64,000 bases of DNA from an uncultured Clostridia bacterium (GTDB taxonomy: Bacteria > Bacillota > Clostridia > Oscillospirales > Ruminococcaceae), in assembly GCA_947626755.1 (NCBI GenBank), contig CANQTP010000007.1, positions 1-64,000 on the forward strand, given 5' to 3'. Below the pieces are notes generated by a model. The model searched no databases and was not told the origin of the DNA. It worked only from the letters and a program-made list of their open reading frames with translations. Below are positions 1 through 64,000 of this stretch, in pieces; the stretch's first letter is position 1, and the number at the start of each line of letters is the position of its first letter. A program made the translations under genes and the position numbers.

Positions 1-917
1 ATTGCGGCGTTGTCTCCACAAAGATACAGCGCGGGCATATAAAGCTTGAAGCCCTTCTTTTTGCACTCTTTTTCAAGTAAATTTCTCACCGCTGAATTTG
101 CGGAAACTCCCCCCGCAAGTGCAACTGTTTTATATCCGAACTGTTCCGCAGCGGCGATCGTCCTGCTCACCAGAATTTCCGAAACGGTTTTCTGAAAAGA
201 CGCCGCAAGGTCGTTTTTATTTATTTCAACGCCCTTTTGTTCCGCGTTGTGGGCAATATTTATTACCGCTGTTTTCAGTCCTGAAAATGAAAAATCAAAT
301 TCGCAGCCCGAAATTTTCGGGTGGGGCAAAGTATAAGTATCGGGGTTTCCCGTCTGCGCCGCCTTGTCAATATGAACGCCGCCGGGGTACGGGAATCCAA
401 GAACTCTTGCCGCCTTGTCAAAGGCTTCCCCTGCCGCATCGTCACGAGTTCTGCCGATAACGTGATACTTTGTGTAGTCAAGGACTTCTATAATATGCGA
501 ATGTCCGCCGCTTGCAACAAGGCAGAGGTAAGGCGGTTTAAGGGTTTCGTCCGTGAGGTAATTTGCCGCGATGTGTCCCGCGATATGGTGAACGGGAACG
601 AGAGGTTTCCCGGTCGCCATTGCAAGACCTTTTGCAAAGCTCGTTCCCACAAGCAGTGCACCGATAAGCCCCGGGGCATATGTCACCGCAAACGCATCAA
701 TATCGTCAATGGAACATTCCGCATCCGAAAGCGAACGTTTCACCACGTCAAGAATATTTTCGCAGTGCCGTCTTGAAGCAAGTTCGGGAACTACCCCGCC
801 GAATTTTTTATGCTCCTCAATCTGCGAAGCTACGATATTTGAAAGAATTTTCTTTCCGTCCTCCACAACCGCCGCGGCAGTTTCATCGCAGGAGCTTTCA
901 ATTGCAAGAATTTTCAT
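1..917 (-). CDS. tsaD: tRNA N6-adenosine threonylcarbamoyltransferase TsaD (3' end outside the window)
   Basis: Reverse-strand reading gives [32 protein letters not shown]...[12 protein letters not shown]...[18 protein letters not shown], typical of TsaD/Kae1. This ORF is missing from the supplied track because it runs off the window edge. Confidence 0.95.
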   Translation of the reverse strand, partial: [305 protein letters not shown]

Positions 918-920
918 AAT

Positions 921-1571
921 TTATTTTCCTTTTTGACCGATAATAATTGTTGTATTTCCCATTCTGAAAACTTTGCGGACATTTTCAAATCCCGCGTTTT
1001 CAAAAAGCAATATCTGATTTTCAATTGTGCAGGGCGTGTCAAAATGATAAAATTCATTTTCGGGAATGTTCATTTCCGCGCGGAACTTTTTATTTTCTGC
1101 AAAGCAACGATCCTCTTCGTCCTGCGTTTCGACCATGTAGTCGCATTCGATATAAACGCCGCTGTTTTCAAGCGAAGAATATATCCGTTTATAAAGTTCA
1201 AGTTTATTTTCTTTTGGAAAATGGTGCATTGTCTGAAAAGAAACAGCGGCGTCAAATTTATTTTCTTCAAAACTTGTTCTGAAATAGTCACCGCAGATAA
1301 GCACAATATCCTTATCGGAAAATTTCACCGCAAGTCTTTCAAGCATTTTCATTGTAAGGTCAATTCCCGTAACGGACATATGCGGGAATTTTTTGAAAAT
1401 TTCCTCAAGTTCAAGTCCCGTTCCGCAGCCGAGATCGAGGAGCGTTTTTGTATTCTGTGGGATAAGTTCAGCCATTTCCGAATATGCTTCTTTACAGCCG
1501 ATAACTTCGTTCAGCATATGTTCATCATAACCGTTTACACGCCGTTCAAAGAATTCGTTCATTTTCTCCAT
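921..1571 (-). CDS. class I SAM-dependent methyltransferase
   Basis: 216 aa; motif I LLDLGCGTGLELEEI, followed by GIDLTMKMLERL. Confidence 0.85.
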   Translation of the reverse strand: MEKMNEFFERRVNGYDEHMLNEVIGCKEAYSEMAELIPQNTKTLLDLGCGTGLELEEIFKKFPHMSVTGIDLTMKMLERLAVKFSDKDIVLICGDYFRTSFEENKFDAAVSFQTMHHFPKENKLELYKRIYSSLENSGVYIECDYMVETQDEEDRCFAENKKFRAEMNIPENEFYHFDTPCTIENQILLFENAGFENVRKVFRMGNTTIIIGQKGK

Positions 1572-1644
1572 ATTATCACCTTAAAATAATTTTACCACAT
1601 TTCCCCGGATTTTGCAATAGCTTTTGGAAATAAAGAAAGAAAAA

Positions 1645-1673
1645 CCGAAAGCCCCCGCAACGGGAGCTCTCGG
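1645..1673 (-). terminator. Rho-independent terminator downstream of the HtrA-like gene
   Basis: On the minus strand: CCGAGAGCTCCCGTTGCGGGGGCTTTCGG followed by TTTTTC. Confidence 0.75.
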
Positions 1674-1721
1674 TCTTTACAAAGAAAGGAAGTATTGAAA
1701 GAAGGAAGCATTCAGAGTTAA

Positions 1722-3089
1722 TTATTCATCCGTCTCCACAGGAGTTTCGTCAAGAACTATCTCAATGTCGATATTATCATCATCTCTTGCAAGTGTGACT
1801 GTCATTGTTTCACCGGGTTTATGACGGTTCTTGGCTGCTACAAGTTCATTCATACTGCTAATGTCCTTGCCGTCTGCCGCAACTATAACATCGCCTTCCG
1901 CAATTCCTGCCGAAGCAGCACATGAATCCGCTTCGACTGAAACTACCATTACGCCTTCATCAACGGGAAGATTATAGTAACGCTGTACCGCAGGAGTAAT
2001 GTCCGTTCCTGTAATTCCGATCTTGGGAGTGGAAACATATCCCTTGTTCATAAGATCGTCAAGTATGGGCATTGCATCTGTTATAGGGATCGCAAAACCA
2101 ACGCTGTCAACATTTGCGCCGCCGATCTTTGAAGATGTTATTCCCACAACTTCGCCTTTGCTGTTAAGAAGCGGACCGCCCGAGTTGCCGTTGTTGATAG
2201 CCGCATCGGTCTGGATAAGCGTCATGGTAGCAGTGCCGCCGTTTGAAAGTTCGGTGGTAAGCTCTTTTTCAAGTCCCGAGATCATTCCGCCCGAAGCTGA
2301 AAGTCCCAGTCCGAGAGGATAACCAAGGGTAATTGCTCTTTCACCCATGACAAGCTTGTCGCTGTCGCCGATAACCGCGGGGATAAGTCCCTTCGCGTCT
2401 ATTTTAAGGAGCGCAAGGTCTGTGTTTTCATCATAACCGATTATCTCCGCTTCATGTTCGGACTCGTCCGACATTGTAACGACTACCTTGTCCGCCTTGA
2501 CGGTCTTTGACTCTACATTATATCCGCCGTTGAAAAAGCTGAACGGGTTGTCGTAGAATGAATCTGCTCCGCCTGTGGAGACAAGTTCATCATATGTGGT
2601 CTGGATAACGTGACAGTTGGTGATGATATATCCGTCCGAGGAGAGGACGATTCCTGTAGCAGTTCCCTGCTGTTCCGCTTCTGTGAAAGTTGAGGAAATA
2701 AGCACTACCGAAGGAGTTGCCTTCTTGATTATCTCGGGATCGGTAAGTTCATCGCTGTCCTTGGAATCAATATTGAGAAGATTTCCCAGTGAAGTGTCCT
2801 CATCGCCTTCATTGGTCTGGGGGATAGCGGTCACAGTCTCGATCCTGCTTGATGTTTCCTCGGTCTCGGAAGCTGTTTCCGAAATTGTCTGCTGCTCGGT
2901 ATCAGTGTCCATCGAATTTGCAATATATGAACCTCCGAATCCTGCCGCTCCGCCTACAAGCGCCATGGAAAGAACCATTGCTGCAGCTTTTGCGGCTTTC
3001 TTTCCTCCGCCGTTCTTGGGAGGCTCGGGCTCTTCGGGAGTATAGCTTGCAGTGTAAGTATAGTTATTTTCATTATTGTTTTCGTACAT
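1722..3089 (-). CDS. HtrA/DegP-like S1C serine protease with one TM segment and a PDZ domain
   Basis: 455 aa; TM segment, catalytic ITNCHV / DLALL / GNSGGPLL, C-terminal PDZ. Confidence 0.93.
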   Translation of the reverse strand: MYENNNENNYTYTASYTPEEPEPPKNGGGKKAAKAAAMVLSMALVGGAAGFGGSYIANSMDTDTEQQTISETASETEETSSRIETVTAIPQTNEGDEDTSLGNLLNIDSKDSDELTDPEIIKKATPSVVLISSTFTEAEQQGTATGIVLSSDGYIITNCHVIQTTYDELVSTGGADSFYDNPFSFFNGGYNVESKTVKADKVVVTMSDESEHEAEIIGYDENTDLALLKIDAKGLIPAVIGDSDKLVMGERAITLGYPLGLGLSASGGMISGLEKELTTELSNGGTATMTLIQTDAAINNGNSGGPLLNSKGEVVGITSSKIGGANVDSVGFAIPITDAMPILDDLMNKGYVSTPKIGITGTDITPAVQRYYNLPVDEGVMVVSVEADSCAASAGIAEGDVIVAADGKDISSMNELVAAKNRHKPGETMTVTLARDDDNIDIEIVLDETPVETDE

Positions 3090-3261
3090 ATAAATTCCAC
3101 CTTTTCTGCGTCCGAATAAATCGGATATGTTTTTTGTTTACAGTTACATTGTAATATTATATTGTGTAAAATGTGTGAAATGTCAACGAAAGATATTTAA
3201 AATACTGTGTAATTAAAATCAACATTATTTTACCTTAACATCACCGAAACTGCCGATATTT

Positions 3262-4323
3262 TCACAAAATCGGTCTCCGCCACGTAATTTCCGCGATCTT
3301 TGCCGAAAGCTTTTCCGCGGCTTTGCGGTGGGTCACGAAGTTTGGATGTTTTTCCGAACCAATGCCGTCCTCGGGCTTCTGAACGTCCAGCCTTAACGCA
3401 AATATTCTGCTGTCACCAATCTCCCGCACCGCGTTCTCAATGTTCGGGAACAGCTCGTCTCCCATCATTCCGAGAACACATATTATATACGGGTCGGGAT
3501 TCTTCTTTCTTATGTTCCCGATAAAATCTTTATATGCTTTCTCAAATCCACGTAAACGTTCGGGAATATCCTTTGTATAAGTCGCATCGTTAGTCCCGAG
3601 GTTCACAACTATCACATCGGGACGGAATTTTTCAAAATCCCAAGGAATATGCTCCTCTATGCCCAACGTTCCTTCAATGCCTATGTCGGTGTAGTCGTAA
3701 AGCATGGGCATTACCCAGCCGTCATTGATATTGCCGTCACTTGTGGAACTTGAATAAACGCCGATACTGCTCCATGAAATTAAATTGAAGTCCGCTCCGA
3801 AACGCCGCGCCGTCAGCGCAGCATAGTTTATGCAGGGATTTTCCGTTTCAGTGCGGAAACCTTCCGTTTCGTCCTTGCCTTCGATCCCGAAACCGCAGGT
3901 AATGCTGTCACCTACAAATTCAATTTTCATTTCCCGCGGCTCTGTGGGAGAAATTTCCCCGTCCGCGGAAATGCTCTTTATTCCGATCTTGTCAAACGCC
4001 GACTCGGAAAGCTTAACTATGCGTATCTTCACTGTTTCCGCACTGTCGCTTCTGTAAATTTCATACTCCGACGTTCCCGACTCCACCGCAAAGCGTTTCC
4101 GCGGCGTTTCCTCATCATTTACAAAAACAGCCATATAGCCTTGGAAAATGCCTTTCCAAGGCTCGTCCAAAGTCCAGTCCGTCCACAGTTCCGCGGAAAG
4201 TTCCCTGCCCGTGAACATGAACTCAATTCCCGAACAGCTCCAGCTGAGATAGCGTGTATTGTCACGGAACAGCGTTCTGCCCAGAGCGCGGACTGTTCTA
4301 TCATCGGCGAAAAAATTTTTCAT
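3262..4323 (-). CDS. SGNH/GDSL hydrolase, CE2-type esterase-like
   Basis: 353 aa; FVGDSITCGFG (block I), VNLGTNDA (block III), N-terminal jelly-roll-like module as in carbohydrate esterase family 2. Confidence 0.8.
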   Translation of the reverse strand: MKNFFADDRTVRALGRTLFRDNTRYLSWSCSGIEFMFTGRELSAELWTDWTLDEPWKGIFQGYMAVFVNDEETPRKRFAVESGTSEYEIYRSDSAETVKIRIVKLSESAFDKIGIKSISADGEISPTEPREMKIEFVGDSITCGFGIEGKDETEGFRTETENPCINYAALTARRFGADFNLISWSSIGVYSSSTSDGNINDGWVMPMLYDYTDIGIEGTLGIEEHIPWDFEKFRPDVIVVNLGTNDATYTKDIPERLRGFEKAYKDFIGNIRKKNPDPYIICVLGMMGDELFPNIENAVREIGDSRIFALRLDVQKPEDGIGSEKHPNFVTHRKAAEKLSAKIAEITWRRPIL

Positions 4324-4342
4324 TGAAATACCCCTTTATATT

Positions 4343-4786
4343 TTATTCGGGAATTTCCCTTATATCCATGTTGACATAGTCGTTAAAAACTTTGTAAATT
4401 TCGGGAAAGTCTCTTTTCACCCGCACAGGCTTCAGGTCAAGATCCGTAAAGCAGTGCTTCGTCTCCCCCGTTGTGAGAAGCGTTCCGTCCGCCTTGTTTA
4501 TAACTTCATATGAAACGGTCATTTTAAAACCGTTATATTCGGTAATTTTCGGAATAATTATAACTCTGTCCCCGAAACGCGCAGACGACTTGTATTCGCA
4601 GGACGCTCCCAGAACTATTATCATGATCCCCATATCTTCCATTTTGTCGTAGGAAAATCCCACCTGCTCGAGGAAATCCACCCTTGCGTCCTCAAACCAG
4701 CGTACATAATTGGAGTGGTGAACTATCCCCATCTGATCCGTTTCGTAATAGCTTACCCTGTGTTCGTAAAGTTTTATCTTCTGCAT
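4343..4786 (-). CDS. YbgC/FadM-type acyl-CoA thioesterase (hotdog fold)
   Basis: 147 aa; YYETDQMGIVHHSNYVRWFEDAR is the 4HBT signature. Confidence 0.88.
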   Translation of the reverse strand: MQKIKLYEHRVSYYETDQMGIVHHSNYVRWFEDARVDFLEQVGFSYDKMEDMGIMIIVLGASCEYKSSARFGDRVIIIPKITEYNGFKMTVSYEVINKADGTLLTTGETKHCFTDLDLKPVRVKRDFPEIYKVFNDYVNMDIREIPE

Positions 4787-4810
4787 TTTATCATTTCCTT
4801 ATATAAAATA

Positions 4811-6169
4811 TTAATCGGCAATATCTTCCTCATCAATACCCGGTATCTCATCGGAAGGTATGCTGCCGCTGTTTTCATTTTCTGATGGTATGCCGCCGTT
4901 TTCGGCATAAATGTTTCTGAAAATTTCGTGAAACATATCCGTTGCCGCCGCAGCGTTTATGAAAGGCTCCGTATCCGCAGTTTCACCCGTTCCGCGGCTG
5001 TACATCACAAGGATATATTCATTCCCTTCTCCGCCCGAAACAATAGCGCACTCGCCTAACGTGTAGTAATCTTCCTGCGGCAGAAAGCCGTACTTTTCCG
5101 CAATTTCCTTATCCGGAAGTGCGGAAGAAAACATATCATAATCGGTGTTTGTCATGCAGTCATGCATAAACCCGCCGTTTTCATTCTGATGTATGAAATT
5201 GCAGATCTCCTTGAAATAAACTGCGGATTCTCTTGCCGTCAGTCTGAACCAGTAATTGTCCTTCGTCATTCTCTGGGGAAGTCCCAGACTTGCAGCGTAG
5301 CTGTTGAATTTTTCATATCCGATATAGTTGTAAAGCATTTTGTAAGCGGTGTTGTCGCTTTTCACAAGAGCCGCTTCTATAAGTTCCCGAACGGTAAATT
5401 TTGTCCCAACAGGCTTCCCGCCGATAAGCTCCGAAGGGCTGTTGAGCATTTCCTCCGTCATTTCATACTCCGCATCAAGATCCACAGATCCGTCAAGAAT
5501 GCTCCTTGCGTAAATTGCCTTTATGATACTTCCTGCCGAAAATCTTTCGTCCGCGTTGTACTCCATGCTGCACCCCGTGGACGTGTCATAATATAAATAG
5601 CTCACATCTACGCCAAACGGACGGAGTATATCATAAAGTTCATTGTAAATATCCTCAAACATTGGGTCGTTAATGTCAAATCCCGGTGAACTGAGTTCAA
5701 CTTCCTCATCGGGAATGTATTTTTCAAATTCCGCCGCGGCATTCCCTACAGCTGCCGCGGCGGTTTCGGAAACAGTCTCTTCCGTCACGGGAGTATCAGC
5801 CGTTTCAGCGACCGTAACGGCAGTTTCGGAAGTTTCCGCGCCGCTGCTTACAACAACTTCCACTTCCGAACCCCTTGCACATTCTTCCCCCGCTTCAATG
5901 CTCTGGGAAATGACTGCGCCTTCGGAATATTCTTCCGAATACTCCCTGCCGCTTTCTTTTATGACTATAAGGTCTTTGTAATAATCCGCCGCTTCCTCAT
6001 AGCTGTAACCCACAAGGTCGGGCATAAGGATCATCTCATCTTTTTTCTCTATACCGCCGCTGTCCGTTCTGAAAACAGTGTAATACCCGATCCCGCCCAT
6101 AATAAGAAGCGAAACGAGAATGATCATTACACTTATGAGTTTTTCGTAAACTATCTCCGATCTTAACAT
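4811..6169 (-). CDS. membrane-anchored PASTA-domain plus class A beta-lactamase-like serine hydrolase
   Basis: 452 aa; N-terminal TM, PASTA-like MPDLVGYSYEEAADYYKDL...GAVISQSIEAGEECARGSEVEVVVS, then SIIK (SxxK) and KSDNTAYKML (SDN). Confidence 0.78.
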   Translation of the reverse strand: MLRSEIVYEKLISVMIILVSLLIMGGIGYYTVFRTDSGGIEKKDEMILMPDLVGYSYEEAADYYKDLIVIKESGREYSEEYSEGAVISQSIEAGEECARGSEVEVVVSSGAETSETAVTVAETADTPVTEETVSETAAAAVGNAAAEFEKYIPDEEVELSSPGFDINDPMFEDIYNELYDILRPFGVDVSYLYYDTSTGCSMEYNADERFSAGSIIKAIYARSILDGSVDLDAEYEMTEEMLNSPSELIGGKPVGTKFTVRELIEAALVKSDNTAYKMLYNYIGYEKFNSYAASLGLPQRMTKDNYWFRLTARESAVYFKEICNFIHQNENGGFMHDCMTNTDYDMFSSALPDKEIAEKYGFLPQEDYYTLGECAIVSGGEGNEYILVMYSRGTGETADTEPFINAAAATDMFHEIFRNIYAENGGIPSENENSGSIPSDEIPGIDEEDIAD

Positions 6170-6193
6170 TCCGCAGACCCTCCATGCAGAAAA

Positions 6194-9100
6194 TTACTCT
6201 ATTGCTTTTAACGATGTCGCCATATCTATTTTTTTCAGACGGAAATACAGCGTTATGTTCACCAGAAGCGCAAACGCCAGCGTAAGCGCAGCCGCCGCCA
6301 AAAAGCAGTAAACGGGTATTCCCGGCGCAAACATCACCGCATCGACTTCAGCCGTTTTTACAACGAATTTTTCAAGGAATATCCCCAGAACCAGTCCCGC
6401 AGCCGTACCCATAAGCGTTGAGACCATGTTTTCCCTGTAAATATACGCCGCCACTTCTCCGTCATAGAATCCCAGAACTTTTATTGTTGCAAGTTCGCGG
6501 ATACGCTCGTTTACGTTGATGTTTGAAAGGTTGAACAGCACTACGAACGCAAGCGCTCCCGCCGAAACGATTATTGCCACAACTATCAGCGAAAGACTGT
6601 CCACAAGGTCGCGGAACTTGTCTCCGCCGTCTTCGGAATATGTCACCGCAAGAACATCGTCATTTTGCAGCAGCTTTTCCGAAAGTTCGTCCGAACGCTC
6701 CGTATCGGTCATGTCAAGCAGGAACATATTCCCCGAAAATCCGTCCATGCCGAGCTTGTTGTAAGTCTCTTTCGTCATATATGCGTAATTGAAAGTGTAG
6801 TTCTCGCAGATGGCGTCCACCGCAACAGGAACGGTGCTTTCCCCGAAATATACCCTGTCATTCACCGAAACGCCTAAAAGCCGTGCAAGCTTTTCGCCGA
6901 TAATAACGCCGCCGCCAAGCGAAACGGGAGCTTTCCCAACACGTTCGTGCAGGTCTATGAAATCTCCGAAATTATCATTCGTATCGGGAACCAGAAGGTA
7001 AGTTTCATAACTGTCGCCGTCAACGTTGCGGATATCCTCTGTGATCTGCATTACAAGCTTGCTTTCGCTGACGATCCCCGAATCCGCACAGTCGGCGGAA
7101 ACAGCTTCATAATCGGCTTCTCCGTCACTGTCGTCAACTGCGGCAATTGCATCATACCTGAAAATATCCCCGTACTGACGATCCACAATAGCGGTGATGG
7201 ATTCCCGCAAGCCGAATCCCGTCAGCAGGAGCGCGGTACAGCCCGCAATCCCTATTACCGTCATAAGCAAACGAGCCTTGTATCTGAAAAGATTGCGGTA
7301 TGTGACTTTGGTGGTAAATTTAAGACGTTTCCAGATAAATCCTATACGTTCCAGAAGAATACGCTTGCCGTCCTTTGGCGGCTTGGGACGCATAAGCTGT
7401 GCGGGGCAGGAAACAAGTTCCTGCCTGCTTGCGTAAAGTGAGGAAAGTCCCGTGCAAAGGCACGCCGCCACAATGCAGCCTATGGCGTAATCCCAGCGGA
7501 ATTCCGAAATAAGATAGGGCTGGCTGTACATACTCTGATAGCAGACGAAAATTACCCGCGGCAGCGTGTTAAAACCTATCAGCAGCCCGATAAATCCTCC
7601 CGGAATGCTTGCTGCCATAGCGTAAAGTATATACTGGGAAATTATAGTAAATCTGCTGTAACCAAGTGCTTTGAGAGTTCCTATCTCGGTGCGCTGTTCC
7701 TCGACCATACGTGTCATTGTAGTCCAGCAGACAAGTGCCGCAACAAGAATGAAGAATATGGGGAAAACCGCCGCTATGGCGTCAACGCGTTCGCAGTCCT
7801 CGGCATAGTGGGAATAGTAGGGATTGTATTCGCGGTCGAAAACATACCATTCCGCATCGTCCACCGCATCATGAGCTTCCTGCTCCGCATCGGCAATTTC
7901 CTGTTTTCCGTCGGCAATCTCCGTGCGGGCGTCCTCAAGTTCGGCTTTTCCGTCCGCAAGTTCCGCTTTTGCATCTTCAAGCTCGGCTTTTCCGTCTGCA
8001 ATTTCCTGCTTTGCATCTTCAATTTCCTGTCTGCCGCTTGCAAGTTCGGCTTCTGCATTGTCAAGTTCGGTCTTTGCATTGTCAAGCCGGATCCTCGACT
8101 CCGCAAGTGTGTTTTCCAGTTCACGAGCCTGTGCGGAAATTCCCGCCGCGTATTGGGAAATTCCCTGTCCCGCCGCTGTTTTGGCATCATCATCATATCC
8201 GGGCGGAGTCATCATATACGCCGTAAGAAGCTGTTTCAGCGTATCATCAACAGTGAAAAGTCCGCCTGTTTCCAGTGTGGAAACAACTTCATTCACCGCA
8301 TTTTCGTCCGTAACGGAACTGTTTCCGTAAGCAGCAACAATGCCGTTCAGGTATTCCGCAAGACCGTCAAGGGCGGGAACCGCTTCAAGACCGTTGTTAT
8401 ACTCCTCTTCGCCGTCGGCAAGTTCTTTTCTGCCGTCGGCGATCTCCTTTTCGGCGTCTGCAAGTTTTGCTTCGTTTTCGGCAATTTCCGCTTCGCCGTC
8501 TGCAATTTCCTTCTCGTGATCGGCAATTTCCTTTTCACCGTCGGAAATTTCCCGCTCGCCGTCCGCAAGTTCCTTTTCCGCATCGGCAAGTTCGGCTTTG
8601 GCATCGTCTATTTCCTCATAGGCTTCGTCCAGAATAATGCCTTTTCTATGCTCGATCTGCGTTTCCGCAAGCTTTTCAAGAACTTTGGTATTCTTTTCAA
8701 CAATGTTTTCGTATTCTTCGGTGTACGGGTCAACGCCGTCAGCTTCCGCAAGGCTTATGTAAACGTCCGTATAGATGTCGTAGGCAAAATTTTCCTCGGG
8801 AATGAGCAGCCAGCCGTTTATAACGCCGTTGCCTATGGAAGCGTTTCCCCGCTCGTAAGCTATGTAAACGGGAGATTTCGCCTTGCCCACAATTGTAAAT
8901 TCCGTATTTGAAAGATAGTCGGAAATTTCCCTGTCATCACCTGTTTTCAGGACGATCTTATCCCCCACGTTCGGAGTGGACGCGTTAAAGAAGCGTTCGT
9001 CCGCAATGATCTCATCGGGGGCTTCGGGAAGCCGTCCTTCCACAAGATACGGCTTGTTTATGCCGCTGTCAGGGTCGTAGGAATAAACTTTCAGGATCTT

Positions 9101-9406
9101 TCCGTCCAGTTCCCCGCCGTCCGCAACAAGTTCAGCGGAATAACCCGCGTAGACTTCATCGGAATGGGCGGCATTTTCCGCAGCGGAGACGTCCTCATCG
9201 TCAAATCCCAGTTCGGAAAGCAGGTGTATATCCGCCAGACCCTGTTCGTCAAGGTACCGGGCGGAACTTTTTTTCATGTCCGAACCCGCCGCTTTTACGC
9301 CTGCAAAGAATCCGCTTCCTATTGCAATGATGGCAAGTATTGCCAGAAATCGACTTTTGGTGTTCTTCAGGCTGCGGACAGTGTTCAGGAATAGTCTTTT
9401 CTTCAT
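6194..9406 (-). CDS. FtsX/MacB-like ABC transporter permease with long periplasmic coiled coil
   Basis: 1070 aa; N- and C-terminal FtsX-type TM blocks, internal heptad-rich ELADGEREISDGEKEIADHEKEIADGE.. repeats; adjacent to its ATPase gene. Confidence 0.9.
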   Translation of the reverse strand: MKKRLFLNTVRSLKNTKSRFLAILAIIAIGSGFFAGVKAAGSDMKKSSARYLDEQGLADIHLLSELGFDDEDVSAAENAAHSDEVYAGYSAELVADGGELDGKILKVYSYDPDSGINKPYLVEGRLPEAPDEIIADERFFNASTPNVGDKIVLKTGDDREISDYLSNTEFTIVGKAKSPVYIAYERGNASIGNGVINGWLLIPEENFAYDIYTDVYISLAEADGVDPYTEEYENIVEKNTKVLEKLAETQIEHRKGIILDEAYEEIDDAKAELADAEKELADGEREISDGEKEIADHEKEIADGEAEIAENEAKLADAEKEIADGRKELADGEEEYNNGLEAVPALDGLAEYLNGIVAAYGNSSVTDENAVNEVVSTLETGGLFTVDDTLKQLLTAYMMTPPGYDDDAKTAAGQGISQYAAGISAQARELENTLAESRIRLDNAKTELDNAEAELASGRQEIEDAKQEIADGKAELEDAKAELADGKAELEDARTEIADGKQEIADAEQEAHDAVDDAEWYVFDREYNPYYSHYAEDCERVDAIAAVFPIFFILVAALVCWTTMTRMVEEQRTEIGTLKALGYSRFTIISQYILYAMAASIPGGFIGLLIGFNTLPRVIFVCYQSMYSQPYLISEFRWDYAIGCIVAACLCTGLSSLYASRQELVSCPAQLMRPKPPKDGKRILLERIGFIWKRLKFTTKVTYRNLFRYKARLLMTVIGIAGCTALLLTGFGLRESITAIVDRQYGDIFRYDAIAAVDDSDGEADYEAVSADCADSGIVSESKLVMQITEDIRNVDGDSYETYLLVPDTNDNFGDFIDLHERVGKAPVSLGGGVIIGEKLARLLGVSVNDRVYFGESTVPVAVDAICENYTFNYAYMTKETYNKLGMDGFSGNMFLLDMTDTERSDELSEKLLQNDDVLAVTYSEDGGDKFRDLVDSLSLIVVAIIVSAGALAFVVLFNLSNINVNERIRELATIKVLGFYDGEVAAYIYRENMVSTLMGTAAGLVLGIFLEKFVVKTAEVDAVMFAPGIPVYCFLAAAALTLAFALLVNITLYFRLKKIDMATSLKAIE
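7866..8600 (-). repeat. two blocks of degenerate 21-bp (7-aa) repeats encoding coiled-coil EIADGKAELEDAK-type heptads in the permease
   Basis: Recurring TCGGC(T/A)TTTCCGTC(T/C)GCAA-type units at about 7866-8100 and 8395-8600; translated E(I/L)ADGE(K/A)E repeats. Confidence 0.75.
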
Positions 9407-9418
9407 GGACTCACCTCG

Positions 9419-10120
9419 TTACCACTCGATAGTTTCCACGGGAACGGGGTTTTCGTTCAGAGTGACCCGCGAGACTTTGCTGTTTTTTATCTTTATGACT
9501 CTGTCCGCCATGGGAGTTATTGCCTGATTGTGAGTTATAACGACTACCGTCATGCCCTTTTCCCGACAGGTGTCCTGCAAAAGTTTCAGGATCGTCTTGC
9601 CTGTATTGTAGTCAAGCGCACCTGTTGGTTCGTCGCAAAGCAGCAGCTTGGGAGATTTTGCCAGAGCCCTTGCAATGGAGACTCTCTGCTGTTCGCCGCC
9701 CGAAAGCTGTGCGGGGAAATTGTTTATTCTCTCTCCGAGACCCACCTGTCTGAGAACTTCCTCCGCGTCCTCTGCATCGGAACATATTTCCGTTGCAAGT
9801 TCAACATTTTCCTTTGCGGTAAGGTTCTGCACAAGGTTGTAGAACTGGAAAACAAATCCAATATCCTGACGGCGGTATCTGGTCATTTCCTTTTTTGAAT
9901 AGGCGGCAATATTCTTGCCGTCAACGAATATTTCCCCCTCGTCGCAGGTATCCATGCCGCCCAGCATATTCAGAACGGTGGTCTTGCCCGCGCCCGAAGC
10001 CCCCACGATAACGGCGAACTCTCCTTTTTCTATCTCGAAGCTTACGCCGTCGGAAGCAGCAATAGTAACTTCTCCCATTTTGTACCGTTTAAAGACATTT
10101 TTAAATTCAACAAAGCTCAT
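9419..10120 (-). CDS. ABC transporter ATP-binding protein (LolD/MacB type)
   Basis: Start re-chosen at [16 protein letters not shown] (the track ORF begins at 10231). Walker [10 protein letters not shown], signature [15 protein letters not shown], Walker [13 protein letters not shown]. Confidence 0.93.
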
Positions 10121-10326
10121 TTGGGTAAAATATCCTTTCAGAAAAATATAATTATGATAATTATACCATACTTTTCTTAAAAAGTGTATACAATTTTTAT
10201 GATTTTTTGTGATAATCAGGTGAAATTTCAATTATCCCCGCCCGCCGCTTGCAAAATATCGGAATATGTGATATAATGTTGTAAAATTGCTTTTTATGCG
10301 ATATTATAATAAACGAGGAATAAAAA

Positions 10327-11385
10327 ATGAGCGATATAAACGAAAAGATCCCCGAAACTGCGGCGGTCACCGAAACTGAACACTCTCCGCGGAAAAATAC
10401 GGCTAAAATTGCATTAAAGCCCGCAATGAGCATATTCTTCACAATGCTTGCGGTGATAATCTGCCTTGCGGCGGCGGTAATAATTCTTGCAGTCAGAGTG
10501 GGAAAAGCCGATGAGGAGGAAGAAATTCCCGAAGATGCCGAGGAAGTTTTCGTTCCCGTTGTCAATGAGCGGGTATACGATTTCTTCGACGAGGACGACA
10601 CCATTCTCTTTGACGATCCCACATACGGACAGATATGGCTGCCAACATTAAGCAACGTTCCCAAGCATACATATGACTACAGCGGGCTTAAACTTGAAAA
10701 CGGACGCTATACATACAGCGAAAACGGCGAAGTTATCTCCCGCACAGGAATAGACGTTTCTTATCATAACGGAAACATCGACTGGAACAGAGTCGCGGCT
10801 GACGGCGTGGATTTTGCAATACTCCGCGTGGGTTACAGAGGTTACGAAAGCGGACAGATCAACCTTGACTCAAATTTCCACAGCTATATAAACGGCGCAC
10901 TGAACGCAGGTCTTGACGTGGGAGTGTACTTCTATTCGCAGGCTGTGAATTCCGATGAAGCCATAGAAGAGGCAAATTTTGTCATGGAGCAGATCCACGG
11001 CTATGATGTAAAGTTCCCGATAATTTTTGACTGGGAGGTCACCGAAGAGGAAACTTCCCGCACCAACAATGCCGCGCCCCATGTAGTAACGGAATGTGCT
11101 GCGGCGTTCTGCGATACCATAACTGACGGCGGATATACTCCCATGCTTTACGGCAGCAGGAAATTTGCCCTTATGAAGCTTGATCTCAGCAAGCTCCCGA
11201 AGGTGGATTTCTGGTTCGCCGAATACAAGGACGGTCACAACGAACCCAGCTATCCATATAATTATCAGATTTGGCAGTACGCCAGTGACGGAAGCGTGGA
11301 CGGCATTGAAGGCGATGTTGATATGAATATCTGCTTTGCGGATTACGGCAGGACAATTCCTGCAGAAAATACAGACGAAACATAA
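10327..11385 (+). CDS. GH25-family lysozyme-like protein, membrane anchored
   Basis: 352 aa; N-terminal TM; RTGIDVSYHNGNIDWNRV...ILRVGYRGY...DVGVYFYSQAV...IIFDWEV...QIWQYASDGSVDGIEGDVDMN. Confidence 0.92.
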   Translation: MSDINEKIPETAAVTETEHSPRKNTAKIALKPAMSIFFTMLAVIICLAAAVIILAVRVGKADEEEEIPEDAEEVFVPVVNERVYDFFDEDDTILFDDPTYGQIWLPTLSNVPKHTYDYSGLKLENGRYTYSENGEVISRTGIDVSYHNGNIDWNRVAADGVDFAILRVGYRGYESGQINLDSNFHSYINGALNAGLDVGVYFYSQAVNSDEAIEEANFVMEQIHGYDVKFPIIFDWEVTEEETSRTNNAAPHVVTECAAAFCDTITDGGYTPMLYGSRKFALMKLDLSKLPKVDFWFAEYKDGHNEPSYPYNYQIWQYASDGSVDGIEGDVDMNICFADYGRTIPAENTDET

Positions 11386-11393
11386 TTGAAAGG

Positions 11394-12275
11394 GTGTTTT
11401 TTATGCAAACGGTCATTTCGTCCGAAAAATTAACAGCGGTGATCGACAGCTTCGGCGCAGAGCTTCATTCGGTAAAGGACAGCGGCGGAACGGAATATCT
11501 GTGGCAGGCTGATCCTGCGGTCTGGAAGCGTCACGCTCCCGTGCTTTTCCCGTTTATATGCAATACCGATTCCGGGGTCTACACCGTTGACGGGAAACAG
11601 TTCAGACTTGCAAATCACGGTTTTGCGCGGGATAACGAATTTGCCCTTGTTTCTTCGGAAAAGAGCGAAGCGGAATTTGTCCTGAGATCATCGGAAGATA
11701 CAAAGAAGCTGTATCCATATGATTTTGAACTGTACCTGAAATATTCCGTTTTGGGAAACAGACTCACGGTAAGTTACCGTGTAAAGAACACAAACGGCAA
11801 AGCGATAAGATTTTTCATTGGCGGACACCCTGCTTTCAGAGTTCCGATAAACAGCGGCGAAAGTTTTGAGGACTACTATGTGGAGTACGAAAAGCCCGAA
11901 ACTATAGTTCAGGAACTGAAAGACAAAAAAATAACCGTCCTTGACGGCGGAAAGACCGTTCCGCTCAGTCATGAACTGTTTGCAAATGATGTTTTCATGA
12001 AAGATAAGCCTGATTCATCTTGGGTGGCGCTTGTCAACAAGAACACGGGAAAAAGCATAAAGCTGCATTTTGACAGCAAAGGCTGCATAGCGGTATGGTC
12101 AACATATTCTTCCGACAAAAGCGTTACCGAAAAAGCGGAATTCGTATGTCTTGAACCATGGAGCAGCGTTCCGGTATATCTTTGCGGAAGCGAAGAACTT
12201 ACCGAAATGAAAAATGCTGTGGTTCTTGATGACGGAAAAGAATATATTTTCTCTTACGTTATTGAAATTGAATAG
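11394..12275 (+). CDS. aldose 1-epimerase family protein
   Basis: 293 aa; GAELHSVKDSGGTEYLWQADPAVWKRHAPVLFPFIC, ..FFIGGHPAFRVP.., LEPWSS. Confidence 0.9.
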   Translation: MFFMQTVISSEKLTAVIDSFGAELHSVKDSGGTEYLWQADPAVWKRHAPVLFPFICNTDSGVYTVDGKQFRLANHGFARDNEFALVSSEKSEAEFVLRSSEDTKKLYPYDFELYLKYSVLGNRLTVSYRVKNTNGKAIRFFIGGHPAFRVPINSGESFEDYYVEYEKPETIVQELKDKKITVLDGGKTVPLSHELFANDVFMKDKPDSSWVALVNKNTGKSIKLHFDSKGCIAVWSTYSSDKSVTEKAEFVCLEPWSSVPVYLCGSEELTEMKNAVVLDDGKEYIFSYVIEIE

Positions 12276-12290
12276 ATCAGAATAATACAA

Positions 12291-12328
12291 TAGATCCGTA
12301 CAAAGCTCCTCTGCTCTGTACGGATCTC
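12291..12328. terminator. hairpin terminator between the convergent epimerase and HTH genes
   Basis: AGATCCGTAC...GTACGGATCT followed by CTTTTCTTT. Confidence 0.75.
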
Positions 12329-12334
12329 TTTTCT

Positions 12335-12766
12335 TTATTCTTCGGGAGTTTCTTCAGGCTCGGAAGATGCCGCATTTGAACGCAGCTTATTCTGATACGC
12401 TTCGTTATCGAACCAATCGTCAAGCACCGTTACGGAGATCGAATATCCCGTTGCCGTCTCCACATACTCGGTTATTTCACCCGTTTTTATAAGTTCAACT
12501 ATCTTATCTGTGGAAAGATTCAGATACTTGCCCGCTTCTTCCTCGGTAAGATATTTTTTTTCGGAAATACCCATTTCCGACGGCACACTTACGGTGTTTG
12601 TAGAAGCTATCTGCTTTTCTTCAAGAGTCTTATTCAGCTTTCTTACTCCGCCGCCTATGTTTATCCCCGCAATAAGTATGCATATCCCGAGAAAAAGTGA
12701 TGCGACAAGCGTTGGATTTATGCCGCCCGAACGTTTTGCGGGACGCGCTCCCGATTGATTTGCCAT
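12335..12766 (-). CDS. single-TM protein with excisionase-type (MerR-like) HTH domain
   Basis: Start re-chosen at MANQSGARPAKRSGG (an RBS lies upstream of 12766). TM LVASLFLGICILIAGI, then YLTEEEAGKYLNLSTDKIVELIKTGEI... Confidence 0.75.
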   Translation of the reverse strand: MANQSGARPAKRSGGINPTLVASLFLGICILIAGINIGGGVRKLNKTLEEKQIASTNTVSVPSEMGISEKKYLTEEEAGKYLNLSTDKIVELIKTGEITEYVETATGYSISVTVLDDWFDNEAYQNKLRSNAASSEPEETPEE

Positions 12767-12785
12767 TGTATTTTCCTCCTCGTTT

Positions 12786-15700
12786 TTAGGATAGCTGCAC
12801 CGGCACCGTCTCCCCCAGCGCGAACGAATACAGGTATGCTTCCCTGACTTCCTTGCCGTATATCTTTGACAAAGCCGCCGCATACAGTTTTATCTGCAAG
12901 CTGTATCTTTCCGTAAGTTCTTCGGGAGAATCCACCCTGTCGGTCTTATGATCCACAAGAACTATCCCGCCGTTTTCCTCAAAAAAGCAGTCGGCTGTTC
13001 CCTGTATCATACTATCATTATTATACTCCTTAAATCTTTCGCCGTCAAGGGAAATATCGGACTTTTTGACTAAAAATTTCTGTTCGCGTCTTATAATGTC
13101 GGATCTTTTCATTCGCTGATACAGTTCCGACCTGAAAAATCCCGAGATCTGCCTTTTGTTCAGGCTCTTTACTTCTTCTGCGCTCATGATCCCTATCTCT
13201 GCAAGCCGCTCCGCTTCTTTGGAAATATCGTTTTCCGCAGCGGCATAGTCCGCATACTGCATGAACGTATGCAGTGCCGTTCCTCTTTCCGCAGCCGTAA
13301 GACCGTTTTCCTCTGCAAATTCGGGACGGCGCAGCACGAATTCTTCCTCCGCGCCGCTTTTGGCAATTTCCGTTACCGTCATTTTTGCAGGCTGTGCCGT
13401 CCCTTCCCCTTCATAAGAAAATGCGAAAAGCTTTTTAAGAGCATTCACCTTATCTGCATCGGGTTTTGCAGTTCCTTTCACTTCCGTTTTTACTGTAGAA
13501 TTTTTCATATCCTGAACGATGGTTTTAACTTTTACCTCGCCGATATCTGTAACTTTTTCTTTTTTATCCCAGTCTTTATCCGCAATGAACATTGCTTCCG
13601 CTATCCATTCAAGCATGGATCCCGCTTTTCCCGCTGCTTTCGCATATGCATTATTGTACGTTTCAATATATTCCTTTGCGGAAGAAATTTTCTTTCTGAT
13701 CTTTTCGTTGTCGGGAATAGTTATAAAAAGCTGTTCCTTTGCCCTTGTAAGAGCAACATAAAGCAAACGCATTTCCTCACTGACAGAATTTCTGCCGTTT
13801 ACCGAAGAGATTACAGATACGGGAAACGATTTATATGCCCGGAACTTGTCTCTTTCCTGTATCTTCAGAGCTATGCCGTATTCTGAATTCATCTGTATGC
13901 GTTTTTCCTGATCCTTCGTATTGAATTCTGTCGATGTTCCGCACAGGAACACGAACGGATATTCAAGTCCTTTTGATTTATGTATGGTCTTTACCGAAAC
14001 CGCATTATCTCCCGCAGAAACGGAAGATGCCATATTCATGTCCGCACCGCGGCGGATCATGTTATCGGTATATCTTACAAATCCCGAGATCCCGCCGCCC
14101 GAATTTTTCTCATAGCTTTCCGCAATGTCAAGCAGCAGCCGCAGATTTGCTTTTTTGACGTTTCCGTCCTTGTACGTCTGAACGGTGGACAGCAGATCTG
14201 TGCTGTCGTATATCGTGCGGATAAATCGGTCAAGCTTCTGGGAAGCGGCACAGTACCGCAGTTTTTCAAAAGTTTTCATAAATCTTTCAAGCTTTGCAAA
14301 AAGCCCTTCGGATATTACGATGCCGTCAGTATCCTTTTCCATTATCGCTCTTATCTTGTTAAAGAACTTTTTCTCATCTTTTTTCACAAGCGAAACTACA
14401 GCCATATCGTCGGCGCTAAGCATGAACATCGGGGACATCAGCACCGCGGTAAGCGGTATATTCTGCATCGGATCGTCCACCACCGACAGCATACTCATAA
14501 GCGCGGAGATCTCCCTTGAACGCAGATAGCCTTTCGGTTCTTCCGCATGGGCTTTTATGCCCATTTCCGCAAGAGCTTTTACATACACTTCCGACTTTTT
14601 ATTGCTTCTCACAAGTATGCAGAAATCTCTCGGCTCGCAGGGACGCGAAGTCTTACCTTCATATACTTTTTTCACGCCAAGCATTGAATGTATCTTGACG
14701 GCAGCAGCATATGCCTCCGATTCCGCAAAATTATTATCCTCTTCATCTTCCTGCTGCTCGGGATCCTGTTTTTCCGACTCCTGCTGTTCGGGATCCTGCT
14801 TCTCCGACTCCTGCTGTCCGCCATCGGAAGCAGAATCATCTGCAGTATCTTTTGCGGCAGAGGAACTGTCGGGAACAATTATTATCTCAGTGTCTCTTTC
14901 GGCTTCTTCATAATCCGCTCCGTAAACAAGCTCCTCAGCGGCAGTATAGTCAACATCTCCCACCGATACGGACATAAGATTCTTGAATACAAAATTCACA
15001 AATCCTATAACTTCCTTGCTGCTGCGGAAATTCTTATTCAGAAGTATTTTTACATTCGGCTTGTATTCGCCGTTCTCGCTGTATTCTTCGGCAATACTCA
15101 GAGCGTTCTTGAAAAGCTGCGGGTTGGCGAGCCTGAATCTGTATATCGACTGTTTGATGTCTCCCACAGTAAACAGATTCGTTCCGCCCCGCTCCGCAGT
15201 GCCGTCCTTGGAAAGCATTTTGAATATCAGATCCTGATTGTCGTTTGCGTCCTGAAATTCGTCTATCATCACAACGGAATAATACTCCGAAAGTTCTTTT
15301 GCAAGTTTTGTCTTTACGATCTTTCCTTTATCATCTTTTTCCGCAAGAAGAGCTATTGCAAGCTGTTCCGCATCGGAAAAGGAAAGGGCGTTCTTTTCGT
15401 TTTTGAGTCTGTGCAGTTCATCGTCAAAACATCTTACCATTTCAAACAACGCTTTTAATATTTCCGCGTGTTTTTTGTAATCGTCATTTATTTCTTCGAT
15501 GGTAAAAAGCTTTGAATTGAATACTTTGATCTTTGATTTATAGTCGTTTCTCTTTTTCAGTAGCTTGCTTCTGGCTTCCTTCTGCTCCTCGGTAAGTTCG
15601 TCTTTTTTTACTCTTTCTATCTGAGAAAAATCTCCCGCGTTTTTTGAGAATTTCTTATTCCAGTCCTGATCCTTACGCGCATTTTCCTTCATTGCCGAAA

Positions 15701-16457
15701 CTATTGAAGCATCATTTTCTATCGCCTTGGAATCGCTTACTTTATTTTTATATTCTTTATCAAGATTTGAAAATTTACTATGCATTTCTTCGTAAAAATC
15801 ACATACATATTCCTCGTATATCTTTGCAAAAGCATCGTTTTTTTCCGAAAATCCCGAAGCGTAAAAATCTTCCCATTCCTTCATTTTATCTTTATAGAAC
15901 GGCAGGGACACAAGAAATCTGTAGACCGACAGCAGCGTTTCTTCCAGTTCGGTGTCGCCTCTTGAGGAACTGCTGAAAAAGTCGCAGAGCATTTCCATCG
16001 TGTCGGGTCTTTCCGCATAGAATTTTTCAAAAGTGTTCGCCGCCGCGTTCCGCATAAGCACAGAAGCTTCCGCATCATCAAGTATGCGGAAGCCCGCCGA
16101 AATATCCAATGACTGAACATTTTCCCTTATCATATCAAAGCAGAATGAATGTATGGTTGAAATTTTCGCAGTCTGCAAAAGTGTCTGCTGACTGCATAGC
16201 CATGTATTGCCCGGATCTTCCGCAAGGCGCTCCGAAAGCTTGCTGTAAAGTCTCTGCTTCATCTGCAGAGCCGCATCGTTCGTGAACGTCACCACCACAA
16301 GCCTGTCCGCAGGAGTCTTGTTTTTCTTATCGGAAAGTATCCTTACAAGACGTTCCACCAGAACGGAAGTTTTGCCGCTTCCTGCCGCAGCCGAAACGAT
16401 TATCCCCATGCCGTCCGCATTTATTGCATTTTCCTGCTCGGGAGTCCAATTACTCAT
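12786..16457 (-). CDS. addA: ATP-dependent helicase/nuclease subunit A (AddA)
   Basis: MSNWTPEQENAINADGMGIIVSAAAGSGKTSVLVERLVR (UvrD-type Walker A), MIDEFQDAN, and C-terminal nuclease QGTADCFFEENGGIVLVDHKTDR. Confidence 0.96.
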   Translation of the reverse strand: MSNWTPEQENAINADGMGIIVSAAAGSGKTSVLVERLVRILSDKKNKTPADRLVVVTFTNDAALQMKQRLYSKLSERLAEDPGNTWLCSQQTLLQTAKISTIHSFCFDMIRENVQSLDISAGFRILDDAEASVLMRNAAANTFEKFYAERPDTMEMLCDFFSSSSRGDTELEETLLSVYRFLVSLPFYKDKMKEWEDFYASGFSEKNDAFAKIYEEYVCDFYEEMHSKFSNLDKEYKNKVSDSKAIENDASIVSAMKENARKDQDWNKKFSKNAGDFSQIERVKKDELTEEQKEARSKLLKKRNDYKSKIKVFNSKLFTIEEINDDYKKHAEILKALFEMVRCFDDELHRLKNEKNALSFSDAEQLAIALLAEKDDKGKIVKTKLAKELSEYYSVVMIDEFQDANDNQDLIFKMLSKDGTAERGGTNLFTVGDIKQSIYRFRLANPQLFKNALSIAEEYSENGEYKPNVKILLNKNFRSSKEVIGFVNFVFKNLMSVSVGDVDYTAAEELVYGADYEEAERDTEIIIVPDSSSAAKDTADDSASDGGQQESEKQDPEQQESEKQDPEQQEDEEDNNFAESEAYAAAVKIHSMLGVKKVYEGKTSRPCEPRDFCILVRSNKKSEVYVKALAEMGIKAHAEEPKGYLRSREISALMSMLSVVDDPMQNIPLTAVLMSPMFMLSADDMAVVSLVKKDEKKFFNKIRAIMEKDTDGIVISEGLFAKLERFMKTFEKLRYCAASQKLDRFIRTIYDSTDLLSTVQTYKDGNVKKANLRLLLDIAESYEKNSGGGISGFVRYTDNMIRRGADMNMASSVSAGDNAVSVKTIHKSKGLEYPFVFLCGTSTEFNTKDQEKRIQMNSEYGIALKIQERDKFRAYKSFPVSVISSVNGRNSVSEEMRLLYVALTRAKEQLFITIPDNEKIRKKISSAKEYIETYNNAYAKAAGKAGSMLEWIAEAMFIADKDWDKKEKVTDIGEVKVKTIVQDMKNSTVKTEVKGTAKPDADKVNALKKLFAFSYEGEGTAQPAKMTVTEIAKSGAEEEFVLRRPEFAEENGLTAAERGTALHTFMQYADYAAAENDISKEAERLAEIGIMSAEEVKSLNKRQISGFFRSELYQRMKRSDIIRREQKFLVKKSDISLDGERFKEYNNDSMIQGTADCFFEENGGIVLVDHKTDRVDSPEELTERYSLQIKLYAAALSKIYGKEVREAYLYSFALGETVPVQLS
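14751..14820 (-). repeat. in-frame 30-bp tandem repeat (about 2.3 units) in addA
   Basis: ctgctgctcgggatcctgtttttccgactc / ctgctgttcgggatcctgcttctccgactc / ctgctg; encodes QESEKQDPEQ repeats. Confidence 0.9.
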
Positions 16458-16471
16458 AGTCCGCATCTCCT

Positions 16472-19400
16472 TTACTTGTTCATAATAGCTTCTATCTGAC
16501 GGGCGCTGTCATCATCGTATGTGCGGACTTCGTCCGGGGGATATTTTCCGCATATGGGATAATAGTCGCAATACTCACAGGGAACGGAGCTTTTGGGAGC
16601 TTTCAGCGGACTTGCTTCCACCTTTCCGTCAAGCATATCCTCCGCTGTCTGCTCAATAAGCATATAAGAATACTTTCTCAGATTGTCAAGCTGTTTCGCC
16701 GTGACAATGGACGATGATCTCTTGCTGTAACCGTTCTTTGTTTCCTTTACGGGTATGAATTTTCCGCCGATATCCGCTTCCATTGCCTCTATGATCTCTC
16801 TTTCTTCCAGAACAAAACCGTTCATTTTGTAGGTAATGTCATAAGCCTTTTCTTTATCGTCCGAATCCCTTTCAAGTTTCGGAGCAACATCTTTTGCAGG
16901 CATATAAAGCACTCCCGCAGGCAGGGAATTGCTGTAAAGCCCATTGTGTCCCTTTTCGGTAAGTGCAAAAAGGTAAAGCAGCATCTGCATATTTACACCG
17001 TAAAGAAGATCTGTAAATTCAAATACTTTCGTTCCCGATTTATAATCTATAACGCGGATATATTTTACGCCGTTCATTTCAAAAACGTCAACTCTGTCCA
17101 CAGTTCCCTCAAAATATACCTTTATGCCGCCTGATGTGATAAGCTCTAACGGACTTTCATCGCCGCTCCGCCCGATGGTATATTCAAAATTTTCGGGAAC
17201 GAATTTATTCTGCCTGAATTCATCTGCCGTTCTTTCAAGAATATCGGTGACTGTCCGTGCAAGCCTTGAAAATGCCGCTTTGTAACGCCTTGTCTTTCCG
17301 AAATCCCCGCCTACCGCATCGCTTTCATAATATTTTTTAAGATATTCTTTGGTTTTATTGAAAATATCCTCTCTTTTTAATCTGATAAAGTCGTCTTTTT
17401 TGCAGTTTCTGAGAAATTCGCACAGGCAATAGTGTATAGCCGTTCCCTTTGACGGACTGTCCATATCCACCTTTTTCGGCGGATAGAGCCGCAGTCCCTT
17501 TTTGCAGTAGTAAAGGAAAGGACATTTATTGTAATCCTCAAATCTTGATGCGGAAAGATACACCGAATTTCCGAAAAGCTTTCTGCTTGTTTCGGGAGAA
17601 AGCCTGTGTTCCGAAGCATTCTCCACTTCACGGAGATATTTTATTCTCGAAGCGTACTCGGGTATCTCATTCAGAACGGCAAGCAGGCTTGCGGAATCGC
17701 TGTCGTCGCGGCGGTAATGCTGAACATACTGATAATATGCCGCCTCGGGAGTTGTGCAGAATGAGAGTATCCCACGTTTTTGAAAATCAAGGACAATATC
17801 CCCGCCAAAAACTTTCTCCGCCTGATTTGCAATAACCGACGGATAAAGCGCTTTTCCCGAAATATCCGAACGGGAATAGGATATGTAAAGCCTGTCCGAA
17901 GCCGACGAGACCGCATTGTAAGCGGTGAAACGCTCCTCCGTCAGCATATCCGCAGAATTGCCCGGAATGACTATCCCCGCATTTTCAAGAGCAAGCCTGT
18001 CCCTGTCGCTGAGAAGTCCCGACGATTTGGCTGCAAACGGGAATAGTCCCTCGTTTGCCCCGATGACAAATACAGCTTTTACGTTTGAAAGCCTTGCGGT
18101 ATGCGCAGCCGAAAATCTTACACAGTCCAGTGTCTGCGGCGGAGAGGAAAGCTTTAATTTTCCCACAGCCGAGGAGAACAGCTCCGAAAATTCCGACAGC
18201 GGTATCTTTTCATCTCCTATCGTCCTGCTGAGAGTTTCAAGAAGAGTGCAGAGCAGTTCCCATAACTGCTTCATTTCACGGACGGCACTAAGTGCCTCAG
18301 CGTCCGTTACGGTGCAGCCGCTGCAGAAAGCAATGATATTGTCCGCCGCCCCCGTTTTGTCAAGGAAGTCGGTAATTGCCGAGCAGATCGTTTTTCCGTC
18401 CGCATCGGTGCAGGCTTTTCTCAGCGCAGATACAGGCTCTGTGACCTTCCTGCGGACAGCTTCCGCATCAACGCCGAGATCCTTGTCCTCACGGAATTTT
18501 TCCTGCCACATTCTGCCCTCAACGTTCCATTTGTAGCAGTAATCTTCCGCAGCGGATATTTCATCATCGGAAAGACCCGGCATTCCCGTTTTCATGTAGC
18601 GGAGCCAATCCTCCGTTGAAGAATTTTCCTCCGCCGCAAGTTTCAGAGCGGTCTTTATAAATATAAACAAAGATTTATGAGCGGCAGTAAAGCTTTCATC
18701 GGTGTATAAAGGTATCCCGTAACGCTCCGCACTGCTTTCCATCACCGAAGAATATGTCTCCTTCTGCCTTGAAAGAACGGCTATATCCTTATATTCATAT
18801 CCTTCCTCCATAACAAGGCGGCGTATCTCCGAGCAGACAAAATCTCCCTCATCATAAATATCCCCCGCGCTGTAAACTCTTACGGCTTTACACTCTTTGC
18901 CGTATTTTTGAGGAGCATTTCTCAGGACGTTCCTGCTGAAATATCCTATCTCATCGGCATTGGCTCTGCGCTGCTCCTTCATCATATCCGCCCTGAAGCC
19001 CACGTTCAGATCTTCAGCAAGTTTTTTGAGCCTGTAGAACGTCTTGTTTACCGCTTCAAAAACCGAATATCCGTTCCCCGAAAATTCTGCCGCCGAAAGG
19101 CAGACCGTAAGCTGTCCGTCCGCCATTATCGAATTGAGCATGGAATATTCGTCCGCGGTGAAGCTTTTGAAAGCGTCGACAAATACTGTTTTCCCCTTGA
19201 AATACCCGTATTTCCGCGCTTTTTCAGCCGCTTCGGAAATATTGCTCTCCCCGTCTGTATATCCTCTTTCCGCAAGACGTCTTGTGTATTCCGCATAGAT
19301 CGCCGCAATATCCTTGATCTTGTCCTTGATGCTTTCATCGGCGTGCTCTGCACATTCCGAAAACTGCTCGGGAGTTATGCCGTTGACTTTAAGATCCTTT

Positions 19401-19774
19401 ATTATCTCAAGACAGCTGTCAATAAACGAGATCTGCTTTGCCTGCCTGTTATAGAATACCGGACCTTCCCTTGAAAGGATCTCGGAGATCGTTCCGTACA
19501 TCATTATATTTGCTATGATGTCGTCTGCATATTTTCCCTTTGTCCCGCCGTGAAGAACGGATATTTCCCGGGCAATTTTTGCAAATGAAAGCGTTTCAAC
19601 ATGATTGAAAAGCTCCGCTCCCATATGCTCGTAAAGATCCTTTTCAAACTCAAATGAAAACTGATCGGGAATTATTACCGAAACGTCCTTTTTTTCCGAA
19701 GCGGCAAGCTTTATCCGTTCCATCATTTCATATGTTTTTCCCGAACCTGCCTCGCCTGCTATGATATTCAGCAT
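16472..19774 (-). CDS. addB: ATP-dependent helicase/nuclease subunit B (AddB)
   Basis: 1100 aa; MLNIIAGEAGSGKTYEMMERI; C-terminal CEYCDYYPICG with upstream CPFLYYCKKGL (Fe-S nuclease cysteines); adjacent to addA. Confidence 0.95.
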   Translation of the reverse strand: MLNIIAGEAGSGKTYEMMERIKLAASEKKDVSVIIPDQFSFEFEKDLYEHMGAELFNHVETLSFAKIAREISVLHGGTKGKYADDIIANIMMYGTISEILSREGPVFYNRQAKQISFIDSCLEIIKDLKVNGITPEQFSECAEHADESIKDKIKDIAAIYAEYTRRLAERGYTDGESNISEAAEKARKYGYFKGKTVFVDAFKSFTADEYSMLNSIMADGQLTVCLSAAEFSGNGYSVFEAVNKTFYRLKKLAEDLNVGFRADMMKEQRRANADEIGYFSRNVLRNAPQKYGKECKAVRVYSAGDIYDEGDFVCSEIRRLVMEEGYEYKDIAVLSRQKETYSSVMESSAERYGIPLYTDESFTAAHKSLFIFIKTALKLAAEENSSTEDWLRYMKTGMPGLSDDEISAAEDYCYKWNVEGRMWQEKFREDKDLGVDAEAVRRKVTEPVSALRKACTDADGKTICSAITDFLDKTGAADNIIAFCSGCTVTDAEALSAVREMKQLWELLCTLLETLSRTIGDEKIPLSEFSELFSSAVGKLKLSSPPQTLDCVRFSAAHTARLSNVKAVFVIGANEGLFPFAAKSSGLLSDRDRLALENAGIVIPGNSADMLTEERFTAYNAVSSASDRLYISYSRSDISGKALYPSVIANQAEKVFGGDIVLDFQKRGILSFCTTPEAAYYQYVQHYRRDDSDSASLLAVLNEIPEYASRIKYLREVENASEHRLSPETSRKLFGNSVYLSASRFEDYNKCPFLYYCKKGLRLYPPKKVDMDSPSKGTAIHYCLCEFLRNCKKDDFIRLKREDIFNKTKEYLKKYYESDAVGGDFGKTRRYKAAFSRLARTVTDILERTADEFRQNKFVPENFEYTIGRSGDESPLELITSGGIKVYFEGTVDRVDVFEMNGVKYIRVIDYKSGTKVFEFTDLLYGVNMQMLLYLFALTEKGHNGLYSNSLPAGVLYMPAKDVAPKLERDSDDKEKAYDITYKMNGFVLEEREIIEAMEADIGGKFIPVKETKNGYSKRSSSIVTAKQLDNLRKYSYMLIEQTAEDMLDGKVEASPLKAPKSSVPCEYCDYYPICGKYPPDEVRTYDDDSARQIEAIMNK

Positions 19775-19776
19775 AG

Positions 19777-20316
19777 TTATCTTCTTTCCTTTCGTGACCT
19801 GTCTGCAAATCTCCAGAGTATATCCCTGTACTCGGGAGTGGCATAATTTATCCCCACCCGCGGCAGAGTTTCAATATCGGGACGGTATCCGTCGTCCATA
19901 ATGCATATCCGCGGATTTCCGAAAAGGGGCTGCCCGTTGAAGCTTCCGTCAACACCGAGTTTTTTCGTCAGCTTTCCCGGACCGTCATAAACTTCACAGG
20001 CGCGGAACAGCACTGCCTGAGGCATTCCCTCCGCGCCTGTGACAACATTCATAAGATGATGCATACCGTAACAAAGATAAACATACAAATAACCCGCTTT
20101 GCCGTATAATATCTCCGTTCTTTTCGTCCTGCCCTTACTTGCATGACAGGCAGTGTCCTCCTCGCCGCGGTAAGCTTCCGTTTCGGTTATCCGAAGCGAA
20201 GTCCTTACGCCGTCACTGTCCGTACAGACTATAAGCTTTCCCACCAGATCGGGAGCAGCTTCAAGGCAGTCCCTGCAAAAGAATTTCCTTGTCAGGACTT
20301 TGCTTTTCAAGATCAT
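19777..20316 (-). CDS. DNA-3-methyladenine glycosylase (AAG/MPG family)
   Basis: 179 aa; RITETEAYRGEEDTACHASKGRTKRTEILYGKAGYLYVYLCYGMHHLMNVVT. Confidence 0.95.
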   Translation of the reverse strand: MILKSKVLTRKFFCRDCLEAAPDLVGKLIVCTDSDGVRTSLRITETEAYRGEEDTACHASKGRTKRTEILYGKAGYLYVYLCYGMHHLMNVVTGAEGMPQAVLFRACEVYDGPGKLTKKLGVDGSFNGQPLFGNPRICIMDDGYRPDIETLPRVGINYATPEYRDILWRFADRSRKERR

Positions 20317-22529
20317 TCCTCCCTGTTGTCGGAGATGTATTCATTCATCTTTTCAAAAACAGCGTTTATATCCAACGGCTTGGAAAGATGAGCATTCATT
20401 CCCGCCTGACGGCTCCGCTCCTGATCCTCCTCAAAAGCGTTTGCAGTCATGGCAAATATAGGAATAGTCTTTGCATCGGGACGATCCATTCCGCGTATCT
20501 GCATTGATGCGCCGCAGCCGTCCAGATTAGGCATCTGTATATCCATAAGTATGAGATCGTAGTATCCCACTTCTGATCTTTCAAACATTTCCACAGCTTT
20601 TACACCGTCCTCGGCTTCTTCGATCTCCGCGCCTGTGGACATTCCCAGAAGTTCAATTGCTATCTCGCGGTTAAGTTCATTATCTTCCGCAAGAAGGATA
20701 TGTTTTCCGCGGAAATCGTATTCCTTGATATTTGCGGCAAGATCTTTTTCTTCCGCGTCCCTGCGGCTTACCGCAGCGGTCGTTTCCGTTATTCCGAAAG
20801 GAATTATCACCGAGAATGTGCTTCCCTCGCCGTAAACGCTTGTTACCGAAACGCTTCCGCCCATAAGCTCCGAGAAGCGTTTTACAATTGAAAGTCCAAG
20901 TCCCGTTCCGCCGTATTTATGGGCAGTTCCCGGATCTTCCTGCTCGAAGGATTCAAATATCTTTCCGAAATTTTCCTCTTTTATCCCTATGCCCGTATCT
21001 GCAACATCAAATCTGAACCATATGCGGTCGCTCTCATGACCGCCTTCACATACGGAAAATGTTATATTTCCGCCCGCAGAAGTAAATTTCAATGCATTTG
21101 AGATAAGGTTTGAAATTATCTGATTCAGCCTGAGCGCGTCTCCAAGAAGCGGAGTGTAAAGCTTTCCGCTTATGACGGTTTCAAAGCCGATGTCCTTCTT
21201 TTCAGCCTGTATCTGAAAAATATTGTCAAGATTTTCAATAAACTGACTGAAATCAAAAGGCTCGTTCCGTATCTCCATCTTTCCGCTTTCGATCTTTGAC
21301 ATATCCAGAACGTCATTGATAAGCGCAAGAAGATGTTTTGAAGAAAGCTCAACCTTTTTCAGGCAGTCCTCTACCCTTTCAGGCTCGTTGATGTGCTGTT
21401 TTGCAATGGTGCTCATGCCGATGATGCCGTTCATAGGAGTGCGTATCTCATGGCTCATTCTGCTGAGGAACTCGCTCTTGGCAGCGTTTGCGCGTTCTGC
21501 CTTTTCGCGGGCAATTCCTGCTTCTTCATTTGCGGCGGCAAGTTCGCGGGCGTGCCTGCTCATATTGAAAAGTATCACCGCAAACATCGTTCCGATGATA
21601 ACAAGCACTATTGCAAGCAGCAGCAAAGCATTCCTGTTAAGTTTCCAGATAAGCTCATTTACGCTCAGATCCACCGCGTCATAAGATGTTCCGATCATCA
21701 TATACCATTCGGTGTCTTTTAAAGGCGCATAGTATACGCACTGAAGTCCCTCGCTGTTGCGGTAGATGGTCATTCCCGACTTTCCCTCGGAAATATCGGT
21801 CTCTATCATATCAACGTTGTATCCGTCCTCAAACTCTGCGTAACGCTCCATCATGGAAAACATATTTGTACCATACGGAAGATCCTTGTCCGCAGAATTG
21901 TATATTACCATGCTTCCCTGCTTGGTGATTATGCTTGCATAGGTTTTTCCGCCGCTTCTGCTGAGAGCGAGCTGGTCGGAAAAATCATCGCTGGAAAATC
22001 CTGCTATAGCGGCAATAAAAGTCTTGTCGCCGAACTTTACAGGTTCTGTCAGAGTGCCTATAACTATCATATTCTCGCCGAAAAACGTTTCGTCATAGGA
22101 GATCTGATCGGACTGTCCGTCCAGAAGTTCCGCAAGGAAGCTTAGTTTTGTAACAGCGGAATATGCGCCGTCCTTGCTGTAATAAATGCCGTTCTCGTCA
22201 AGGAAAGCCATAAAATCAAAGCCGTTGTACTCTTCCATGCGCATGAAATAATCCGCCAGTGAATCGCTGTCATCAAGGTCGTTATCCGAAACGCAGTCAG
22301 CAGCGATCTTCAGGTTCGCAAAGTGGGCGGAAAGTCCCGTGTCGAAATGACTTGCGGTCTGCTCCATCATTTCGCGGAGATATACGCTGTTGATGCTTGC
22401 AACAAAATCCGCCGTAACGCCTCTTGCGGAAAAAATCATCCAGACAAAGCAAAGCAGGCACACCGAAATTATAACGGCGGTAAGCAGCACCATAAATCTC
22501 TTTGACGTTCTTTTTACGGATCGATCCAT
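20313..22529 (-). CDS. hybrid sensor histidine kinase (Cache-like sensor, HisKA, HATPase_c, REC)
   Basis: 738 aa; two TM segments flanking a roughly 250-aa extracytoplasmic domain; FLSRMSHEIRTPMNGIIGM; GGTGLGLSIVKRF; LILMDIQMPNLDG. No DNA-binding output domain. Confidence 0.94.
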   Translation of the reverse strand: MDRSVKRTSKRFMVLLTAVIISVCLLCFVWMIFSARGVTADFVASINSVYLREMMEQTASHFDTGLSAHFANLKIAADCVSDNDLDDSDSLADYFMRMEEYNGFDFMAFLDENGIYYSKDGAYSAVTKLSFLAELLDGQSDQISYDETFFGENMIVIGTLTEPVKFGDKTFIAAIAGFSSDDFSDQLALSRSGGKTYASIITKQGSMVIYNSADKDLPYGTNMFSMMERYAEFEDGYNVDMIETDISEGKSGMTIYRNSEGLQCVYYAPLKDTEWYMMIGTSYDAVDLSVNELIWKLNRNALLLLAIVLVIIGTMFAVILFNMSRHARELAAANEEAGIAREKAERANAAKSEFLSRMSHEIRTPMNGIIGMSTIAKQHINEPERVEDCLKKVELSSKHLLALINDVLDMSKIESGKMEIRNEPFDFSQFIENLDNIFQIQAEKKDIGFETVISGKLYTPLLGDALRLNQIISNLISNALKFTSAGGNITFSVCEGGHESDRIWFRFDVADTGIGIKEENFGKIFESFEQEDPGTAHKYGGTGLGLSIVKRFSELMGGSVSVTSVYGEGSTFSVIIPFGITETTAAVSRRDAEEKDLAANIKEYDFRGKHILLAEDNELNREIAIELLGMSTGAEIEEAEDGVKAVEMFERSEVGYYDLILMDIQMPNLDGCGASMQIRGMDRPDAKTIPIFAMTANAFEEDQERSRQAGMNAHLSKPLDINAVFEKMNEYISDNREE

Positions 22530-22530
22530 A

Positions 22531-24462
22531 TCAGCCGATCACCTTGATCCTTCCTTCAATATTTGCAGTGATAGCTTCTTTGTTATGCTCTTCAAAATAT
22601 TGTTTTAACGCCTCGGCATAGGTATAGTCAGTCTCCAAAACGAGCGTTACATTTTCGGCAATGGGAGCTTCATCGCTGTAAACGTTCAGCATTGTGAAAC
22701 CGTCGCCGTTATTGTTGAAATAGCCGTTTGCCCCTGCCATGTAGCTTGTGACGGCAATGGTATATTTTCCGTTTTCGTCAAGGGGAGATCCGTCAGGCAA
22801 AGTTACTTCCAGCAGCTCTGTAGAACCGTCCTCAGCAGGTTTTCTGAAAGAATAGCAAAGTCCCGAAACGTTAAGGAAACGTCCCGCAGGAATGCCGTTA
22901 TCCTGAACGAATCCCGAAATGCCGTTTGAAAGCATCTGACGGATAGTTTCCGCATCGACTTCAAGGACAACAAGCAGGTTATCGTACGGACAAACCACAT
23001 CAAGATCCGAACCGAAAACATTGCCTTTATAAAGGCTTCCTCTTATAGCACCGCCGTTTACGAATGCCATTTCCGCGCCCGTTGCTTCGCGAACAGCGTC
23101 CGAAACAAGGTTGCCGATAGCGGTCTCTTCCATTCTGGTATTGAAATTTTCGTAAAGCAGATCCTCCGCAACAACGCCGATCAGAGTCTGATCGTACTCG
23201 ATATTTTCATCGCCGTTTATGTAGTAATCGTCCACCTGAGCAAGCGCAGTTGAAATATCCGTGTCACCTCTAAGAACAGCGACCATTCTGTTCCCGAAAT
23301 ATCTTGTTACGTTTGAGGGGATCCTTATATTGTAGATAAACCCGCCCTTTGCGCAGTCCTCAATGCCTTCGGGGATCCTGTCGCTGTACGGAACAGGTTC
23401 TGCAAGATATGAATGCTCCGCGCTCGTGTCCTTTATAAATGCGGACTGTCCTTCCACGGTGGAAAGCAGGTCGAATATCCTTTCGCAGGCATCGAGCTTA
23501 TCGGCGTTTCCGGGATCGGAAAGCGCGGAATTGATGGCAAGATAGGAATCAGGCTGAGCGATTATCCAAGGCTGATTGCCGTTTTCGCTGAGGAAAGGTC
23601 TCATTTCGTATTCGTACTTGTCAGTAAGCTCCGAAAGCCTGTTAAAAAGGCTTGTATTTGAATATGTCACTAACAGAGTACCGTCAAGCATACGCTTTTC
23701 AACGGGGACTTCGTTGCCGTTCATTGCAAGTCCCGACAGGTTAAAATATCCCTTTTCGACCATTATGCTGTCCAGATCGAGACAGTGCTGCATTTTCTCA
23801 GAAAAAGACGATTTCTTTTCCTGCATATCTCTGCTCCATATTATTCCATCGGAAACGCCGAGGAAATCGGGGATCTGAATTCCCAGAAAATAGGAAGAAA
23901 TAGTGAGCCACGCAGAATTTATCCCGAAAAGCGAGCCGTCCTCGCCGATACCCACGCCAAGCCCCGCAGCTTTTTCAAGAAGCTTTGGAATGTCGGACGC
24001 CTTTTCGGGAAATTCCAGCCCGTTTTCTTCCATGATAGTCTTATTGAAAATGTATCCGTAATACTGTCCCGGAGTGGGAATAAAGCAGGATCTGCCGTCT
24101 ATCATAGTTGACTGGACAATGCCGGACTGGTACTTGTCCGTAAAGGGTTCTGCGGACAGATCAAGGACATATTCCCGCACTTCGCCCGAGGGCATGGAAG
24201 TAGTAACAATATCCATTCCGTGACCGTTTCTCAGGCGGCGTTCGCCTTCGCCGTCAATGGTGGCTTCCATATTGATCTCGATCTGAAGATCAATATCGGG
24301 ATATGTAGTTTCCACCAGCTTTTCAAACTCGGACAGCTCGTTCATATACATCATATTAACAACGATCCTGCCGCTGCTTTCATTGCTTTCCTTTGCACTG
24401 CCGCAGGCTGAAAGGCTTATCAGCACGGAAAGTGAAAGCAATGCTGCAAGAAATTTTTTCAT
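22531..24462 (-). CDS. lipoprotein: ABC-type extracellular solute-binding module fused to a 5'-nucleotidase C-terminal domain
   Basis: 643 aa; lipobox LSACGS; SBP-like region to about aa 420; then ETAIGNLVSDAVREATGAEMAFVNGGAIRG...DVVCPYDNLLVVLEVDAETIRQML...YFNNNGDGFTML, the 5_nucleotid_C signature. No metallophosphatase domain. Confidence 0.88.
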   Translation of the reverse strand: MKKFLAALLSLSVLISLSACGSAKESNESSGRIVVNMMYMNELSEFEKLVETTYPDIDLQIEINMEATIDGEGERRLRNGHGMDIVTTSMPSGEVREYVLDLSAEPFTDKYQSGIVQSTMIDGRSCFIPTPGQYYGYIFNKTIMEENGLEFPEKASDIPKLLEKAAGLGVGIGEDGSLFGINSAWLTISSYFLGIQIPDFLGVSDGIIWSRDMQEKKSSFSEKMQHCLDLDSIMVEKGYFNLSGLAMNGNEVPVEKRMLDGTLLVTYSNTSLFNRLSELTDKYEYEMRPFLSENGNQPWIIAQPDSYLAINSALSDPGNADKLDACERIFDLLSTVEGQSAFIKDTSAEHSYLAEPVPYSDRIPEGIEDCAKGGFIYNIRIPSNVTRYFGNRMVAVLRGDTDISTALAQVDDYYINGDENIEYDQTLIGVVAEDLLYENFNTRMEETAIGNLVSDAVREATGAEMAFVNGGAIRGSLYKGNVFGSDLDVVCPYDNLLVVLEVDAETIRQMLSNGISGFVQDNGIPAGRFLNVSGLCYSFRKPAEDGSTELLEVTLPDGSPLDENGKYTIAVTSYMAGANGYFNNNGDGFTMLNVYSDEAPIAENVTLVLETDYTYAEALKQYFEEHNKEAITANIEGRIKVIG

Positions 24463-24498
24463 AAACTTCCCCCAGATCCGATAAAATTACACATATTA

Positions 24499-24527
24499 AA
24501 TGTAACATATTTTGCTGTACTTGTCAA
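24499..24527 (-). promoter_or_regulatory. candidate sigma-A promoter for the SBP/kinase/repair operon
   Basis: On the minus strand: TTGACA, 17-nt spacer, TACATT, about 35 nt upstream of the 24462 start. Confidence 0.65.
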
Positions 24528-24587
24528 GAGTAAGCAAAAATTGTCGTTTTGCTATTGCTTTATGCGGCAAAAAATGATATAATATTT

Positions 24588-24776
24588 AGAGTTGAGAGTT
24601 AAGAGTGGAGAGTGGAGTTATTGACATAAACTGTCAGTATTCTTTTCTTCGTTTAATGCGGTGCGAGAATAAATTGTTAAGATTTTTGCTGTTTTTTTAA
24701 TTTGAGAGTACAAAGTTGAAATGTTATCTCAACTCTTAACTCTCAACTCTCAACTCTAAAAAAGCTCTCAACTCTA
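24588..24776. repeat. MITE-like element copy 1 with AGAGTTR heptamer inverted termini
   Basis: Left arm agagttgagagttaagagtggagagtgg; right arm ctcaactcttaactctcaactctcaactctaaaaaagctctcaactct, its inverted counterpart. Related to the copy at 53431-53633. Confidence 0.8.
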
Positions 24777-24794
24777 TTTAAAAGGTGTGATATT

Positions 24795-25412
24795 TTGAAA
24801 AGGATCATCGACATATTTCTGCGGGCATTGCTTACGGGCTTTGCAATAGGTATAGGCGGGATAGTCTATCTGTCCTGCGACAATAAATACATAGGCGCAT
24901 TCCTTTTCGGAACGGGACTGTTTGTAATACTTTCTTTCGGGTTCAATCTTTTTACGGGAAAAGTCGGCTACGCCGTGGAAAACAAGCCGTCCTACATAAT
25001 TGATCTGCTTATCATATGGCTCGGAAATCTTGCAGGAACTATGGCAACAGGCGGACTTATCCTCTGCACCCGCGTTTCGGGAATAAGCGAAAAAGCCGCA
25101 GGACTTTGTGAAACAAAGCTTGCGGACGATCTCCTTAGCATACTGATACTGTCATTTTTCTGCGGAATGCTTATGTTCATAGCTGCGGACGGTTTCAAAA
25201 AGATAGAAAATCCTGTGGGGAAAATGCTGGCTGTGTTCCTGCCCGTAATGGTATTTATTCTCAGCGGATTTGAACACTGCGTAGCGAATATGTTCTATTT
25301 CACCGCCGCAAAAATGTGGTCGGCAAAAGCTTTCGGCTATCTGATAGTAATGTCCCTCGGGAATGCGGCGGGCGGAATGTTCATTCCGTTTGTCAGAAAA
25401 TGGTTTATATGA
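24795..25412 (+). CDS. formate/nitrite transporter (FNT) family protein
   Basis: 205 aa, TTG start; multi-TM; GFEHCVANMFYF and NLAGTM motifs of the FNT family. Confidence 0.82.
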   Translation: MKRIIDIFLRALLTGFAIGIGGIVYLSCDNKYIGAFLFGTGLFVILSFGFNLFTGKVGYAVENKPSYIIDLLIIWLGNLAGTMATGGLILCTRVSGISEKAAGLCETKLADDLLSILILSFFCGMLMFIAADGFKKIENPVGKMLAVFLPVMVFILSGFEHCVANMFYFTAAKMWSAKAFGYLIVMSLGNAAGGMFIPFVRKWFI

Positions 25413-25556
25413 ACGAGCGGCGCGGTTATCTGACAAAATTGCCAAAATTGTATTGCATTTTCTGAAAAAGTGTGGTATAATAATTTTTAAGTTTGTTTAT
25501 CCGCCGCGGCGGAGACGGATAAATTTTACGGCATAAATGACTACGAACCGCCGAGA

Positions 25557-26543
25557 ATGGAGATTTTTATGGGATTCCCTGTTGTTTCACCTGCTATAAT
25601 GAAAGAGCTTATCGAAAAGATGAAGCCGATGAGATCAGATGAATTCTGCGATGTTATCGTCTCGCCTGCGGCTGTTGAATATTCTCCCAGACTTTGCCAT
25701 GAAGAAGTTGTAAGAACTCTGATAGAACAACAAGATATTCTTTCCTATAATATGACTAACCTTCCCGATGAGCAAAGCGAGCAATTTATCGAACAGAGCC
25801 GCAAAGTTACCGAAACTTACCCTACCGCACAGTATTACTGGCAGATCCGTACACTGTTCATGAATATCCTTCAGAACAGGACTATAAACTTTGAAAAAAG
25901 ATTCCTGCTGCTGAATTACGCCGTCAAGACCGTTCAGGGTTTTGTAGATAACGGACAGTACAATTTCGTGCCGAAATTCATTGACGATTTCACCAAGCCC
26001 GATGCGGACTACAAGCCTGTTATCGAATTTTTCAAGACGATACGTCCGAACCCGGGATATTCCCTTGCGGACGGCATTTCGCTGTTAAAATCCCTTAACA
26101 AGCCCAACGCTGCGTATAAAGAGGTCATTTCGGAAGTATACAAGAGCATAAACGTTACCGGTCCCGAAACGCTTAAAATGGCGGATCTCAGGAACTATCT
26201 CCTTAAAAGAAAGCAATACAGCGATCTCGTTTCCGGAGAAAAAACGGGATATATGGAAAATGTTGTAATAAGCTATGTGTGGTCATACTCTATCCCCCTT
26301 GCAAGAGCGGAATTCAACTATTGGGATCATTTCGTATTCTTCTGCTCACTTTACAACGCCATCAAAGTCATGATAACCTGCTACGCTCCCGACGGCGATG
26401 AAGAAAGATTTGTAAAGGCAATAACCGCTTTTGACACCGCTCTTCGCGCTTCGGACAAGGATCTTATGAGCAAGATCATCTACGCCGTAAGAAATGTGGG
26501 TCAGAACAACAACGGCGATATGGCAACTCTCACCCTCAGCTGA
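25557..26543 (+). CDS. uncharacterised protein
   Basis: 328-aa uninterrupted ORF, AT-rich upstream region, no opposing gene; no family recognised. A start at 25569 (MGFPVV) is possible. Confidence 0.75.
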   Translation: MEIFMGFPVVSPAIMKELIEKMKPMRSDEFCDVIVSPAAVEYSPRLCHEEVVRTLIEQQDILSYNMTNLPDEQSEQFIEQSRKVTETYPTAQYYWQIRTLFMNILQNRTINFEKRFLLLNYAVKTVQGFVDNGQYNFVPKFIDDFTKPDADYKPVIEFFKTIRPNPGYSLADGISLLKSLNKPNAAYKEVISEVYKSINVTGPETLKMADLRNYLLKRKQYSDLVSGEKTGYMENVVISYVWSYSIPLARAEFNYWDHFVFFCSLYNAIKVMITCYAPDGDEERFVKAITAFDTALRASDKDLMSKIIYAVRNVGQNNNGDMATLTLS

Positions 26544-26638
26544 TAAATTTAAACGGAGAAACGGCAATGTCCGCAATGATGCGGGAAATTCCCGTATTCT
26601 CCGTATTTTGATAAATACCATTTTTCGGAGGATCTATT

Positions 26639-28663
26639 ATGGATAATAACAGAAACAACGGCAAGAAAACCGTTTCAAGGGATGATCGTCCCAAATTTCC
26701 GAAAAGAGCCGTTATTACGGGCGGTATGCCCTACGGCAATAAGGAACTGCACTTCGGTCATGTAGGCGGAGTGTTCGTATTTGCGGACGTTTTTGCACGT
26801 TTTCTCAGGGACAGGATCGGCTCGGAAAACGTTATCTTCGTTTCGGGAACAGACTGCTACGGCTCGCCTATTGCCGAAAGTTACCGCAAGCTTGTAAAGG
26901 ACAAAGGCTATACAGGCACAATAAAGGATTTTGTCCGTTCCAATCACGAAAGCCAGAAAAAGACTCTTGACGATTACGATATAAGCTTAAACCTTTTCGG
27001 AGCATCGGGACTGGGCAGGACTGCCGAAGTCCACAACGAAGTCTCCGATCGGTTCATAAGAAAGCTTTACGAGAACGGTCACTTGCAGATGAACTCCACA
27101 CCGCAGTTTTACGATGAAAAGGCGGGAACGTTCCTGAACGGCAGACAGGTCGTGGGAAAATGTCCCGTTCAGGGCTGTCAGTCGGAGAAAGGCTATGCCG
27201 ATGAGTGCGATCTTGGGCATCAGTATATGCCGCAGGATCTTATAGATCCGAAAAGCACCATTACAGGCGAAACTCCCGTTATGCGAGATGTTATGAACTG
27301 GTATTTCAAGCTTCCCGAACATCTTGACATTCTAAGGGAATACGCCGACAGCATAAAGCAGAAAGACAACGTCCGTCAGGTAGTTTACAAGACTATCGGA
27401 GAATTCCTCGAACCGCCCGTTATCTACATTATGAACGATTTCCGCGACAAATACGAGGAACTGAAAGGAAAGCTCGCTTCTCACAAGCTCATTGAAGAAC
27501 CCAAGAAAACTTCCTTTACCATAGTATTTGACACACTTGAGGACAGAGAAAATTCCTGCACAGTGCTTTCCGAAGCGGGAATACGCTTCCGCACGGGAAA
27601 GACTCTCGTTCCCTTCCGTCTGACGGGAAATATAGAATGGGGCGTTCCCGCGCCTGTTCTGGAAAATGAAGATCCGCTTACCGTCTGGGTATGGCCCGAA
27701 TCCCTCTGGGCGCCTATATCTTTCACGCAGGCATATCTTGAATCAATCGGCAGAGACCGCGGAGAATGGAAAGATTTCTGGTGTTCAAAGGACGCGCAGG
27801 TATATCAGTTCATCGGTCAGGACAACATTTACTTCTACGGCGTTGCGGAAATGGCAATGTTCATGGCTTTACAGGGCAAAGAAGATCTTTCCTGCGATCC
27901 CGACGAAGGCGAACTTCAGCTTCCCATACTTGTGGCAAATCATCACATACTTTTCCTTGACAAGAAAGCTTCCAGCAGCGGTTCGGTAAAACCTCCCATG
28001 GCGGCGGAACTTCTTAACTACTATACAGCGGAACAGCTTCGTATGCACTTCCTGAGTCTCGGACTGGGCATGAGAAGCGTAAGTTTCCAGCCCAAGCCCC
28101 TTAACCCTGCGGCAGATCCCGATGAGGGCGATCCCGTCACAAAGGAAGGTTTCCTGCTTTCAAACGTATTCAACAGAATTATCCGCACTTGTTTCTACGA
28201 CACGCAGAAATATTTTGACGGAAAAATGCCCGTGGGCGCAGTTGACGAGAATATCCTTGCGGATTCCGAAAAAGCTGTTCTTGAATACGAGCGCTTCATG
28301 TACAAGTTCGAGTTCCACCAAGTAACTTATGTTCTGGACTCCTATATCCGCAAAGCAAGCAAATACATGGCAAAAGCCAAAGCGGACGCTGACAAGGCGG
28401 ACGACAATTCTCTCCGCAGAGAATGGCTTACTAATGTTTTCCATATGATAAAGACTGCGGCGATCCTGCTCCACCCCATTGCTCCCGAGGGAACGGAAAT
28501 GATCCGCGATTATATGAACGTAAATGAACAGCTCTGGAACTGGGACGGCATCTTCGACACCCTTGCGGACACTCTCCTCAAAGGCGAGTCCGATCATCAG
28601 CTTAAATTCCTTGAACCGCGTGTGGACTTTTTCAAACGTCACGAAAGCCAGTTTGAGAAATAA
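26639..28663 (+). CDS. methionyl-tRNA synthetase-like class I aaRS with divergent signature motifs
   Basis: 674 aa; AVITGGMPYGNKELHFGHVGGVFVFADVFARFLR (HIGH region HFGH), zinc-knuckle-like CPVQGC..DECDLGH, FIGQDNIYFYGV; KMSKS region reads DKKASSSGS. Confidence 0.88.
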   Translation: MDNNRNNGKKTVSRDDRPKFPKRAVITGGMPYGNKELHFGHVGGVFVFADVFARFLRDRIGSENVIFVSGTDCYGSPIAESYRKLVKDKGYTGTIKDFVRSNHESQKKTLDDYDISLNLFGASGLGRTAEVHNEVSDRFIRKLYENGHLQMNSTPQFYDEKAGTFLNGRQVVGKCPVQGCQSEKGYADECDLGHQYMPQDLIDPKSTITGETPVMRDVMNWYFKLPEHLDILREYADSIKQKDNVRQVVYKTIGEFLEPPVIYIMNDFRDKYEELKGKLASHKLIEEPKKTSFTIVFDTLEDRENSCTVLSEAGIRFRTGKTLVPFRLTGNIEWGVPAPVLENEDPLTVWVWPESLWAPISFTQAYLESIGRDRGEWKDFWCSKDAQVYQFIGQDNIYFYGVAEMAMFMALQGKEDLSCDPDEGELQLPILVANHHILFLDKKASSSGSVKPPMAAELLNYYTAEQLRMHFLSLGLGMRSVSFQPKPLNPAADPDEGDPVTKEGFLLSNVFNRIIRTCFYDTQKYFDGKMPVGAVDENILADSEKAVLEYERFMYKFEFHQVTYVLDSYIRKASKYMAKAKADADKADDNSLRREWLTNVFHMIKTAAILLHPIAPEGTEMIRDYMNVNEQLWNWDGIFDTLADTLLKGESDHQLKFLEPRVDFFKRHESQFEK

Positions 28664-28796
28664 AGGAAAAATTTCAGGAAAATTTACAGAAAAATTTTCA
28701 TAACCCCTTGCTAAATTTGATAAAATAGTATAAAATAGTAATGATAGGGGTTTATGCCCCGCTCAGCAAACTTTATAATGAAAGGATGTCATACCA

Positions 28797-30020
28797 ATGG
28801 CAGGATTAAACAAAGTAACAGTTGACGACATCAGCGTCAAGGGCAAGAAAGTCCTCGTAAGAGTTGACTTCAACGTTCCCCTCAAGGACGGAAAGATCAC
28901 CAACGATAACCGTATCGTTGCAGCTCTCCCCACTATCAAGAAGCTTACTTCCGAAGGCGCAAAGGTAGTTCTCTGCTCTCATCTCGGCAAGCCCAAGAAC
29001 GGTCCGGAGGACAAATTCTCCCTCGCTCCCGCAGCGGAAAGACTTGCTCAGCTCGTTGATACAAACGTTATCTTTGCTAAAGATGATACCGTTGTCGGCG
29101 ACAACGCAAAGAAAGCCGTTGCAAACATGAAGGACGGCGAGATCGTTGTTCTGGAAAATACACGTTTCCGCGGCAACGAAGAGACCAAGAACGGCGACGA
29201 CTTTGCAAAGGAACTTGCAGACCTCGTGGACGGTCAGGTATTTGTTATGGACGCTTTCGGTTCTGCACACAGAGCGCACGCTTCCACAGCAGGCGTTACA
29301 AAGTTCGTTAAGGAAACAGCAGTGGGCTATCTGATGCAGAAAGAGATCCGGTATCTCGGAAATGCAGTTGAAGATCCTGTTCGTCCTTTCGTTGCAATTC
29401 TGGGCGGCGCAAAGGTTGCAGACAAGCTGAATGTTATCTCCAACCTTATCGAAAAGTGCGACACACTTATCATCGGCGGCGGTATGGCTTACACATTCCT
29501 TAAAGCTAAGGGCTACGAGGTAGGAAAGTCTCTGGTTGACGATGAGAAGATCGACTACTGCAAGGAAATGATGGCTAAGGCTGAAAAAGCAGGCAAGAAA
29601 CTGCTTCTCCCCATTGATACCACAATTGCAGCAGCATTCCCCGATCCTATCGACGGCGCTATCGAAGTTTCCGTTGTTGACGCTGACAAGATCCCCGCTG
29701 ATATGATGGGTCTTGACATCGGCACAAAGACAATGGAACTCTTTGCAGATGCTGTTAAATCCGCAAAGACAGTTGTCTGGAACGGACCTATGGGCGTATT
29801 TGAGAACCCCACACTTGCCAAGGGTACGATCGCAGTTGCAAAGGCTCTTGCAGATACAGACGCTACCACAATTATCGGCGGCGGCGATTCCGCAGCAGCT
29901 GTAATGCAGCTTGGCTTTGCAGATAAGATGTCCCACATCTCCACAGGCGGCGGAGCTTCTCTTGAATATCTCGAGGGCAAGGTACTTCCCGGCGTTGCTG
30001 TTATTGCTGAAAAGAAGTAA
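28797..30020 (+). CDS. pgk: phosphoglycerate kinase
   Basis: 407 aa; [44 protein letters not shown]. Confidence 0.98.
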
Positions 30021-30036
30021 TAAGACGATAAATAAC

Positions 30037-30063
30037 GAGCGGAGAACGATGAGTTCTCCGCTC
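30037..30063. terminator. terminator shared by convergent pgk and mscL
   Basis: GAGCGGAGAAC gatga GTTCTCCGCTC followed by TTATTGTTT. Confidence 0.8.
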
Positions 30064-30108
30064 TTATTGTTTATGTGCAAAACTGCTGCAAAATTCCGTT
30101 TTATGTAA

Positions 30109-30585
30109 CTATTCTTCCTTCTTTTCGGAAACTGCGCCGTCTCTGAGAAGATCGCGTATCTCCGCAAGGAGCAGTTCCTCTTTTGTAGGCTCGGGCTCTG
30201 CAGGCGGCTCTTCCGGCTTGGCTTCTTCCTTCTTCTTGAACTTGTTGATAGCTTTTATAAGGAAAAATACGCAAAGCGAAATAATCAGGAAGTTTATAAC
30301 TACTTGTATCAGATTGCCGTACCTTATGGCAACTTCCGCAGCTTCCGCAATGCCGAGTTCCTCGTTTGCGGCAACCGCTTCTTTGAGGATTATTCTCTTG
30401 TCGGAAAAATCTATTCCGCCTGTTATCATTCCGACACAAGGCATTACAATGTCGTTTACAAGAGAATTTACTATAGGAGTGAACGCTCCGCCCATGATAA
30501 TGCCGACTGCCATGTCAATGACATTTCCTCTGGCAATAAATTCCTTGAATTCCGAAACAATGCCTTTTTTCTTTTCGTCCGCCAT
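30109..30585 (-). CDS. mscL: large-conductance mechanosensitive channel MscL
   Basis: 158 aa; FKEFIARGNVIDMAVGIIMGGAFTPIVNSLVNDIVMP. Confidence 0.96.
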   Translation of the reverse strand: MADEKKKGIVSEFKEFIARGNVIDMAVGIIMGGAFTPIVNSLVNDIVMPCVGMITGGIDFSDKRIILKEAVAANEELGIAEAAEVAIRYGNLIQVVINFLIISLCVFFLIKAINKFKKKEEAKPEEPPAEPEPTKEELLLAEIRDLLRDGAVSEKKEE

Positions 30586-30666
30586 TTTTACTCATCCTTT
30601 CGGGTTTGATAATAAAATTTTACAACAATATTATGGATATGCCTGACAAGGATTGTAATATTTTTA

Positions 30667-31302
30667 TTAATTTTTTTCGGGAAGCTTTACGCTGCTGTCC
30701 GCAATAACGCCGCCTGTTATCCCGAAATGCCCGTAAAGTTCGCCGCAGTCGGCATTTCCTATCCCACCCCATGATGAAAAAGTCAATGCTCCGCTTTCCG
30801 AGATACCCGTTACCGTAATGTAATGCCAATGCGTTTTCCCGCTGCGGATCTCGCCTTTTCTGACGGGATAGGTTATCTTATAGGGAAGTTTTTTCCTGTC
30901 AAAACCTATCCGCACGATAACGGGGAAACCGGATCGCAGCGACTCGCGAATGAATTTTTCCAGACTTTCCCTGCTAAAACGCCTTCTGCTCAGAAATCTT
31001 ACTTCCGCACCGGTAATATGCCTGTTTATAAGCTTCACAAGCCTGCCGGGAAAGATCCCCAGCGGATTTGAAGTTCTGCGATAAGCTTCGTTATCGCGGA
31101 ATCTGCTGACAATATCCGCATACTCCGTAAAGCCTATAGAACGCTTTCCCGCCATATAAAGTATCATGTCGCAAGCTGCGATCATTCCGCAGCCGCTTCT
31201 CAGGGAACGCTTTCCGAACAGTGCCTGATCGCCGCCGTACATATAGCTTTCCGCTCTTTTTATCTTTAAATAATTGATCTCCATAACCGAATTATACCTC
31301 AT
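30667..31302 (-). CDS. putative papain-like/C39-like cysteine peptidase family protein
   Basis: 211 aa; SGCGMIAACDMILY (possible catalytic Cys), KTHWHYITVTGIS (possible catalytic His), TFSSWG. Start may be 31284 (MEINYL). Confidence 0.6.
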   Translation of the reverse strand: MRYNSVMEINYLKIKRAESYMYGGDQALFGKRSLRSGCGMIAACDMILYMAGKRSIGFTEYADIVSRFRDNEAYRRTSNPLGIFPGRLVKLINRHITGAEVRFLSRRRFSRESLEKFIRESLRSGFPVIVRIGFDRKKLPYKITYPVRKGEIRSGKTHWHYITVTGISESGALTFSSWGGIGNADCGELYGHFGITGGVIADSSVKLPEKN

Positions 31303-31384
31303 AATGCCGCAATTGTCAACAAGTTTTCAGGGCAATATATGCAAATCGCCCAAAACAAAAACTGCAAATTATATACGCAAATAC

Positions 31385-31413
31385 TTGACAAGTCCGCCAA
31401 AAAAGTGTATAAT
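31385..31413 (+). promoter_or_regulatory. sigma-A promoter of pfkA
   Basis: TTGACA, 17-nt spacer, TATAAT (consensus). Confidence 0.85.
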
Positions 31414-31514
31414 TTAAAGTGTTTAAGTGATCTGTATCAGCCTTCTTTGTGCGTCATAACGCGCAGAAGCAGGCTTTCCCCCTCGGGGCAATAAATATAT
31501 TGGAGGATAAAAGT

Positions 31515-32474
31515 ATGAAAAGGATCGGTGTATTGACCAGCGGAGGAGATGCTCCCGGCATGAATGCAGCCGTAAGAGCTGTAACAAGAGCGGCAATCTC
31601 CAAAGGATATGAAGTCATCGGCATAAAGAGAGGCTATAACGGTCTGCTCCACGGAGAGATCGTTCAGCTCGGAGTGCGTGATGTTTCCAATATCATACAG
31701 CGCGGCGGTACTGTTCTGTATACTGCACGCTGCCTTGAATTCAAGGAATGGGATTATGTACTTAAAGCTAAGGAAAAATGTGACGAACTTAACCTTGTGG
31801 GTATAGTTGTTATCGGCGGCGACGGCTCCTTCAGGGGCGCTGCGGATCTTTCCAAGGCAGGAGTTCCCTGCATAGGTCTGCCCGGAACTATCGACAACGA
31901 CATCGCCTGCACAGAATATACCATCGGTTATGATACGGCAATGAATACAGCCATGGAAATGATAGATAAGCTCCGCGACACCGCTATGTCCCACGACCGC
32001 TGCTCGGTAGTTGAAGTAATGGGAAGAAATGCAGGCTGGATCGCTCTTAATGTAGGTCTTGCCGTTGGTGCAGTGGGAGTTCTTGCTCCCGAAGTTCCCC
32101 GCAAACTTGACGATATAATCGCCAAAATGGAAAATTCCAAAAAGACAATGAAGCAGCACTTCATAATAGTTGTTTCCGAAGGCATCGGTCATTCCGAAGA
32201 AATTGCCCAAGAGATCAAGGAAAAAACAGGTATCGAGTCCAGAGCTACGATCCTCGGTCACGTTCAGAGAGGCGGAAACCCCACTCTCCGCGACAGAGTC
32301 GTTGCCAGCGAAATGGGTTACTATGCTGTTGATCTTCTGGATCAGGGCATCGGCAACCGCGTTGTTGCTATGCAGAACCATAAGATCGTGGACTTCGACA
32401 TAAAGGAAGCTCTTTCGATGAAAAAGCCCTTTGACGTAAATCTCTACAACATCGCAGACAGGATCTCATTCTAA
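31515..32474 (+). CDS. pfkA: 6-phosphofructokinase
   Basis: Start re-chosen at MKRIGVLTSGGDAPGMNAAVRAV, preceded by TTGGAGGA; PGTIDNDI, GRNAGWIAL. Confidence 0.98.
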   Translation: MKRIGVLTSGGDAPGMNAAVRAVTRAAISKGYEVIGIKRGYNGLLHGEIVQLGVRDVSNIIQRGGTVLYTARCLEFKEWDYVLKAKEKCDELNLVGIVVIGGDGSFRGAADLSKAGVPCIGLPGTIDNDIACTEYTIGYDTAMNTAMEMIDKLRDTAMSHDRCSVVEVMGRNAGWIALNVGLAVGAVGVLAPEVPRKLDDIIAKMENSKKTMKQHFIIVVSEGIGHSEEIAQEIKEKTGIESRATILGHVQRGGNPTLRDRVVASEMGYYAVDLLDQGIGNRVVAMQNHKIVDFDIKEALSMKKPFDVNLYNIADRISF

Positions 32475-32482
32475 AAAAATAA

Positions 32483-32599
32483 GCATTTACAGAGTAGGCA
32501 AACGCGCGTACAGTGCTTGGCGGACGGGGAGTTGCCGCCTTGACGAAAAACATACTCAGGTATGTTTGCGGTGCGTTTGCCGCATCCCGCTGAAATGCA
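32483..32599 (+). promoter_or_regulatory. tetrahydrofolate (THF) riboswitch
   Basis: AGAGTAGGCAAACGCGCGTACAGTGC..GGACGGGGAGTTGCCGCC..GACGAAAA..GCGGTGCGTTTGCCGCATCCCGCTG resembles the THF (folT) aptamer consensus; P1 GCATTTACAG/CTGAAATGC; sits upstream of an ECF folate S-component gene. Confidence 0.88.
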
Positions 32600-32679
32600 T
32601 AACAGGAGCTTTTCATTATACTGGAAATCAGTATTCTCCCGATTATGCAGTTTAGCATAATTATTAAGGAGGTATTATA

Positions 32680-33249
32680 ATGAAAAGCTTTTTTTCAATG
32701 TTCAGGCGTTCCGCGGGCGAACTTAAAAATATCCGCTGCCTGACTGCCACGGGAATACTTGTTGCCCTGTTCGTGATACTGGATATGTATTCCATAAGAA
32801 TAGGAGATTTTGTCAAGATAAATCTTGCGTTTCTCCCTCTTGCGTCTGTGGGAATGCTGTTCGGTCCCGTGCCTGCAATGCTTGCGGCTCTGGCAGGAGA
32901 TTTTGTAGGCTGCTTTGTAAGCGGACAGTCTCCCCTTCCCCTGCTGTCGCTGACAGCAATGGTCGAAGGACTGATATACGGAACACTTCTTTATGGGAAG
33001 CGTTTCGGTTCACTTGCGGTATTCTCCGTTGTGGCAAGACTTGCGGACTCGCTTATCGTTTCCATATGTCTGAATACGTCAGTCCTTATGTATTACGGAT
33101 TCATGTCGCGCACTGCGGAGCAGTTCCTGACGCGCGTTGTCAAAACAGGCGCGGAACTCATTTTCTTCATTCCCATAATTATTTTCGGGTCGCAGATGAT
33201 ACGCACGATCTACGATAATGTTACAAAAGGCAGCCGTTCCCACAATTAA
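32680..33249 (+). CDS. folT: ECF transporter S component, folate family (FolT)
   Basis: 189 aa; LVALFVILDMYSIRIGDFVKINLAFLPLASVGMLFGPVPAMLAALAGDFVGCF; THF riboswitch upstream. Confidence 0.88.
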   Translation: MKSFFSMFRRSAGELKNIRCLTATGILVALFVILDMYSIRIGDFVKINLAFLPLASVGMLFGPVPAMLAALAGDFVGCFVSGQSPLPLLSLTAMVEGLIYGTLLYGKRFGSLAVFSVVARLADSLIVSICLNTSVLMYYGFMSRTAEQFLTRVVKTGAELIFFIPIIIFGSQMIRTIYDNVTKGSRSHN

Positions 33250-33274
33250 TAATATAATGAAAGGATAGGTTTTT

Positions 33275-33940
33275 ATGGGACTTTTTTCACCTAATCCTAC
33301 TAAACAGAAGCAGATAGAGCTTCAGAACATTCTTTTCAATACAAATGAAAAGAAATTAATGGTGTCCCCGGATTTTCTCCATAATATGGCTGTGAACTAC
33401 ACGTCAAAAAGAATGAAAACAGTCAATAAAATGAATACGGGACTTGTTTCAACAAAGACTCCCAGACATTTCTTTGCATATTATGACATAATGATGCAGA
33501 ATCTGGACGAACTTATCACCATTGAACCCTACCACGAGTTCAAAGATCCTAAGCCTTCCGAATTCAAAAAGATGATAAATGACAAATTGAACAAATATAT
33601 CGAAGCAATGCTTAACCGCACATGGAAAGAAGCCAACCGCAAGTTCGGTCTGGGACTTGACGGGAAGCGCGACCCTCTGCTTTACGGTCCTGTGCTTGAT
33701 GATATATTAAGATTCAGGCACAGATATTCCGATGTGCTTGTGGAACATATCGACAATACATTCTACAAGTCGGTGTTCGGCACAAGTTTTCTGGAAAGAG
33801 AAGAGCGGCTTGCTGCCGCCGAAGCGGAAACAGTTGAAGAAGAAAACATCGACGGCGAGGAGCATGGCGATATTCCCGATCCGGACGATGCACTTGCAAT
33901 GCATGATGAAGACGAAAAGGAGCAGCAGACTGCGGAATAA
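33275..33940 (+). CDS. uncharacterised protein with acidic C-terminal tail
   Basis: 221 aa, RBS GAAAGGATAG upstream, C-terminus rich in E/D. No family recognised. Confidence 0.8.
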   Translation: MGLFSPNPTKQKQIELQNILFNTNEKKLMVSPDFLHNMAVNYTSKRMKTVNKMNTGLVSTKTPRHFFAYYDIMMQNLDELITIEPYHEFKDPKPSEFKKMINDKLNKYIEAMLNRTWKEANRKFGLGLDGKRDPLLYGPVLDDILRFRHRYSDVLVEHIDNTFYKSVFGTSFLEREERLAAAEAETVEEENIDGEEHGDIPDPDDALAMHDEDEKEQQTAE

Positions 33941-33949
33941 CAATAATTC

Positions 33950-33985
33950 CCTGTATCAAGTGAATTTATCACTCGATACAGGGAT
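33950..33985. terminator. bidirectional terminator hairpin
   Basis: CCCTGTATCAAGTGA..TCACTCGATACAGGG followed by ATATTTTTTT. Confidence 0.8.
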
Positions 33986-33991
33986 ATTTTT

Positions 33992-34747
33992 TTACCCGAA
34001 TACAAATTGATAAATAATTCCGAATATCTCACGGAGCCAATATGTGGGAATCAGCCACAGCGAAGTTTTCACTGGTATGGCATATGCTTCCAATCCGTAC
34101 TTTTCCGCGATCATTGAAGCGCGGAACTGATGATAACCGTCCGTCACTATCGCAGCATTCCCGTCAAGACCGTTTTCAAGCATTTTCTCTTTGGAAAATC
34201 GTATATTCTCATCGGTGCTTGTGGATCTGTCCTCAAGAATTATCCTGTCGGGGGAAATGCCGTTTTCCGAAAGCACCCGCCTGATACATTCCGCTTCGGA
34301 AATATCCTCGTCCGCGCCCTGTCCGCCCGAAGCAATACAGACAGCTTCGGGGTTTTCTTTCAGAAAATTGCAGGCTGCCGTTATCCGCTTGTTGAGCATT
34401 AGGCTCGGAGTTTCACCCTTTACTCTGCACCCGAGAACGATAACCACGGTTTTGCCGTTCGGCGGAGGATTTTCCGCCGCCGCGATCATTTTCACTGAGA
34501 TCGCCATCGAAATTACCAGAAATGCCAGAAACAGCACGGCAGCAAACAGTGATACCCCGCGGAAAAATATATTCTCCCGAAAAAGCGCAAAAAATTTGCT
34601 TCTGAAAAATACAAGCAGGAAAAGCAATGCAAACAGCGCCATTCCCGAAATATTCCCGAAATTTATTATCCCTGCGGTCAAAGGCGCAAAGAACACCAGA
34701 AAGCCGCAGATGAAAATTATTTCAAGGCATAAAGGAACAAATGCCAT
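33992..34747 (-). CDS. YdcF/SanA-like (DUF218) family membrane protein
   Basis: 251 aa; N-terminal TM segments; VVIVLGCRVKGETPSLMLNKRI...ASGGQGADEDISEAECIRRVL...EDRSTSTDENIRFS. Confidence 0.88.
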   Translation of the reverse strand: MAFVPLCLEIIFICGFLVFFAPLTAGIINFGNISGMALFALLFLLVFFRSKFFALFRENIFFRGVSLFAAVLFLAFLVISMAISVKMIAAAENPPPNGKTVVIVLGCRVKGETPSLMLNKRITAACNFLKENPEAVCIASGGQGADEDISEAECIRRVLSENGISPDRIILEDRSTSTDENIRFSKEKMLENGLDGNAAIVTDGYHQFRASMIAEKYGLEAYAIPVKTSLWLIPTYWLREIFGIIYQFVFG

Positions 34748-34989
34748 CAGAGAGCTTCTCTTAAAGCGTTGGCAAGCTGATCGGGGCAGGAAGTTCCCTT
34801 GCCGCCGCAGTCAATGCCCTGTAAACGTTCAACGGCGTCCTTTACCTTCATTCCCTTTACAAGTGCGGAAATGCCTTGGGTATTTCCGTTGCAGCCGCCT
34901 GTGAACTGAACGTTCTTTATAACGTCTCCGTCAATTTCTATATGAATGTTTCTTGAGCAAACGCCCTTTGGTGTGTAGTTAATGGTCAT
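34747..34989 (-). CDS. TSCPD-domain protein (TIGR03905-like)
   Basis: 80 aa; YTPKGVCSRNIHIEIDGDVIKNVQFTGGCNGNTQGISALVKGM...GKGTSCPDQLANAL. Confidence 0.9.
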   Translation of the reverse strand: MTINYTPKGVCSRNIHIEIDGDVIKNVQFTGGCNGNTQGISALVKGMKVKDAVERLQGIDCGGKGTSCPDQLANALREAL

Positions 34990-35002
34990 TTTAATATCCT
35001 CC

Positions 35003-36181
35003 TTAATTTTTTATCCTTGCTACTCCCGACTTTACCGCCGCGTCCGCAACGGCATCGGCGATGATGTTCGCCAAATTCTTATTGAACGCATCGGGAAGTA
35101 TGTACTCCGCGCAGAGTTCCTCGGGCTTTACCGCCGAAGCAATGGCGTACGCCGCCGCACGTTTCATTTCCTCGTTGATGTCGCTTGCACGGACTGCAAG
35201 CGCGCCCTTGAAAACTCCCGGGAAAGCAATAACATTGTTTATCTGATTGGGATAGTCGGAACGTCCCGTTCCCACAACGAACGCTCCCGCAGCTTTCGCA
35301 TCCTCGGGCATTATTTCGGGAGTGGGATTTGCCATTGCGAAAATTATGGGCTTGTCCGCCATTGAACGCACCATTTCCTGCGAAACAAGGTTAGGCTTGG
35401 AAACTCCTATAAAGGCGTCCGCACCTTTCAGAGCCTCCGCAAGTCCGCCGCGGACATGATCTTTATTTGTGATCTTAGCCATTTCGTAGTGTGATGGATT
35501 TTCAAAATCGTCTCCGTCACAGATAATGCCTTTTATATCCACCATTATAATGTTGCCTATCCCCAAGGAAATAAACTGCTTTGCAATTGCGCAGCCTGCC
35601 GCTCCCGCGCCGTTTATAACAAGAGTCATATCCTTGATAGTTTTCCCCGCAACTTTTGCGGCATTCAGCATAGCCGCCGAAGCAACGATGGCAGTTCCAT
35701 GCTGATCGTCATGGAAAACAGGTATATCAAGCTTTTCTTTCAGGCGGCGCTCGATTTCAAAACATCTGGGGGCGGAAATATCTTCAAGATTTATCCCGCC
35801 GAAGCTGTAAGAGATAAGTTCGACAGTGCGGACAATTTCGTCCACGTCCTTGGAAGCAACGCATATGGGGAAAGCGTCCACTCCCGCAAATTCCTTGAAA
35901 AGCGCGCATTTGCCTTCCATTACGGGCATAGAAGCCCTCGGACCTATATCCCCCAGACCGAGAACTGCCGTTCCGTCGGTAATGACCGCCACAAGATTTG
36001 CCCGTCTTGTAAGATCGTAGGAAAGGTCGGGATCTTTGGCAATTTCCAGACAGGGCTGCGCAACACCGGGAGTGTAAGCGTTTGAAAGCTGCTGACGGTC
36101 GTTGACTTCACAGCGGGAGATCACTTCTATTTTGCCTTTCCACTTATAATGTTTTTCCAGAGATGACTGCATAATGTCCAT
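35003..36181 (-). CDS. NAD(P)-dependent malic enzyme
   Basis: Start re-chosen at MDIMQSSLEKHYKWKG; YTPGVAQPCLEIAKDP, FHDDQHGTAIV, VINGAGAAGCAIAK. Confidence 0.96.
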   Translation of the reverse strand: MDIMQSSLEKHYKWKGKIEVISRCEVNDRQQLSNAYTPGVAQPCLEIAKDPDLSYDLTRRANLVAVITDGTAVLGLGDIGPRASMPVMEGKCALFKEFAGVDAFPICVASKDVDEIVRTVELISYSFGGINLEDISAPRCFEIERRLKEKLDIPVFHDDQHGTAIVASAAMLNAAKVAGKTIKDMTLVINGAGAAGCAIAKQFISLGIGNIIMVDIKGIICDGDDFENPSHYEMAKITNKDHVRGGLAEALKGADAFIGVSKPNLVSQEMVRSMADKPIIFAMANPTPEIMPEDAKAAGAFVVGTGRSDYPNQINNVIAFPGVFKGALAVRASDINEEMKRAAAYAIASAVKPEELCAEYILPDAFNKNLANIIADAVADAAVKSGVARIKN

Positions 36182-36194
36182 ACTGATACTTCCT

Positions 36195-37034
36195 TTATTT
36201 TTCTTTTTTATTAGCAAGTTTTACGATCCTGTCAATGTTCTTCTTATCGGTCGTATTGCTGCCGATGTGCGTAGGATAGGCGTTATAAAGTCCGTGGAAA
36301 TCCGAACCGCCTGTTACGATAAGGTCGTACTTTTCGGCAATTTCCAGCATTTTCTTCTGCTGATCCTCATTTGCGGAATAGTGGTAAACTTCCACGCCGT
36401 CCAGCTTGCCCTTTGCGGAAAGTTCCTCCAGCAGATCCAGAGAATCATAGTAGACAGGGTGTGCCATGACCGCAACTCCTCTTGCGGAGTGGATAAGGTC
36501 AATGACGAAATTCACATCGGGATATTCTCTTTCAACTATGCAGGAACCTGTTTTCAGGTCGAAAAGTTCATCGCTGAGTTTGCCGTAGAATTCTGTGGTA
36601 TATCCGTAATCAATAAGAGCGTGCATTATGTGCTGTTTGAAAATGCTCTTTGAGCCTGTGGCATATTTCATAACACTTTCGGCTGTTATGGGATAGATCT
36701 TCATAACATTTTCGACCATTTCGCGGGCGCAAGCCTTGCGGATCTCGCAGGCTTTTATGCAGACGCCTTCAAGCCTGTCGGGCTTCTGCGGAGCGTAGCA
36801 AAGAATATGTACTTTACGTCCGCGTGACTTGTCCCAAGCGGAAAGTTCAACGCCGGGAAGAATTTTAACGCCGTACCTGTCCCCTAAAATTTTCGAGCGG
36901 GAAATTGACGACATAGTGTCGTGATCGGTAATGGAAATAAACTCGATGCCCGTCCTTTTTGCCTGAACGATAATATCCTCTATTCCCAGAGAACCATCGG
37001 AAAGCTTGGTATGACAGTGAAGATCGCCAACCAT
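36195..37034 (-). CDS. PHP-domain metal-dependent phosphoesterase
   Basis: 279 aa; GDLHCHTKLSDGSL, ISITDHDTM, ILPGVELSAW, GGSDFHG. Confidence 0.93.
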   Translation of the reverse strand: MVGDLHCHTKLSDGSLGIEDIIVQAKRTGIEFISITDHDTMSSISRSKILGDRYGVKILPGVELSAWDKSRGRKVHILCYAPQKPDRLEGVCIKACEIRKACAREMVENVMKIYPITAESVMKYATGSKSIFKQHIMHALIDYGYTTEFYGKLSDELFDLKTGSCIVEREYPDVNFVIDLIHSARGVAVMAHPVYYDSLDLLEELSAKGKLDGVEVYHYSANEDQQKKMLEIAEKYDLIVTGGSDFHGLYNAYPTHIGSNTTDKKNIDRIVKLANKKEK

Positions 37035-37242
37035 ATCTTCAGCTCCTTTTGCAATAAATTTCAGATAGATAATGTATCCGCAGATCGGGAAAATTTATTG
37101 AAAATATTGGAAATTTCAGGGTAAAATACAATAAATGTCAGAAAATCATGATAATCAGGATACACTGCTTTTTTAATTATACCATAAAACTATAAAACAT
37201 TGCAAGTGTTTTTATGAAATATATCTAAATATAATAGAAAAA

Positions 37243-38190
37243 TTACAGAAATTTCCCCATGAACCACACATTTTCCGCGCTGAATTCCCTGCCGTTCAGG
37301 TAGGAAAGGCAGCCGCTTTCGGAGGTAAGATCAAATTTCAGCTTGTAGGAATACAGCGCCTGTGTTTTTATGCCGAACTCCCTGTTGATCTTGTTGATGC
37401 CGTATTTCCCGTCGCCCAGAAGCGGACAGCCGATATATGCAAGGTGCGCGCGGATCTGATGGGTACGTCCCGTATGGAGTTTCACTTCCAGAAGAGACAA
37501 TCTGTCCGAGGACTTCAGAACGGTATATTCTGTGATTATAGTCTTATTATCGGGAGTTTTCCTGCCGCTGACCTTCACGGTATTTGAAGCGGAGTCCTTT
37601 TCAAGATAAGCCGTGAGAATGTCGTGGCTTTTGTGCGGTTTTCCCACCACAATGCAAAGATAGGTCTTTTCTATCTCCCTGTCCTTTATCTTTTGGTTAA
37701 GAATACGCAATGACTCGGCGTTTTTTGCGGCAATTACAATTCCGCCCGTATTCCTGTCCAGACGGTTGCAGAGCGCGGGAGCAAAGCTGTTTTCGCTTTC
37801 GGGGGAATACTCGCCTTTTTCGTAAAGATAGCGTTTCAGGCGGTTTATGACGGTATCGGCGGTGTTGTCGTTGTCCTCGTGCACTACCATGCCGTTTTTC
37901 TTGTCTATTAAAATTATATTTTCGTCCTCGTAAATTATGACAAGCTGTGAGGGAACGTTCATAAACTCATTTTCGGAAGTTGCATCGAAGAATTCATCGT
38001 TTATGTACATCTGCACAATGTCGCCTTCGGCAAGTCTGGTTGAAATTTCCCCGCGCCTGCCGTTTATCTTTATCCGCTTGTTGCGTATAGCCTTGTACAT
38101 CATGCTCTGCGGAAGTTTCGGAACGGTTTTCGTCACGAACTTGTCAAGGCGCTGCCCGGCGTCATTGGAATTTACAGCAAATTCTTTCAT
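37243..38190 (-). CDS. RluA-family pseudouridine synthase with S4 domain
   Basis: Start re-chosen at MKEFAVNSNDAGQRLD; NRLDRNTGGIVIAAKN, GRTHQIRAHLAYIGCPLLGD. Confidence 0.95.
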   Translation of the reverse strand: MKEFAVNSNDAGQRLDKFVTKTVPKLPQSMMYKAIRNKRIKINGRRGEISTRLAEGDIVQMYINDEFFDATSENEFMNVPSQLVIIYEDENIILIDKKNGMVVHEDNDNTADTVINRLKRYLYEKGEYSPESENSFAPALCNRLDRNTGGIVIAAKNAESLRILNQKIKDREIEKTYLCIVVGKPHKSHDILTAYLEKDSASNTVKVSGRKTPDNKTIITEYTVLKSSDRLSLLEVKLHTGRTHQIRAHLAYIGCPLLGDGKYGINKINREFGIKTQALYSYKLKFDLTSESGCLSYLNGREFSAENVWFMGKFL

Positions 38191-38326
38191 ATCGGAATAT
38201 CCTTTTCGTAAAATAATCTTCATTATATTATAACATAAAATTTTTTATAAAACACCTTTTCAAATTAAACTTTTTGTAGTATAATTATTTTAGAAACGTT
38301 TGTTTTAAAGGGGCAGCACAGGAACC

Positions 38327-39037
38327 ATGGTAAATAAAGACAATATGTACATTCCCGAAAAGCTTCATGAGGGGCATAGGGAAAAAATGAAAGCCCGCTT
38401 TCTGGAAACGGGTTATTCGGGATTTTCCGAACATCAGATCATTGAAATGATGCTTTTTTACGTCTATGCACAGACGGACACAAACGAAATTGCCCACAGA
38501 CTTATAAATCATTACGGCAGCCTTGCGGGAATATTCGATGCATCATATGAAGATCTTATTGAAAACGGCAGACTCCCGCCGAGAGCAGCTTTCCTTTTCA
38601 AAATGATACCGGGACTTATCCCCATATATCATGATTCAAGATCGCATCTTAAAGTTTACAGCAACATGGAAAGCCTGAAACGACTTTTTGAACCGTACTT
38701 CGTGGGGATCGATCACGAAGAATTTCGTGTTGCCTGTTTTGATGCGGCACTAAGGCTGAATTGCTGTCTGACGGTGACCCAAGGCAGTCCCACAGGTTCT
38801 GCGGTAGATATGAGAAAACTTGCGGAAGCAGCCATCAGGGCAAATGCCGTCTGCATAGCAATTGCGCATAATCACCCCAATGGTTCGCCAATGCCGTCCA
38901 TCGAAGATATTAGGGCGACAAAACTTATCAACGAGGCTATGTCAAATATTGACATAAAGCTTCTGGATCACATAATCATCGGGAAAAATGAAACTATTTC
39001 CATGCGGGAAAATGCGTTTATAAAAATTTTTGACTAA
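38327..39037 (+). CDS. RadC/JAB-domain protein
   Basis: 236 aa; N-terminal HhH-like region; [16 protein letters not shown] is the JAMM motif; LLDHIIIG. Confidence 0.9.
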
Positions 39038-39050
39038 GGCAGTGTGTTTT

Positions 39051-41060
39051 ATGGAAAAATTCAAGCTTGTTTCCGAGTATTCCCCTGCGGGAGATCAGCC
39101 GCAGGCAATAGATAAGTTGGTTCATGGTCTGGAAAACGGCGCCAAGGAGCAGACTCTCCTCGGTGTTACAGGTTCGGGAAAGACTTTCACTATGGCGAAC
39201 GTCATTGCAAGAGTCAACCGTCCCACCCTTATCCTTGCCCACAACAAAATACTTGCGGCACAGCTCTGCTCGGAATTCAAGGAGTTTTTCCCCGAAAATG
39301 CGGTGGAATATTTTGTATCGTATTATGACTACTATCAGCCAGAAGCTTACGTTCCTTCCACTGACAGCTACATTGAAAAGGATTCTGACGTGAACGATGA
39401 AATAGACAAGCTCCGCCATTCCGCAACGCTGGCACTTTCGGAACGGCGGGACGTTATAATCGTTGCTTCGGTCTCCTGCATATATTCCCTCGGCTCGCCT
39501 ATAGATTACCGTACCATGGTAATTTCTCTCCGTCAGGGAATGGAGCTTTCAAGGGACGAACTGTTGGCAAAATTGGTGGGCATACAATACGAACGCAACG
39601 ACGTGAATTTTATCCGCAACAAGTTCCGCGTTCGGGGCGATGTGGTGGAAATTTTCCCCGCAGGTTCTACCGAACTTGCCATACGGGTTGAATTCTGGGG
39701 CGATGAGATAGAGCGGATAACGGAATTCAAGGCGCTTACGGGGGAAATTACCGCAACGCTTTCCCACGCAGCCATATATCCCGCTTCACACTATGTAATT
39801 TCCCGCGACAAAATGCAGGACGCTATTGCCGAGATCGAACGGGAACTGGACGAGCGGGTGAAATATTTCAAGGACAATGACAAACTCATAGAAGCACAGA
39901 GAATTGCCCAGCGGACTATGTACGACATTGAAATGCTTCAGGAAATAGGTTTCTGCAAGGGAATTGAAAACTATTCACGAATACTTGCGGGACGAGCTCC
40001 GGGGAGTATTCCCTACACGCTTCTGGATCACTTTCCCGAAGATTTTCTGCTTATCGTGGACGAAAGCCACGTTTCCCTGCCGCAGGTGCGGGCTATGAGC
40101 GCAGGCGACCGCGGGCGCAAACAGACCCTTGTGGATTACGGTTTCAGACTTCCGTCGGCTATGGACAACCGTCCGCTGACTTTTGATGAATTTTACAACA
40201 AAATAAATCAGGCTATCTTTGTTTCTGCAACTCCCGGATCCTTCGAGCGGGAACATTCCGCACAGATCGTGGAACAGGTCATTCGTCCCACCGGTCTGGT
40301 AGATCCGGAAATTATTGTAAAGCCTGTTGACGGACAGATAGACGATCTTCTGCTTGAAATAAACGAGCGCACGCAGAAAAATGAGCGCGTTCTCGTTACC
40401 ACCCTTACAAAGAAAATGGCGGAAGATCTTACTGCTTATCTTGAAAAAGCAGGAGTCCGCGTCCGATATATGCACTATGACATCGACACCATCGAGCGTA
40501 TGGAAATTATCCGCGATCTGCGCCTTGGCGAATTTGACGTGCTTGTGGGAATAAATCTTCTCCGCGAAGGTCTGGATATTCCCGAAGTTTCCCTTGTGGC
40601 GATACTCGATGCGGACAAGGAAGGCTTTCTGCGGTCGGAAAGTTCGCTGATACAGACTATAGGACGTGCCGCGCGTAATTCCCATGGTCAGGTAATCATG
40701 TATGCGGATTCGGTAACGGATTCCATGTACCGCGCTATCATGGAAACCGAACGCCGCCGCAAATTGCAGACGGATTTCAACGCCGAGCATGGAATTACCC
40801 CGAAAACCATCGTAAAAGATGTGCGGGACGTTATTGAAATTTCCACAAAAGCCGAAACAGACGCAAAAACCTCCAAGGCACAGCAGAAGCGCATGACGCC
40901 CGAGGAGCGTGAAGAACTTATCAAAAAGCTTACCGAGGAAATGAAGAATGCGGCTAAAATTCTTGAATTTGAGCACGCCGCATACCTCCGCGACAGGATA
41001 AACGAGCTGAAACAGTCGCCCCACGCGGGGAAAAAGGTATTCGGGAAAAAGAAAGGATAA
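39051..41060 (+). CDS. uvrB: excinuclease ABC subunit B
   Basis: [64 protein letters not shown]. Confidence 0.98.
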
Positions 41061-41065
41061 TCTGA

Positions 41066-43924
41066 ATGGCAAACGACAAGATAATCATAAAAGGCGCAAG
41101 GGAACACAATCTGAAAAACATCGACATTGAGATCCCCCGTGACAAGTTGGTAGTCATGACGGGGCTTTCGGGTTCGGGAAAATCCTCGCTGGCGTTCGAC
41201 ACCATCTACGCGGACGGTCAGCGGCGGTATGTGGAAAGCCTTTCCTCCTACGCGAGAATGTTCCTCGGGCAGATGGAAAAACCCGATGTGGACAGCATTG
41301 AAGGACTTTCCCCCGCCATTTCCATAGATCAGAAAACAACTTCCAAGAACCCCCGCTCCACAGTGGGAACGGTAACGGAGATCTACGACTATTTCAGGCT
41401 TATGTATGCTCGGATAGGCGTTCCCCACTGCCCCGTATGCGGTCGGGAAATAAAACAGCAGACTGTGGATCAGGTAGTGGATCAGATAATGGAACTTCCC
41501 GAAGGAACCAAGATCCAGCTTCTTGCGCCTGTTATCCGCGGACGCAAGGGCGAACACACCAAGGAACTTGAACGGGCGCGGAAAGCGGGGTACGTTCGTG
41601 TGCGTGTGGACGGCATAATTTACGATCTTTCCGAGGAGATAAAGCTTGAAAAGAACAAGAAGCACAACATTGAAATAGTCATCGACCGTCTTGTTATCAA
41701 AAAGGGCATTGAAACACGTCTGGGAGACAGCATTGAAACGGTTTCCTCCATTTCGGGGGGGCTTATCATAGCGGACGTGAACGGCAAGGAGGATATACTT
41801 TTCTCCCAGAACTACGCCTGCCCCGAACACAACATTTCCATTGAGGAACTTGCGCCGAGAATGTTCTCTTTCAACAATCCTTTCGGCGCTTGTGAAAAAT
41901 GCACGGGTCTGGGGGTTTTCCGTAAAATTGACCCCGATCTGATAATCCCAAACAAGGAACTTTCCATACGTCAGGGAGCAATAAAAGCCAGCGGCTGGTC
42001 GACTACCGATGAAGATTCCATCGCCATGATGTATTTCAAGGGAATTGCAAAGCATTACGGAGTTTCTCTCAGCAAGCCCATAAAAGACCTGCCGAAAGAA
42101 GTTGTAGACGCGTTTCTGTACGGCACAAACGGCATGAAGATACGCCTTGAACGTTCCGCGGAGTACGGCGGCGGCGTTTACGAACAGCCCTTTGAGGGGA
42201 TCATTCCCAATCTTGAAAGACGTTACCGCGAATCCAATTCCGAATATATCAAAGAGGAAGTGGAGGACTGCATGACAGAAAGTCCCTGCCCCGAATGTCA
42301 CGGACACAGGCTTAAAAAGGAAAGCCTTGCAGTCACAGTAGGCGGAAAGAATATTTCCGAACTTTGCGATCTGTCGGTGGTGGAATGTCTGGATTTTATA
42401 AACGGTCTGGAACTTTCCAAAAGGGACAAGATGATAAGCGGACAGATAATCAAGGAGATAAAGTCGCGGCTTGGATTTCTTCGCAGCGTTGGTCTGGAAT
42501 ACCTGACTCTCTCCCGTTCGGCGGGAACGTTAAGCGGCGGAGAAAGTCAGCGCATACGTCTTGCCACGCAGATAGGCTCGTCGCTTATGGGTGTTTTATA
42601 CATTCTTGACGAGCCGTCGATAGGTCTGCACCAGCGGGACAATGACAAGCTCATCGCCACGCTGAAACGTCTCCGCGATCTGGGAAACACCCTTATAGTT
42701 GTGGAACATGACGAGGACACCATGAACAATGCGGATTTCATAGTTGATGTGGGCCCTTATGCGGGAATTCACGGCGGGGAAATCGTCTGCGCGGGAACGG
42801 TTGAGGACATCAAAGCCTGTGAACGTTCCATAACGGGGCAATATCTCAGCGGCAAACGCTGCATACCCGTTCCCGAAAAACGCCGCGCGGGCAACGGACT
42901 TTTCCTGAAAGTAAAAGGCGCGGAGGAACACAATCTGAAAAAGATAGATGTTTCCATACCGCTTGGAACATTTACCTGCGTGACGGGAGTTTCGGGCTCG
43001 GGAAAATCTTCACTTGTGAATGAAATTATCTACAAAAATCTTGCTGGAAGATTGAACCGCGCAAAGATCCGTCCCGGAAAATTCTCCAAAATGGAAGGGA
43101 TCGACAACCTTGACAAAGTTATCGCCATAGATCAGTCGCCTATCGGAAGAACTCCCCGCTCCAATCCCGCGACTTACACGGGGCTTTTCACCGACATTCG
43201 TGAACTTTTCGCAGGAACTAACGATGCGAAAATGAAAGGCTACACCAGCGGGCGGTTCTCGTTCAACGTCAAGGGCGGACGCTGCGAAGCCTGCGAGGGT
43301 GACGGAATTATCAAGATAGAAATGCACTTCCTGCCCGATGTGTACGTTCCCTGCGAAGTATGCAAAGGTAAACGCTACAACCGCGAGACTCTGGACATTC
43401 ACTATAAAGGAAAATCCATTTACGACGTTCTGGAAATGACTGTTGATGAGGGAGTAGAGTTTTTTGCCAATCTCCCTAAACTTGCAAGACGTTTACAGAC
43501 TTTGCAGGACGTGGGACTCGGCTACATCAAGATCGGACAGCCCGCCACAACGCTTTCGGGCGGTGAAGCGCAGAGAGTAAAGCTTGCAACGGAGCTTTCA
43601 AAACGTTCCACAGGACGGACGATATATATTCTGGACGAGCCCACCACAGGACTGCACACTGCGGACGTCCACAAGCTTATAGAAGTCCTGCAAAAGCTTG
43701 TTGACGCGGGGAACACGGTGCTTATTATCGAACACAATCTTGATGTTATCAAGTGTGCCGACTACATTATCGACCTCGGTCCCGAAGGCGGCGCAGGCGG
43801 CGGAACTGTTGTAAAATGCGGCACTCCCGAGGAGATCGCGGCTTGCAAGGAGTCGTACACGGGGCAATACCTGAAAAAGATGCTTGCTCCCAAAAAATCG
43901 GCAAAACGAACTTCAAAAAAATAA
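41066..43924 (+). CDS. uvrA: excinuclease ABC subunit A
   Basis: 952 aa; [65 protein letters not shown]. Confidence 0.98.
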
Positions 43925-43929
43925 AGAAT

Positions 43930-43952
43930 GGGACGGCTTGGACCGTCCCATT
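43930..43952. terminator. terminator between convergent uvrA and hisA
   Basis: GGGACGG cttgga CCGTCCC; on the minus strand followed by ATTCTTTATTTTTTT. Confidence 0.75.
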
Positions 43953-44721
43953 AACTATAATTACAAATTTTCTCAAAATCAAGTTTCCCGCCGAAGATGT
44001 CAAGGGCGCTTCCAACGGTAAAATCAAGCTTTCCCCTGCCAAGTTCTTTGAGAATGTCCAGATCCTCATATGAACCTATCCCGCCTGCGTATGTAACAGG
44101 AATGCCGTCTATCCCGCCGAGAAACTCCGCCAGCGGCTTTTCAACGCCCTGCGCCTTGCCTTCAACATCAACGGCATGGATAAGAAATTCATTACAGTAT
44201 TCCGAAAACATACTGACATCTTCCCTGTCAAGCTTCACATCGGTGAATTTCTGCCATCGGTCGGTAACGATATAATAGTCCTCTCCCCTTCTGCGGCAGG
44301 AAAGATCAAGAACAAGATGTTCCTTTCCCACAGCGGAAACAAGGTTTTTCAGATTGTCAAAATTTACCTTTCCGTTCTTGAAAACGTAAGATGTTACTAT
44401 AACGTGTGACGCTCCCCGTTTCAGGAAATTTTCCGCATTTTCGGCTGTTATCCCGCCGCCTGTCTGGAGTCCGCCGCTGAACGCTTCAAGAGCGGCATAC
44501 GCCTGACGGAGATCCTCTTTGTAAAATTCCGAATCCGCAGGATCGAGCAGGATAATATGTCCGCCTGTTATACCGCGGGTCTTGTAGAGTTCCGCATAAT
44601 ATCCCGCGCCTTTTTCCGAAACGAAATTTTCCTTTGCGGAATTGCTGCTATCCTTAAGACTTCCGCCGACTATCTGCTTTACCTTTCCGTTGTGAATATC
44701 TATACAAGGTCTGAACCTCAT
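43951..44721 (-). CDS. hisA: HisA (phosphoribosylformimino-5-aminoimidazole carboxamide ribotide isomerase), eukaryotic-type
   Basis: 256 aa; MRFRPCIDIHNGKVKQIVGGSL..., DLSCRRRGEDYYIVTDRWQKFTD, NEFLIHAVDVEGKAQG, VTYAGGIGSYEDL, DFTVGSALDIFGG; resembles fungal His6-type HisA. Confidence 0.88.
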   Translation of the reverse strand: MRFRPCIDIHNGKVKQIVGGSLKDSSNSAKENFVSEKGAGYYAELYKTRGITGGHIILLDPADSEFYKEDLRQAYAALEAFSGGLQTGGGITAENAENFLKRGASHVIVTSYVFKNGKVNFDNLKNLVSAVGKEHLVLDLSCRRRGEDYYIVTDRWQKFTDVKLDREDVSMFSEYCNEFLIHAVDVEGKAQGVEKPLAEFLGGIDGIPVTYAGGIGSYEDLDILKELGRGKLDFTVGSALDIFGGKLDFEKICNYS

Positions 44722-44931
44722 TGCAACTCCTCCAAAAATATTATGAATATATTATACATCATTTTTCCTGCAATTTCAATATCGGAATACAAATATATCA
44801 CGATAAAACAGATATGCTGCAGCAATTGCCGCGGATCATAAAATAAGCTTGCATTTTATTTAAAAGTATGATATAATTTTATAGTAAGAGCATGAAGTAT
44901 AATTTGACCGAATAGTAAAGGAGTTAAAAAT

Positions 44932-45819
44932 ATGATCTCAGAAAGCAATCTGAACAGGTACCGCCTTTTCTGCGCCGTTGCGGAATGCGAAAGCATTTCC
45001 CGCGCCGCCGAAATGAACTACATCAGCCAGCCTGCGATCAGCAAGGCTATCACCAAAATGGAAGAATCGCTGGAAACTACCCTTTTTGTGCGGAACCACC
45101 GCGGAGTTACCCTTACAGACGAAGGTAAGATCCTTTATGAACAGCTGCGCGCTGCTTTTGACATTATAAAAGAAGGCGAGGACAAGCTCCGCCGCATAAA
45201 CGAACTCGGCATAGGACGTCTGCACCTCGGCGCAAGCAGTATCCTCTGCAAACATATGCTTCTGCCGTATTTGCAGGGATTTATCAAGGAAAATCCCCAT
45301 ATTCAGATAACCGTTGACTGTCAGTCGTCCTCAAAGATACACCGTCAGCTTGCCGACGGAAAGGTAGATATAGGGCTTATGGTAAGACCCGAAACTCCTT
45401 CCGATGTGGAATTCCATTTCATAGACGAAATAGAGGACGTTTTCATCGCGACTCCCGACTATATGGAAAACCTCCGTCTCCGCGAGGAAGGCGATATTTT
45501 TGAAGAAGCAAATATAATGCTCCTTGACGGTGCAAATGTTTCCCGTATGCACGTTGACAGATATTTCAAGGAAAACAATATAGTTCCCAAACATATCCTC
45601 GAAGTCACGGGCATGGATATGCTCATCGAATTTGCACGGACGGGCATAGGCGTTGCCTGCGCCATAAAACAGTTTGTACAAAAGGAACTGGACAGCGGCG
45701 AATTTGTGGAGATACCCCTGTCCGTTCCCATAAACAAACGAGAGGTAGGCTTTGCATACATGAAGAACGCAAAACTTACCCCCTCAATGGAAAAATTTCT
45801 GAATTATACCGAATTATAA
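44932..45819 (+). CDS. LysR family transcriptional regulator
   Basis: 295 aa; FCAVAECESISRAAEMNYISQPAISKAITKMEESLETTLFVRNHRGVTLT. Confidence 0.95.
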   Translation: MISESNLNRYRLFCAVAECESISRAAEMNYISQPAISKAITKMEESLETTLFVRNHRGVTLTDEGKILYEQLRAAFDIIKEGEDKLRRINELGIGRLHLGASSILCKHMLLPYLQGFIKENPHIQITVDCQSSSKIHRQLADGKVDIGLMVRPETPSDVEFHFIDEIEDVFIATPDYMENLRLREEGDIFEEANIMLLDGANVSRMHVDRYFKENNIVPKHILEVTGMDMLIEFARTGIGVACAIKQFVQKELDSGEFVEIPLSVPINKREVGFAYMKNAKLTPSMEKFLNYTEL

Positions 45820-45825
45820 TGATAA

Positions 45826-47409
45826 TCAGTGCAGAGCGGAAACGTTCTGCGCTTTGTCTTTCATCAGTTTATATTCGATACTGTCGGTGAGGGCGGTCAC
45901 GGAAGCGTTGATTATATCGGTAGAAGCGCCCACTGTTGTCCAGAGATCCTCGCCGTCGGTGCTTTCAATTAGAACGCGGACATTTGCCGCAGTTGCCGCG
46001 CTTCCGTCAACAACACGCACTTTATAGTCCACAAGGTGAATATCCGCAATTGACGGATAGAAAACGGTCAGCGCCTGCCGAAGCGCCTTGTCTATGGCGT
46101 TTACGGGACCATCGCCCTCATCGGCGGCAATTTCCGTCTTGTCGCCCACGGCAACTTTTACGATAGCCGAGGATGGATTCTGTGTTTCGCCGCTTTTTTC
46201 GCCGATTATTTTAAAATAGCTTATGTCGAAGAAATTCTCCGTCATGCCAAGATACTGCTTTACAAGAAGCTCAAATGACGCTTCCGCGGCTTCATACTGA
46301 TAGCCTTTGAATTCCATTTCTTTTAAAAGGTCGATTATAGACTGCGTTTCGGGACTGTCCTTTGTAAGTTCGGGGGCAATTTCGTTTATTCTCTGGAGAA
46401 TTGCCGAACGTCCCGCGACTTCCGACAGCAGGATATTACGCTTGTTTCCTATCGTTTCGGGAGGGATATGCTCGAAACTGATAGGATTTTTCTTTACACC
46501 GTCGGCGTGCATACCGCCTTTGTGGGCAAATGCGCTTTTTCCCACAAAAGGCATGGTTCCCGCAAGTTTCATATTGCAGACTTCCGCAATAAGCCTTGTT
46601 ACCTGTGTAAGCTGCGAGATATTTTCCTGCGGAACACATTCATTCCCAAGCTTTGCCTGCAAATTTCCGATAACTGTGGAAAGATTGGTATTTCCGCAGC
46701 GTTCGCCAATTCCCGTCATTGTTCCTTGGATCTGCACCGCTCCCGCTTTTACGGCGGCAATTGAATTTGCCACTGCGCAGCCTGTGTCGTTGTGGCAGTG
46801 TATTCCAACGGGAATTTTAACCGCAGAAACGGCTTTTGCGGTAATTTCCGCGATCTCATCGGGGAAACATCCGCCGTTTGTGTCGCAGAGGATAATTTCA
46901 AACGCGCCTGCTTCTTCCGCCGCGGAAATGGTTTTCAGGGCGTATTCGGGATTGCGTTTATACCCGTCAAAAAAATGTTCCGCGTCAAAGAAAACTTTCT
47001 TGTCCTTTTGGGTAAGGTATTTTATAGTGTCGGAGATCATGTTCAGGTTTTCTTCAAGAGTCGTGCCTAAAATTTCCGTTGCGTGCAGATCCCAGCTTTT
47101 GCCGAAAACGGAAACATACTCCACATTTGTATCTGCAAGAGCGTTAAGGTTCGCGTCCTCGGCGCAGGAAATGTTCTTCCGCCTTGTTGAACCGAAAGCC
47201 ACGAGCTTTGAATGTTTCGGCGGGAATTTTTCCGCTTTTTTGAAAAATTCCATATCCTTCGGGTTGGAAGCGGGATTTCCCGCTTCGATATAGTCTATTC
47301 CGAACTCGTCCAGAGCCTTCATCACGCTGAATTTGTCCTCAACGGAAAAGTTCACGCTTTCACCCTGCGCCCCGTCACGGAGCGTTGAATCAAATATCTG
47401 TATTTTCAT
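45826..47409 (-). CDS. cimA: (R)-citramalate synthase, CimA type
   Basis: 527 aa; IFDSTLRDGAQGESVNFSVEDKFSVMKALDEFGIDYIEAGNPASNPKD (TIGR00977-like start), IHCHNDTGCAVANSIAAV, C-terminal LeuA dimer/regulatory-like domain. Confidence 0.93.
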   Translation of the reverse strand: MKIQIFDSTLRDGAQGESVNFSVEDKFSVMKALDEFGIDYIEAGNPASNPKDMEFFKKAEKFPPKHSKLVAFGSTRRKNISCAEDANLNALADTNVEYVSVFGKSWDLHATEILGTTLEENLNMISDTIKYLTQKDKKVFFDAEHFFDGYKRNPEYALKTISAAEEAGAFEIILCDTNGGCFPDEIAEITAKAVSAVKIPVGIHCHNDTGCAVANSIAAVKAGAVQIQGTMTGIGERCGNTNLSTVIGNLQAKLGNECVPQENISQLTQVTRLIAEVCNMKLAGTMPFVGKSAFAHKGGMHADGVKKNPISFEHIPPETIGNKRNILLSEVAGRSAILQRINEIAPELTKDSPETQSIIDLLKEMEFKGYQYEAAEASFELLVKQYLGMTENFFDISYFKIIGEKSGETQNPSSAIVKVAVGDKTEIAADEGDGPVNAIDKALRQALTVFYPSIADIHLVDYKVRVVDGSAATAANVRVLIESTDGEDLWTTVGASTDIINASVTALTDSIEYKLMKDKAQNVSALH

Positions 47410-47418
47410 ATTTTTACC

Positions 47419-49095
47419 TCACTTAATTTCAAGGATAGGTTCTGCAATTGACGCGCCCGCGGGAACCATGGGAAGAACGTTTATATCCTTTCCGATAATG
47501 CAGTTTATAAGCACGGGCTTTCCGCAGGAAATCGCCTTTTCCAGAACGGGACGTATATCGCTTTTCTTTGAAATAGTCATAGCTTCAATGCCGATCGCTT
47601 TTCCAAGCAGTTCAAAATCGGTGGGCTTTTCAAGGGTCGTCTGCGAAAATCTTCCGCCGTAGAAAAGCTTCTGCCACTGGCGTACCATTCCCAGAACGCT
47701 GTTGTTGAAAACAAGTTCAATTACGGGAAGCTGATATTTTGCAAGGGTGGTAAGTTCGTTCATATTCATGTAAAAACTTCCGTCTCCCGCGCAGTTTACC
47801 ACAACTTTGTCGGGATTTCCCACCTTGCAGCCGATAGCCGCTCCAAGACCGTAGCCCATAGTTCCCAGACCGCCCGAAGATGCAAAACTTCTCGGCTTGC
47901 GGAAGTTGTAAAATTCCGCCGTCCACATCTGGTGTTGTCCCACTTCGGTGGATATTATGGCTTCGCCGTGAGTAAGTTCGTCAAGGGTTTCTATCACGTC
48001 TTTGGGAAGAACATCGTCGGGGTTTTCCGATACCTGCGAAAGCGGATATTCTTTCTTCCACTCGGCTATCTGTTTCAGCCATTGGGAATGATCTTTCTTC
48101 TTTACAGCCTTGTTGAGTTTTTGGAGAACAAATTCAACATTTCCGCAGATGCGGTAATTTGCGGGAATGTTCTTGTTTACCTCTGCGGGGTCAATGTCTA
48201 TGTGGAGAATTTTTGCATTTCCCATAGCGGATTGGAAACTCTGCGCCGAGCAGGTGACGCGGTCGGAAAATCTCGAACCCATTACAATAAGCAGGTCGCA
48301 GTTCGTAAGGGCAAGTGAGGAAGTTTTTGTGCCGTGCATACCCATCATTCCCGTATAACGTCTGTCCGAATTGTCAAAAGCGCACTGTCCCATAAGCGAA
48401 AGAGAAACGGGCGCGTCAATAAGTTCCGCAAACTCGGCAAGTTCGTCCGCCGCATCGCAGGAGACCACTCCCCCGCCCGCATAAATGAACGGTCTTTCGG
48501 AATTTTCTATGACCTCCACCGCTTGGGCAATTTCCGCTTCGTCAACTTCATAGCAGTGCTTCCGGGGAACTTGCGGAGCATACTCGCATTTTGCGGCGGT
48601 AATATCTTTCGGAATGTCTATCAGCACAGGACCTTTCCGACCGTCATTTGCGATAAAGAACGCGTTACGAATGGCGTCGGCAAGTTTTGTAATGTCCTTT
48701 ACAATGTAGTTATGCTTTGTAATAGGCATGGTAATTCCTGTAATGTCCACTTCCTGAAAGCTGTCAAGACCAAGCAGGTCGGTGGTAACGTTTCCCGTAA
48801 TTGCAACAATTGGGATACTGTCCATGTACGCCGTTGCAAGTCCCGTAACAAGATTTGTCGCTCCCGGACCGGAAGTTGCGATAACAACGCCTGTTTTCCC
48901 CGTTGAACGTGCATATCCGTCTGCGGCGTGGGAAGCTCCCTGTTCATGTGATGTGAGGATATGATCGATCCTGTCGGAATATCCGTAAAGCGCGTCATAA
49001 ATATTCAGGACTGCGCCGCCTGGGTATCCGAAAACCGTATCCACGCCCTGTTCCAAAAGACATTCCAGAATTATCTGTGAACCGTTTAAAATCAT
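47419..49095 (-). CDS. ilvB: acetolactate synthase large subunit
   Basis: 558 aa; VFGYPGGAVLNIYDALY, HEQGASHAADGYARSTGKTGV, NCAGDGSFYMNMNEL (ThDP motif). Confidence 0.97.
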   Translation of the reverse strand: MILNGSQIILECLLEQGVDTVFGYPGGAVLNIYDALYGYSDRIDHILTSHEQGASHAADGYARSTGKTGVVIATSGPGATNLVTGLATAYMDSIPIVAITGNVTTDLLGLDSFQEVDITGITMPITKHNYIVKDITKLADAIRNAFFIANDGRKGPVLIDIPKDITAAKCEYAPQVPRKHCYEVDEAEIAQAVEVIENSERPFIYAGGGVVSCDAADELAEFAELIDAPVSLSLMGQCAFDNSDRRYTGMMGMHGTKTSSLALTNCDLLIVMGSRFSDRVTCSAQSFQSAMGNAKILHIDIDPAEVNKNIPANYRICGNVEFVLQKLNKAVKKKDHSQWLKQIAEWKKEYPLSQVSENPDDVLPKDVIETLDELTHGEAIISTEVGQHQMWTAEFYNFRKPRSFASSGGLGTMGYGLGAAIGCKVGNPDKVVVNCAGDGSFYMNMNELTTLAKYQLPVIELVFNNSVLGMVRQWQKLFYGGRFSQTTLEKPTDFELLGKAIGIEAMTISKKSDIRPVLEKAISCGKPVLINCIIGKDINVLPMVPAGASIAEPILEIK

Positions 49096-49136
49096 TTTAA
49101 AATCTCCCTTAAATAAATTTATAAAATAAAAAAGCC

Positions 49137-49429
49137 TTCACCTCATGAAAAACCAAGAGGTGAAAGCATTAACTTCCACGGTACCACTCTTATTCGGTAA
49201 AAAACCGCACTCATACACGTCAATCAACGTGCGCCGCTGTAACGGGTGGATCCCGTTCCGTCCTACTTGAAAAATTTTCTTAGGAAAAATGTTCCGTTCG
49301 GCGGAAAGCTCCGAGGTGATATATTATCGGTGGGAAATACCGTCTCGCACCGCGGGAAAGATCCCTTGCGACGGCTCTCTGAAATTTCCGTTGACCGTTT
49401 TGCTCCTCATCAAAGCATTTAACACATAT
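49137..49429 (-). promoter_or_regulatory. T-box leader of ilvB-cimA, predicted tRNA-Ile responsive
   Basis: Minus strand: stem I 5' UGAGG / 3' CCUCG with AUC-A immediately 5' of CCUCG; T-box core AAGAGTGGTACCGTGGAAG; terminator TTCACCTC...GAGGTGAA followed by a T-rich tail. Confidence 0.92.
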
Positions 49430-49436
49430 TGTTTAA

Positions 49437-49465
49437 ATAATATCACCGTCTTCGGGTTTTGTCAA
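49437..49465 (-). promoter_or_regulatory. sigma-A promoter of the T-box-ilvB-cimA transcript
   Basis: Minus strand: TTGACA, 17 nt, TATTAT. Confidence 0.85.
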
Positions 49466-49556
49466 TGAATTTTCTGTTAAAATATTATCAAGAATCGGAC
49501 AAAGGGTTGTCTAAACTTCCGCAGATATGCATAAACTTGTACGGGAGGTAATGTTT

Positions 49557-50699
49557 ATGAAATTTAAAATGCGCGCTGCGGGAATTTTTCTTGCGCTTGC
49601 GGTTTGTGTGTCTTTGGGAAATATTTCCGTATCTGCGGACAAGGAATATACATTCAGCGAAATTCTTATAGAAAAATCGGGCGGAGCGGTAATAAGCGGC
49701 GTTAATGAGGAAACTCCCATTCCCGTTGGAACGGCGGCAAAGTTAATGACCGTGCTTTTAGCGGCGGAGCAAGTTGAAAGCGGAAAACTTTCCCTTGACG
49801 AGAAACTGAAAACTTCCGCATATGCAAACTCCATGCAGGGAGCACAGATCTGGCTGATGCCAAATGAGGAAATAACCGTTGACGAGCTTTTCAAATCGGT
49901 AATTATAGGAAATGCCAACGACGCGGCGGCTGTGCTTGCGGAAAAGATAGGCGGCACGGCGGATAATTTTGCAAAGCTTATGAACGGCAAAGCCGCAGAA
50001 CTTGGCATGGAAAACACCTCATTTACCAATTTCAACGGCTATTATGAAGATGATAAGCAGATCTCCGCCGCAAAGGATATTGCAAAGCTTTGCGCAAAGC
50101 TTTCGGAATACGAGTTCCTGCGGGGATATTTCACCTGTTGGCGGGACTTTGTCCGTGACGGCGGAGCGGAACTTGTGACGACTAACACTCTTGTGCGGAG
50201 TTATAAGGGAATTATCGGCTTCAAAGCGGGATTTACGGAAAATTCAGGATATTATGCAGTCTGCGGGGCGGAACGGGACGGCGTTACTTATATAGCGGCT
50301 GTTTTCGGCTGTGAAGATGAAGAACTTGCGCTTTCGGAAGCAAAACGGCTGATGAATATGGGATTTTCCGAGTATACGGTGTTCGTGCCGCCGCTTCCCG
50401 AAAAGATCCCCGCGGAAGTTCCCGTAAAAGGCGGGATGTCCCGCACCGTTCCTTTAAAGCTTGGGAACGTGAGAAGTGTTGTGCTTCCAAAAGGCGCGGC
50501 GGACTCTGTCTCCTCGCGGATAGTGCTTACAGACTATCTTTACGCTCCTGTGGAGATCGGCGATAAAGCGGGAGAAGTGCAGTTCCTGCGGGGAGATAAG
50601 ATGATGTTTGCTGTGGATCTGACTGCCGCTCAGCCTGTGGATAAAATGAACGTCCGAAAAGCATTGGTTATTATTATCAAAAAACTTTTAACATTTTAG
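49557..50699 (+). CDS. D-alanyl-D-alanine carboxypeptidase (DacF/PBP5-like) homologue with degenerate active site
   Basis: N-terminal signal; fold-typical VGTAAKLMTVLLAAE, IGNANDAAAVLAEKIGG, GIIGFKAGFTENSGYYAVCGAERDG, PBP5_C-like C-terminal part. Confidence 0.85.
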   Translation: MKFKMRAAGIFLALAVCVSLGNISVSADKEYTFSEILIEKSGGAVISGVNEETPIPVGTAAKLMTVLLAAEQVESGKLSLDEKLKTSAYANSMQGAQIWLMPNEEITVDELFKSVIIGNANDAAAVLAEKIGGTADNFAKLMNGKAAELGMENTSFTNFNGYYEDDKQISAAKDIAKLCAKLSEYEFLRGYFTCWRDFVRDGGAELVTTNTLVRSYKGIIGFKAGFTENSGYYAVCGAERDGVTYIAAVFGCEDEELALSEAKRLMNMGFSEYTVFVPPLPEKIPAEVPVKGGMSRTVPLKLGNVRSVVLPKGAADSVSSRIVLTDYLYAPVEIGDKAGEVQFLRGDKMMFAVDLTAAQPVDKMNVRKALVIIIKKLLTF

Positions 50700-50811
50700 T
50701 GAGAATACCCAAAAGTTTCGGGATTTTCAGGTTATGTTGAGAAAATCGTTGCAAAATTTTTGAATTTATAGTAAAATTAGAGTATAAATGATTTTTAGGA
50801 GGAGAAAGGAT

Positions 50812-52146
50812 ATGTCTATCTCACTGAATACTAAGTATCTCCGGGATTTTGTTGCACCTCACGAACTTGAAAACGCCAAGGCTGCCGCTATGCTCGCGGC
50901 TAAGACCCTTGAGGACAAGTCAGGCGCGGGAAATGATTTTCTCGGCTGGGTGAACCTCCCCACAGATTATGATAAGGAAGAATTTGAAAGGATCAAGAAG
51001 GCTGCCGCTAAGATACGCTCCAATTCGGACGTTCTCATAGTTATCGGTATCGGCGGTTCCTATCTTGGAGCAAGAGCGGCTATCGAACTGCTCAGATCGC
51101 CTTTCTACAACAATCTTAAAAAGGATACTCCCGAAATTTACTTTGCGGGAAACAACATCAGCCCCACCTACCTTAACGAGATAATTTCTCTCTGCGAGGG
51201 ACGGGATTTCTCGGTAAATGTGATTTCCAAGTCGGGAACTACCACCGAGCCTGCACTTGCGTTCAGGATCTTCCGCGAAATGATCGAGAAGAAGTACGGC
51301 AAGGAAGGCGCTAAGGACAGGATCTTCTGCACCACCGACAAGGCAAGGGGAACTCTCAAACAGCTTGCGGACACAGAAGGCTACGAAACTTTCGTTATTG
51401 CGGACGATGTAGGCGGAAGATATTCCGTCCTCACCGCTGTGGGACTTCTCCCAATTGCAGTTGCGGGCTGCGATATTGACGCAGTTATGGCGGGCGCAAA
51501 ACAGGCTCAGGACGAGCTTACCGCTGATTTTGACCACAACGACTGCTACAAGTATGCGGCACTGAGAAATATTCTCTATAAAAAGAATAAGTCGGTGGAA
51601 ATGCTCATTTCCTACGATCCCAGCTTCACAATGATGGCTGAATGGTGGAAGCAGCTTTTCGGCGAAAGCGAGGGCAAGGACAACAGAGGTATTTTCCCTG
51701 CTTCCGCTACCTTCTCAACGGATCTTCATTCGCTGGGACAGTTCATTCAGCAGGGTTCGAGAATAATGTTCGAGACAGTGGTCGACATCAAGAAGCCCAA
51801 GAAGGATATTTTCCTTGAAAATGAGGCGGAGAACCTTGACGGACTTAACTTTCTGACAAATCAGAATATGTCCGTTGTAAACCGCAAAGCCTTTGAGGGA
51901 ACGATCCTTGCTCACACAGAGGGCGGTGTTCCGAACATAGTTCTGGAGCTGGAAGATACTACCGAAAAGAGCTTCGGATATATGGTATACTTCTTTGAGA
52001 AAGCCTGCGCGGTAAGCGGCTATATGCTGGGAGTAAATCCTTTTGACCAGCCGGGCGTTGAAAGCTACAAGAAGAATATGTTCGCGCTTCTCGGTAAGCC
52101 GGGTTACGAGGATCAGAAAGCTGCTCTCGAAGCAAAGCTTGGCTGA
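50812..52146 (+). CDS. pgi: glucose-6-phosphate isomerase
   Basis: Start re-chosen at [13 protein letters not shown] after [60 protein letters not shown]. Confidence 0.97.
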
Positions 52147-52227
52147 TAAAGCGGTCTGTTTCACCCGCAGAGTGCAAACGGGTGTGTTTATAAAAAATGC
52201 CTGCAAAGGCGGAACGGAGTGTTTTAT

Positions 52228-52638
52228 ATGGTAAAAATTATCACAGGAACTAAGGGTACAGGCAAGACAAAGATACTCATCGACATGATCAACAAAGCTG
52301 CAAAGGAAACAAACGGCTATGTTGTTTGCATTGACAAGAGCGAAAAGCTCAGATATGATATTCCAACATCGGTAAGGATCGTTGATACGGACGCTAACAA
52401 CATCTATTCTTTTGAAGCGTTCTACGGTCTTGTTGCGGGTCTTGTTGCAGGAAACTACGATATTAAGGAAATATTTATTGACTCAATTCTCAAAGTCGGA
52501 GGCGCTGATTTTGAGGGATTGGGCGCTATGCTCAACAAGATAGACAAGCTGACGGGCAGCGATGTGGAGGTAGTATTTACCGTTTCCGCAAATATTGAAG
52601 ATCTGCCGGAAAGCGTTTCCAAATATTCTATAAAATAA
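52228..52638 (+). CDS. small P-loop protein, uncharacterised
   Basis: MVKIITGTKGTGKTKILIDMINKAA: Walker A GTKGTGKTK; RBS GGAACGGAG upstream; IFIDSIL possible Walker B. Confidence 0.8.
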   Translation: MVKIITGTKGTGKTKILIDMINKAAKETNGYVVCIDKSEKLRYDIPTSVRIVDTDANNIYSFEAFYGLVAGLVAGNYDIKEIFIDSILKVGGADFEGLGAMLNKIDKLTGSDVEVVFTVSANIEDLPESVSKYSIK

Positions 52639-52708
52639 TTCCTGTAAAGGTATTGACATACAGGATAATGTATGTTATAATATTCTTTAGCAGTGTTTGG
52701 GGTGTGCT

Positions 52709-53164
52709 ATGTTCATTCGCTTGAAACAGCTTTACAATATCGTCGGAGAGAAAGTCAGCATTGACTATACCGTCGGCGTGGAAAGACTGAACGAAGTAAA
52801 GGGATTCTCCTTTTCAAACCCTATCACGGTCAGAGGTACGATAGTAAATCGTGCGGGGATCGTGTCGCTGAAATATTCCGCGGAATTTACACTGCACATC
52901 TGCTGTGACAGATGTCTGATAGAATTTGACCGTGACTATTGCTTCGATTTTGAGCATATTCTTGTGCGCTCGCTCAGCAATGATAATGATGATTCGGAAG
53001 AATACATTGTTACGGAAACCGATGAGCTTGATATGGACGAGCTTGTGCTTACGGATTGCCTGTTGTCCCTGCCTTCAAAAATGCTTTGCAAAGAGGACTG
53101 CAAGGGGCTTTGTCCAAAGTGCGGGGCTGACCTGAATCAGGGCGAATGTAATTGCGGCGGTTAG
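52709..53164 (+). CDS. YceD/DUF177 family protein
   Basis: Directly upstream of rpmF; CCDRCLIEFDRDY...CKEDCKGLCPKCGADLNQGECNC. Confidence 0.92.
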   Translation: MFIRLKQLYNIVGEKVSIDYTVGVERLNEVKGFSFSNPITVRGTIVNRAGIVSLKYSAEFTLHICCDRCLIEFDRDYCFDFEHILVRSLSNDNDDSEEYIVTETDELDMDELVLTDCLLSLPSKMLCKEDCKGLCPKCGADLNQGECNCGG

Positions 53165-53185
53165 TATGATAAGGAGGTGCTGATA

Positions 53186-53368
53186 ATGGCAGTACCAAAG
53201 AGAAAGGTATCAAAAGCAAGACGTGATAAGAGACGTTCGGCTGTATGGAAGCTGGATACTCCTGCGTTCTCAAGATGTTCTCACTGCGGAGCGCTGACTG
53301 CTCCTCACAAGGTTTGCAAGAACTGCGGATTCTATAAGGGCGTTGAAGTTATTAAAGTAGAAGATTGA
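53186..53368 (+). CDS. rpmF: 50S ribosomal protein L32
   Basis: MAVPKRKVSKARRDKRRSAVWKLDTPAFSRCSHCGALTAPHKVCKNCGFYKGVEV. Confidence 0.98.
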   Translation: MAVPKRKVSKARRDKRRSAVWKLDTPAFSRCSHCGALTAPHKVCKNCGFYKGVEVIKVED

Positions 53369-53379
53369 TCTTGCTTTAC

Positions 53380-53420
53380 GGAAACCGGAGAAGGAGTGAT
53401 CCTTTTCCGGCTCTTTTTTT
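53380..53420 (+). terminator. rpmF terminator
   Basis: CCGGAGAAGGAgtgaTCCTTTTCCGG followed by CTCTTTTTTT. Confidence 0.8.
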
Positions 53421-53430
53421 AAAGTTTCAA

Positions 53431-53633
53431 TAGAGAGCTTCAATAAAGAGTTGAGAGTTGAAAGTTAAGAGTTGAGATATTGCAGTAACGCTTATATTTT
53501 CGGCTTCAATGCTTTTGTAGAAATAACTTTACTTTATCTCACGGCAGGTACAAAGCGAAAAATCACTGAATAAAGCCTGAAAGCGTGCAGGCTCAGCCTG
53601 CTCTTAACTCTCCACTCTTAACTCTCAACTCTA
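53431..53633. repeat. MITE-like element copy 2 with AGAGTTR heptamer inverted termini
   Basis: tagagagcttcaataaagagttgagagttgaaagttaagagttgagata ... ctcttaactctccactcttaactctcaactcta; termini match copy 1 (24588-24776) in reverse orientation. Confidence 0.8.
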
Positions 53634-53654
53634 TAAAAGGGGTGTGTAATCGGT

Positions 53655-54950
53655 TTGTCGGTAGAAATAAAGTCTGTTGTAAACGGTTCGCCTGTTTCAG
53701 GAACGGGAATAAAGGCGGGAGATATTCTTGCCACGGTGAACGGGCACGAGATCGAGGACGTTCTTGACTATATGTTCTATTCAGCCGAAAGGCTTGTCAA
53801 GCTGGGAATAATTTCAGACGGCGAAAGGAAAACTTTTACCGTCCGCAAAAGCGAGTATGACGATCTCGGACTGGAATTTGAAACCTTCCTTATGGACAAG
53901 AAGCAAAGCTGCTGCAATAAGTGTATCTTCTGCTTTATAGACCAGATGCCGCCCGATATGCGGGAAACTCTTTACTTCAAGGACGATGATGCGAGATTGT
54001 CGTTTTTACAGGGAAATTATGTTACACTTACGAACCTTTCACAAAAGGATATTGACAGAATTATCCAAATGAAACTTGCAATAAATATTTCCGTTCATAC
54101 CACAAACCCCGAACTTCGGTGCATGATGATGAATAACCGTTTTGCGGGGGAAAAGCTTGACTATCTCAGGCAGTTTGCGGAAGCGGGCATTTCCATGAAC
54201 TGTCAGATAGTTCTTTGCCCGGGAATAAACGACGGCGCAGAATTGGAACGCACTCTCACCGACCTTGGAAAGCTTATGCCGAACATTCAGAGCATTGCCG
54301 TTGTCCCCGTTGGTCTGACAAAATTCCGTGACGGGCTTTACCCTCTTGAACTTTTTGACAAGGCGGGCGCGGGAAAAGCCATTGACCTGATAGAAAGATT
54401 CCAGAAAGATTTTCTGGAAAATTACGGCACGCGGCTTGTGTTCCCTTCGGACGAGTTTTACATTACAGCGGAACGGGAAATTCCCGATGGGGAATACTAT
54501 GAGGATTATTCCCAGTACGAAAACGGAGTGGGAATGGTACGCTCGCTTATAGATGAGTTTGAATCGGCTATGGCGGACGCGGAAAATGCGGAAAGTTCAG
54601 ACGTTTCCATTGCAACGGGAGCACTGGCGTATGATTTTATTTCGGAACTGGTTGAAAAAGTCCGCGAAAAGTGGCATAATATTAATTGCAGGGTGTATAA
54701 GATACGGAACGATTTCTTCGGGGAAACCATAACCGTTTCGGGACTTATAACGGCTCGGGATATAATTTCCCAGCTTAAAGGAAAACCTCTTGGAAATACC
54801 CTGCTTATTTCCTCAAGCATGATAAAGGCGGACGAGGATATTTTCCTTGACGACCTTTCGATAAATGACGTTGAAAACGCTCTCGGCGTGAAGATACGCA
54901 AAGTTCCCAACGACGGCTATGAGCTTTTTGACGCGATAACCGGAAATTAA
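53655..54950 (+). CDS. DUF512 family protein with PDZ and radical-SAM-like CxxCxxC region
   Basis: 431 aa, TTG start; GIKAGDILATVNGHEI; CCNKCIFCFIDQMPPDMRETLYFKDDDARLSFLQGNYVTLTNL; conserved position upstream of der. Confidence 0.92.
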   Translation: MSVEIKSVVNGSPVSGTGIKAGDILATVNGHEIEDVLDYMFYSAERLVKLGIISDGERKTFTVRKSEYDDLGLEFETFLMDKKQSCCNKCIFCFIDQMPPDMRETLYFKDDDARLSFLQGNYVTLTNLSQKDIDRIIQMKLAINISVHTTNPELRCMMMNNRFAGEKLDYLRQFAEAGISMNCQIVLCPGINDGAELERTLTDLGKLMPNIQSIAVVPVGLTKFRDGLYPLELFDKAGAGKAIDLIERFQKDFLENYGTRLVFPSDEFYITAEREIPDGEYYEDYSQYENGVGMVRSLIDEFESAMADAENAESSDVSIATGALAYDFISELVEKVREKWHNINCRVYKIRNDFFGETITVSGLITARDIISQLKGKPLGNTLLISSSMIKADEDIFLDDLSINDVENALGVKIRKVPNDGYELFDAITGN

Positions 54951-54963
54951 AGGAGATGATAGC

Positions 54964-56295
54964 ATGGCTTTGCCGATAGTTGCGGTAGTCGGACGTCCTA
55001 ATGTTGGAAAATCCACACTTTTCAACAAACTTGTGGGAAAACGTCTTTCTATAGTTGAGGATACCCCCGGCGTTACCCGCGATAGGATCTACTCGGAATG
55101 TGAGTGGAGAAACAGGAAATTTATGGTCGTAGACACAGGCGGTATCGAGCCTAACAGCGAGGACGTTATCCTGAAACAGATGCGGCGGCAGGCGGAACTT
55201 GCAGTTGAAAAAGCGGACGTTATCGTCTTTCTTACGGACGTTCGCATAGGCGTTACCGCCGATGATGAGGACGTTGCCATAATGCTTCGGAAAAGCGGCA
55301 AGCCTGTTGTTCTCTGCGTGAACAAATGCGATTCCATAGGCGATCCGCCTGCGGAATTCTACGAATTCTACAGTCTCGGTCTGGGAGACCCGATAGCGGT
55401 TTCCGCTGCTCACGGACACGGCTCGGGAGATATGCTGGACGAAATTTTCAAATATTTTCCCGAAGAGGAAGCCGAAAATGACGATGAGGAATATATTAAA
55501 GTCGCCGTTATCGGCAAGCCAAATGTTGGAAAATCTTCCCTTATAAACCGCGTTGCGGGAGAAGATCGGGTCATAGTTTCGGATATTGCGGGAACTACCC
55601 GCGATGCCACCGACACAACCGTGGAAAATTCCCACGGAAAGTATATTTTCATAGACACTGCGGGCATACGCAAAAAGTCCAAAGTTCTTGAAAAGATAGA
55701 GCATTACAGCGTTCTTCGGGCATACATGGCGGTGGATCGTTCGGACGTATGCGTTATCCTTATTGACGCCACTGTAGGATTTACCGAGCAGGATTCAAAA
55801 GTCGCGGGTTACGCCCATGAACAGGGAAAAGCCTGCATTGTTGCCGTAAACAAATGGGACGCTGTGGAAAAAACGGACAGCACTATGGACGAGTTCAAAG
55901 CGAAACTTTCGGAAAATTTCAGCTTTATGTCCTACGTTCCGTTCATATTCATTTCGGCAAAAACAGGACAGCGTGTTGAAAAGCTCTTTGATATGATAAA
56001 CGATGTCAACAGGCAGAACAGCATGAGAATTTCCACGGGAATGTTAAATGACGTGCTTTCATACGCCACAACAAGAGTTCAGCCTCCCTCCGATAAGGGC
56101 AGACGATTGAAAATTTACTATATGACCCAGCCGTCCACCCGACCGCCGACGTTTGTAACGTTTGTAAACAGGGCGGATCTGTTCCACTTTTCCTATCAGA
56201 GGTATCTGGAAAATCAGATACGGCAGACATTCGGTCTGGAGGGAACGCCCGTGCGGTTCATTGTCCGCGAACGGGGAAAAAATGATGATAAATAG
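54964..56295 (+). CDS. der: ribosome biogenesis GTPase Der
   Basis: 443 aa; two G domains: VVGRPNVGKSTLFNKLVGKR and VIGKPNVGKSSLINRVAGED. Confidence 0.98.
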   Translation: MALPIVAVVGRPNVGKSTLFNKLVGKRLSIVEDTPGVTRDRIYSECEWRNRKFMVVDTGGIEPNSEDVILKQMRRQAELAVEKADVIVFLTDVRIGVTADDEDVAIMLRKSGKPVVLCVNKCDSIGDPPAEFYEFYSLGLGDPIAVSAAHGHGSGDMLDEIFKYFPEEEAENDDEEYIKVAVIGKPNVGKSSLINRVAGEDRVIVSDIAGTTRDATDTTVENSHGKYIFIDTAGIRKKSKVLEKIEHYSVLRAYMAVDRSDVCVILIDATVGFTEQDSKVAGYAHEQGKACIVAVNKWDAVEKTDSTMDEFKAKLSENFSFMSYVPFIFISAKTGQRVEKLFDMINDVNRQNSMRISTGMLNDVLSYATTRVQPPSDKGRRLKIYYMTQPSTRPPTFVTFVNRADLFHFSYQRYLENQIRQTFGLEGTPVRFIVRERGKNDDK

Positions 56296-56300
56296 GAGTC

Positions 56301-56993
56301 TTGGCTATGGCAAAGCTTATTATTGCGGGAATAATTTCGGTGATCGCTTCCTATCTTCTGGGAAGCTGCAATTCGTCAATAATTGTAGTCCGTCTGCTGA
56401 AACATGAGGACATTCGCGAACATGGAAGCAAGAATGCGGGACTTACAAACACACTTCGCTGTTACGGGAAATTACCCGCTCTGCTCACACTTCTGGGCGA
56501 TCTTGCAAAGGGAATAGTATCTGTTCTTGTGAGCATATTGGTGTTCCGCCTTATTGTGGGAGAGGGCGGCTTTGACGAGAAAACCGTGGGCTACATAGCG
56601 GGAATTGCCGCGATCCTCGGACACATCTTCCCTATCTATTACGGATTCCGCGGCGGAAAGGGCATACTTGTTTCCTGCTCAATACTGATAGTCATTGACT
56701 GGCAGACATTTGTAATAATAATACCGTTCTTTGCAATTGTTCTGCTAATTTCAAAATATGTTTCGGTGGCTTCGATCTCATCGGCAATATTCTACCCGAT
56801 ATTGACGTTCCTGCTCCACTATTTTGTGGAACATATCAGCCTTGACCTCTGTATAACACATACAGTTCTTGTAATGATAACAAGCGCACTGCTCATCTAT
56901 ATGCACAGGACAAATATCCAACGCCTGCGAAACGGCACGGAAAACAAGTTTATAAAGAGCAAATCGGAAAGATCAAGCGGAAAGGAAGGATAA
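56301..56993 (+). CDS. plsY: glycerol-3-phosphate acyltransferase PlsY
   Basis: 230 aa; YLLGSCNSSIIV, HGSKNAGLTNTLR, GHIFPIYYGFRGGKGI. Confidence 0.96.
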   Translation: MAMAKLIIAGIISVIASYLLGSCNSSIIVVRLLKHEDIREHGSKNAGLTNTLRCYGKLPALLTLLGDLAKGIVSVLVSILVFRLIVGEGGFDEKTVGYIAGIAAILGHIFPIYYGFRGGKGILVSCSILIVIDWQTFVIIIPFFAIVLLISKYVSVASISSAIFYPILTFLLHYFVEHISLDLCITHTVLVMITSALLIYMHRTNIQRLRNGTENKFIKSKSERSSGKEG

Positions 56994-56994
56994 T

Positions 56995-58014
56995 ATGGCA
57001 AAATTCACTATTCTGGGAATGGGCGGTTTCGGACTCAGCCTTGCGGTAATGCTTAATAATTTCGGTCACGATGTGACGGTATGGTCGGCATTTCAGCAGG
57101 AAATTGACGACATAAAGCGCGACGGCGAAAACAAGCAGAAACTTCCGGGAGTAAAGATAAGCGATGAGATAATCCTTACAGGAGATATTTCTTCGGTGAC
57201 AGGAGCGGATATTGTCATTTTCGGTATACCTACCCGCAAAGTTCGGGAAGTTGCCCAAAAAGCCGCAGCGCACATTTCCCCCGAAACGGTTATCGTCAAC
57301 ACGGGCAAAGGCTTGGAAGAAAGCTCCCTTAAAAGAATGAGCGAAGTTATCAGCGAGGAAATTCCTCAAAGTCCGCTTGTAGTTCTCAGCGGTCCTTCCC
57401 ACGCGGAAGAAGTTGCGCTGGGGATCCCCACAACAGTTGTTGCCGCTTCAAAAGATCAGAAATATGCCGACTATATCCAGAGTGTGATGTCAAACAATAC
57501 TTTCCGCATTTACATCAACAGTGACATTGTGGGCTGCGAACTGGGCGGCTCGTTAAAGAACATAATCGCATTGTGCGCGGGGATCTGCGACGGAATGGGA
57601 CTTGGCGACAACACCAAAGCGGCGCTTATGACAAGAGGAATTACGGAAATTGCCCGCCTCGGAGTTGCTCTGGGCGGAAAGTCCGAGACCTTTGCTGGAC
57701 TTACGGGAATAGGAGATCTGATCGTTACCTGCACAAGTATGCACAGCCGCAACCGCCGCGCGGGAATACTTATCGGTCAGGGAACTTCTCCCGAAGATGC
57801 CGTAAAGCAGGTGGGAACTGTGGAAGGCTACATCTGCACAAAAGCCGCCTATGAACTTGCGCAGAAAACGGGAGTTGATATGCCCATAACCGAGCAGTGC
57901 TACAACGTCCTTTTCGGCGGACTCAGCGCAAAATCCGCTCTCACCAATCTTATGGGCAGACCCAAACGCCATGAAACAGAGACCATCTGGGTTGACAACA
58001 GTTCTGAAAACTGA
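56995..58014 (+). CDS. gpsA: NAD(P)H-dependent glycerol-3-phosphate dehydrogenase
   Basis: 339 aa; ILGMGGFGLSLAVML, LSGPSHAEEVALGIPT, GGSLKNIIALCAGICDGMGLGDNTKAALMTRG. Confidence 0.97.
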   Translation: MAKFTILGMGGFGLSLAVMLNNFGHDVTVWSAFQQEIDDIKRDGENKQKLPGVKISDEIILTGDISSVTGADIVIFGIPTRKVREVAQKAAAHISPETVIVNTGKGLEESSLKRMSEVISEEIPQSPLVVLSGPSHAEEVALGIPTTVVAASKDQKYADYIQSVMSNNTFRIYINSDIVGCELGGSLKNIIALCAGICDGMGLGDNTKAALMTRGITEIARLGVALGGKSETFAGLTGIGDLIVTCTSMHSRNRRAGILIGQGTSPEDAVKQVGTVEGYICTKAAYELAQKTGVDMPITEQCYNVLFGGLSAKSALTNLMGRPKRHETETIWVDNSSEN

Positions 58015-58021
58015 TACAAAC

Positions 58022-58054
58022 AACGCCGCGCAAGGACAAACTTTGCGCGGCGTT
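58022..58054 (+). terminator. gpsA terminator
   Basis: AACGCCGCGCAA..TTTGCGCGGCGTT followed by TTCTTTC. Confidence 0.85.
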
Positions 58055-58131
58055 TTCTTTCTCCTGCAAAAGGCATTTTTTTGCTTATCGTTGAATAATA
58101 TATACAGATAAACATTTTGGAGGAATGTATC

Positions 58132-58893
58132 ATGCAGGAAAAAAAGGATATTGGCTCAATGGCAGAAAAATACAAAGCGGAAATGATGCGGATATACAAC
58201 AGCAATAAGCCGTCAGCCGCTGCGGAACATCAGAAAATACCGCAAACGGAAAACGTCTGTGAAAGCTGTGCGGAACATACAGAAAAATTCGCAGCTCCGC
58301 CGATGACGGGCATTCCCTACGAAAACGTTACAGAAGAAGTGTGCAAATTTCCCACTGCCGAAGAACTCATCAAGGCGGACTGCGACAGCTGCGGAGACAG
58401 CACAGCAGTTGAAACAATGTCTCAATGTTTCGGAGAGAGCATTGCCGATACGCGGTTCGATTCGGAAAGAAACGCGGAAGATCATATGCAGGGCAATTAC
58501 GATCAGTATTCCGATGATGAAGCAAACGATGAAACATACAGCTGTTATACATCGGAAATGATCGGCAAAGGCTGCATACAGGCTGAAGTCACGGACGCCG
58601 AGGACGGTTCTCCGATAGCGGGAGCTGTAGTTGCCGTTCTGAGAAAAGCGGAGGATTCCGATATACTTGTTGAAATGCTTGTGACGGATTCCCGCGGAAT
58701 GACCGAAACAGCCGAACTTCCCACAGCGGTTTCTCCCGAAGGATCAAAGCCTTGCAGCGAATACATGATAACGGTGATGAAAAAGGGATTTTACAGTATC
58801 AATATGCTTACCGTTCCGATATTTGACACTATAAGATCCATTCAGCCCATTGAAATGACACGAGCCGTGATCGAATGCGGCAGAATAAAATGA
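58132..58893 (+). CDS. uncharacterised protein with C-terminal carboxypeptidase-regulatory-like (CarboxypepD_reg) beta-sandwich
   Basis: MQEKKDIGSMAEKYKAEMMRIYNSN...; C-terminal AEVTDAEDGSPIAGAVVAVLRK...LVTDSRGMTETAELPT; RBS GGAGGAATG upstream. Confidence 0.75.
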   Translation: MQEKKDIGSMAEKYKAEMMRIYNSNKPSAAAEHQKIPQTENVCESCAEHTEKFAAPPMTGIPYENVTEEVCKFPTAEELIKADCDSCGDSTAVETMSQCFGESIADTRFDSERNAEDHMQGNYDQYSDDEANDETYSCYTSEMIGKGCIQAEVTDAEDGSPIAGAVVAVLRKAEDSDILVEMLVTDSRGMTETAELPTAVSPEGSKPCSEYMITVMKKGFYSINMLTVPIFDTIRSIQPIEMTRAVIECGRIK

Positions 58894-58918
58894 GGTGCGG
58901 GATCCGCACCTCATTTTT
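58891..58918. terminator. bidirectional terminator overlapping the stop codon of the 58132 CDS
   Basis: TGAGGTGCGG GAT CCGCACCTCA followed by TTTTTT. Confidence 0.8.
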
Positions 58919-59931
58919 TACTTTATACCTTCGGGATTTTTTACTGTAAAATTCCAGCTGTCGCGGCACATCTGCGCAATGTCCGCCTTGGCTTCCCAGC
59001 CGAAAAGTGCTTTTGCCTTGTCGGTATTGGCATAGCAGGTGGCAATGTCGCCGGGACGGCGGGGAGCGATCTTGTAATTGACTTTCTTTCCGGAAGCTTC
59101 CTCAAAGGCTTTTACAACTTCCAGAACGCTGGTGCCTTTTCCCGTGCCGAGATTGACGGCTTCCGTGCCTTTATGTTTCAATGCGTAATCCACCGCGCAG
59201 AGATGTCCCTTTGCAAGGTCAACAACGTGGATATAGTCTCTTACGCCTGTTCCGTCGGGAGTATCATAGTCATTTCCGTAAACGCTGAGACATGGCAGAC
59301 GTCCCGAAGCTACCTGTGCAACATACGGCAGCAGGTTGTTTGGAATGCCGTTGGGATCTTCGCCTAAAAGTCCGCTTTCGTGTGCGCCGATGGGGTTAAA
59401 GTAGCGGAGAAGCACAACGCTCCACTCGCTGTCGGCTTTTGCCGTATCGGTAAGGATCTGTTCGATCATGACCTTTGTGTAACCGTATGGATTTGTTGCA
59501 GAAGTAGGATATGTTTCAACATACGGAACGGGGTTATTCATTCCGTAAACTGTTGCGCTTGATGAGAAAACTATGGTCTTGCAGCCGTTTTCGCGCATGG
59601 CTTTGATAAGTTCGATAGTTCCCGAAATATTATTATAATAGTATTCCACAGGCTTTGCGCAGGACTCCCCTACCGCTTTAAGACCCGCAAAATGTATTAC
59701 CGCGTCAATGGAATTTTCCTTGAATATCCTGCTTGTACCTTCAAAGTCCAGCATATCCGTTTCATAGAATCTGAAGTCTTTTCCCGTAATTTTTTTGATG
59801 CGGTCCAGTGCTTCGGGCTTGGAATTTGAAAAGTTGTCCATTACAACTATCTCATATCCCGCATTAAGAAGTTCAACGCAGGTATGACTGCCGATGAATC
59901 CCGCTCCGCCTGTAACAAGTATCTTTCCCAT
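58918..59931 (-). CDS. galE: UDP-glucose 4-epimerase
   Basis: 337 aa; ILVTGGAGFIGSHTCVELLNAGYEIVVMDNFSNS, YGYTKVMIEQIL. Confidence 0.97.
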   Translation of the reverse strand: MGKILVTGGAGFIGSHTCVELLNAGYEIVVMDNFSNSKPEALDRIKKITGKDFRFYETDMLDFEGTSRIFKENSIDAVIHFAGLKAVGESCAKPVEYYYNNISGTIELIKAMRENGCKTIVFSSSATVYGMNNPVPYVETYPTSATNPYGYTKVMIEQILTDTAKADSEWSVVLLRYFNPIGAHESGLLGEDPNGIPNNLLPYVAQVASGRLPCLSVYGNDYDTPDGTGVRDYIHVVDLAKGHLCAVDYALKHKGTEAVNLGTGKGTSVLEVVKAFEEASGKKVNYKIAPRRPGDIATCYANTDKAKALFGWEAKADIAQMCRDSWNFTVKNPEGIK

Positions 59932-59983
59932 ACAGATCTTCCTTTCATGACAATTATTTTTATATGATAAAAATTATGCGCTA

Positions 59984-61351
59984 TTATGCGCTTTCCCGCA
60001 GATCGTTTTTTCTGCCGAGTTTTATGGGAGTTTGTAAAGATGTATGTATACACATTCCCATAGCTATCCAGAAATACGGTACAACATTCGGAAGGCTGCT
60101 GTTTACAAATGCCTGAGCCGCATAGCTTGCAACTGCTCCGAATAATATCCAGCTTATATAACGTTCCTGTTCATCGTTTGTGTTTATTATATTTTTTACA
60201 GATATTACCGAAACATATACAATAAGCGCAATATAGTTTATCCCCGCAAAAATGCCTTCTGTTACGATCGTATGAAGATATTCATTATGTGCTTTATTGG
60301 ATATTTCCATGCCTTCATGCCATCTTGGGTTGCCTGTAAATACTTCCGCAAAATTGTCAAGACCTACACCTGTCAGCCAGTTATGAGGAATTGCTTCCAC
60401 GCCGAATCTCCAGATATACCCGCGGCGGCTGCCGAAACTGTCAAAATCACGGGTCATATCATTATAGAATTCACCGAACATCTGCTTGAAAGTGTCTCTT
60501 GTCATTGCTATAACGGCAACTACTGCCGCGTAACATACTATCACTGCCAGAAAAGACATTATATGCGAGTGAAGTTTTTTCTTATCGTATCCTTTTGAAT
60601 TCATTACAATAAATGAAACTATATAAAAGCATACTATTGCAATATTTCCGAGCAATGATATACGCGCTTCCGTGCAGAACGAAACATACATAATAAGAAT
60701 TGTAAGAACCAGATACAGCAGACGCAGTTTATTGCCTTTTTCCGTAAATATCAGCATTCCTGCACAAACTGCAGCGAGAATGATCGTCAATCCTGCAAAC
60801 CAGTTGAAATTAAAAGTAAGTCCATAGCAAAAAGTTTGTATGTGCATACCCGTAATGCTCCCGGGAAGATGTATCCCGAAAGATTGCAGAAGCGCGACTA
60901 TACCGTTAATTGCCGAAACAATTATAAATGTGTAGAGGATCTTTTTTCTCATTGAAATATCATTTAAAGATGCCGCCGCAAAAAAAACTGAAAAATATAA
61001 CATAAAGTACAGCGGACGTTCACCGGAAAAGTAAGAGGTAGTATATCCCTGATCCTGCTTTGTAAATATCAGAGAGATCAAAGCAAAAAATATCAGCAGC
61101 AGGAAAAATATATCAGATGGGTATATTTCTTTGCTCTTTAGCCTTAAATACAGCATTGAAGCACAGGAAATAATTCCAAAAAAGCTGTAAGAATTAAGTA
61201 TAAAAGGCAGCGTCAGATATGCCGCTCCCAATAATTGAGAAATAAGTTCGCACAACGGCATCAGTATCATAAATGATACAATATAGCCGAAATAAAATTT
61301 TTCCGAAGTAACTTTTTTAATCAGATCCACCGCAAAATCCCCCTGTTTCAT
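59984..61351 (-). CDS. O-antigen ligase (Wzy/WaaL) family membrane protein
   Basis: 455 aa, about 10-12 hydrophobic segments; Wzy_C-like region ...GVGLDNFAEVF...KAHNEYLHTIVTEGIFAGINYI. Confidence 0.88.
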   Translation of the reverse strand: MKQGDFAVDLIKKVTSEKFYFGYIVSFMILMPLCELISQLLGAAYLTLPFILNSYSFFGIISCASMLYLRLKSKEIYPSDIFFLLLIFFALISLIFTKQDQGYTTSYFSGERPLYFMLYFSVFFAAASLNDISMRKKILYTFIIVSAINGIVALLQSFGIHLPGSITGMHIQTFCYGLTFNFNWFAGLTIILAAVCAGMLIFTEKGNKLRLLYLVLTILIMYVSFCTEARISLLGNIAIVCFYIVSFIVMNSKGYDKKKLHSHIMSFLAVIVCYAAVVAVIAMTRDTFKQMFGEFYNDMTRDFDSFGSRRGYIWRFGVEAIPHNWLTGVGLDNFAEVFTGNPRWHEGMEISNKAHNEYLHTIVTEGIFAGINYIALIVYVSVISVKNIINTNDEQERYISWILFGAVASYAAQAFVNSSLPNVVPYFWIAMGMCIHTSLQTPIKLGRKNDLRESA

Positions 61352-61467
61352 ATCTTTTTAATTATAGCAGAATTGTCTGAATTTTTCAAGCAGATTTTGC
61401 ACAAACAAAAGTAATGATTTTTGTGAAAAAAGCAGAAAAAATATTTCAAAAAAATTAAAAATTACTC

Positions 61468-61496
61468 TTGAAAACCTACTAATCATATTGTATAAT
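61468..61496 (+). promoter_or_regulatory. sigma-A promoter of the Rrf2-pheA-ispDF unit
   Basis: TTGAAA, 17 nt, TATAAT. Confidence 0.8.
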
Positions 61497-61530
61497 AGTA
61501 TTATATCCATGTGAAAGGACGAGTTCCAAT

Positions 61531-61962
61531 ATGAAAATTTCAACCAAGGGAAGATATGCCCTGAGAATGCTTCTGGATCTGGCTGTATACGGCAAAGATG
61601 AGTATGTTGCCCTTAAAGATACCGCCGAAAGGCAGGATATTTCCAAGAAATACCTTGAACAGATAGTTCCGCTGCTGAATAAATCAGGTCTGCTGAAAAC
61701 AAACCGCGGCTATCAGGGCGGATATATGCTTTCAAAATCCCCCGACAAATATACCGTGGGCGAGATCCTCCGCATTTCCGAAGGGGATCTGTGTCCTGTG
61801 TCCTGCCTGCGCTACGAGCCTAACGATTGCCCAAGGGCAGCAGAATGTATGACTCTCCCCGTATGGGAAGGACTTTACAAAGTCATAACCGAATATCTGG
61901 ACGGCATCACCTTGCAGGACATTATCGACAAATATGACGGCGGCGAAAACTTTTCAATATGA
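61531..61962 (+). CDS. Rrf2/IscR family transcriptional regulator
   Basis: 143 aa; MKISTKGRYALRMLLDLAVY...GYQGGYMLSKSPDKYTVGEIL...CPVSCLRYEPNDCPRAAEC (Fe-S type cysteines). Confidence 0.95.
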   Translation: MKISTKGRYALRMLLDLAVYGKDEYVALKDTAERQDISKKYLEQIVPLLNKSGLLKTNRGYQGGYMLSKSPDKYTVGEILRISEGDLCPVSCLRYEPNDCPRAAECMTLPVWEGLYKVITEYLDGITLQDIIDKYDGGENFSI

Positions 61963-61982
61963 TCGTATCGGAGGAAAATTTA

Positions 61983-63101
61983 ATGGACTTGAACGAACTC
62001 AGAAAGCGCATTGACGCTATCGACAGCGAGATCTTGAAGCTTTTTACCGACAGAATGGAAGTCTGCCGCGCCGTTGCCGAGTATAAAAAAGAACACTCCC
62101 TGCCCGTCATGCAGGGCGGACGGGAAAAACAGGTCATAGAGCGCGTCCGCGAAAACGCTCCCGACGATCTGAAGGACGGAGCGGCTATGCTTTTCCAGAA
62201 CATTATGGACATCAGCAAATGTATCCAGAATATGAAGATAGAACATGACAGCAAGCTGTCCGCTCCCAAGCCGTTCATTCCCGAAAATGCTGGAAAGATC
62301 GCCTGTCAGGGAACGTCGGGCGCATATTCCGAAGCCGCCTGCAAAAAGCTTTTCGGGGACAAGCCCGCTGTTTTTTACACCGCTTTTGAAGATGTTTTCA
62401 ACGCAGTTGAAAGCGGCGAAGCGGATTTCGGACTTCTTCCGCTGGAAAATTCTACTATCGGGAACATCTCCGAGACATACGATCTTATGTCAAAGCACAA
62501 TTTCAGCATTTGCTCCCTTGTGAGAGTGGAAATAACCCACTGTCTCGCAGCTGCAAAAGGCACTCCCGCTGATTCGATAAAATATGTTTATTCCAAAGAA
62601 GAAGCCCTTGCCCAGTGTTCGGAATTCATAAAAGAAAAGGGACTTGTCCGCAGAGAATATGCAAATACCGCGCTTTCCGCCGAACTGGTAAGAGACAGGC
62701 GGGATCCGTCCCTTGCCTGTATCTGTTCGCGGAACTGCGCAGAGCTTTACGGTCTGGACATCATAAACGACCGCATTGCCGATGCTTATCCCAATTATAC
62801 GCGGTTCATATGTTTTTCAAAAGAGTACATATCCCCTGCCGATGCCGATACCATAACCGTTTGCGTTACCATTCCCAATACCCCCGGTTCCCTTTACCGT
62901 ATGCTTACCAAATTCTACGCCGCGGGGCTGAACCTTTCCAAGATAGAAAGCAAGAACATCGCGGGAAGCGATTTTGAGGTGATGTTCTATCTGGATTTCC
63001 AAGGCAGCTGCACAGATCCCAAAGTTGTTGCACTGCTCCACGATTTGGAAAATGAAATGAGCTTTTTCAGATTTCTGGGAAGTTTCAAAGAGGTACTGTA
63101 A
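61983..63101 (+). CDS. pheA: bifunctional chorismate mutase/prephenate dehydratase
   Basis: Start re-chosen at MDLNELRKRIDAIDSEILKLFTDRMEVCRAVAEYK (CM domain) after GGAGGAAAA; CQGTSGAYSEAACKKLFG (PDT), C-terminal ACT with SKIESKNIAGSDFEVMFYLDF. Confidence 0.95.
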   Translation: MDLNELRKRIDAIDSEILKLFTDRMEVCRAVAEYKKEHSLPVMQGGREKQVIERVRENAPDDLKDGAAMLFQNIMDISKCIQNMKIEHDSKLSAPKPFIPENAGKIACQGTSGAYSEAACKKLFGDKPAVFYTAFEDVFNAVESGEADFGLLPLENSTIGNISETYDLMSKHNFSICSLVRVEITHCLAAAKGTPADSIKYVYSKEEALAQCSEFIKEKGLVRREYANTALSAELVRDRRDPSLACICSRNCAELYGLDIINDRIADAYPNYTRFICFSKEYISPADADTITVCVTIPNTPGSLYRMLTKFYAAGLNLSKIESKNIAGSDFEVMFYLDFQGSCTDPKVVALLHDLENEMSFFRFLGSFKEVL

Positions 63102-63113
63102 AGGAGTTTTCAT

Positions 63114-63806
63114 ATGTCTGATATATCGGTCTCGGTGATAATAGCCTGCGGCGGGAATTCCACCCGCATGGAAGGGATAAACAAACAGCTTGCGGAGATC
63201 TGCGGAATACCTGTTGTTATACGTTCAATGCTTGCATTTGACGGCATAGAGGAAGTTTCCGAAATTATTGCCGCCGCAAGAGAAGAGGATATTCCCGAAA
63301 TAGAGCGGCTTGCAAAGCAATATAATGTTACAAAGTTCGCAAAGGCTGTAAACGGCGGAGAAACGCGGCAGCAGTCGGTTTTCAACGCATTCATGCAGAC
63401 GGACAAAGCAACGAGGTATATTGCCGTTCATGACGGAGCGCGTCCGCTTGTTTCCGCAGAACATATAAAAAAATGCATAAAGGACGCTTCTGTGTTCGGC
63501 GGAGCAATTTTAGGCGTTCCCGTGAAAGACACACTGAAAGTCGTAAACGGCGGACTTATAACCGACACTCCCGACAGGCGGAGCCTTTATATCGCACAGA
63601 CTCCCCAGATATTCAGGCGGGATCTGTTTGTAAAGGGCATAAATTTTGCAAAAGACCACGATCTTGATTTTACGGACGACTGTCAGCTTGCGGAAGCCGT
63701 AGGCGTAAAAGTCTGCGTTTCCCCATCGGATTATATCAATATAAAGATCACCACACAGGAAGATCTGGATATTGCGGAAGCGTTCCTGAAAAGGAGGGAA
63801 AGCTGA
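63114..63806 (+). CDS. ispD: 2-C-methyl-D-erythritol 4-phosphate cytidylyltransferase
   Basis: 230 aa; [49 protein letters not shown]. Confidence 0.96.
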
Positions 63807-64000
63807 TGATCCGCATAGGTCACGGTTATGATGTCCACAGGCTTACGGAGGGGCGAAAGCTGATCCTCGGCGGCGTTGAGATCCCACATGAAAAGGGCTT
63901 GCTGGGACATTCCGATGCGGACGTTCTCGTCCACGCGATAATGGACGCACTCCTTGGCGCGATTGCCCTTGGAGACATAGGAAAGCATTTCCCCGATACA
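63806..64000 (+). CDS. ispF: 2-C-methyl-D-erythritol 2,4-cyclodiphosphate synthase (5' part only; runs off window)
   Basis: [65 protein letters not shown]; 1-nt overlap with ispD. Confidence 0.96.

Follow-up and report, generated by a model that had tools for sequence, protein, structure and literature searches.

SBP-type proteins (SBP, solute-binding protein) act as co-receptors of histidine kinases in the LuxP–LuxQ and TorT–TorS systems, in which LuxQ and TorS are hybrid kinases. In Clostridia, a precedent for an SBP that works with a kinase is CuaD, which binds the ectodomain of the kinase CuaS and serves signalling rather than uptake (PMC10384115). A different group of ligand-binding proteins is represented by the nucleotidases UshA, CpdB and CD73. 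In the CD73–AMP complex, Phe417 and Phe500 contact the base, Asn390 and Asp506 contact the ribose, and Arg354 and Arg395 contact the phosphate (PMC8677862). The corresponding base clamp consists of Phe429/Phe498 in UshA and of Tyr440/Tyr544 in CpdB, and the C domain of CpdB, when isolated, shows no activity yet holds the substrate-binding site (PMC7922932). Among the open-licence papers of the open literature, neither a two-component system that senses extracellular nucleotides or nucleosides through a nucleotidase domain nor the combination of SBP, nucleotidase domain and kinase is described. To our knowledge, no bacterial two-component system uses a nucleotidase domain for extracellular nucleotides or nucleosides. 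The gene described here lies in a 64,000-nucleotide stretch of DNA from uncultured gut Clostridia (the window) and joins these two groups: its product is a lipoprotein with an SBP half followed by a 5_nucleotid_C (NTC) domain.

Domain architecture of the lipoprotein

The gene, its domains and a promoter-like site are as follows.

22531..24462, minus strand: SBP–NTC lipoprotein gene, 643 aa, coordinates including the stop codon (ORF, Pfam and 15-member alignment)
24403..24462, minus strand: signal peptide and lipobox, residues 1–20, with LSAC and lipidated Cys20 (sequence; Cys20 invariant in 15/15)
23218..24375, minus strand: family-1 extracellular solute-binding half, residues 30–415 (profile against PDB 3quf; SBP_bac_8 in homologs)
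22534..23163, minus strand: 5_nucleotid_C domain, residues 434–643 (PF02872, E=2.1e-26; PDB 2z1a, E=9.7e-28 with the family profile)
24499..24527, minus strand: promoter-like site TTGACA-17-TACATT with a TG extension, just upstream of the lipoprotein start (10/12 positions)

The original prediction, made from the sequence of the window, had described this ORF as a lipoprotein that fuses an SBP module to an orphan nucleotidase C-terminal domain; it gave the coordinates exactly but left the minus strand unstated. The fusion and the lipobox are both confirmed. The lipobox LSAC occupies residues 17–20, and C20 is invariant in the alignment. In Pfam, the window protein matches 5_nucleotid_C at residues 439–581 (E=2.1e-26, profile positions 11–153 of 158) and nothing else above threshold, with no SBP match from the single sequence; PF02872 is present in 15/15 homologs. 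The SBP half of the window sequence alone finds PDB 3quf at only E=5e-4, the family profile finds this family-1 SBP at E=4.7e-14 (positions 44–415), and SBP_bac_8 is matched by 11/15 homologs. Judged by sequence only, the lipoprotein thereby has both the family-1 fold and the lipoprotein signal of an ABC importer SBP.

As also predicted, the catalytic half is missing: no metallophosphatase model has a match in the window lipoprotein or in any of the 15 homologs, and the protein is therefore not a member of the 5'-nucleotidase family as an enzyme. Because no other 5_nucleotid_C gene was found in its own genome, no conventional nucleotidase of the UshA/CpdB/CD73 family accompanies it. AlphaFold2 modelling of the window lipoprotein and one homolog (two sequences, a shallow alignment) gave a pLDDT of 29 and the model was discarded, so that statements on the fold and the pocket geometry derive from sequence.

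The promoter-like site is the best of 11 matches, a total within the range expected by chance (mean 7.8, sd 3.0). Farther upstream, an inverted-repeat element of heptamer arrays, (AGAGTTR)n, lies at 24585–24776 of the window and recurs at 53460–53626; the arms at 24585–24620 and 24725–24760 are 86% complementary. The sequence AGAGTTAAGAGTTGAGA has 169 matches in the genome (up to 1 mismatch), and its reversed control has 63. The matches to AGAGTTAAGAGTTGAGA often form pairs on opposite strands, 50–350 bp apart, and the element is MITE-like and dispersed genome-wide.

Conserved pairing with a dCache hybrid kinase

The next gene on the same strand encodes a membrane-bound sensor kinase.

20313..22529, minus strand: dCache hybrid histidine kinase, 738 aa, HisKA-HATPase_c-REC, no DNA-binding output (Pfam)
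21699..22253, minus strand: extracellular dCache sensor, residues 93–277 (PF02743, E=1.1e-4, below the curated cut-off here)
20349..20699, minus strand: C-terminal REC, residues 611–727 (PF00072, E=1.7e-20)

The kinase gene starts 1 bp past the lipoprotein stop (junction AAGGTGATCGGCTGATATG), and a Shine–Dalgarno-like AAGGTG sits within the end of the lipoprotein gene; on the strength of this motif and the 1-bp junction, the two genes are probably translationally coupled. In NCBIfam, the kinase matches the LuxQ and TorS models best, over the kinase core and receiver only. Among the kinase homologs, HisKA, HATPase and REC are found in 16/16 and dCache_1 in 14/16 at E<=0.001 (Pfam). Genes for a 3-methyladenine DNA glycosylase and AddB follow the kinase, and a divergent formate/nitrite-transporter-like gene lies upstream of the lipoprotein. 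Between the latter and the methionyl-tRNA synthetase gene is an ORF of 328 aa (window 25557–26543) that has no Pfam match. The window locus has no linked response regulator with an output domain, the kinase itself ending in REC. No conserved target gene adjoins the pair, its neighbours varying from locus to locus, and a GntR-type regulator adjoins the kinase in two genomes only (G040 and G077).

Homologs were sought among relatives and in samples of the order, class and phylum. A scan of genome contigs returned a single homolog. The searches of relatives and of these samples yielded 14 further full-length lipoproteins, 39–88% identical, and one contig-end fragment (L044), all in class Clostridia. 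At 88% identity, the nearest named relative is found in an uncultured Clostridia genome recovered from a metagenome whose name, 'Lapin', points to rabbit. In 15/15 full-length loci, a dCache-type hybrid kinase gene follows directly on the same strand at a gap of -20 to +1 bp, some neighbourhood genes being labelled through homology to the window kinase rather than by Pfam; the count of kinase neighbours is 16 when the contig-end fragment is included. The arrangement that marks three-component sensors of the CuaDSR and XylFII–LytS type, an SBP gene beside a membrane kinase gene, is thus present in all 15. Two CUT1-type permease queries found no permease homolog in the 64-kb window, in agreement with the prediction that no ABC permease lies beside the gene, and none near the 15 lipoprotein loci (fetched neighbourhoods of about 14–19 kb). 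The same queries do pick up permease genes next to a conventional SBP at another locus (L109).

In 151 related genomes, close matches to the kinase sensor (E<=1e-47) are confined to seven, G000, G018, G006, G125, G083, G040 and G077; these seven, and no others, also have the lipoprotein or its fragment. The next best sensor match is at E=2e-24. The distance matrices of the lipoprotein and the kinase sensor are correlated with r=0.94, and those of the lipoprotein and the kinase core less strongly, with r=0.86; shared descent accounts for part of these correlations. Pairing of the two proteins is strongly supported by these genomic data. Two genomes have a further hybrid kinase gene directly upstream of the lipoprotein gene (L104:10414-13659, L105:5342-8596), and the one in L104 carries fused SBP_bac_3 domains.

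The putative nucleoside pocket and the paralog family

Contact positions were mapped onto the lipoprotein from CD73, UshA and CpdB via HMMER alignments. R443 matches UshA Arg379, which is taken as a ligand contact.

23134..23136, minus strand: R443, at the UshA Arg379 position (invariant in 15/15; alignment to UshA)
23041..23058, minus strand: NGGAIR motif with N469 and R474, corresponding to CD73 N390 and R395 (invariant in 15/15; CD73 contacts from PMC8677862)
22978..22989, minus strand: PYDN motif with Y493, the first base-clamp aromatic, corresponding to UshA F429, CpdB Y440 and CD73 F417 (invariant in 15/15; PMC7922932)
22741..22743, minus strand: Y574, the second base-clamp aromatic, corresponding to UshA F498, CpdB Y544 and CD73 F500 (invariant in 15/15)
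22696..22707, minus strand: GDGF motif with D587, the ribose-binding Asp, corresponding to CD73 D506 (invariant in 15/15)

All six nucleoside/phosphate-contact positions (R443, N469, R474, Y493, Y574 and D587) are invariant in 15/15. Given 50 invariant positions among the 210 of the NTC domain, the chance of six out of six is 1.4e-4. D587 is placed after an insertion of seven residues relative to 2z1a. The equivalents of CD73 R354 (E445, variable) and UshA R375 (N/D) are not conserved in the 15 homologs. NTC is also the most conserved extracellular domain, with a mean identity of 60% versus 47% for SBP and 43% for the kinase sensor. The invariant contact residues are the evidence on which NTC may be assigned nucleoside binding.

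A wider family of paralogs consists of lipoproteins of about 600–680 aa that share the SBP half and whose C-terminal half is placed on 5_nucleotid_C by hhalign, with probabilities of 81, 93 and 98.6% in three groups (reversed controls, <0.3%) and Pfam E-values down to 5e-14. They usually adjoin hybrid kinases, with the paralog downstream of the kinase in L041 and L145, and one genome (G1165) that belongs to a different class of the phylum has the arrangement as well; at least two paralogs (L087, L088) have no adjacent kinase. In a scan of 18 proteins, which included three fragments or non-members, NGGx(I/V)R was found in none, PYxN in two and GDGF in one. By these motifs the paralog NTC is degenerate and devoid of nucleoside signatures. 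Since the motif-less paralogs share the architecture and the kinase neighbours, the SBP–NTC–kinase design extends beyond the nucleoside-competent branch, and NTC may therefore have another role. Two different SBP–NTC lipoproteins are encoded in tandem in L039, L043, L083 and L107, adjoining one hybrid kinase in the first three, which suggests hetero-co-receptors.

Proposed sensing mechanism, alternatives and known systems

The presence of an SBP half and an orphan C domain, with neither a catalytic domain nor an ABC permease, indicates a receptor and not an enzyme or a part of a transporter. The original prediction had reached the same view of a non-catalytic receptor, but had missed both the dCache kinase partner, present in 15/15, and the paralogs with a degenerate domain. 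It had named as counter-evidence the lack of an SBP fold, a hidden metallophosphatase or a constant ABC permease pair; an SBP fold was recognised by sequence, and neither a hidden metallophosphatase nor, with the two CUT1-type queries at the 15 loci, a permease was found. Because a sensor kinase gene directly follows the lipoprotein gene in every case, the lipoprotein is probably the outside co-receptor of that kinase. The reading that we favour, with moderate confidence, is that of an extracellular ligand-binding co-receptor of the downstream hybrid kinase, which takes a nucleoside-type ligand in NTC and docks on dCache. The protein would be tethered outside the membrane via Cys20. NTC, having no catalytic partner, would bind a nucleoside-bearing ligand between Y493 and Y574, with N469 and D587 contacting the ribose and R443 and R474 the phosphate; candidate ligands are a nucleoside, a nucleotide, or a molecule of the dinucleotide, NAD or nucleotide-sugar type. 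The SBP half would bind a second small molecule, perhaps a sugar, or else another portion of the nucleoside-bearing ligand. Docking of the loaded lipoprotein on the dCache domain would then switch kinase activity in one direction or the other, and phosphate would pass from His to REC, to an unlinked Hpt protein and to a response regulator with a presumed output function.

The nearest paralog of the kinase in the genome (L168, contig C2 of G000) shares an operon (L168:5804-10929) with two REC-HD_5 (HD-GYP-like) regulators and an Hpt-like protein (E=9e-4, below the cut-off); a genus member (L171) and L170 have similar arrangements. Operons of this type are possibly a shared phosphorelay hub, which would be a hint on the output of the window kinase. 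Hpt proteins of this genome are encoded on C2 near position 113440 and, as a separate stand-alone protein, at C8:63422-63787.

The favoured co-receptor has to be weighed against a variant, unlikely in our judgement but deserving attention, in which signal binding, probably of a sugar, is confined to the SBP half while NTC is a docking module or spacer on dCache that keeps its nucleoside residues for the fold. This would suit the paralogs beside hybrid kinases, which have lost NGGxIR, PYxN and GDGF (0, 2 and 1 of 18) yet retain NTC, as well as the high conservation of NTC relative to SBP and the kinase sensor. However, six contacts drawn from three different enzymes are invariant in the branch of the window protein, whereas a mere spacer needs none of them, and the survival of the fold in paralogs without nucleoside motifs argues that these residues are not required for it.

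Two further readings were rejected on neighbourhood and domain evidence. The family-1, sugar-import type of the SBP half would fit a conventional SBP of an ABC transporter that has an unusual C-terminal extension and works with an unlinked permease in nucleoside or sugar uptake, but this is very improbable with a permease near 0/15 homologs (two CUT1-type queries) and a kinase gene next in 15/15. Slighter still is the likelihood that the lipoprotein is catalytic, for example in nucleotide hydrolysis by an unrecognised active site, or that it is a decaying nucleotidase: it does carry the substrate-holding domain of the enzyme family, but the metallophosphatase is found in 0/15 homologs and SBP fills the N-terminal half, the C domain of CpdB is inactive in isolation (PMC7922932), and decay is at odds with an intact gene conserved at 39–88% identity.

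The co-receptor reading has a more ambitious form, which we hold to be attractive but doubtful: NTC would be an extracellular nucleotide sensor, SBP would read a second ligand, and one hybrid kinase would serve gut Clostridia as a coincidence detector. If NTC binds such ligands, gut Clostridia would own a purinergic-like outside sensor, and the gene pair offers a direct test of nucleotide sensing with one soluble protein. The degenerate-domain paralogs would in that case illustrate how one sensor architecture is re-tuned to other signals.

Each of the known systems resembles the window pair in part. CuaD–CuaS–CuaR of Ruminiclostridium cellulolyticum likewise has a clostridial family-1 SBP gene adjoining a kinase gene and acts in signalling, not uptake, but CuaD, a two-lobed SBP, has no nucleotidase domain, is encoded with the response regulator CuaR and controls the cuaABC transporter genes, whereas the window partner is a dCache hybrid kinase that ends in REC and has no linked regulator. 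XylFII–LytS shares the use of an SBP-type protein as histidine kinase co-receptor; XylFII, LuxP and TorT differ in having other SBP folds and no 5_nucleotid_C domain, and LuxQ and TorS have other sensor domains than the window kinase. UshA, CpdB and CD73 share 5_nucleotid_C with its aromatic base clamp (Tyr-Tyr as in CpdB) and the NGGxxR and GDG motifs, but their metallophosphatase is replaced by SBP in the lipoprotein, the operon partner of which is a kinase. The paralogs (L038–L041, L083, L084, L145) have the same SBP-then-NTC order, mostly next to hybrid kinases, but differ in their degenerate NTC without nucleoside motifs and in the sensor sequences of their kinases. The lipoprotein–kinase pair is best read as a three-component-type variant of the known SBP-plus-kinase sensors (CuaDSR, XylFII–LytS), in which the substrate-binding NTC domain seems to have been taken over for sensing.
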